IMG/VR virus record: IMGVR_UViG_3300013126_003256
Coordinates: 1-28,977 of that record
Length of the DNA: 28,977 bases
Source: a virus
Reading direction: 5' to 3' (one strand)
Positions 1 to 28,977 of this stretch are shown here, in pieces. Position 1 is the stretch's first letter; each line of letters opens with the position of its first letter. Under the pieces are notes generated by a model, which was given only the letters and a program-made list of their open reading frames with translations, was not told the origin of the DNA and did not search any database. The position numbers and the translations under genes are program-made.

Positions 1-1
1 C

Positions 2-487
2 GACCTCACCAAGGCCGACCTCACTGGGGCCGACCTCGCTGGGGCCCGCCTTGCCGGGGCCCGCCTCAGCGGGGCCTGCCTCGCTGAGGCCGACCTCACC
101 GAGGCCAACCTCTCGGGGGCCGACCTCACTGGGGCCCGCCTCTCCTGGGCCTGTCTCACCAAGGCCCACTTCTCGGGGGCCGACCTCACTGGGGCCCGCC
201 TTGCCGGGGCCCGCCTCAGCGGGGCCAACCTCACTGGGGCCCACTTCGATGAGGGCACAGCCCAGGGGCTGGCGATCGGCGGTTTTATCGGAGGTTACTG
301 GTGGTGGGCGGTGCCCTTGGAGGAGGGCGTGCTGCTGGCCTACGGCTGCGAGTGCCATTTGCTTGACTGGTGGCGCCAGCAGGGGCCCGAGCTGTCCGTT
401 CGCCACGAGCGCCCCGCCTCCCACTGGGAGGAGGGCCCCATGGTGGCAATCGCGGCCGCCGAGGCCCTGCTTCGGGGTGAGCCATGA
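2..487 (+). CDS. pentapeptide-repeat protein, 5' end cut by window
   Basis: The frame is open from the first full codon, so the start lies before the window. Seventeen consecutive five-residue repeats of the A(D/N/R)LxG kind fill about residues 1-85 (bases 2-256). A non-repetitive tail of about 76 residues follows, rich in Trp and acidic residues. Such repeats form a right-handed quadrilateral beta helix. In the Qnr/MfpA group this mimics DNA and binds gyrase, but many members have no known role, so a gyrase role here is only a possibility. The DNA also repeats: a segment near 49-77 recurs 150 bp later, and one near 112-140 recurs 60 bp later, which points to growth by internal duplication. 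The stop overlaps the next start in ATGA. Confidence 0.85.
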   Translation, partial: DLTKADLTGADLAGARLAGARLSGACLAEADLTEANLSGADLTGARLSWACLTKAHFSGADLTGARLAGARLSGANLTGAHFDEGTAQGLAIGGFIGGYWWWAVPLEEGVLLAYGCECHLLDWWRQQGPELSVRHERPASHWEEGPMVAIAAAEALLRGEP

Positions 488-651
488 CCCCCGGTGACCT
501 CGTCCACCTCGCCCCGGTCGGCGAGGGGGATCCCACGGTGGTCATCGGGGCGGACCGGATTCAGTTTATGGTGCCTGCCGAGCGGGTTTCCGCCATCCCT
601 GCGGCAGTGGAGCAGCGGGAGGACCAGACTCTGCCCCCGGGGTGTCCGTAG
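484..651 (+). CDS. small hypothetical protein, 55 aa
   Basis: This short gene starts in the ATGA overlap with the pentapeptide-repeat gene, and its third codon positions are GC-rich like those of its neighbours. The protein starts MTPGDLVHLAPVG and contains a GDPTVVIGADRIQFMVPAERV stretch. That pattern suggests a small beta-rich barrel-like fold (an exposed strand, a glycine turn, then VVI and FMV strands), but I recognise no family. It is probably co-translated with the gene before it. Nothing in the sequence assigns a function. Confidence 0.6.
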   Translation: MTPGDLVHLAPVGEGDPTVVIGADRIQFMVPAERVSAIPAAVEQREDQTLPPGCP

Positions 652-730
652 CCGAGTCCGCCGCGCGTCTACAGGTGTGAGCCTGGGAGGCGCGCAAACT
701 AAAAAGGTGAAAAAAAGTTAGCGGGCGGTG

Positions 731-759
731 TTGCACCTTCACACCGGTCGGAGTATAGT
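731..759 (+). promoter_or_regulatory. sigma70-like promoter
   Basis: TTGCAC (731-736) and TATAGT (754-759) are separated by 17 bp, matching the -35 and -10 boxes in five of six positions each. Transcription would begin near 766 and serve the 66-residue gene at 807. Confidence 0.75.
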
Positions 760-776
760 GAGGGTGTACCAAGAGC

Positions 777-793
777 GGCGGGCCGGACCCGCC
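777..793 (+). other. 5' leader hairpin next to ribosome binding site
   Basis: GGCGGG (777-782) and CCCGCC (788-793) form a perfect six-bp stem with a five-base loop. It sits within the predicted leader and directly before the AAGGAG ribosome binding site at 794-799. Such hairpins can stabilise short phage mRNAs. That role is inferred here. Confidence 0.5.
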
Positions 794-806
794 AAGGAGC
801 CCGAAG

Positions 807-1007
807 ATGGAAACCGAAACTTTCGTCGTTGGCCAAGAAGTTCGACTGTGCGCTACCGGAGAACACAGCGACATAAACAAGGATGGAACCCCGAAGATGG
901 GGAAGGTCCTCAAGGTTGACGGAGACATGCTGCTCATTCGTCGCCAGCGCCCTGGTCCGCTGGCTTACAAGTTCTGGACTCACCTGTCCACCGTGTCTGG
1001 GGTCTGA
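807..1007 (+). CDS. small hypothetical protein, 66 aa
   Basis: The start is fixed by AAGGAG about eight bases upstream and by the promoter at 731-759. The protein starts METETFVVGQEVRLC, then has GKVLKVDGDMLLIRR and ends in an aromatic YKFWTHLS segment. The pattern of strands separated by a charged loop (EHSDINKDGTPKMG) resembles a small beta-barrel or SH3-like protein that would bind nucleic acid or protein, but I do not recognise the family. It stands alone between its own promoter and a terminator, so it is probably made as a single-gene transcript, as many phage host-takeover or regulatory proteins are. That comparison is inference. Confidence 0.75.
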   Translation: METETFVVGQEVRLCATGEHSDINKDGTPKMGKVLKVDGDMLLIRRQRPGPLAYKFWTHLSTVSGV

Positions 1008-1102
1008 CCCCTTCCGCCCCTCGGGGCCCGGCGCGGTGACCGGCACTCACCGCCCCCTACCCGGCGCCCCCGGGGGGAGGGTGCTCCCGCTCGGTAACGG
1101 GC

Positions 1103-1141
1103 GGGCCCCATTGAAGCGAGAGAATCCGGGGGCCCTTTCTT
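1103..1141 (+). terminator. rho-independent terminator-like hairpin
   Basis: GGGCCCC (1103-1109) pairs with GGGGCCC (1129-1135) around a 19-base loop, followed directly by TTTCTT. It lies after the 66-residue gene and before the next start. The long loop and broken T tract make it a modest terminator. Confidence 0.5.
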
Positions 1142-1189
1142 GAGTTTGAACCAAACCGAACGCCCGCGTTGTCGGGCTTGGAGATAGCT

Positions 1190-1537
1190 ATGACCAAATC
1201 TATCGCGACCGACGCTACCCTGACCCCCTTCTCCTACGACGAAGCGCTTGCATCCCAAGCGGAGGCTGCCCGCTTGCGGGAGGAGCGCGCCCCCGCGCTG
1301 GAGGCTGCCAACACGGCAGAGGCATTCATTCGGGAGGAGGCGCGCCGCCTTCACCTTCGTGAGCCGAAGCCCACTGTTACGGGCGGTGAATGGGGCGGAT
1401 TCACCGCCTACCTTGTAAGCGCATGCTCCCTTGCAGGACAGGCCAGCACGGCCGCCGCGAATGGCAACTCCAGCGCCGCAATGGAATACATTGCAGAGGC
1501 GCTCAAATACCTCAGCATGGCGCGGGCCATGCTGTGA
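1190..1537 (+). CDS. helical hypothetical protein, 115 aa
   Basis: I chose ATG 1190 because GGAG lies six bases upstream. A TTG at 1169 is in frame but has no such site. The protein begins MTKSIATDATLTPFSYDEAL, then has long Ala/Glu/Arg-rich helices (about residues 20-55), a short GGEWGGFTAYL segment, and a C-terminal helix bearing AMEYIAEALKYLSMARAML. No transmembrane segment or catalytic motif is visible. It looks like a soluble all-helical protein, perhaps oligomeric. The family is not recognised. A terminator-like hairpin precedes it and two inverted repeats follow it. Confidence 0.75.
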   Translation: MTKSIATDATLTPFSYDEALASQAEAARLREERAPALEAANTAEAFIREEARRLHLREPKPTVTGGEWGGFTAYLVSACSLAGQASTAAANGNSSAAMEYIAEALKYLSMARAML

Positions 1538-1540
1538 GGG

Positions 1541-1556
1541 GAGGGTTGTAACCCTC
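1541..1556. promoter_or_regulatory. 16-bp palindrome, possible operator
   Basis: GAGGGTT and AACCCTC flank a two-base centre, giving a near-perfect 16-bp palindrome three bases after the preceding stop codon. The short centre suits a dimeric DNA-binding protein better than a terminator. No T tract follows. Confidence 0.35.
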
Positions 1557-1567
1557 TGTAAGTGCCT

Positions 1568-1596
1568 TCCCGGAGTGATCGCGGTACACTCCGGGA
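1568..1596 (+). other. 10-bp inverted repeat, hairpin
   Basis: TCCCGGAGTG (1568-1577) is perfectly complementary to CACTCCGGGA (1587-1596), with a nine-base loop. It lies between two plus-strand genes. No T run follows, so it could be a mRNA 3' end stabiliser, a rho-type pause or an operator. Confidence 0.5.
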
Positions 1597-1692
1597 GAGC
1601 GGCCCCGAGCGGCGACGGCGCCCCGACTCCCCATCCCGGGGTGTCGGCGGGGTCGCGCGAGGTGGGGCCTGGAACACGACGAACGCCGCAAA

Positions 1693-1947
1693 ATGGCCCT
1701 CCTCCTTGGCTTAGCCGAGGTCCGGCGGGCCCTTGACGGGGCGACGCTCCCCGGTGGCCAGACCCTGCCGTTGGGGGGTGTGGAGCGAGTCAATGCGCTT
1801 CAGTTGGCGATAGAGAGTCTGCTTTTTGCCCAGCTCCTTGCGCCCGAATGGTCGGGGCGGGCGGTGGTGGCAGTGGCGATTCAAGCGGTTCGGCTCGCCG
1901 CTTGGGTGGTGTTTAGGGCCAAACAACGCGAGGATGACCGGCTTTGA
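1693..1947 (+). CDS. small helical hypothetical protein, 84 aa
   Basis: The protein is mostly helical. It has an N-terminal LLLGLAEVRRALDG helix and a central VERVNALQLAIESLLFAQLL helix. A hydrophobic helix AVVAVAIQAVRLAAWVVF lies near residues 58-75 and could be a membrane or packing helix, followed by a charged tail. The ribosome binding site before ATG 1693 is weak. The frame stays open upstream (reading WGLEHDERRK) but offers no obvious ATG or GTG, so the start is uncertain. No family is recognised. Confidence 0.55.
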   Translation: MALLLGLAEVRRALDGATLPGGQTLPLGGVERVNALQLAIESLLFAQLLAPEWSGRAVVAVAIQAVRLAAWVVFRAKQREDDRL

Positions 1948-1965
1948 CCGGTCGGGAGGTTTGAG

Positions 1966-2019
1966 ATGGGACATGCGCGGTTGGTTCTGGTGGCTTGCGC
2001 ATTGGGCGAGCAATACTAA
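1966..2019 (+). CDS. 17-codon leader peptide candidate
   Basis: ATG 1966 has a strong GGGAGG site six bases upstream. It opens a 17-codon frame (MGHARLVLVACALGEQY) whose TAA shares its last base with ATG 2019 of the next gene. That gene has little Shine-Dalgarno sequence of its own, so ribosomes finishing this peptide could restart there. The peptide may matter only as a translation-coupling device. Confidence 0.35.
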   Translation: MGHARLVLVACALGEQY

Positions 2020-2312
2020 TGAGCACCCTATTCCCCAACATCCCCAAGCCGACCCGCCCGCCCAACCTTACGCCCCGGCTTCGGACCTTGCTTGGCCCAG
2101 ATTGGCGGGTCAAGCGGGAGGGCAACCGCGTCCACCTCGACTACCGCGAGGGGCAGCACTGCCCCTGTGTGGTGGTGGGGGTTTGGACGTGGCTGGTCTT
2201 CGACGGCCACGGCGATGAGCGGGGCGCGATGCTGTTCGATGACGGCATTGGTGAACTGGTCGCCTGCCTCCGCTCAGTAGTGGGCGAACCAGCGCCAGAG
2301 GGGGAGGCATGA
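2019..2312 (+). CDS. small hypothetical protein, 97 aa
   Basis: I place the start at ATG 2019, which overlaps the preceding mini-ORF in TAATG. TTG 1995 is an in-frame alternative. After a Pro-rich N-terminus (about residues 1-20) comes a compact domain. It has WRVKREGNRVHLDYREGQHC, a CPCVVVGVWTWLVFDGHGDERGAM core of beta strands, and a helix ELVACLRSVVG. This could be a small alpha/beta fold, but the family is not recognised. Its first 13 bases (ATGAGCACCCTAT) are identical to those of the next gene at 2309. Its stop overlaps that start in ATGA. Confidence 0.7.
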   Translation: MSTLFPNIPKPTRPPNLTPRLRTLLGPDWRVKREGNRVHLDYREGQHCPCVVVGVWTWLVFDGHGDERGAMLFDDGIGELVACLRSVVGEPAPEGEA

Positions 2313-2479
2313 GCACCCTATCAGAGGAGGCGGAAGACCTCCTGTTGCACACAACCGGCAACTGCCCAAGCAGCCCAAAAACGGGGCGGAATATGCTGGT
2401 ATGCCCCAAAGACCCTGCGGTCCCAGGCTTGACGTTCAAAGCGTTTTTGACCGACCCTCGGTTCAAAGCGTACCGGTGA
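2309..2479 (+). CDS. small hypothetical protein, 56 aa
   Basis: GGGGAGG precedes ATG 2309 and the gene is joined to the previous one by an ATGA overlap. The product begins MSTLSEEAEDLLLHTTGNCP, has two Cys residues (in GNCP and VCPKD), and ends with two similar short stretches, TFKAF and RFKAY, encoded by a repeated GTTCAAAGCG. It is the last plus-strand gene before the convergent boundary. No family is recognised. Confidence 0.65.
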   Translation: MSTLSEEAEDLLLHTTGNCPSSPKTGRNMLVCPKDPAVPGLTFKAFLTDPRFKAYR

Positions 2480-2498
2480 GGGCCGGATAGACTACACT

Positions 2499-2547
2499 GC
2501 CCCGCTGGCATAGGGCTGGCGGGGCGCATGGGCCCGCGTGTGCGGGC
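2499..2547. terminator. two GC-rich hairpins between convergent operons
   Basis: GCCCCGC (2499-2505) pairs with GCGGGGC (2519-2525), and GCCCGC (2532-2537) pairs with GCGGGC (2542-2547) around a four-base loop. They lie exactly where plus-strand genes meet the minus-strand late genes. Neither has a T tract, so termination in both directions is an inference from position. Confidence 0.45.
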
Positions 2548-2561
2548 GGGGATTGGGCTGG

Positions 2562-2933
2562 TCAGACCACCGTAACAAACGGGCTGGCCAGACTCTGCCC
2601 GTGCAGTCCGCCATACACCCGGAGCATCGCCGCCCTCCACACTGCGAGCACACCGGCGGCGGTAGCGGCTGCCTCCACCCGGGCGAGCCATGGGGCCGCG
2701 GGGGTGGCGTTGATCGCGTTGGCGAGGGTCGCCCAGACCCCCGAGGTGGCAGCGGTGGTGATGGCCACCCATTGGGTGGCGGTTATGCTCTCAGCCTCAG
2801 CGGTGGCCAAGTGCTTGGAGCCACCCGTTAGGTTCTCTTGCCCTACCGCCAACTCGTAGCGATTGAACGGCTGACCGGGGCCGGCTGGCCAGCGGAGTTT
2901 TGGGTGGTCTACGTTGCTTTCTGCACGGCCCAT
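2562..2933 (-). CDS. hypothetical protein at end of lysis region, 123 aa
   Basis: The start is ATG at 2933 with GGAG seven bases upstream. An in-frame upstream extension to 3056 only reads the complement of the Pro-rich neighbour. The N-terminal half is polar (DHPKLRWPAGPGQPFNRYEL). The C-terminal half has two Ala-rich, mildly hydrophobic helices, at about residues 53-77 (TQWVAITTAATSGVWATLAN) and 85-108. These could be membrane or amphipathic helices. It is the last gene of the late operon, one base after the preceding stop, next to likely lysis genes. A holin-like or membrane-accessory role is possible but not shown. Confidence 0.7.
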   Translation of the reverse strand: MGRAESNVDHPKLRWPAGPGQPFNRYELAVGQENLTGGSKHLATAEAESITATQWVAITTAATSGVWATLANAINATPAAPWLARVEAAATAAGVLAVWRAAMLRVYGGLHGQSLASPFVTVV

Positions 2934-2934
2934 G

Positions 2935-3120
2935 TCAGGTCTCCGTGCCCTCTTGGGGCTCGGTGGTGAGGTCGGGCGCGGGCGCGGGCTCGCAAACACA
3001 CTCGCACTCGGTGGGGGAAGGGGTGGGCGCGGGCTCGCCGTCAAGGATGCCCGCAAGCATCATCGCAACGATGGAGAAAGCCACGAGGGCCGCGGCTATT
3101 TTCTTGTTGGTGGGGTTCAT
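2935..3120 (-). CDS. small single-span membrane protein, 61 aa
   Basis: A lysine-bearing N-terminus (MNPTNKKI) leads into one hydrophobic helix (about residues 8-26, AAALVAFSIVAMMLAGIL). A Pro/Glu-rich tail follows, with closely spaced Cys residues (ECECVCEP). The layout predicts an inner-membrane anchor with an exported, disulphide-capable tail. There is no lipobox Cys, so it is not an obvious lipoprotein. Its position after the endolysin suggests a lysis accessory such as a spanin or holin partner, but this is inference. It overlaps the gene before it by four bases. Confidence 0.7.
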   Translation of the reverse strand: MNPTNKKIAAALVAFSIVAMMLAGILDGEPAPTPSPTECECVCEPAPAPDLTTEPQEGTET

Positions 3121-3344
3121 ACCGGGCCCCTCCGTACGGGCTGAGGATTGAGCGTGGCCACGTCTTCGACTTGGGGCGTGGCAAGGCTGACGATGAGGCC
3201 GTCCATCACCATGCCCGCCACAACAAATAGGACCAGCGCTGCCTCCCTTGCGCCAGGCAGAGACTGGCCCTCTGTCTGGGGGAGGCGCGGGGAGAGAGGG
3301 GTCACGGGGTCCGGGGTGTGCTCGGTGTGTAGGGCGGGAGGCAT
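3117..3344 (-). CDS. small membrane protein, 75 aa
   Basis: A Pro-rich polar N-terminus (residues 1-32) precedes one clear transmembrane helix (about 35-55, AALVLFVVAGMVMDGLIVSL) and a short polar tail. It sits between two other small membrane proteins downstream of the endolysin, joined by 1-4 bp overlaps (TGATG and ATGA). The cluster resembles a lysis cassette in which several small membrane proteins act with the endolysin. Which one is the holin cannot be told from sequence. Confidence 0.7.
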   Translation of the reverse strand: MPPALHTEHTPDPVTPLSPRLPQTEGQSLPGAREAALVLFVVAGMVMDGLIVSLATPQVEDVATLNPQPVRRGPV

Positions 3345-3676
3345 CAGCGGCGCCCTCCCATCAGGTCGGTGGCGCTGGTCATAAGCGCCTTGATAACGGT
3401 CAAATCGGCGGCCGTTTTGTGCTTCAGTTCGGACACCTCATCCCGCAGACGGGCTATCTCCTCATCCCGGGCCTTGTCAGCCTCCATGCGCTCCTTTGCC
3501 GCTTCCTTTGCGTTGTCGTGCTGGGTCTTGAACCACAACCCCCACACAACCGCAACCGGGCTTGTAACGCCCGCCCCGGTCAGAAGGCCAGTCCAAGCAT
3601 CAGGAGGTGGGCCCTGTATGGGGGAGGTGGTTGGGTCCACCTGCCCCACAAGAAATAGGGCGATGTCAAAAAGCAT
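3344..3676 (-). CDS. membrane-anchored coiled-coil protein, holin or spanin candidate
   Basis: The 110-residue product has a hydrophobic N-terminus (MLFDIALFLVG) and a second apolar segment (about residues 29-48, GLLTGAGVTSPVAVVWGLWF). A long charged coiled coil follows at about 50-95 (heptads in DKARDEEIARLRDEVSELKH) before a short tail. A membrane anchor followed by a coiled coil is typical of inner-membrane spanin subunits and of some phage holin-associated proteins. GAGGTG lies five bases before the ATG. The context after an M15 endolysin supports a lysis role. The exact class is inferred. Confidence 0.75.
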   Translation of the reverse strand: MLFDIALFLVGQVDPTTSPIQGPPPDAWTGLLTGAGVTSPVAVVWGLWFKTQHDNAKEAAKERMEADKARDEEIARLRDEVSELKHKTAADLTVIKALMTSATDLMGGRR

Positions 3677-3696
3677 GGGGGCACCTCAGAGGCAGA

Positions 3697-3813
3697 CTAC
3701 CGCGGAATGCGCTCGCTTGCAAACGGGTAGACCACCTCGTCGGGCCGTCAATGGAGAGGACCGGAGGGGAGCACCATAGACAGGCGACTTTGGAGCCGGT
3801 TGGTGGCGGCCAT
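3697..3813 (-). CDS. short frame interrupted by TGA, uncertain
   Basis: Between the endolysin and the coiled-coil gene lie about 140 bases with no longer gene. On the minus strand, ATG 3813 opens 21 codons ending in TGA at 3748-3750. The same frame then continues for 16 GC3-rich codons (RPDEVVYPFASERIPR) to TAG at 3697-3699. It may be a 21-residue peptide, a decayed gene or a readthrough case. The start overlaps no good Shine-Dalgarno site, so confidence is low. Confidence 0.25.
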
Positions 3814-3817
3814 CAGC

Positions 3818-4315
3818 TCATCGCTTTTCCGGGCGCACTGCCACGCGCTTGTACCCGCTCGGGGTCCATGTCAACACCTCCCGACCGGGCACACGGTGGG
3901 GAGGGCCCAGCGAAATGTGGATCCACGCGCCGCCTTCGACATCTGGGCGGGCGTCCTCGAAGATGCACTGACCGAAGGCCAACCCAGAATCGAACGCGAT
4001 CCAGCGCCACAGCTCCCACAGGCCCTGTTCGTTCAGCCCTGGCACGCAAATGTCCGCCGCCTCGCCCTTCATGTGCTGCGAGGTTTTGGATCCCTTGATC
4101 GCCGTGTTCAGCGCGAGGCACCGAAACCCCGAGTTGACCCGCACCGGTTTCTTGGCGTGGGCGCGGATGGGGTCGAGGATGGTCGCAGCCAGATCTGCCA
4201 GCTTCGCATAGGTCGCCGGCTCGCTGGCGCCTTTGCGTTGCGCATCGCTGAAACCCGCGCGCGAAGTTGCGATCAGCTCGTCGAAGGTGAAGTATTGCGC
4301 CTTCCATGGAATCAT
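3818..4315 (-). CDS. endolysin, M15 zinc peptidase family
   Basis: The 165-residue protein matches the D-Ala-D-Ala carboxypeptidase-like M15 group (Peptidase_M15_3 type). VNSGFRC lies near residues 60-66, the zinc motif SQHMKGEAADI gives His81 and Asp88, FGQCIFE near 114-120 follows, and WIHIS supplies His133. These three residues form the usual zinc triad. Such enzymes cut peptidoglycan stem peptides. The start at 4315 has GGAGG five bases upstream. The long in-frame extension to 4516 is a low-complexity artefact. It overlaps the upstream 91-residue gene by ATGA and leads into several small membrane proteins, the normal setting of a lysis gene. It has no signal peptide, so it needs a holin for export. 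Confidence 0.88.
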   Translation of the reverse strand: MIPWKAQYFTFDELIATSRAGFSDAQRKGASEPATYAKLADLAATILDPIRAHAKKPVRVNSGFRCLALNTAIKGSKTSQHMKGEAADICVPGLNEQGLWELWRWIAFDSGLAFGQCIFEDARPDVEGGAWIHISLGPPHRVPGREVLTWTPSGYKRVAVRPEKR

Positions 4316-4587
4316 AGCAGCCTCCAAACTAAACTCAACACAAACACCAACCCCGGCCGCCGAGCTGCAAAAGCATAGGCCACCGCGTCGGCCACCTCTT
4401 GCCTTAGCTCCACCTCCGCCGGCTCCCACCCCTCTCGAAGCGGTGCCCCATAGTGCCGCTCCCCGTGGGCAAGGCGCACGAGGCAGAAGGCCCGGAGCGA
4501 GGCAGGAAGCCACCACACGGCCAGACGGGTGCGCACGGGGGCGCCTCCGTGGTCGCAGGGGCCGCAGTCGGTGAGAGCGTCACCCAC
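4312..4587 (-). CDS. hypothetical protein, 91 aa, paralogue of the 5154-5519 product
   Basis: The likely start is GTG at 4587, overlapping the end of the preceding 57-codon gene by eight bases. The stop overlaps the endolysin start in ATGA. A Cys-containing N-terminus (DCGPCDHGG) is followed by a helix and then HYGAPLREGWEPAEVELRQE-VADAVAY. The core YGxxxREGWxxAExxxxQE recurs in the 121-residue protein two genes upstream, so the two appear to share a small domain. The family is not recognised. The start codon lies inside the 44-bp direct repeat at 4583-4626. Confidence 0.6.
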   Translation of the reverse strand: MGDALTDCGPCDHGGAPVRTRLAVWWLPASLRAFCLVRLAHGERHYGAPLREGWEPAEVELRQEVADAVAYAFAARRPGLVFVLSLVWRLL

Positions 4588-4753
4588 GGGCAGCCCGCTC
4601 GGCCTTACGTTGCTCGCGACGGTGGCCGCACGTCACCTTCAGGTCAAAGGGAAGGTCCGCGCGAGCGATTACGCGGTTCCAAAGGACCTGTAGCTCGGGG
4701 GCACATTGCGAAAGGTTGGTGCGGGACGATTGGCCCCATGCGTATTTGCTCAT
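4580..4753 (-). CDS. truncated M15C peptidase-like protein, 57 aa
   Basis: The reading frame starts in an ATGA overlap with the HNH gene and encodes MSKYAWGQSSRTNLSQCAPE, LQVLWNRVIARADLPFDLKV and TCGHRREQRKAERAARG. The pattern WGxxSxxxLxxCxPxLQxLxNxxI...CGHRxxxxQxxAxxxG is that of the N-terminal third of phage L-alanyl-D-glutamate (M15C-type) endolysins. These normally continue with a zinc-binding HxxxxxxD and a distal His. Here translation stops right after the Gly, so the zinc site is missing and the product cannot be an active peptidase. Its last 15 codons lie in a 44-bp repeat also found at the end of the gene at 5516. It may be a remnant made by recombination. Confidence 0.6.
   Translation of the reverse strand: MSKYAWGQSSRTNLSQCAPELQVLWNRVIARADLPFDLKVTCGHRREQRKAERAARG
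4583..4626. repeat. 44-bp direct repeat, copy 1
   Basis: Bases 4583-4626 are identical to 5528-5571 (offset 945 bp, same orientation). In minus-strand sense this copy encodes the tail HRREQRKAERAARG of the truncated M15C-like protein. Confidence 0.9.
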
Positions 4754-5154
4754 CGTGCTTTCAATGCTCCCATGTCAGGGGTGACGGTAGCGTGCCAACG
4801 CAGGTGGCATGGGCCGCAAAGGAGCGACGTTGGCCATGAGTCGGCGTCTTTGAATAAGTTGCGGGGGGCCCAATGGTGAAGCTCAACCGGGCCAATCCGC
4901 CCACACACCTCACAGGGTCGCCAAGCGTCCTCTTGGCCGGGCCATGCGGGCAATCCCTCGAAGACCCCGGGTGCCAGTGTGGTTTTAGCTACGAATGGGC
5001 GCCTGGGATTGGGTGGCCTATTGCACGCCATGCACCAAGAGCGCACGCGCCCGGTGCCATTGGCTGCGGCATCGCGGTAGAGCTTGCCTTTGCACGTTTC
5101 AGGGCTGCACTCCTCCGATTGGGCGTCGGGTGGTTGTGCAGCTTGGACGGACAT
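4750..5154 (-). CDS. HNH endonuclease-like zinc protein
   Basis: The start at 5154 shares one base with the preceding TAA (TAATG). Of the 134 residues, the C-terminal part holds an HNH-type core: CEVC (81-84), VELHHWAPRNL with His93-His94, then LCGPCHLRWH with C113, C116, H117 and H121. The four Cys would bind a structural zinc and the His pair would be catalytic. The N-terminal half has another four Cys (C16, C21, C41, C44) that could hold a second zinc. HNH nucleases in phages act in homing or in DNA packaging. Here the gene is far from the terminase genes and lies between two 44-bp repeats, which fits a mobile or homing element better. Confidence 0.75.
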   Translation of the reverse strand: MSVQAAQPPDAQSEECSPETCKGKLYRDAAANGTGRVRSWCMACNRPPNPRRPFVAKTTLAPGVFEGLPAWPGQEDAWRPCEVCGRIGPVELHHWAPRNLFKDADSWPTSLLCGPCHLRWHATVTPDMGALKAR

Positions 5155-5519
5155 TAGGCGCCACGGCAGGGGGCGAGGATTGGGTGGTTGGCCTCTTCGG
5201 GCTCCTTGAGGACAAGCGCCTCCCCGATGTCGTGCATGATGAACTCCAGGTCGCTCAACAAGTGCCGTAAGCGTGGCGAAGCTGCGCAATAGACCGCAAG
5301 GTCCATCGCCTCTTGGAGCGCCGCTGTCTCGGCATGGTCCCACCCTTCCCGCATCACAACGCCATACTTGGCGAGCCCTTCGGCTTCGCGGGCCTCGAAG
5401 GCCGCCATTTCTGCGGCGCTGAATAGATTGGACTCGCGAAGGACCTCGGTGGCCGTCTTGGCGCTTGGGTCCGCGGTGCAAGGGCCGTGCTTTAGGGTGG
5501 CAAACTCAACAAGGGTCAT
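5154..5519 (-). CDS. hypothetical protein, 121 aa
   Basis: The product starts MTLVEFATLKHGPC and is mostly helical. Its centre, YGVVMREGWDHAETAALQE followed by AMDLAVY, matches the related stretch in the 91-residue protein at 4312-4587. The C-terminal part (LRHLLSDLEFIMHDIGEALV) is a further amphipathic helix. The Glu and Asp spacing in QEAMDLAVY loosely recalls all-alpha NTP pyrophosphatases, but the full motif is absent. I therefore leave it unassigned. It overlaps the preceding gene by ATGA and the HNH gene by one base. Confidence 0.65.
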   Translation of the reverse strand: MTLVEFATLKHGPCTADPSAKTATEVLRESNLFSAAEMAAFEAREAEGLAKYGVVMREGWDHAETAALQEAMDLAVYCAASPRLRHLLSDLEFIMHDIGEALVLKEPEEANHPILAPCRGA

Positions 5520-5710
5520 TTGCCACCCCCACGGGCAGCCCGCTCGGCCTTACGTTGCTCGCGACGGTGGCGCACAATGGTGCCGATAACATCGCCAAGG
5601 TCGCACAGGATTTCAGCCCATTCGTCCTCAGATATAACCCCATCGTTCTTTTTGGCTTTCTTGAGTTTGGCCACAACCCCGGCCAGCGTGACAATAATCA
5701 GCTCCAACAT
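5516..5710 (-). CDS. small hypothetical protein with repeat-encoded tail, 64 aa
   Basis: The ATG at 5710 with AGGGGGTG upstream is preferred over a TTG at 5734, which overlaps the previous gene. The N-terminus MLELIIVTLAGVVAKLKKAK could be a short membrane or amphipathic helix. An acidic helix (GVISEDEWAEILCDLGDVIG) and a strongly basic tail follow (RHRREQRKAERAARGGGK). The tail is encoded by copy 2 of the 44-bp repeat shared with the truncated M15C-like gene. The alternating acidic and basic helices suggest a small oligomeric protein. No family is recognised. Confidence 0.6.
   Translation of the reverse strand: MLELIIVTLAGVVAKLKKAKKNDGVISEDEWAEILCDLGDVIGTIVRHRREQRKAERAARGGGK
5528..5571. repeat. 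44-bp direct repeat, copy 2
   Basis: This copy is identical to 4583-4626. The repeats bracket the 121-residue gene, the HNH gene and most of the truncated M15C-like gene. Recombination between them would delete 945 bp, a multiple of three, and leave the flanking 64-residue gene with a normal end. Confidence 0.9.
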
Positions 5711-5720
5711 ATCACACCCC

Positions 5721-6065
5721 CTATGGAAAAACAAGCTCCCCGGCCGTTACCGCGCGCTGAGTCTCAGCAACAACCAACTTTGCGACCGCCCGCGAGTCGG
5801 CAGCGCTGAACTGCGTCCCGCTGAATAGATCGACCGCGTTGAAGTTTTGCAAACCCTCAATAGGGACCAACACCAGGAAGCTACCGTATACCTGGCCTGT
5901 TTCGCCGGATTGAACCAACTCAACGAACGTCGCCTGCGTCCCGCTGAATAGATCGAGCCAGTTGAAGTTGTGCAAGCTCTCAATGGGGACCAACACCAGA
6001 AAACGGCCGTATACCTGGCCTGTTTCGCCGGATTGAACCACCTCAACGAATGTTGCTTCTTTCAT
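5721..6065 (-). CDS. tandemly duplicated small protein, 114 aa
   Basis: ATG 6065 overlaps the preceding stop in ATGA and has GAGGCG upstream. The protein consists of two 41-residue copies in tandem, about residues 4-44 and 45-85. Each runs ATFVE(V/L)VQSGETGQVYG, then FLVLVPIE, then DLFSGTQ, with only about eight differences. A helical tail follows (FSAADSRAVAKLVVAETQRA). Strand-rich copies with a conserved SGETGQVYG turn suggest a small beta domain that may dimerise with itself. The gene follows the tail-tip and receptor-contact genes, so it may be a minor tail decoration or an accessory protein. The function is unknown. Confidence 0.7.
   Translation of the reverse strand: MKEATFVEVVQSGETGQVYGRFLVLVPIESLHNFNWLDLFSGTQATFVELVQSGETGQVYGSFLVLVPIEGLQNFNAVDLFSGTQFSAADSRAVAKLVVAETQRAVTAGELVFP
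5811..6056. repeat. two tandem 123-bp copies
   Basis: 5811-5933 and 5934-6056 are direct copies in frame with the 114-residue gene. They share long identical blocks and differ by scattered substitutions, so the duplication is not brand new. Confidence 0.9.
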
Positions 6066-7123
6066 AGGCGCCTCTTTACGGCCAACTTGGTCCAAACAAC
6101 GTCAGCGCGCAGCACTGTGCGCACCACCGCCCACAGGTCGGTGGCAGCCCACCGTGCACCACCGGCCGTCAGGGTGGATGCAAGAATGCGCCCCCCCGCG
6201 TCTACCGTGGCGTCATTGGGCGCGGTTGCCCCGAGCGTGTACCACGCTTCAGCGACTTGTCCGCCACGAAGGAGGAGGGACACCACCCACGCCCCTGCGG
6301 GTGTTGCTTCGTTTGCGGACCAACTTGTATTCCCATCGTTGGTCGAGGTGAACCGGTCCTGCCCGACCGCATCATAGTTCCCACGCACGGAAAGGTCGTT
6401 CCCGAGGGAAAAGTTGATCCCGCTGGACTTCATCAGCCCGGCCTGCCATGCGTCCGAACCGCCGGTCCAACCGGCCAAGCCGGAAAGGTGAAAATGTACC
6501 ACAATATCGCCGAGCACATCATCTGGGAGTGTCAACCCAAGGTGCGCTTCCAAGTCAATGCCGGCCGCCATATGGCCCGCCGACCCCGAAAGTCCTGCAA
6601 CCGTGATGCCAGATGCACCGGCTGAGACTGTGCCCCCGTTTGAGTTGTAATCCAACGTTTTGACTGCCGCGACCGTCACCGAACTGCGGGTGACATTGGT
6701 GGTAGCGTTGGAGGCGAGAGTCGCCGCATCCAGTCCGGTCAGGTCAAGGTCAAGTAGCGTTTCCCACCCGCCACTGGCGGGCGCGGCCACATGCACCATA
6801 GCCGAACGGCGAGCAGTCAATCCCTCGGCGTCAGTTACCCCAATCTCACAGCGGTACGACTTTCCGTCAGCTACAGGAATAACGTAGGGCCCTTGGGCGC
6901 TTCCGCTGCTTGGGGTAACAGATGAGCCCGCTTCATCCTTTACGCTCAGGTTGTAGGTCAATGGCGCGGTTCCGCCCGTTGCAGCTGGCCATTCCACCGT
7001 TGCGGTGGTGGTGCCCGCCGCAAGTGACTGCTCGGGGTCCGTTGCGGCGCCGATGGTCGGCGGGGATGCCGCTTCGCCTGGGACGCGAATAACGCGGTTG
7101 ATTGTTCGAGCCCTGGTGCGCAT
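6062..7123 (-). CDS. tail fibre or receptor-binding protein with FN3-like domain
   Basis: The 353-residue product begins with a short basic stretch. A fibronectin-III or Ig-like domain follows at about residues 18-112, with TATVEWPAATGGTAPLTYNL, then SYRCEIGVTDAEGLTARRSA. After a linker (PASGGWETLLDLDLTGLD) the rest is a Ser/Thr/Gly-rich beta region with VVHFHLSGLAGW and AWVVSLLLRGGQ, which resembles a lectin-like or jelly-roll sandwich. In the late operon it comes after the tail-tip genes, where siphoviruses encode host-contact proteins. Receptor binding is inferred from domain type and position. It shares one base (TGATG) with the gene before it. Confidence 0.7.
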   Translation of the reverse strand: MRTRARTINRVIRVPGEAASPPTIGAATDPEQSLAAGTTTATVEWPAATGGTAPLTYNLSVKDEAGSSVTPSSGSAQGPYVIPVADGKSYRCEIGVTDAEGLTARRSAMVHVAAPASGGWETLLDLDLTGLDAATLASNATTNVTRSSVTVAAVKTLDYNSNGGTVSAGASGITVAGLSGSAGHMAAGIDLEAHLGLTLPDDVLGDIVVHFHLSGLAGWTGGSDAWQAGLMKSSGINFSLGNDLSVRGNYDAVGQDRFTSTNDGNTSWSANEATPAGAWVVSLLLRGGQVAEAWYTLGATAPNDATVDAGGRILASTLTAGGARWAATDLWAVVRTVLRADVVWTKLAVKRRL

Positions 7124-7464
7124 CAGCCCTCCACCTTGACCTGAATCACGGCGTTGGAGCTATCTACTGCGACAAACAATGACGGCGTTCGGTCTGCGCT
7201 GGTTTGGGTGTTGTTGAGCCAAACGAAGACCTGCCCTGCGGTGTATCGCGCGGTGACATTGGCGGATGGGGCGGCGCCATCGGTCCCGCTGTGGGAGAGT
7301 TGAAATGGGGCCGCGGATTCGTCAGAAGCGTTGCACCAAATCTCCACACTGCGCCACCATGGCGGCAAGATAATCTCTTGCAGCACATCGGCGGACGCGA
7401 GGGTGATCGCACGCAATAGGAGCGGGCCGTTGGGTTGGATGGTCCCGAGATTGACCTCAGACAT
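7123..7464 (-). CDS. small tail-tip-associated protein, 113 aa
   Basis: The protein starts MSEVNLGTIQPNGPLLLRAI and is predicted to be nearly all beta strand, with LQEIILPPWWRSVEIWCN, then ARYTAGQVFVWLNNTQ and a final SLFVAVDSSNAVIQVKVEG. That is the look of a single beta-sandwich module, as found in tail spikes or capsid and tail decorations. It lies between a lipoprotein and the FN3-containing fibre, coupled by TAATG and TGATG. A structural role is inferred from the position. I recognise no specific family. Confidence 0.65.
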   Translation of the reverse strand: MSEVNLGTIQPNGPLLLRAITLASADVLQEIILPPWWRSVEIWCNASDESAAPFQLSHSGTDGAAPSANVTARYTAGQVFVWLNNTQTSADRTPSLFVAVDSSNAVIQVKVEG

Positions 7465-7637
7465 TAGGTGTCCCCCGTATCGTCCGGCAAGCTGGGCGCC
7501 GCCTCGCTTGGGTCGAAGTGTAGCCCATGGGGTTGCTCATAGCAACAGGCGGGCAGGATTGGCCCCACGAATGGCGAGGGTTCGGGGTCTTCCGGACATG
7601 CGGTCAATACCAGGACTGCGAGAATGGCGCGGCTCAT
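7464..7637 (-). CDS. small lipoprotein, possible superinfection-exclusion type
   Basis: This 57-residue gene fills the gap between two tail genes. Its ATG overlaps the preceding stop in ATGA, and its TAA shares a base with the next ATG. The product begins MSRAILAVLVLTACPEDPEP: a short signal peptide with the lipobox LTAC, so Cys14 would be lipidated. Asp follows at mature position 4, and the mature protein is about 44 residues, acidic and Pro-rich, with a CC pair. Phage lipoproteins of this size near tail genes include T5 Llp and the Cor proteins of lambdoid phages, which block the phage receptor. A spanin-type lipoprotein is the alternative. The lipoprotein prediction is direct; the role is inferred. 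Confidence 0.7.
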   Translation of the reverse strand: MSRAILAVLVLTACPEDPEPSPFVGPILPACCYEQPHGLHFDPSEAAPSLPDDTGDT

Positions 7638-9223
7638 GCTTTGGCTCCTGGGAATAGGATAACCGTGAAAACCCAGGATGCGCCAGCCCAGCTTTTGCGG
7701 GTAATGATGGCGGGGACGCTCGATAGGTTGGCGGTTGAGTGTGTGATGCGCACCATATCGCCAACGTCCAAGAAAGCGTACTCAAGAGGCGCGGTATACT
7801 CGGCTGTCAGCTTTGCGCCTGTGCGTAGGGCCAAATATGCCCCCGCAACAAACTGGGCTGACGTTTCGTCTTGGCCCCAGGGCAGGTCCAACGTCGCAAC
7901 GGCTGAAGTCTCGCGATTGGATGCCTTGGCTCGCAGGTCGTTTTTTGCCGCGTAGATATTGCCTTCTCCGCGGTCGGTTTGGTATTCGGTGCTCATCCAA
8001 GCGAGGGCAGCGTTGATTCCGGCCTGGACCCGAACCGACGAAATGAACTCCGGACGCTCGGAAATGATGGCCCCCTGAAGGAGCCAGCCCGATGCCTCAA
8101 TGTCAATCGCTGCGGCTTCCATGCCCTGGGGGAGCGTTGGGTCAAGGTAAATCAGGACCAGCCCATCGGGGGATACCCGCATGGCGATTGGGAGCGTGGG
8201 GAGGATGACTTTGGAGAGGTATTCCCATGCGGTTGTATTGGGGTCGTTGAGATAGACCGCAAACGAAACCGCGCGCAATCGCTGCAAAGCGGCGGCCGAC
8301 CTTCCAAGATTGAGTGTTGCCCCTGACCGGCGAAGCAGGTATAGGATGACATCGGCAACCGAGCCTCCGAAGGCGCCGCTTGAAACCTCGGAAACACCAG
8401 ACGCGGTGGACCACTTGACCAAGTATTGGTTGGATGCGCTACTGACATGGGGGCCCACGCCTGTTGTGTCAATGGTGATATAGGTGTATGGAATACCGCT
8501 TGCGGTCAGTCCGTGGTGGATTGGAAACGTGTCCTCGTTTCCAAGCTCGTCTTGCACATCAACGCTGGTTCCTTCCGTGTCATAGCCTGCAATCAGAACA
8601 TCCACCTCGTTTGTGGGGTGGGGCCGATAGGTGAGGTAATACCCGGGGGTGGCGAACGTGTTGGTTAGGTCGCCCGGGGCATTGATCACCAAGGGCATCA
8701 TCGTGCCATAGAGCGGGCCGTCATTCGGCGCCAAGGCAACAACGGGAAAATCATCCTCCCGGATGACGAATGCCCGATCTATGAGGGGCCCGGAGAAGTC
8801 TTGGACCTCGCATTGAATGGTTGTGGCGAACCATGTGTCCGCCTTGGTGGCGTCCGCGCGTCCTGGGGAGTCAAGGCGCCCCTGGGCGACACGCTTGCGC
8901 CCCTCCCACGATTGGACGGGCACCCCCCGATAGACCTCCACCCAAGACAAGACGGCGGAGCACTCGCCAAGGTCAATGCCCCGCGCTGCGAGGTGGGGCA
9001 GAGACTCGGGGAGGTAGCCTTCAATCGCTGCGCTGGGGTTTGCGGGGTCAACGGTCAAGAGGTCAATCGACTCGTCGAAACGGACCGATGAAAGCCCGCC
9101 GTCGTAGCAGACACCCAATCCGGCGGCGGTCGTGAGCGTGATCGGCTCGGTGGCCAGATAGAACGTCCGGTCGCCCGGGATTTCAATCTCGACCAGCCAA
9201 ACCAGCGAAGACCCGGGGCGCAT
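7634..9223 (-). CDS. tail-tip or baseplate hub protein, 529 aa
   Basis: The N-terminus (SSLVWLVEIEIPGDRTFYLA) is a beta-rich module like those of distal-tail proteins. A long middle part follows with VYRGVPVQSWEGRKRVAQGR and RPHPTNEVDVLIAGYDTEGT. The C-terminal third has WEYLSKVILPTLPIAMRV-type helices and a strand-rich end with EYAFLDVGDMVRITH, which is typical of hub proteins related to T4 gp27 and siphophage tail tips. It would close the distal end of the tail tube and anchor the fibre proteins. It directly follows the 1110-residue tail gene (TGATG overlap). The hub assignment is based on layout and motif style. Confidence 0.65.
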   Translation of the reverse strand: MRPGSSLVWLVEIEIPGDRTFYLATEPITLTTAAGLGVCYDGGLSSVRFDESIDLLTVDPANPSAAIEGYLPESLPHLAARGIDLGECSAVLSWVEVYRGVPVQSWEGRKRVAQGRLDSPGRADATKADTWFATTIQCEVQDFSGPLIDRAFVIREDDFPVVALAPNDGPLYGTMMPLVINAPGDLTNTFATPGYYLTYRPHPTNEVDVLIAGYDTEGTSVDVQDELGNEDTFPIHHGLTASGIPYTYITIDTTGVGPHVSSASNQYLVKWSTASGVSEVSSGAFGGSVADVILYLLRRSGATLNLGRSAAALQRLRAVSFAVYLNDPNTTAWEYLSKVILPTLPIAMRVSPDGLVLIYLDPTLPQGMEAAAIDIEASGWLLQGAIISERPEFISSVRVQAGINAALAWMSTEYQTDRGEGNIYAAKNDLRAKASNRETSAVATLDLPWGQDETSAQFVAGAYLALRTGAKLTAEYTAPLEYAFLDVGDMVRITHSTANLSSVPAIITRKSWAGASWVFTVILFPGAKA

Positions 9224-12200
9224 CAGACCTCCTCAGTAATGGCGAAGGTTTGAGACCTCACCACCTCATCGTTGTTTTCTTCGCCTTGGATGGTATCAAT
9301 CGAAGTCTCACCTGATGCCCTGCCCACGATCAGTTGTTCGCGACGGTGATAGGTTGTTGCCGCAGTGATTGGGTGATCGATGCGCGGAAGATAGGCGACC
9401 AACTGACCATCTGCCTCGGCAACCAATCCACCCAACGTGCGAAGCGTGGCGCTGGGGGTGCTTACCGGCTCGCCAGAGCCCGCGCCATCGAAGTCGATAT
9501 AGTCCGGGTCGGGCGTTGTGTCCCAAAACTGGGACTCATCCAATCCATCTGCCCACGTCATTTCGACGATTCGGCGCTTTGGTGCCATGCGCTTGAGGTA
9601 GGTCGTTCTATCGTCCTGCTCTACAACTTGGCTTCCAAGTTGCTGAACCACCCGGCGGCCCCAGCTGTAGGGGTGCGCCAAGAGGTGGACCGGGCCGATA
9701 AGGACTTGCCCAACCGTATAGTATCCGTCAATCGTGGTCTGCGCGTCAATCACAATCCGCCAGCCTGCTGCGTTTCCCGTGTGCGGGAACACATAGGCTA
9801 CATCGGTCGATACGAAGGAGACGTTTCCGCTGGCAGGGTCGCCGGTTGCTACACCGTCAAGGATGCAGCGGCATTTTGGCCCGCTATAGGTGTTCGACCA
9901 ACGGCCCTCCGTGTTGAACCGAACGCGACGGCGGGCGGTCAATACCGGCCCGGAGGTGGTTCGGGTGTGGGCGATGAACTCGGACAACTCACCGGCCGCA
10001 AACATGGGATAGGTGCTGGCATTTCCGGCCGGGGTGATGGTGTTCCCGGTGCGGGTGAACTCCATCTCGGTCATGCCGTTGTCGAGGTCGGCGACCTTGA
10101 CCCAAGAGCCCGACCGGTATGCTTGGAGTTCTCCCGTCCGCCAGTTTACACCCCGGAGAATGAGCGCAGAAACGGCCCCGATGGGGAGCGAGTCTGCGGC
10201 TGCGTCGGAGACTTCCCCGAGCTGGAACGCCAAGGATTCCTCAACGCCATCCGCTTGCGAGCGCCACCCGAGACGGGGGGAGCGATTGACGTGCGGAAGG
10301 ATGCGGGCGGCCGAATAGTCGGCGGTCTGCTCAATCGCCCACGTCTGCCCCAGCAGGAACGGGCCATCAAGGCCGGAGACTTCCACCCCGGAGGTAGCGT
10401 AGGCCCCAGACGGAGGGGCGGGTAGGCGGCGGCCGGTGTGTCCGCTGGGGGAGTCCGTGGCGCGGTCCCAATCCCACCACTGGAAACGGCTTCCCACGTT
10501 GGAAACTTCCGACTTGTCTCCGAATGCCACCCCATGCCAATAGTGGCGATATTCAAGTGAGCCAGACGAAGGACCGACGAAAATGCCGAACTGTAGCCTA
10601 TGATTGCCGACCGTTCCGCCGTCATCGGTGAGGGTGAGTTCGCCTGCAAGCGAGGTCCAGCGCCGGGCGTTTGATGCTTCCCATTGGCGCCAGAATACGC
10701 GGGCCTTTCCGGTCGAGCCGTCAATCGCAAGGCGGAACTGTCTTGGTCCATCCGTCAATCCGGAGGCGGATGCAAGCTGGGAGCCTGACACCCCATCAAC
10801 GATACGGATTGCGGTAGACGATTGACGGATGACGACTTCGTAGCCATAAACGCCATCATCAACGCGGAGCTTGACCGACCCACGTTCGGTCGATACGTCG
10901 CCGCCGGTTGGGACATAGAACGCAACGTCTAACGCGGCACAGTCGCCGACATCGTTTCGCACGGTCGCGCCCGGGTCGTCGAACGTGTAATAGCGGGTGG
11001 ATGCCAGAGCCCCAGAGCCAAGTGTGAGATAGGGCGAGGTATGCACCGAAGTCGCTACACCAGCAAGCGATTCGGTGTATTCGGGGCCCATGTTTTCGGG
11101 CTCTTCAAAGGGGAGCCAAGTGAGGTCCCACGTTGCGGCGTCCTCATAGCGGGCAATGCGATTGCACCGCGGCATGGCAATCTCGGTCCATCCGCCTAAA
11201 TGGAGCACGCAAAGGCTGTTGTCATAGGTTGTGGTGGGCCCATTGAACCGGTGGGCCATGAGGGCCCGGCCTTGGTGAAAGACCGCCTGATATTCGCGTG
11301 GCGCGACGTTGGTGGGCGTTCCCCCGCCGGTGGCATCGTTGGGGCCCCACCAGCGGCCGGAATAGCTGTAGCCGTCGCCAGACGCCACGTCTTGGCCCCA
11401 GTTCACCCAAGATGCGCCAAGGTCGTAGGATACCGCGACCTGCCCGCGGTATTGGTGAACGTCCGGGTCGAGTGTGTAGGCAACCGCCCAAGCCCAGATT
11501 GCACCCGTGTCGTCCGCAGCCAATGCAAAGCCGTGGGAGCTTTTTTGGCCAACTTGGTCGATAACATAGGTGGAGCCGATGCCTTGGTTCGATAGCGTCG
11601 CATAGGCGACCGCCATGGATTGGAAGGCGCTGGCGATTCGGTAGGTCTTGACGGTCAATCCGGTGGTTGCCGCCATTGCGACGAATACACCGTCAATCCC
11701 AACGATGGATAGTCCAAAGATGCCGGAAATGCTTTCGATTCGGTGTAGGGTTGCCCCCATGTCTTGGGATGCAAGGTGCACAACGGCTGGCGTTCCGGCC
11801 CCACCGTCCCACGTTTCAACCAACAGAATAATCTGGCCTCGTGTGTACGCGCCTCGGATGCGCTGAATCTCGGAGGTTGTGAAGCCGTAGACTGTGCCCG
11901 CATCCTTTGCGGCCGGAGCGGCCGCGATTGACCATGAGGCCCCGTCGTCGTCCGATACATAGGTATGGATGTAGCCTTTCGCGGATACCGGGTCGGCTAC
12001 CACGAAAAACAACACAAGCCGGGAACCCACGTTCAATAGACAGGGGTGGAACGCTGGGCGGCCAGCCTCGGTGAAAACGTCAACCGTTGTCCAACTTGTG
12101 GCGCTTGCAGCCTTGTGTTCAACGATAATGCCCTGCGTCCCCGCCGCGCTTCCTTTCTTCGAGGCGATGATGATCGCCTTGTTTGGACTGACCGCAATCG

Positions 12201-12555
12201 TCGGTTGTTGGCGATAATCGGATGCTGTGGCGCTCCAGGTCAAGGACTCCCAATAGGAAGTCTGGGCGGGGCCTTCCCATCCCATCCATTCCTCGCCAGT
12301 GTCTTCCGTGGTGAGGAACTGCGCTCCCTCGGTCCCGGGTAGCCCCGCCTCCGCAATGCGAACGTGCGCATCACCTGTGCTCGAACCGCGGGCCCGTAGG
12401 GTGCCCTGGTAGGCGCCTGCGGGCTCTGGGGTGCCTGGGCGTGGCGTCGCCTGGGTGTAGCTGCTCTGCGCGCCCCAAAGGCCCTCAGCGTCCGCCAAGC
12501 GCGGGTCCATGATGACGAGGGCTGCATACTGGTCGCGATTGGTGGCGGTCGCCAT
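9223..12555 (-). CDS. large tail protein with sialidase-like Asp boxes, 1110 aa
   Basis: The start at 12555 has AGGAG about eight bases upstream. About residues 105-460 carry Asp-box motifs SxDxGxxW: SDDDGASW (201-208), a degenerate SQDMGATL (263-270), ADDTGAIW (347-354) and SYDLGASW (376-383). This spacing fits a beta-propeller of the sialidase/BNR class. About 500-690 resembles a LamG-like sandwich (KLRVDDGVYGYEVVIRQ, RQFRLAIDGSTGKARVFWRQ). The C-terminal third is beta-rich (RRVVQQLGSQVVEQDDRTTY). Lying right after the tape measure, it is probably a tail-tip or fibre protein that contacts surface glycans. An active sialidase is not shown: I do not see a clear arginine triad. Confidence 0.75.
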   Translation of the reverse strand: MATATNRDQYAALVIMDPRLADAEGLWGAQSSYTQATPRPGTPEPAGAYQGTLRARGSSTGDAHVRIAEAGLPGTEGAQFLTTEDTGEEWMGWEGPAQTSYWESLTWSATASDYRQQPTIAVSPNKAIIIASKKGSAAGTQGIIVEHKAASATSWTTVDVFTEAGRPAFHPCLLNVGSRLVLFFVVADPVSAKGYIHTYVSDDDGASWSIAAAPAAKDAGTVYGFTTSEIQRIRGAYTRGQIILLVETWDGGAGTPAVVHLASQDMGATLHRIESISGIFGLSIVGIDGVFVAMAATTGLTVKTYRIASAFQSMAVAYATLSNQGIGSTYVIDQVGQKSSHGFALAADDTGAIWAWAVAYTLDPDVHQYRGQVAVSYDLGASWVNWGQDVASGDGYSYSGRWWGPNDATGGGTPTNVAPREYQAVFHQGRALMAHRFNGPTTTYDNSLCVLHLGGWTEIAMPRCNRIARYEDAATWDLTWLPFEEPENMGPEYTESLAGVATSVHTSPYLTLGSGALASTRYYTFDDPGATVRNDVGDCAALDVAFYVPTGGDVSTERGSVKLRVDDGVYGYEVVIRQSSTAIRIVDGVSGSQLASASGLTDGPRQFRLAIDGSTGKARVFWRQWEASNARRWTSLAGELTLTDDGGTVGNHRLQFGIFVGPSSGSLEYRHYWHGVAFGDKSEVSNVGSRFQWWDWDRATDSPSGHTGRRLPAPPSGAYATSGVEVSGLDGPFLLGQTWAIEQTADYSAARILPHVNRSPRLGWRSQADGVEESLAFQLGEVSDAAADSLPIGAVSALILRGVNWRTGELQAYRSGSWVKVADLDNGMTEMEFTRTGNTITPAGNASTYPMFAAGELSEFIAHTRTTSGPVLTARRRVRFNTEGRWSNTYSGPKCRCILDGVATGDPASGNVSFVSTDVAYVFPHTGNAAGWRIVIDAQTTIDGYYTVGQVLIGPVHLLAHPYSWGRRVVQQLGSQVVEQDDRTTYLKRMAPKRRIVEMTWADGLDESQFWDTTPDPDYIDFDGAGSGEPVSTPSATLRTLGGLVAEADGQLVAYLPRIDHPITAATTYHRREQLIVGRASGETSIDTIQGEENNDEVVRSQTFAITEEV

Positions 12556-12566
12556 CGGGGAGGCTC

Positions 12567-14750
12567 CTACAGTGTGCCCAGTGTAGCACGTCCCGTGACG
12601 GCCGCGCTCAGGACGCCATTGCGCGATAGGTCGTCCCGGATGAACCTGCCAAAGTGCTGGTAGACGGGGATGGGGACAATCGTTGGTTGGGACGGTTGAC
12701 CACGATTTAGGGCGTTTACGCCAAACTCTCCACCAAGCGAACGCACCGCCCCGCGATTGAGTACCGCTTCCCCGGTCATCGCCCGGATGGGAACTTGGTC
12801 CGCCATCATGCCACCCTGGATCAAACCACCTCGGTCGAAGGCTGGTTTTTGCTTGGAGATCACTGCGATTTGGGCCGCGGTGGATGTGGTGATGCCTGCG
12901 GTGGCAAGCGCGCCGGCAACCGGTCCGAGTTGACGTAGGGCCATTGTGATAGCAACCGCCCCGTTGACGGTGGCCTCTGCGACGGCTGCCGCCTTGGACG
13001 CCCGGAACTGCTGTATTGCGAGCTTGCGGTTAGTCTTGGCGTTCTCTTCGGCGGCAACCGCCATCAGGTCAGACACGCCACCCGCGAAAGTTGCCATCGA
13101 CCCAAGGCCATTTTGGAGCATCCGGGACCGTTCGGCCTGTAGCTTCTGTTCCCGCTCCATCTGGGCTTGGAAAGCCTGCTCTTCGAGCATTGCCTTGGCA
13201 TCGAGATATGCGCGGTCCTCTTCCAATCGCAGCGCGTTTTTATCGCGCTCCAACCGGTCGAGTACCGCACTCTTGGCCTGTTCGGCTTTGATTTGTGCTT
13301 CGGCGCTTTGGCTTTGGGCCGCCGCAAGCTCGTCAATCTGGCGGATTTGGTCTGCCGCTGCAAGGCCAAGTTTGCGGTAGCCGTCAATCTGGTCATCACC
13401 CGTCTGGCGGATAATGCCGTCAAGCGATGCCATCGCCGCTGCGAGTTCTTGCGCGGCACGTTCGGCGTCTTTCAGGTCTTTCGCGAGGTCTTTTGCCCCT
13501 CCTCTCTGGGCCGCCTCGTCCGCCTTGGCATCGGTCACGAGGCGGACCCCTTCAGCCAATAGGATACGCTCTTCGCGTTCGCGCTCAATCGCGTTGATTT
13601 GCGTGGTCAACCGCTGCACATCTTTTCGGGCCGACCCAAGGGCAGCTTCGGCTTGCTTGCGTTCGTCTTCGGACAGTTGCCCGGACGCAAGCCGCTCTTT
13701 GTTGAGTTCTACCCGCGCGGCACGTTCCGCCTTGGCTTGCTCCAAACCTAAGCGGGTGGCATCATAGTTCTTTTTGATTGCTTCGGTTTCTCGCTTGTAA
13801 ACCGCTTCCCCTTGGGTGATAACCCCATTCAATACGTCAAACTGTAGACGGGCCTCGTCTGTGTCGCCTTTGAGTGAAGCGATCGTACGGTTCAAGGCTA
13901 TTAGTTGCGTGTCGGTCTTCTTGGCGGCTATCTCTGCGTCAGCCAATCGCTGGGCGAATCTTCCGTTTGCTTCGGCGTATTCTTCGGCTGCGTTCTTGGC
14001 GGCCAGATAGGTGGTTCCTGCGGCGGCTACCGCAAGCGTCAGCGGGAGGAGGACAGAGCTTGCCTTGGCTACTGCGGCGAATAAGCCGCCGAATGATTCT
14101 TTCAGGACCGCGGTTGCACTATTGGTTCCCATGAGGGCATGTGCAACGTCGGGCCCCTGTTGGGCGAGGACCACGAAGGGATTCATCCCGCCCGCAAGGG
14201 TGGTGCCAATGTCTGCGAGCTGGGCGCGGAAGACTTTGGCACGGAAGGACAAATCGCCCACAGACACACCAGCGGCGGCGGCACGTTGGGCGGTGACCCC
14301 GAGGTCTTCGGCAACCGTTGCGACAGCCGGACGTAGCTTCTGTAGTTCCTTCTCGTAGGCCGCCGTTGCGGCGGCGGTGGCTTTGGTCGCCGCAACGTGG
14401 TCGCCGGTCTGGAACGCGAGAGCGGCGATTTCTTCCTTCTGGCGTTGGAACTGTAGCGTCAGGCGCCCCATTGGGTCGCCCGCCGCGGCCAAGTCTTGGA
14501 GCCTGCGTTGGGCTACTTCCATCGCTTGGATGGAGCGTTCTACCGCTGCCTCCGCTGCTTTGGCGGCGGCCTCGGTGTTTTGGCGCATTGCTTGCGCGGC
14601 TTCCTTGGCTGCTTTCTCGGCTTTCAGAAATCCTTTCTCTAACGCAATCGCCATTCTCTTGGCTTCATTCTCGGTAATCCCCGGGATTGAACCAAGGCTC
14701 GCAGTCAATGCCGAGATGTCAGCGCGCAGCGATAGGGTGGCGACGCTCAT
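12567..14750 (-). CDS. tail tape measure protein
   Basis: The 727-residue protein has a long Ala/Glu/Lys-rich helical N-terminus. It carries the phage tape-measure motif RAQLADIGTTLAGGMNPFVV followed by LAQQGPDVAHAL, as in the TMP_2 family, near residues 178-210. A hydrophobic segment (SSVLLPLTLAVAAAGTTYLA) comes next, then a second long coiled-coil region. A Gly-rich C-terminal end contains GEAVLNRGAVRSLGGEFGV. At about 1.5 angstrom per residue it would specify a tail of roughly 110 nm. It spans the tail lumen and is released during DNA entry. Its position after the chaperone genes is canonical. It overlaps the gene before it by ATGA. Confidence 0.93.
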   Translation of the reverse strand: MSVATLSLRADISALTASLGSIPGITENEAKRMAIALEKGFLKAEKAAKEAAQAMRQNTEAAAKAAEAAVERSIQAMEVAQRRLQDLAAAGDPMGRLTLQFQRQKEEIAALAFQTGDHVAATKATAAATAAYEKELQKLRPAVATVAEDLGVTAQRAAAAGVSVGDLSFRAKVFRAQLADIGTTLAGGMNPFVVLAQQGPDVAHALMGTNSATAVLKESFGGLFAAVAKASSVLLPLTLAVAAAGTTYLAAKNAAEEYAEANGRFAQRLADAEIAAKKTDTQLIALNRTIASLKGDTDEARLQFDVLNGVITQGEAVYKRETEAIKKNYDATRLGLEQAKAERAARVELNKERLASGQLSEDERKQAEAALGSARKDVQRLTTQINAIEREREERILLAEGVRLVTDAKADEAAQRGGAKDLAKDLKDAERAAQELAAAMASLDGIIRQTGDDQIDGYRKLGLAAADQIRQIDELAAAQSQSAEAQIKAEQAKSAVLDRLERDKNALRLEEDRAYLDAKAMLEEQAFQAQMEREQKLQAERSRMLQNGLGSMATFAGGVSDLMAVAAEENAKTNRKLAIQQFRASKAAAVAEATVNGAVAITMALRQLGPVAGALATAGITTSTAAQIAVISKQKPAFDRGGLIQGGMMADQVPIRAMTGEAVLNRGAVRSLGGEFGVNALNRGQPSQPTIVPIPVYQHFGRFIRDDLSRNGVLSAAVTGRATLGTL

Positions 14751-15301
14751 TTTCCTCTCCGGGTCCGGCGCTTGCGGGTGAGGGCTTCACCTGCTGCCTT
14801 TAGCATGAGGTTCCGCAACTTGCGCAAGTATTGCCAATACTCGCCTTTGTGGACGAATATAACATAGGGCTGGGGCGACTTTGCACCTTTCCCCTGCGTT
14901 ACGTTGCGCAATAGACGGAGGCGCTTGATTTGGTGCTCTGCCAACCGCTCTCCTGATAGAAAGCGCCGCTCCAAGTCGTTGAACTCGTCAATCAGTAGGG
15001 GCAGCTTGCCCCAGTTTGTTGCATCGTTGAACACCTCTGCGGCAATCACAAGCCCGCTGCGTTCGACCGTCATGTCATAGTGGAAGCTGCTCTTTGAGAA
15101 ACCCGTAGCAGCCGGAAAGCCCGGCTTTCCTTTGTCCGGATAGTATTGGTTGACGTACGCTTCGGACTGGTCAAGGAAACCCTGTAGTTGGTCCTGGGTT
15201 TCCTTGGGGAGCGCCGCTACCACGTTGTCAACCCACTCCCGAATCTCGCCCGACAGCTCGATTCTGACCTTTCCGTGCCGTATTGTTGCTGGGCGTTGCA
15301 T
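14747..15301 (-). CDS. tail-region hypothetical protein, 184 aa
   Basis: I chose ATG 15301 (MQRPATIRHGKVRIELSGEI). The longer frame to 15415 only shadows the chaperone extension. The middle has a helical GFLDQSEAYVNQYYPDKG stretch, then PAATGFSKSSFHYDM and strands (ERSGLVIAAEVFNDATNWG). The C-terminal half is helical and very basic (IKRLRLLRNVTQGKGAKSPQ and a final RKRRTRRGK). The TGFSKSSF-then-strand pattern is reminiscent of HK97 gp10-like neck proteins, but its site between chaperones and tape measure is unusual for one. Function unknown. It overlaps the frameshift extension of the chaperone by 74 bp and has only a weak ribosome binding site. Confidence 0.65.
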   Translation of the reverse strand: MQRPATIRHGKVRIELSGEIREWVDNVVAALPKETQDQLQGFLDQSEAYVNQYYPDKGKPGFPAATGFSKSSFHYDMTVERSGLVIAAEVFNDATNWGKLPLLIDEFNDLERRFLSGERLAEHQIKRLRLLRNVTQGKGAKSPQPYVIFVHKGEYWQYLRKLRNLMLKAAGEALTRKRRTRRGK

Positions 15302-15817
15302 GGGCCGGAGCCTTGTTTGGGTTGGTGTAGACGCGATACCATGCAACCAGTCGCGCCCGCTCGTCACTTGGCAAAGAATCGGACCAACCGGGCGATTGGC
15401 CCCACAGACGGTCAATCTCCAAGAACTGGAACTCTACCCGACCGGTGGGGCTTCGGAAAAATCCTCCGCTTCTTTGACCTCTTTCTCCCACGGCACTTGG
15501 TTGATGACGTGGGCCCACGCCACCGGACCTTGCTCGAAGACCTCCCCATTGAGCTTGATGCCCTTCTTGGTGAAGTCGTCGAATACAGCCTCAATCCACG
15601 ACAATACCGCCCCGGGGCGCCATACAACGCTTGACGACTTGCTGGTCAATGCCAGGGCTGCGGTTAGCACCATTGCAATAGGAAGGTCTACACCCTTGGC
15701 CTGCGTGGCCGAATACAGCGCGAGGGCGCGCGCCGGGCTTGCGGGGTGGGTGGTGTAGGATGCCCCAGCCAGTGTGTAGCTGGGGGGCAGGACGGGCGCG
15801 GTAGGTTGGTCGGACAT
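15228..15817 (-). CDS. frameshifted tail assembly chaperone (G-T type fusion)
   Basis: Ribosomes translating the 127-residue chaperone can slip -1 on the TTTTT run at 15461-15457 (zero frame GAT TTT TCC). They then read TTC CGA AGC and continue to TGA at 15228, giving about 196 residues. The extension (FRSPTGRVEFQFLEIDRLWG, then SDERARLVAWYRVYTNPNKA) is well formed and GC3-like, yet has no ATG or Shine-Dalgarno site of its own. That argues for frameshift expression. As in lambda G/GT, the fusion would load tape measure and tail-tube subunits during tail assembly. The site is not a textbook X XXY YYZ heptamer, since only the P-site tRNA re-pairs perfectly. Confidence 0.65.
15434..15817 (-). 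CDS. tail assembly chaperone, short form (G type)
   Basis: ATG 15817 is preceded by GAGGAG at six bases. The 127-residue product has a Pro/Ala-rich N-terminus (MSDQPTAPVLPPSYTLAGAS), a helical middle (SPARALALYSATQAKGVDLP; IAMVLTAALALTSKSSSVVW) and an acidic C-terminus (EKEVKEAEDFSEAPPVG). Its size, place between tail tube and tape measure, and overlap with a second frame are those of siphophage tail chaperones. It is the unshifted partner of the longer fusion product. The family is assigned mostly from arrangement. Confidence 0.75.
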   Translation of the reverse strand: MSDQPTAPVLPPSYTLAGASYTTHPASPARALALYSATQAKGVDLPIAMVLTAALALTSKSSSVVWRPGAVLSWIEAVFDDFTKKGIKLNGEVFEQGPVAWAHVINQVPWEKEVKEAEDFSEAPPVG

Positions 15818-15863
15818 GCGGGCTCCTCGCATGGTGTGGGCGATTGGTCGCTAACTGAAAGGC

Positions 15864-16364
15864 TCAGGTGAAGGTCACGTTTCCGTAGATCGTCCCTTCG
15901 ACCGTGACCGTGTTGGGTTCACCTTCGGCAATAGCGAACCGCACATCCACGTCATTCATAACGATGGTGTGGTCTGCCGAATCGCCGAGATCCGTCCCTT
16001 CGATGGTCAGGGTGATTTTGACGGTGTAGACATCGCCAGCCGCAACGGAGGTCGAGATATTCGCCGCATAGCTGCCGGTCTTCTTGAGGAAGTCAACCAG
16101 GGTTTGGTCAGTCGCATCAGACAAATCCGCGAGCTGGGCGGAGAAGCTTACGGTTGGGTATTCACGGGCACCGCGGCGCAGACTGGATACGGCGCCCCGG
16201 ACTTCGTACACATTGGTTGCCCGGGCCTTTGCGTCTTTCGCCAACCCAGAGATGGACAGGTCGCCCACACTCAAGGGCACGACCAAGGTAACCGGAGAGC
16301 CGGTACCGTCAGCGACGGTGATGACTCCATCAGTAAAGTGCTTCACAATCGCGGATGCGGTCAT
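15864..16364 (-). CDS. major tail tube protein
   Basis: The 166-residue protein is nearly all beta: MTASAIVKHFTDGVITVADG, then TLVVPLSVGDLSISGL, REYPTVSFSAQLADLSD and a final NTVTVEGTIYGNVTFT. A loop with DATDQTLVDFLKKTGSYA supplies the one helix. This resembles tail tube proteins that stack as hexamer rings. In siphophages such a gene lies just before the chaperone pair, as here. The leader has AATAGGGG before the ATG. The assignment rests on fold pattern and context rather than on a diagnostic motif. Confidence 0.75.
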   Translation of the reverse strand: MTASAIVKHFTDGVITVADGTGSPVTLVVPLSVGDLSISGLAKDAKARATNVYEVRGAVSSLRRGAREYPTVSFSAQLADLSDATDQTLVDFLKKTGSYAANISTSVAAGDVYTVKITLTIEGTDLGDSADHTIVMNDVDVRFAIAEGEPNTVTVEGTIYGNVTFT

Positions 16365-16373
16365 AGCGGGCCC

Positions 16374-16823
16374 CTATTGAAGGTCACGGGTGAAGTGGGC
16401 AATCCATCGCAACGTATGCCGCTGCGTCTGGCCATCGTCCAAGAGTTCTCGGTTGGCCTCATCGTATACGAAAAACGGGAGGTCCGCACGCGAGATGCCT
16501 GCAACGGCTTTGCGCATGGCATCTTCGGCATCATATGCCGCCGAAACGGAGGCTGCACGCCCGTCGCCTTTGATGGTCCAGCCGAATCGGACCTCAATCG
16601 TGGCCTCTACTTGGAGGCCCTCGGTTCGACGTTGGCGCTCGTTTTGGGCGAACCTTCGGTCCTGGGGGGACCATACCGAAAACGCCCCATTTTTGATTGA
16701 CGATGAATCTTCGCCCAGATTGATTGGGTGTTCGCGCGATAGCTTCCATGGGTACGTTTCCGTACCCGCCGCTGCTATTGCGTCGGAAATGCGCGTACAA
16801 AGTCCGGATAGGGTGAGCGACAT
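16374..16823 (-). CDS. tail terminator or neck protein, 149 aa
   Basis: The product begins MSLTLSGLCTRISDAIAAAG (an N-terminal helix). Strands with IKNGAFSVWSPQDRRFAQNE and GLQVEATIEVRFGWTIKGD follow, then a helix SAAYDAEDAMRKAVAGIS and a final strand TLRWIAHFTRDLQ. A helix-strand layout of about 150 residues, one gene before the tube protein, is characteristic of tail terminators (gpU/gp17 type) that cap the tube and join it to the head. This is position-based inference. Its start abuts the TAG of the previous gene. Confidence 0.6.
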   Translation of the reverse strand: MSLTLSGLCTRISDAIAAAGTETYPWKLSREHPINLGEDSSSIKNGAFSVWSPQDRRFAQNERQRRTEGLQVEATIEVRFGWTIKGDGRAASVSAAYDAEDAMRKAVAGISRADLPFFVYDEANRELLDDGQTQRHTLRWIAHFTRDLQ

Positions 16824-17576
16824 CTATCGACCCCCTCCGCGGCTTGTGAGATAGACCGCGCCTTGCAACCCACCCCGGCGAATGTCGTTGTTTGGGGTAG
16901 GCACATCGTCGGCGCGCTCCGGATTCCAGCGCAGGTTCCGCATTGCTTCGAGGGCTTCCGTTCTGTGTGTGGTTGCCGTTTCCTTGTACGACTCATTCAA
17001 CCGCACGGATAGGTCATCGAATAGCAGAACAAGCGACTTCGCAATATGTAGCTTGCGAATGCTGGATGGGTCTGGAATCTTGGAGGGGTATTGTCCCATC
17101 CCGTAGATGTCGGCCTCAATCTCCTCGAATGCCGCATCGACCTTGCGCTGCAACTCCGCGACCGTCATCGAATGGATGCAGGTCGCTGTCTTGGACGGGT
17201 CCAATACGGTGTGCCTGTCGTACAGGTCATTCAAGGTGACGGTCGGACGCAGCTTCTTCCGAACCAAGTGGGCCGTATTGCTGAACACCTCGGTCACGCT
17301 CGATAGGGTGAGGGACCATTCAACCACCCACCCCTCTTGCAAGTTGAGGCCCGAAGTTGTCGCCGCCGATACGGTGTAACCAGCGATGGAGCCGGAGATT
17401 ACGACAGCAGCGGCGGTGACAATAGCGTTGTAGTCGTTGTCACGAATGGTGACCGTTCCACCCGTGGGGGCAACTAATGCCCCAGCCGCATATACAGGGC
17501 ATGTCAACAACGAATCGCGCCCGCGCTCAATGATGTGCGGTCCTCGAAATCGGGCGGTGTAAGTCGTTTCTGACAT
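16824..17576 (-). CDS. head-tail connector protein, 250 aa
   Basis: The N-terminal half is a beta module (MSETTYTARFRGPHIIERGR; PTGGTVTIRDNDYNAIVTAA; EGWVVEWSLTLSSVTEVFSN). The C-terminal half is helical with VAELQRKVDAAFEEIEADIY, then RKLHIAKSLVLLFDDLSVRL and NESYKETATTHRTEALEAM. The helical part resembles adaptor proteins that bind under the portal (gp6/gp15 type). A fused beta domain is less usual. It sits between capsid-associated and tail genes, as a connector should. The family is not firmly recognised. Confidence 0.6.
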   Translation of the reverse strand: MSETTYTARFRGPHIIERGRDSLLTCPVYAAGALVAPTGGTVTIRDNDYNAIVTAAAVVISGSIAGYTVSAATTSGLNLQEGWVVEWSLTLSSVTEVFSNTAHLVRKKLRPTVTLNDLYDRHTVLDPSKTATCIHSMTVAELQRKVDAAFEEIEADIYGMGQYPSKIPDPSSIRKLHIAKSLVLLFDDLSVRLNESYKETATTHRTEALEAMRNLRWNPERADDVPTPNNDIRRGGLQGAVYLTSRGGGR

Positions 17577-17585
17577 GCCGTTAGC

Positions 17586-18146
17586 TCACTTGAGGGCGAG
17601 AATGCGGTACTTTTCGCCGGTGGTCACGGTCGCGACGGCGTTGGTGCTGTCGTGGGTACCATATGCCACGGTAAAGGCGCCCCCGCTCAGGTCGGACGGA
17701 ATCACGATGACCAGGGAGGGAGTGGAGCCGAAGCCGTGGGCGGTGTTCTGGGCAGAGCCGGTGCCCGTGATCTCGGTGGAGAGAAAGATCGCAGCGGTCG
17801 CAAGCGCAGCAGCCCGGCCGTCTTTGATCAAGCATCCGTCAACGGTCACACCCGCGTTGCTGGTCGATTCGGCAACTGCGTCGGCTTTGATGCCTTGGCT
17901 CCCGCTGTCGAACGTCTGCCCTGCGACAGCCAATGCCTTCCAGGCTCCACCGATACGGAACTCGGGGACTCCGTTGGTGCGAAGCCACATGCTGCCGTTG
18001 CTCTCCGATGCGCTGGCGGCGCCGGAGCCCGCCGTGAGGCTGGGGGAGGTGGCGGCGGCCAACTCGGTGGCGGCGGTGGCGATGATGAGCTTCAGGAAGG
18101 CTTTTCCTGCGGCGTAGAACTCTTTGATTGGTTGCGCGGTGGCCAT
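17586..18146 (-). CDS. capsid decoration or virion structural protein, 186 aa
   Basis: After a helical start (MATAQPIKEFYAAGKAFLKL) the protein is Ala/Ser/Gly-rich. It contains NGSMWLRTNGVPEFRIGGAW and AESTSNAGVTVDGCLIKDGR, a pattern typical of virion surface and glycine-rich structural modules. It ends with SLVIVIPSDLSGGAFTVAYG and NAVATVTTGEKYRILALK, a small beta sandwich. Its location two genes after the major capsid gene suggests a head decoration or head-fibre role. That is inferred; no catalytic residues are seen. Confidence 0.6.
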   Translation of the reverse strand: MATAQPIKEFYAAGKAFLKLIIATAATELAAATSPSLTAGSGAASASESNGSMWLRTNGVPEFRIGGAWKALAVAGQTFDSGSQGIKADAVAESTSNAGVTVDGCLIKDGRAAALATAAIFLSTEITGTGSAQNTAHGFGSTPSLVIVIPSDLSGGAFTVAYGTHDSTNAVATVTTGEKYRILALK

Positions 18147-18149
18147 GGT

Positions 18150-18338
18150 TCAATCCCTCTTGTTTCGGTTGGAGATGTCGTATCGTCCGGGGGGAGGCTT
18201 CTCCCCGGCTTGCACACGTTCCGCCCGGATGATTGAATCACGGGCCACGCTCGCCGCCTTCTCAGGGGATACACCGGAATCCCGCAAGCGGGCGGTCATC
18301 CGGTCTACGGCGTCCCTTCCATTCTGGCTCTCACCCAT
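18150..18338 (-). CDS. small hypothetical protein, 62 aa
   Basis: ATG 18338 follows GGAGGTGGAGA closely and overlaps the end of the previous gene by eight bases. An upstream extension to 18365 lies inside that gene. The product is hydrophilic and helical (MGESQNGRDAVDRMTARLRD, then GVSPEKAASVARDSIIRAER) with a basic tail (GRYDISNRNKRD). It sits in the head gene cluster. No family is recognised. Confidence 0.6.
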   Translation of the reverse strand: MGESQNGRDAVDRMTARLRDSGVSPEKAASVARDSIIRAERVQAGEKPPPGRYDISNRNKRD

Positions 18339-19134
18339 TCTCCACCTCCGCTTTCTTGGCCGCACGGGCCGACTTCAGGCGATCGACCATCGCGCTCTGT
18401 TGGGCGGCGGTGGCCTCGATTTTTGCTTCGGCCTGTTGCTCGCTTTGTTCCGCGTGGGAGGTCGCAGCGGCAATCACGGGCTCGGTCGCCTTGCGGGCGG
18501 TCGCCAGGGCTTCGCTCAATCGTTCGGCCCGGGTGACAGCGGCGGCGGCTTGCGCCCTTGCTTCCGTTTCCGCATTGAGGAGCGCCAGCTTTCGGCCGGC
18601 GCGAGTCTCCTCCTGTTCCAACATGCGCTCAATCGCCACCTCGGAGGGGGCGGCAATAACGCCCGTCTCCATGCACCACAACAACCAGCTGGCGCGGGCT
18701 TTGAGGTTCGGAACGAAATCGGCCGTTCCGTCGGGCGCTACTCGCACCTCAACGAAACAATCTTCGTACCGGTCGAACCCGCTTTCGGTCGCGTATTTCC
18801 GGATGTACCCGGAGGCGCCATCCGGCGAAAGGTGGGCGGGGACCGAGTTGTCCGGGTCGAGCAGAATCCACCCGTCCCGGCGCATGTTGGCCTCGAAAAC
18901 CGTGGTATCGCCATCCCCTCCAATCCCGTTCGCCCCATGCAATAGGCGCACCTGCGCAAGCCGCGGGAGAATCAGCATCTTCCCGGCAATCTCGGCAAAC
19001 TCGTATTGTTGGCGGTGCCAGAACAGGAGAAACCGGGGCTGGGGTTCGGCTTTGATGCCGGCGGACGCGCTGCGGGCGACAATGCCCGAAACGGGTGTGC
19101 CTTTCAACGTGGCGTGATTGGATGGAAGGGGCAT
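18331..19134 (-). CDS. head-region hypothetical protein with helical tail, 267 aa
   Basis: The N-terminal 170 residues are mixed alpha/beta, with PRFLLFWHRQQYEFAEIAGK, ANMRRDGWILLDPDNSVPAH and RYEDCFVEVRVAPDGTADFV. The remaining 100 residues form a long Ala/Glu/Arg-rich coiled coil (ERMLEQEETRAGRKLALLNA through ATAAQQSAMVDRLKSARAAK). GAGGAG precedes the start. It follows the major capsid gene, so it may be a minor head protein or a head-completion factor. The family is not recognised. Confidence 0.6.
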   Translation of the reverse strand: MPLPSNHATLKGTPVSGIVARSASAGIKAEPQPRFLLFWHRQQYEFAEIAGKMLILPRLAQVRLLHGANGIGGDGDTTVFEANMRRDGWILLDPDNSVPAHLSPDGASGYIRKYATESGFDRYEDCFVEVRVAPDGTADFVPNLKARASWLLWCMETGVIAAPSEVAIERMLEQEETRAGRKLALLNAETEARAQAAAAVTRAERLSEALATARKATEPVIAAATSHAEQSEQQAEAKIEATAAQQSAMVDRLKSARAAKKAEVENG

Positions 19135-19172
19135 AGCGGCTCCTCTATGCGGTGGTGGTCAATGGGGGAGAT

Positions 19173-19200
19173 AGGGTGGGGACGGTTGAGCCCCCACCCT
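19173..19200 (-). terminator. hairpin after the major capsid gene
   Basis: On the minus strand AGGGTGGGG and CCCCACCCT form a perfect nine-bp stem with a ten-base loop, starting eight bases after the capsid stop codon. There is no strong T run, so it may act as a partial terminator or an mRNA-end stabiliser that raises capsid output over the genes beyond. Confidence 0.55.
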
Positions 19201-19207
19201 TGGACTA

Positions 19208-20137
19208 TCAGGCGTCGGTGACGATTTTCACGGCGCCCGCGTTCTGGACAATGCCAACGCCCAGCATTGCGTGCAAGGCGAGTGCAATGTTGCCGGATGC
19301 GGTGGTACCGTCCTGCATGAGCAGGAGGTTCCGCACAGCTTGCGCCCCGGGGATGTTGGCGTAGTCTTCGGCGGGGACGTTGGGCTCGAAATAGCCGAAG
19401 GCCGAGCTTCCGAACAAGGCTCCAACGCGGTTGGCGTTGGTGTCCGCAAGGTTGCATTGGGCGTTCTTGAAAATCGGAATCCCCAAGAACGTGCCAAAGA
19501 AGCCCATGGAGCCGGTTGGCTTGTAGCCCATCATGCCTTGTGCTTCGGTGGAGAGCTGAAGCACACCACCCTCGGCACGAATCGAGCTGCGGAGGTCGGA
19601 GGTCTGCACGGGGTGCAGAATCGCGGCGGCACCGTTGTTCAGCGCGTTCGCAGCTTCCGCGGCCGAGATTGCGTCAATGAAGTTGTCAACGCTCAGGTCC
19701 GCGCCCGTCGAACCCACGGAGGTCGAAAGGGAGGGGAACAAAGCGGCCATCAACGCGATGAACCGGTTTTCGTAGGCTTGCAACATCGCCTGGGCGGTTG
19801 CGGGGAGGCTCGGGATAAGCCCGCCAGCGGTGCCGGCTTCCAGCGTCTTGGTGTGCAAGAGCGACTGTTTGGCAGCGGTGATCGTTGCCGACGAAGAGGT
19901 CAGCGCCGTATTGGATGCGCCGGTGTTCTCACCGGGGGCCGCCATCGTGGCCAAACCGAGGTTGGCAAGGCCGATCTTGATGGTCAACGAGCCCGGCATC
20001 GCAAGGGGGGTGTAGTTTTTGAACAGCCCCATATTGCGCCACGAGACGCGCTCGCCAAGGGTGAGTTCAAGGCCGCCAGCCAGGGTTTCTGCGAGGACCA
20101 GCCCGCTGTGGTCTGCGTAAGTGATTTCGTTCGCCAT
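19208..20137 (-). CDS. major capsid protein
   Basis: The 309-residue protein begins MANEITYADHSGLVLAETLA. It has a helix-rich middle (TAQAMLQAYENRFIALMAAL; DNFIDAISAAEAANALNNGA) and capsid-like beta segments (MGFFGTFLGIPIFKNAQCNL; SSAFGYFEPNVPAEDYANIP). The last part (GNIALALHAMLGVGIVQNAG) is also typical. The pattern fits an HK97-fold subunit without a long N-terminal delta domain, matching the separate scaffold gene just before it. No maturation protease gene is seen. It has its own candidate promoter and flanking hairpins, fitting very high expression. Confidence 0.85.
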   Translation of the reverse strand: MANEITYADHSGLVLAETLAGGLELTLGERVSWRNMGLFKNYTPLAMPGSLTIKIGLANLGLATMAAPGENTGASNTALTSSSATITAAKQSLLHTKTLEAGTAGGLIPSLPATAQAMLQAYENRFIALMAALFPSLSTSVGSTGADLSVDNFIDAISAAEAANALNNGAAAILHPVQTSDLRSSIRAEGGVLQLSTEAQGMMGYKPTGSMGFFGTFLGIPIFKNAQCNLADTNANRVGALFGSSAFGYFEPNVPAEDYANIPGAQAVRNLLLMQDGTTASGNIALALHAMLGVGIVQNAGAVKIVTDA

Positions 20138-20199
20138 GAGGCACCCCTATTGGGCGTGAGGTTGTTCGTTCTCCTCTGTGCCTACGTTTACGGGCTCGA

Positions 20200-20231
20200 C
20201 CGGTTGGGCACCTTTTTTGTAGCCCAACCGG
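20200..20231 (-). other. 10-bp inverted repeat upstream of capsid gene
   Basis: CCGGTTGGGC (20200-20209) is perfectly complementary to GCCCAACCGG (20222-20231), with a 12-base loop holding a run of six T (plus strand). It lies in the 103-bp gap between scaffold and capsid genes and partly overlaps the promoter candidate. It may act as an operator, a processing hairpin or an attenuator. Confidence 0.6.
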
Positions 20232-20244
20232 CATAGAGTGTCAA
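20216..20244 (-). promoter_or_regulatory. candidate promoter for capsid gene
   Basis: In minus-strand sense a perfect TTGACA (20244-20239) is followed after 17 bp by TACAAA (20221-20216). The TGA inside the -35 box is the scaffold stop codon. The start point would fall in the second arm of the hairpin, giving a leader of about 70 bases. Confidence 0.5.
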
Positions 20245-20879
20245 CCGTTGTTGAAAAGTTTTGCAACGGCTGCCCGCGCCGCTTGGTCGCCAGCGCGTAC
20301 CTGGGCGAAGCCAGGGGTTGGCTCGGGGGCGGCGCCAGCAGGGGTCTGGGCGGGCACCTTGGGCGGCATAGGGGCCGCCGGGGGCTTGGGGGCCTGGGCC
20401 GCTGGTGTGCCAGCGGTTTGACCTGCAGGGGGCGGGAGGTAGGCGGTCAATGCTCGAACAGGCTTCTCGCCCGAAATGGCAGCATCGAGCCACTGTCCGA
20501 ACGGTTTGCGACCTTCGGCGGGCTGGGCGCCCCACAACGTCCGGGCAATCTCCAGACCCTCGGGGTCGGTCAATCCGCGCGCGGTTGCCTCTCGCAGCGT
20601 GGTGACCTCCGCAATATGGGACTGCATCTGGGCTTCCATCGCCCGAATCTGCGCCATTGCGGCGCTAAGTTCCGTGCGGTTGGCCTTCAGTTGTTCGTTG
20701 ACCTCCTGAAAACGGTGATAGGGCACCGCCTCCGGGGTGGGCTGGGCATTGGGCGTCGGGGTCTGCGCTTGGGGCACGGGGGTCGTGGGGGCAGGAGCAA
20801 CGGGTGCAACAGGCGCCACGGGTGCCGGGGTCTGGGCGGTTTGGGTCTGGGGCGTCTGCCCTGGTTGAACGTCTGACAT
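20241..20879 (-). CDS. capsid scaffolding protein
   Basis: The 212-residue product has a Pro/Gln/Thr-rich disordered N-terminus (about residues 1-50, with repeated PVAPVAP and TPTP). A central coiled coil follows (HRFQEVNEQLKANRTELSAA; MAQIRAMEAQMQSHIAEVTT), then a short GRKPFGQWLDAAI segment and another Pro/Ala-rich region. It ends in a short basic helix (GDQAARAAVAKLFNNG) of the kind that binds the capsid shell. Low-complexity ends plus a coiled coil just before the capsid gene are characteristic of scaffolds that guide procapsid assembly and then leave. No protease motif is seen. Confidence 0.75.
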   Translation of the reverse strand: MSDVQPGQTPQTQTAQTPAPVAPVAPVAPAPTTPVPQAQTPTPNAQPTPEAVPYHRFQEVNEQLKANRTELSAAMAQIRAMEAQMQSHIAEVTTLREATARGLTDPEGLEIARTLWGAQPAEGRKPFGQWLDAAISGEKPVRALTAYLPPPAGQTAGTPAAQAPKPPAAPMPPKVPAQTPAGAAPEPTPGFAQVRAGDQAARAAVAKLFNNG

Positions 20880-20898
20880 GTGCTGGGCTCCTCAGCAG

Positions 20899-21243
20899 TT
20901 AGGCGCGTTTTTCGCGCGCTCGGTTGTTTTCGTTGACGATTCGGTTGGCCCATGCGCGCCCGGGGTAGCCTCCCCACAAGAGCCACGCTTGCCAGCCTTT
21001 GGAGTTTACCCCCCAGCCTTCGCCCTTGGCGTCTACCGCGTGTCGGGCAAAAAAGGAGGCCATCCGTTTGATGGTCGCAAATGACACAGGCTGCCCATTC
21101 GCAAGCTGGGAGGCGCGACGCACTCCAACAGTAGTCCCTCCGCGATTGGATGGCGATTGCTTTTCGCGCAACGCAAGCCCTCTTCGGGCTGCGGCCCGGA
21201 CGGCTTGGGGTGGCGAAAATGTGTCGCTATTCGCGTACGGCAT
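20899..21243 (-). CDS. small phage protein with conserved RMASFFARH-type domain, 114 aa
   Basis: The sequence runs FSPPQAVRAAARRGLALREK, then RGGTTVGVRRASQLANGQPV, SFATIKRMASFFARHAVDAK and GWQAWLLWGGYPGRAWANRI. The ordered blocks PP..V..AA..GL..R, GGT.VG..RA..L, T..RMASFFARH and LWGG..GR.WA.. look like a conserved domain, and my recollection is that similar stretches occur in phage head proteins, free or fused. I cannot name its function with certainty. It overlaps the portal stop by 17 bp and precedes the scaffold, so a role in head assembly is likely. The basic, helical make-up is compatible with nucleic-acid binding. Confidence 0.7.
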   Translation of the reverse strand: MPYANSDTFSPPQAVRAAARRGLALREKQSPSNRGGTTVGVRRASQLANGQPVSFATIKRMASFFARHAVDAKGEGWGVNSKGWQAWLLWGGYPGRAWANRIVNENNRAREKRA

Positions 21244-23038
21244 CTGTGCTATCCGCTTGTATTGGGCCCGGCTTGGATTGGTGGTCGATTTCAGCTTTGA
21301 GGGCTTCCCGGAGTTGGTCTACCAGCTCCAAGATGCGCATACCACTTTCACCGACCTGTTGGGCGTCAATCTCTTTGCCGGCTTCCGGCTTGAGTTCGGA
21401 CGCCAAGCCTGCAATCTCCGCCTCGATTTCGTCCAAGATGTCACTCGGGTCTTCGCCGTTTTCGTGACCCTTGCCCTCGTCATCCAATGCACGCAAAGCG
21501 TTCTCGGCCGCGGATCGGCTTGTGTCGTACAGTTCGGCGTAGGCATCCACGCGGGAGATTAGATTCTTCTCCAATAGGGCGAGGATGTGTTCCCGGTGGG
21601 ACTTCAACTCCTCAGGCGAACGAGGCACCTTTTTGTAAAGCACCTCATAGCCGGACTCGGGAAAGCGCGCATAACCGCCCCGGTCGGGGGAACTATCCGC
21701 CCAGCGATTGTGCATCGCTGCGCAATAGGCCAACAACCGAGCGTCAGGATCCGCAAAGATTGGCGCGAGCCGGCGTTGCTGCTCTCGTTTTCCTGCGTTG
21801 GTGAGTGAGATTGCCGCGCCAGAGCGGGCCGTTCCGCCCAATCGCTGCACGTCCGAAGGACTGACGCCCGCGGATTGGGCAAGTGCAACCGTCAATGACG
21901 ATAGAACGGCCTCGTACTTTTCAATGTCCCCACCGGGCTGCCATTGGCCTGCGGTGGGGGTAGCAGTGGAATCGGGAACCTGAACGATTTGCAGAACCAT
22001 GGTTGGGTCCGGCACAATCGTCTGGATTGTTTGTTGGTCCCCGTCCCCGACCGCCTTGCCAACATCGGACATGGGGACCATGCCGTTGATCATGTACCGT
22101 TGGGGCCAGCTTGCATCCCGCGCAATATGGAGCAGGAAGCTATACAGAACGGCGACATCGAGCGTCCCAAGCACCAACTCGACGTGATAGAACGGGTCGA
22201 ACATCCGATCGCCGTTCTTCTTCGCATGGTATAGGACGTAAGGAAGGAACGGCCTTCCCGGCTGGTTTCCGCGCTGCGCAAAGCGGTAGGGGTAGCCCGC
22301 ACCTTGGGGGAGCGGAGAGTCAATACCCAACGAACGCCAGACCTCCGCTGTGATGTCGGTTCCTACCCACGATGCCCCGTCGTGCAAGTGAATGGACATA
22401 GACGGCGCGGATTGGTTGCTAACGTCGTGAACCAACACACCCCAGAAGTAGGACGGGTCGTCGGAGCACAGGGGCACACCCTGCAACGATTGACGGCCTG
22501 ACAGAATGGAAACCGGATAGCGGCGAAGCTCCTCAATTCGCGTTGGCTGGTCAACCTTCATCCCGCCGGACGCCCGCACGATGTCCGGGGTGACGGTTCG
22601 GAAGTTGAATGCCCCCGTTTCGTTGTCAATCTCAATCGCAACGAAACACTCCCGAAGCCCCACGGTGTAGCGTTGCACCTCTTGAGCTTGCGCCCAATAC
22701 CCCGCATTTGCTATCAACTCGGTTAGCGGACGATACTCTTGCTCGGGGGCCCTCTTGTGCATGATGGTGGGCGGCGCATCGTATAGCACCGAAACCTCGG
22801 TGCAAACTTGGGCGAACGGGTTGGAAGCTACCGATGGGGTAGCGTGCATGTTCGCACGTTCCGCCCCAAGCTGAACCACCAAGTGGGTCCGCGCGAGATC
22901 CAACCATGTGCCCCGTAGCATCTTCACCCGGTCGCGTGTGTGGCGGCACCGGGCAAGTTCGGCCCCCAGGGGGATGGGCATGGCATCGAGCGCCTGTTCG
23001 GCCCGCTTTGCGGTTTCCAATGTCTGCGAAGTCAGCAT
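21227..23038 (-). CDS. portal protein
   Basis: The 603-residue protein has the size and layout of a portal subunit. A helical N-terminus comes first, then a beta-rich wing (CFVAIEIDNETGAFNFRTVT; YFWGVLVHDVSNQSAPSMSI). Next are the typical middle helix with FDPFYHVELVLGTLDVAVLY, and a stem-like SGVSPSDVQRLGGTARSGAA segment. A long helical and acidic C-terminus closes it (SHREHILALLEKNLISRVDA; ILDEIEAEIAGLASELKPEA). Twelve copies would form the ring through which terminase pumps DNA. It directly follows the large terminase. GAGGG precedes the ATG. Confidence 0.85.
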   Translation of the reverse strand: MLTSQTLETAKRAEQALDAMPIPLGAELARCRHTRDRVKMLRGTWLDLARTHLVVQLGAERANMHATPSVASNPFAQVCTEVSVLYDAPPTIMHKRAPEQEYRPLTELIANAGYWAQAQEVQRYTVGLRECFVAIEIDNETGAFNFRTVTPDIVRASGGMKVDQPTRIEELRRYPVSILSGRQSLQGVPLCSDDPSYFWGVLVHDVSNQSAPSMSIHLHDGASWVGTDITAEVWRSLGIDSPLPQGAGYPYRFAQRGNQPGRPFLPYVLYHAKKNGDRMFDPFYHVELVLGTLDVAVLYSFLLHIARDASWPQRYMINGMVPMSDVGKAVGDGDQQTIQTIVPDPTMVLQIVQVPDSTATPTAGQWQPGGDIEKYEAVLSSLTVALAQSAGVSPSDVQRLGGTARSGAAISLTNAGKREQQRRLAPIFADPDARLLAYCAAMHNRWADSSPDRGGYARFPESGYEVLYKKVPRSPEELKSHREHILALLEKNLISRVDAYAELYDTSRSAAENALRALDDEGKGHENGEDPSDILDEIEAEIAGLASELKPEAGKEIDAQQVGESGMRILELVDQLREALKAEIDHQSKPGPIQADSTDAVRE

Positions 23039-23084
23039 GGCGCCCTCGGTTGCAGTCTATGCGAAAAACGACCCATCCGCAACG

Positions 23085-24578
23085 TCACACGCTCCGGACA
23101 TTTTGGCGGATCCGCGCGGGGGCGGAGAAGATGTAGTTTTGGAGCGCGTAGCGTAGCGCGTCGATTGGGTCTTTGTGGACCGAGTTTTTCGACCCATCCC
23201 ACCTATCAAACGCTTCAATCAGACGCTTACACGCTGGGGATACGAAAAACTGCCCCTCTTTCAACATCCGTTGATGCAGGAACTCGCCCCCGTCCCTTAC
23301 CGAGCCTTGTAGGCGGCCCTCGCCACGCTTGACGGTTTGGATATGGCGTAGCCGGACGTTGGCCGAATACCATTCCTGTTTGCGGATAATCCGCATCATT
23401 TCGTCAAAAAGATCGCGATTGCCCTTTCCGCCCACACGTTGGACGCCCGAGCGAACCTCCCTATCGCCCCATGCCTCGTCAACGTGGGACCAGTTTAGAC
23501 CGTTGCGGGATAGCATCGCCAGGATTCCCTCGGCGTCATCCTCCGTTGTTGAATAGGTGTCCGTTGCGTACTCATCCAATACAACTATTTCGAACCGTTT
23601 ACGCCCGTCCTCCTTGGTGACCCGCGCAAGGCATAGGACGGCGACCTGCTTCGCAATGTCCTCGCCGTGGTCAATGCCAACCAATACCTTCCAATCCTCA
23701 CCTGCTATCTCCGGGTCGGAGATATGGTGCGGCCACCGGCGGAAGGCTGGGAAGTATCGATCCCCGGATTGCGCCAACCATGCCCCGTCAATGCGAATAG
23801 CCGCTTCGGAAGGCAAGGCTTCATCCCACAGTTTTGCAATCCATTGCGCATCACATCGGGTTCCATCCAATAACCGAATAGGCTCACGCTCTCCGACTGG
23901 GATCATGATTTCTGGTGTGAGCCTTGACCAAGTTTCAGAAATAACCCCGCGCTCGACCAGCTTTTCCAACCAATCCATCGGACCCGCGTTGATTGGCGTC
24001 ATGGCCAGCATCATCGTCCCGGCCCGGCGTTGAATCCGGAACTTCGCCTCCGAATATAAACTTTGCGACGTAGGGGGTTCATCGAACACCACCACGTCAA
24101 GTGTTGCACCTGCAAACGATATTGTGCCTTGGTTGGTTGTTTTGAACCTAACGGTTGACCCGTTCTTAAACCGGGCAACGGTGTTGTGAAACGGGAAACC
24201 CTTGGTCGGATGGAAATCTTCGGCGTTTATTAGGGCATCTTCGGGGAGCAGGTCCATAAACTTCTGTTGGATTGGGACTGACTGCTCCCGACTGGCGCAA
24301 ATCACCCACGCAATGATTGGAGGTTTTCGCGTCGCAAAATGCGGATGATTGCCCATACAGCGGCAAATCAACTCATGAAGGGCCACCGTTGTCTTTCCAG
24401 ACGTTTGGTTGCCTGCCCGAAAGAGCTTGATCCGCGCTGGGTCGCGCATGAACCGGTCCTGTAGCGGTAGCCAGCGGATATAGCGCGCCGGGTTGCGTCG
24501 CACGCGGGCTGCAATCGAATCCGCTACCCGCTGCGCTTCCTTTAGTGCGCTTGTTAGGCTGGTTTCCAAGAGGTTCAT
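23085..24578 (-). CDS. terL: terminase large subunit
   Basis: The 497-residue packaging motor has Walker A AGNQTSGKTT (55-64) and Walker B LDVVVFDEPP with Asp166-Glu167. A C-terminal RNase H-like nuclease carries acidic residues in VGIDHGED (Asp303), HVDEAWGDRE (Asp367) and HKDPIDALRY (Asp470/Asp473). The ATPase drives DNA into the procapsid and the nuclease cuts concatemers. I start it at ATG 24578, which overlaps the small terminase stop in ATGA. The extension to 24674 lies within that gene. The packaging type cannot be told from sequence alone. The portal gene follows after 46 bp. Confidence 0.96.
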   Translation of the reverse strand: MNLLETSLTSALKEAQRVADSIAARVRRNPARYIRWLPLQDRFMRDPARIKLFRAGNQTSGKTTVALHELICRCMGNHPHFATRKPPIIAWVICASREQSVPIQQKFMDLLPEDALINAEDFHPTKGFPFHNTVARFKNGSTVRFKTTNQGTISFAGATLDVVVFDEPPTSQSLYSEAKFRIQRRAGTMMLAMTPINAGPMDWLEKLVERGVISETWSRLTPEIMIPVGEREPIRLLDGTRCDAQWIAKLWDEALPSEAAIRIDGAWLAQSGDRYFPAFRRWPHHISDPEIAGEDWKVLVGIDHGEDIAKQVAVLCLARVTKEDGRKRFEIVVLDEYATDTYSTTEDDAEGILAMLSRNGLNWSHVDEAWGDREVRSGVQRVGGKGNRDLFDEMMRIIRKQEWYSANVRLRHIQTVKRGEGRLQGSVRDGGEFLHQRMLKEGQFFVSPACKRLIEAFDRWDGSKNSVHKDPIDALRYALQNYIFSAPARIRQNVRSV

Positions 24579-25021
24579 GGTTCCAATGCCTCGTGGGTTA
24601 GCCCCAGCTCGCCCAATAGCCGGTGGGCAATGCTGCGAATGATGTGCTTCGGAAAGGTGGCGATAGTGTCGCACAGTTGAACAATGCGTGTCTCGTCGCT
24701 TACTTGGTCCTCCTCTGACCAGCGCCGGGCTTCGGCCTCCGCTGCAAGGCGGGCCTCGATTTCTTCCGCCCGGGTGAGGAGTTTTTCGGCTGCGACGTAG
24801 GACCCGCCCGCGGCTGCAAGCATGGCGAGTTCGTGTAGGATTTTCTCCTGCGGTAAATCCCGCAGCCTTTCCAGTTCTTTTCTGAACTTTTCGTCCTTTT
24901 CGCGCTCGTCCAGCAAATGTCTGGCCCGAACCGCGGCCGGAAATGCGCCCGCGTCAATCGCAAGCCCCAGGATTTCGTCCATGGGGGTCGGCGGAAATAG
25001 TTTCTGCTGTTCGGCTGACAT
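24575..25021 (-). CDS. terS: terminase small subunit (probable)
   Basis: The 148-residue product starts at ATG 25021 (MSAEQQKLFPPTPMDEILGL). The frame further upstream runs across a promoter and a non-coding leader. It is highly helical: an N-terminal helix pair (about residues 15-45), a charged coiled coil (KDEKFRKELERLRDLPQEKI and AAEKLLTRAEEIEARLAAEA) and a C-terminal RIVQLCDTIATFPKHIIRSI. A small coiled-coil protein in ATGA overlap with terL is the normal setting of terS, which recognises packaging sites as a ring. No clear helix-turn-helix is seen, so the assignment is mostly by position. Confidence 0.7.
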   Translation of the reverse strand: MSAEQQKLFPPTPMDEILGLAIDAGAFPAAVRARHLLDEREKDEKFRKELERLRDLPQEKILHELAMLAAAGGSYVAAEKLLTRAEEIEARLAAEAEARRWSEEDQVSDETRIVQLCDTIATFPKHIIRSIAHRLLGELGLTHEALEP

Positions 25022-25159
25022 GGTTGGATATTCCTGGTTTTTTAGCCGTAGTGTATGCGCAGGGACACAAAAAGGCTCCCCCCGGTACCCACCCCAGGTA
25101 CACGGGTATCCGCTTCCATCCTTGCCTTTCCGCGATATACCATTATCGGCCTCGGTCCT

Positions 25160-25187
25160 ACCATACCATAGCATGGCAGGATGTCAA
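25160..25187 (-). promoter_or_regulatory. candidate late promoter upstream of terminase genes
   Basis: In minus-strand sense TTGACA (25187-25182) is followed after 16 bp by TATGGT (25165-25160). A second TATGGT lies only 11 bp from the -35. The leader to the terS ATG is about 130 bases. It could drive the whole head, tail and lysis region. Confidence 0.7.
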
Positions 25188-25198
25188 GCCCCATCGCC

Positions 25199-25696
25199 CT
25201 ACCTATCGCCAGAGCCTTGGATGGTCCCTGCTTTCTTGCGGGCGCGGAGTTTATCGAGGTTGGTGGCCACGACTTCCCGCATATCGAGCCCAGCGTGTCG
25301 AGATAGCTGGAAAAGACCCCTGGCGCGCCCCTCCGTTCGCTCTTGGTACATGCGCCCCAAGACGTAAGGAACCATCAATCGGTCCATCCTGCCCCCATCC
25401 ATGCGCGAAAGTCGGTCAAACGTCTGGGCTATCTCCTGATGGCCCATCCGTTGGCATACCAATGCAGTCCGGACTGTGTACCACCAAAGGTCCCCAGCCT
25501 CTTTCGTCAGCTTTGCCATATCAAGCCCGCCGGCATCGCCCCGGGCTTCCCGCTTGAACACCCCGGCAACCTCGCCCGCCTCCTCGATAAGGCCGAAACT
25601 TGCCTCACTTTCGGCGCGCGGGTCCTTGGGTTGCAGGACCGCAAAGCTCATCGCTTCCGCAACGCTGTCCGCCCAAAAGTTTGTGTTGCTTTCCAT
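25199..25696 (-). CDS. MazG-like nucleotide pyrophosphohydrolase
   Basis: The start at 25696 has GGAGG four bases upstream. The longer frame to 25852 reads into dnaN. The 165-residue protein has the all-alpha NTP-pyrophosphatase pattern: FGLIEEAGEVAGVFKRE (Glu38, Glu39, Glu42) and MAKLTKEAGDLWWYTVRTA (Glu66, Asp69). These acidic side chains bind magnesium. It ends VVATNLDKLRARKKAGTIQG plus SGDR, which resembles other phage MazG-like proteins. Such enzymes hydrolyse (d)NTPs or alarmones such as ppGpp and may keep host metabolism active during infection. It lies ten bases after dnaN, so the two are probably co-transcribed. Confidence 0.85.
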   Translation of the reverse strand: MESNTNFWADSVAEAMSFAVLQPKDPRAESEASFGLIEEAGEVAGVFKREARGDAGGLDMAKLTKEAGDLWWYTVRTALVCQRMGHQEIAQTFDRLSRMDGGRMDRLMVPYVLGRMYQERTEGRARGLFQLSRHAGLDMREVVATNLDKLRARKKAGTIQGSGDR

Positions 25697-25706
25697 GGTC
25701 CCTCCT

Positions 25707-26849
25707 TCAATCCAACCGCATGGGCATGACGACACCCAATACCCCTTCGGTGCCCGCGCCCTTGACCAGCACAGGGTCAAGCGCCTGACCAAAGGTGATA
25801 AGCACCGTTTCGGCCTTGCACGCTTTCGCTGCGTCCGCCAGATACTTTGCATTCATGCCCACGGCATAACCCATGGGGCCGTCATACTTGGCGTCAATGC
25901 TGATACTTGCGTCGCCCGACTTGGGCGAGGTGACCGTCAACCTCACTTGGTCGGGGTACATGGTCAACCTGACCGTCCGGTTTCGGTCCTCAATCATGAC
26001 CTCAACACTTGATAGGGCCCTTGTAAGGTCGGCAGTTGAGATTTCGAGCACCGCCGCCCGCTTTGTGTGTTCGCCGATGACTTGGCGGTAATCCGGGAAC
26101 TCGCCATCGAAGAGGCGGCTAATCATCCGAATCCCGGTCTTCATCCAATCGAACTGGATGAACTTCCCGCCCTTGTCAACGGTCACCTGCACATCTTCGC
26201 CCTTGTCAGGCTCAATCCCAAGGACAAGGGCCGCCGTCTCGCGTGGCAGGATTGTTTTCTTTGCGAGGGCAAACGCACCAGATGAAGTTTCGATAGATGC
26301 GTAGAATAGCCGGCTTCCGTCGGTGGCCACCATTCGCGACCCGGATTGAGCCCAAGGCTCAAGGTTCTCGATATGAACACCGTTGATGCCGTACTTGTTG
26401 TCATCCTCCGAGATTGCGTGCATCACCCGCGATAGGGTGCCATGCAAGGCATCCGCGGCAACGGTGCAATACCGCCCGTCGATTGCGTCAATGTCAGGCG
26501 GGAAATCGGCGTATTCCGCCGAATAGACATTGAGCGTAAACCGGCCGGTTCCGCCCGACACTTCGAGCCGGCCACCCTTGGACGTAAGGTGTAAGGCCAC
26601 TTCTTCGGAGTCCAGGGCGTTGACAACGCTGAATAACTTTTTGGCGTCCGGGTAGCAGGTCCAATGCTCGCCACCGGTCCCGGGTACCAGCCGGACGATT
26701 TCCCGCAAGCGTTGCCGCTTGTTGTCGGCCGTCAGGATGTATTCTGCCCCATTCATGTGGAAACAGATCACCTTTGCGTCTTTGTCCGCGCTCACCCGGG
26801 CCAATCGCCCGAGGGCACCGAGCAACGCCGAACGATTCACCTTGACCAT
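25707..26849 (-). CDS. dnaN: DNA polymerase III beta sliding clamp
   Basis: The 380-residue product has the length of a bacterial beta clamp (about 366 residues) and its hallmarks. NKYGINGVHIE lies near 151-161, MVATDGSRLFYA at 173-184, and RLFDGEFPDYRQVI at 245-258. The C-terminal VVMPMRL is part of the partner-binding cleft. Two copies would form a ring holding a polymerase on DNA. ATG 26849 has TTGGAG seven bases upstream; the longer frame to 26990 runs through the promoter. A phage-borne, bacterial-type clamp implies use of the host clamp loader and polymerase III, or of a phage polymerase tuned to this clamp. It probably shares an operon with the MazG-like gene. Confidence 0.95.
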   Translation of the reverse strand: MVKVNRSALLGALGRLARVSADKDAKVICFHMNGAEYILTADNKRQRLREIVRLVPGTGGEHWTCYPDAKKLFSVVNALDSEEVALHLTSKGGRLEVSGGTGRFTLNVYSAEYADFPPDIDAIDGRYCTVAADALHGTLSRVMHAISEDDNKYGINGVHIENLEPWAQSGSRMVATDGSRLFYASIETSSGAFALAKKTILPRETAALVLGIEPDKGEDVQVTVDKGGKFIQFDWMKTGIRMISRLFDGEFPDYRQVIGEHTKRAAVLEISTADLTRALSSVEVMIEDRNRTVRLTMYPDQVRLTVTSPKSGDASISIDAKYDGPMGYAVGMNAKYLADAAKACKAETVLITFGQALDPVLVKGAGTEGVLGVVMPMRLD

Positions 26850-26895
26850 GCAAGCTCCAAGCGCCACAACCGGGCGCGCTCCATCGTTTCGATTC

Positions 26896-26924
26896 AGTGT
26901 ATCGCAGAGCGCGACAGGTGACAA
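26896..26924 (-). promoter_or_regulatory. strong sigma70-like promoter for dnaN
   Basis: In minus-strand sense TTGTCA (26924-26919) and TACACT (26901-26896) are spaced by exactly 17 bp. Transcription would start about 40 bases before the dnaN ATG. Confidence 0.8.
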
Positions 26925-26958
26925 GCGGAGGGCCCGCAGGCCAGCCCCAGGCGCTCGC

Positions 26959-26985
26959 CTTACACGTCTTACATTCGTGTGTAAG
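26959..26985. promoter_or_regulatory. CTTACA/TGTAAG inverted repeat upstream of dnaN promoter
   Basis: CTTACAC (26959-26965) is inverted as GTGTAAG (26979-26985), and a second CTTACA at 26968-26973 also pairs with the same TGTAAG. The element lies about 35 bp upstream of the dnaN -35 box and could be an operator. TGTAAGGG recurs at 27053 and 27312. Confidence 0.45.
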
Positions 26986-27016
26986 CGCACACCCTGAAAA
27001 GGTGGCGACGGTCGCC

Positions 27017-27370
27017 CCTAACATCGGGCACCCTCATTCCTAACATTCTGGTTGTAAGGGATGTTAGGTAGCTCCAACGCCAACAATCGGCCGAAAAATC
27101 GAATCCTAACATTTCTGAACATACACATGCTTATAGGGGACAGAAAAAAAAGAAAAGATTCACCCCCCTCTCCTCCCTATGGGGGGGTCTTCTTTCATTA
27201 TGTTTTCCCGCGCGCATGTAGAGAGTCCTTTCAAAATGTTAGGATTCGCATAAAATGACGAATAGTATAGGTAGTAACTACATTACATTCATTACATAAC
27301 TTTGTTAGACATGTAAGGGGTAGCCATGGAGGCACCTTTTCGAGCAGATTTCCTAACATCGAATGTTAGG
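27017..27370. repeat. array of seven CCTAACAT sites, candidate origin/operator region
   Basis: The 8-mer CCTAACAT occurs on the plus strand at 27017, 27039, 27105 and 27352, and inverted (ATGTTAGG) at 27061, 27236 and 27363. The first three are exactly 22 bp apart and the fourth is 44 bp further on. The last two face each other as a 19-bp palindrome with a CGA centre. Sites four and five extend to a 15-bp inverted repeat (27100-27114 and 27234-27248). The stretch is more AT-rich than the rest of the window and carries no convincing gene apart from a possible 48-codon leader. It separates dnaN from the primase-like gene. This is the layout of a replication origin or a multi-site operator. Confidence 0.75.
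27162..27188 (-). terminator. terminator-like hairpin, stronger leftward
   Basis: ACCCCCC (27162-27168) pairs with GGGGGGT (27182-27188) around a 13-base loop. On the minus strand the stem is followed by GAATCTTTTCTTTTTTT, a good U tract. On the plus strand the run is only CTTCTTTC. It lies inside the 15-bp inverted repeat of the CCTAACAT array and may end a short leftward transcript. Confidence 0.55.
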
Positions 27371-27472
27371 GCGCTCGGTGAGGGCCCACCGGCCCCGCCA
27401 TGGAGGGCCGACCGCTTGCCCGTCGCAACCGCTCAGGCTACGATGGAGCCAGCCGCGACCCCTCGGCTGTGA
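27326..27472 (+). CDS. 48-codon leader ORF candidate
   Basis: AAGGGG lies five bases before ATG 27326. The frame runs 48 codons (MEAPFRADFLTSNVRALGEG, then a Pro/Ala/Arg-rich rest) to TGA at 27470-27472, inside the left arm of the large stem-loop. It could be a small protein or a leader whose translation controls folding of the stem-loop. Against it, the CCTAACAT palindrome lies within the frame and no homologue is recognised. Confidence 0.3.
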   Translation: MEAPFRADFLTSNVRALGEGPPAPPWRADRLPVATAQATMEPAATPRL

Positions 27473-27522
27473 GATCCCCGCCCGACTGATCCCCGGGCGG
27501 GACTCACACAACCAGCCGAGGG
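27460..27522 (+). promoter_or_regulatory. large nested stem-loop in primase leader
   Basis: An outer perfect ten-bp stem, CCCTCGGCTG (27460-27469) with CAGCCGAGGG (27513-27522), encloses TGAG/CTCA pairing. An inner seven-bp stem, CCCGCCC (27477-27483) with GGGCGGG (27495-27501), lies within. It ends 22 bases before the primase ATG. It may be an attenuator, a translation-control element or a single-strand initiation hairpin. Confidence 0.65.
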
Positions 27523-27544
27523 AAATCGGCAAACAAGGGGCAAA

Positions 27545-28426
27545 ATGAGCAACAATCACGACGGGCACACATGCCCTTCGGCGACCTATCCCTGCGCGAA
27601 ACGAAGCTCGGAAGGTCGCCCCCACGCCACGACTTGGGGCCAAATCCGCCGGGCCCTAACCACCCACAGCCGCGAAAGACAGCCTGACAAAGGCGATGTC
27701 GCGTGCTGGGCCCCTCACACCTTCAAAGTGGGGGCCGCTCGCAAAGCCGGAAACATCGACCGAGTGTGGGCGCTGGTGTTGGACTTCGACCAACCCGGCG
27801 ACAGCGTATCGAAGACGATGGAGCAGTTCCAAGGCTACGAACGGGCAAGCTATGCAACGTATTCCAGCGTTGCAGGGGCCGAAAAGTCCCGGCTTGTGCT
27901 TCCGCTAAAAGAGCCAGTGTCAGGCGCCATCTGGCCGGATGTCATCCGCATTGTGATGGACAGTCTGTCCCTAATCGCCGACAAAAAATGCACGGACCCT
28001 TCCCGTCTTTTCCTCCTTCCCTGCGAAGGACCGGACACCCAATCAGCGTTCGAGCCGGGCGAACTGTTGTCCCTCGCAACCGTCACCCGTGAGGCGGAAA
28101 CCAACGCCGAACTCCGCAAGCGTGCGATTGAACGTCGCAACATCGAATCACGCAGGGCTGCACAGTTTGCCCAGCACTCGGACAAAGCCTGGGCCTACCT
28201 CTTGGCCACCTCCCCGGACGCCCGCGCCGATGCAGCTTACAGGCTTGGTCTGGCGATTGTCGAGCGTTCAACCGGACGCTTTGCGATTCACGGCCTATGC
28301 CCATCTTGTGGGCATAAATCCGTGTGGTTCGCCATCGACAACCAGCGAAGCTCCGGCGCATTCTGTAACCACAAGAACTCTTGCGGCTGGTCGGGTTCCC
28401 TCGCCACCCTATTGGGGCGTCCATGA
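27545..28426 (+). CDS. primase-like replication protein with zinc ribbon
   Basis: The 293-residue product resembles archaeo-eukaryotic-type primases of phages and plasmids. VWALVLDFDQPGD (Asp80, Asp82) is like metal-binding motif I. YATYSSVAGAEKSRLVLPLK (103-122) sits where such proteins have a TYSH...R.VLPL block, with Ser in place of the usual His. DPSRLFLLP (151-159) is the third block. A helical linker follows, then a zinc ribbon (C252, C255, C274, C280). It would prime DNA synthesis at the nearby candidate origin. The missing His leaves catalysis open, so it might be an initiator derived from a primase. AAGGGG precedes ATG 27545. Confidence 0.7.
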   Translation: MSNNHDGHTCPSATYPCAKRSSEGRPHATTWGQIRRALTTHSRERQPDKGDVACWAPHTFKVGAARKAGNIDRVWALVLDFDQPGDSVSKTMEQFQGYERASYATYSSVAGAEKSRLVLPLKEPVSGAIWPDVIRIVMDSLSLIADKKCTDPSRLFLLPCEGPDTQSAFEPGELLSLATVTREAETNAELRKRAIERRNIESRRAAQFAQHSDKAWAYLLATSPDARADAAYRLGLAIVERSTGRFAIHGLCPSCGHKSVWFAIDNQRSSGAFCNHKNSCGWSGSLATLLGRP

Positions 28427-28977
28427 CCACCCACACCGACACCCCACCGCAGGCGCTACCCTCAGAGGGCACCACCGCCACCGAGTCGCCGATGCCCCCC
28501 GAGACGCCCGACCAAGCATCATCCGACACTTTCCCCGATGACCCGTTTGGAGGCATTGACCCCACAGAGCCCCAAGCCGAAGACTTCGAAATCTTGCCGC
28601 CTCCCATGCGCCTTCACCCGGAAGCGGATTGGGGCATGGACACGCCATCCGCCCAATCCCGGCGCGCCGAAGCCCGAGCCCACCTCGACACCCACCTCGA
28701 TACAGTTGGCGATGAAACGGCAGAACCCGCAGACCGCAAGGCATCCGTTGCCTATTTGCGTCGATACCGCGTGGACGTGGCGGAAATCCTACACACAGAC
28801 ATCGACGTGGACCAAGCGATTGCCCGCGCCTCCGCGATTCGGGGCATGTCAGGCGACATTGCAAAGCTCCGGGGCGAATGCAAGGGCATCGAGAAACAGG
28901 CCGAAAAGGCCCAAGCCAAAGCCGAAAAGAAGTTCGCACCGTCATTCCGCACATCCGAGACCATCGTTGGTCCGTCC
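28423..28977 (+). CDS. hypothetical replication-operon protein, 3' end cut by window
   Basis: The start overlaps the primase stop in ATGA, and the frame is open through the last base (185 codons). The N-terminal 65 residues are disordered and rich in Pro, Thr, Asp and Glu (TTHTDTPPQALPSEGTTATE; MPPETPDQASSDTFPDDPFG). A helical part follows (SVAYLRRYRVDVAEILHTDI; DQAIARASAIRGMSGDIAKL), then a Lys/Ala/Glu-rich coiled coil. An acidic linker plus helices beside a primase could introduce a helicase or ssDNA-binding protein, but the visible part has no Walker motif. The identity is therefore open. Confidence 0.7.
   Translation, partial: MTTHTDTPPQALPSEGTTATESPMPPETPDQASSDTFPDDPFGGIDPTEPQAEDFEILPPPMRLHPEADWGMDTPSAQSRRAEARAHLDTHLDTVGDETAEPADRKASVAYLRRYRVDVAEILHTDIDVDQAIARASAIRGMSGDIAKLRGECKGIEKQAEKAQAKAEKKFAPSFRTSETIVGPS

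Follow-up and report, generated by a model that had tools for sequence, protein, structure and literature searches.

The window analysed here is the whole IMG/VR record IMGVR_UViG_3300013126_003256 (28,977 bases, classed as linear), which is probably a fragment of a tailed-phage genome. Toward its right end, a noncoding region with a putative origin (26850..27544) is situated between a clamp gene on the minus strand and a primase gene on the plus strand. On the left, the minus strand encodes a homologue of the DNA polymerase III beta clamp (25707..26849; Pfam PF02768, 4e-20), whose open frame runs further upstream, followed by MazG and then by the large terminase, the tape measure and other proteins. 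On the right, the plus strand encodes an AEP primase of 293 aa with a C-terminal Cys/His zinc-binding motif (27545..28426) and the N-terminal part of a probable DUF927 helicase (28423..28977), a candidate initiator whose gene is cut by the record end. The sliding clamp and the primase-like gene named in the preliminary description are thus both borne out. Additionally, positions 1-244 of the window hold a 15/30/60-bp tandem repeat, cut by the record end, which appears to encode a pentapeptide-repeat protein, and positions 5811-6050 hold a direct duplication of 123 bp inside a reading frame, with two copies that are 89% identical.

The array in the noncoding region consists of seven exact copies of CCTAACAT/ATGTTAGG, four on the plus strand and three on the minus strand, all within 27017-27370. 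Iterons 1, 2 and 3 lie at 27017..27024 (+), 27039..27046 (+) and 27061..27068 (-). Iteron 4 (27105..27112, +) and iteron 5 (27236..27243, -) lie in the left and right arms, respectively, of a perfect 15-bp inverted repeat, CGAATCCTAACATTT/AAATGTTAGGATTCG (27100-27114 / 27234-27248), which is built on these two iterons and brackets the array centre. Iterons 6 (27352, +) and 7 (27363, -) together form the 19-bp palindrome CCTAACATCGAATGTTAGG at 27352..27370, as previously described. Moreover, degenerate iteron-like copies are found at 26958..26984 (CCTTACACGTCTTACATTCGTGTGTAA) and at 27281..27318 (CATTACAT, TGTTAGACATGTAAGG), and weaker copies of the CTTACA/ATGTAAG types widen the array to about 26958-27370.

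Outside the array, CCTAACAT is absent from the 28,977-base record, and its reversed control word is absent from the whole record; the 8-mer is therefore confined to the array rather than spread. The earlier statement that seven copies are far above chance also holds: no 8-mer exceeded four copies in 2000 dinucleotide shuffles of 26950-27450, and seven copies were reached in none of 300 shuffles of the whole noncoding region. Multiple short copies in a noncoding region are what a PICI/SaPI-type origin carries as iterons. The exact 22-bp grid noted before is real for the first four sites only, with a simulated chance of 0.3% for a period of 22 and 1.3% for any period of 20-24, and it is not kept in relatives. 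Across all sites, helical-phase coherence is absent (Rayleigh P 0.13 at 10.5 bp). Helical phasing, which arises by chance in about 1% of cases, was thus set aside as a weak functional clue.

The centre of the array is formed by an AT-rich core (27114..27310), a putative DNA unwinding element. The highest AT content per 100 bp of the record is 0.67, at 27221-27340, and the 60-bp peak is 0.75, at 27250. Five iterons lie to the left of this 60-bp peak, two to the right and none inside, so that two iteron sets flank an AT-rich region as in PICI/SaPI origins; the right set is small and accompanied by degenerate copies. The DnaA box TTATNCACA expected of a DnaA-dependent origin is absent from 26850-27544, even with one mismatch. 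Cumulative GC skew, proposed earlier as a check, is uninformative on this fragment and lends the origin no support; it is similarly uninformative in the related record G020. In another related record, G012, the skew has an extremum near the array, with a sign opposite to the usual rule.

Primase and helicase genes beside the array

The window primase gives weak PHROG primase matches. In an alignment of 10 primase sequences, D80, D82, R116, D146, D151 and R154 are invariant, and a C-terminal Cys/His motif is present. The AlphaFold model (pLDDT 78.7) has as its best PDB match 6zp9, the AEP domain of cyanophage S-2L PrimPol (E 7e-4, prob 1.00). Collectively, the AEP fold and the conserved DxD and Arg motifs identify the protein as an AEP primase.

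The product of 28423..28977 shares 42% identity over 67 aa (E 4e-9) with the DUF927 protein of G020. This G020 helicase in turn matches the SaPI 'Pathogenicity island protein' 8tch (2.6e-31) and Cch 5dgk (2.4e-8) in the PDB, and the helicase of the record L131 matches VapE 7pds (4e-18). The genes adjoining the array may correspond to a SaPI-Rep-type pair, with an AEP primase next to the array and a partial helicase linked to 8tch through the G020 protein. A single-sequence model of the full G020 helicase is of too low quality (pLDDT 38.5) to reveal an iteron-binding domain.

In the primase leader, a hairpin with the loop CGACTGATCCCCG (27475..27503, +) is conserved in G020 and L130. It lies about 60-75 nt before the primase start in the three phages, with a variable stem and an invariant loop, and the window leader folds with a z of about -5. 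The other copies are located at about 13500-13530 (-) of L125 in G020, at about 2910-2942 in L130 and at 9395-9409 (-) in L155, where the hairpin precedes a helicase gene. At the gathering threshold, Rfam has no match in the window, the leader hairpin included.

Arrays of other motifs in related records

The array region has no DNA match among 50,697 phage records, and single-sequence scans with the clamp or the primase returned no close relatives. A search with the terminase yielded 18 contigs at about 42-50% identity, none of which contains CCTAACAT; the terminase is also encoded in related records of 44-52 kb. Four of the longer terminase relatives encode a clamp, and in three of these a primase can be recognised (48% identity in G020). 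A primase-profile search added the records L129-L140. Nine contigs (L101, L102, L104, L107-L111, L116) all have their position 1 at precisely CCCTTTCCCTGTC, some 600 bp before the terminase; G020 ends in CCCTTTCCCT and G012 in CCCTTTCCCT followed by AGATCGGA, the start of an Illumina adapter. These CCCTTTCCCTGTC/CCCTTTCCCT termini are fixed physical genome ends, probably cohesive, and a diverged counterpart of the contig-end sequence lies at about 25050-25110 of the window.

Arrays of other motifs (CGCGACCC, AGGTGTGGCA, GGTGTCAC, GGTGGGCC, GTGGACG and TGGGACAC) are present beside primase/helicase-type genes in nine records. In G020, an array of CGCGACCC occupies the noncoding region upstream of the primase, and L130 has the same motif in the same arrangement. 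In G012, nine AGGTGTGGCA-type sites occupy the region after the primase and a VapE-type helicase. Beyond the helicase operon lie the arrays of L131 (GTGTCAC, ten copies), L132 (GTGGGCC), L134 (GTGGACG), L135 (GTGGACG, with the shorter word TGGACG) and L137 (GTGGGCTT). Finally, L155/G022 carries 13 TGGGACAC-type sites (TGTCCCA) directly downstream of a helicase-like gene; this record was fetched solely through the hairpin word common to the primase leaders, so its array was not selected for. In L131, both halves of the array are one 105-bp module with the same site order, spacing and orientation (-, +40, -65, +105). The earlier expectation that loss of the array in relatives would count against it is therefore answered in two parts: the CCTAACAT motif is lost, whereas an array of another motif takes its place in the same kind of position.

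Shuffle tests support the arrays of G020, G012, L130, L131, L132, L134, L135 and L137 for at least one word length; L138 is weakly supported, and no significant array was detected in L127, L136 or L139. In the whole window as well as in G020 (44 kb) and G012 (49 kb), the 100 bp with the highest AT content of the entire record fall within the array region. Moreover, in all ten records (the window and the nine others), sites lie both left and right of the top-AT 60 bp, with at most one inside. The position relative to the genes varies. The array is immediately 3' of the candidate initiator gene, as in PICIs, or nearly so, in L131, L132, L134, L135, L137 and L155, whereas in the window, G020 and L130 it comes before the primase.

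A putative origin of the PICI and SaPI kind

Quite probably, the array is a phage replication origin with the iteron / AT-rich / iteron layout described for PICIs and SaPIs, because it is confined to one noncoding region, coincides with the AT peak, is placed by synteny beside replication genes and has analogous arrays in relatives. In the mechanism that we propose, the initiator, most likely the DUF927 helicase encoded after the primase, would bind the CCTAACAT iterons left and right of the core, probably in the form of two oligomers pointing in opposite directions. It would melt the AT-rich core, load itself and move outward; the AEP primase next door would make primers, and the phage clamp would join the fork. 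That the iterons are bound, the core melted and replication initiated there is our inference, as is the choice of initiator; the DUF927 helicase of the window phage is the likely iteron binder. Several findings weigh against the origin reading: the window has just two perfect iterons to the right of the AT peak, the arrays of the window, G020 and L130 precede the primase, unlike the PICI position 3' of the helicase gene, and small XRE repressors of two unrelated phages apparently use the same 8-mer.

This type of origin is already known from PICIs and SaPIs, and the earlier label of an undescribed type was thus mostly wrong. The pri-rep-ori module of PICIs and SaPIs has adjacent primase and SaPI-Rep-type helicase genes, a pair with a probable counterpart in the window, and its iteron sequence differs between lineages, as in the arrays described here (PMC6092414, PMC7581432). 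In contrast, the present arrays belong to phages that encode a large terminase and structural proteins of their own, the primase and helicase are separate genes, the window motif is CCTAACAT, and in the window branch the array stands before the primase and not after the rep gene. The window itself encodes a large terminase and a tape measure, unlike a satellite devoid of complete packaging and virion genes. The organisation has been stated to occur in no other known bacterial replicon (PMC6092414); this statement appears too narrow, because the phages here carry their own terminase. As far as the searched open literature shows, a PICI/SaPI-type origin with fast-changing iterons in phages encoding a large terminase is new, as is, in the window branch, an array placed before the primase.

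The satellite phage P4 alpha protein is also an AEP-type primase with a helicase acting on short iterons, but it is one fused protein with a different iteron sequence, and P4 is a satellite rather than a full phage. The putative SCCmec cch/cch2 origin has, as the window probably does, a helicase of the DUF927 (Cch) family: Cch carries a DUF927 domain and is a relative of the SaPIbov1 Rep helicase, and Cch2 binds direct repeats via its C-terminal domain, with the associated primase starting within them (PMC7581432). Unlike the window, it has three 5-nt iterons only and a primase of the A-family polymerase type instead of an AEP (PMC7581432).

The PrimPol (AEP) of phage NrS-1 recognises the 8-nt TTTGGTTA, and starting genome replication is its proposed use (PMC8718748). 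It is possible that the window primase similarly reads CCTAACAT on single-stranded DNA. The iterons might even serve twice, as duplex bound by the helicase initiator and then as single-stranded start sites for the phage AEP primase, an idea that we hold only tentatively and judge rather improbable. In NrS-1, unlike in the mechanism proposed for the window, the primase itself recognises the motif, on a single-stranded template (PMC8718748), and the window primase has no match to the NrS-1 polymerase in a PDB sequence search. If the double use were true, helicase, primase and iteron sequence would evolve together, giving each phage lineage a private origin code.

That uncultivated tailed phages encoding a terminase of their own have this layout too suggests a replication module common to satellites and phages. 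The layout also provides a simple locator for replication starts in unannotated phage contigs, namely a local peak in AT content flanked on both sides by the densest non-tandem word cluster, with an adjoining primase and a VapE/DUF927/D5-type helicase. Furthermore, the sharp change of iterons between lineages makes initiator-origin co-evolution directly testable.

Alternative readings and other occurrences of the palindrome

The preliminary description left a choice between an initiator-bound origin and a multi-operator switch. Synteny, AT-rich peaks and the arrays of relatives favour the former, and the repressor-operator array is its main rival. In a switch, a Cro/CI-like (XRE) repressor from the missing part of the genome would bind the CCTAACAT half-sites and the palindrome and control the divergent clamp and primase operons, between which the array region indeed sits. 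Such a switch is unlikely. In two related phages from other contigs, G001 and G002, CCTAACATNNNATGTTAGG stands beside small XRE genes with 53% identity to each other, and a 22-bp site spacing is seen again in G002; this coincidence carries little weight because it was found by searching for that same palindrome, a procedure in which a few hits by chance are to be expected. Neither the window record nor G011, G012, G019 and G020, all of which are incomplete, yielded an HTH_3 gene. Moreover, one site pair alone is palindromic in the window, the analogous arrays of G012 and L131-L137 come after, not before, the helicase operon, and the record-wide AT maximum inside the array is not predicted by an operator. 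A combined role in origin function and promoter control may nevertheless apply to the array.

A terminase-binding or packaging site with cosB/pac-like repeats is very unlikely: the arrays of G020 and G012 do lie about 1-1.6 kb from the fixed contig ends bearing CCCTTTCCCT, but the conserved neighbour is the primase/helicase pair rather than the terminase, the array abuts the helicase operon in L131-L137 and L155, and in the window the array and the likely end region are some 2 kb apart, separated by the clamp and MazG genes. A centromere-like partition array, or another array for accessory proteins of the sort found in plasmid-like prophages, is equally improbable. Arrays of short sites close to replication genes do function in plasmid partition, but no ParA/ParB-like gene was noticed beside the window array, and partition sites are not characterised by strict bracketing of an AT-rich core.

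The palindrome also occurs in other settings. In G001 and G002 (L008 2924-3210, L009 1018-1360), the XRE regulators of 70-76 aa are bracketed by CCTAACAT palindromes and half-sites, which are apparently their operators. Matches in bacterial genomes, mostly of Ca. Moranbacteria, represent an intergenic hairpin found many times per genome and were judged unrelated, as were terminator-like hairpins in Psychrobacter/Acinetobacter. Across many Ca. Moranbacteria contigs (L015-L092), CCTAACATNNNATGTTAGG forms an abundant intergenic palindrome family, often in tandem pairs about 24 bp apart. Finally, the 8-kb phage contig G003 (L010 454-1781) contains three full CCTAACATNNNATGTTAGG palindromes and a fourth that is one base off, located at the starts of genes and at a stop codon.
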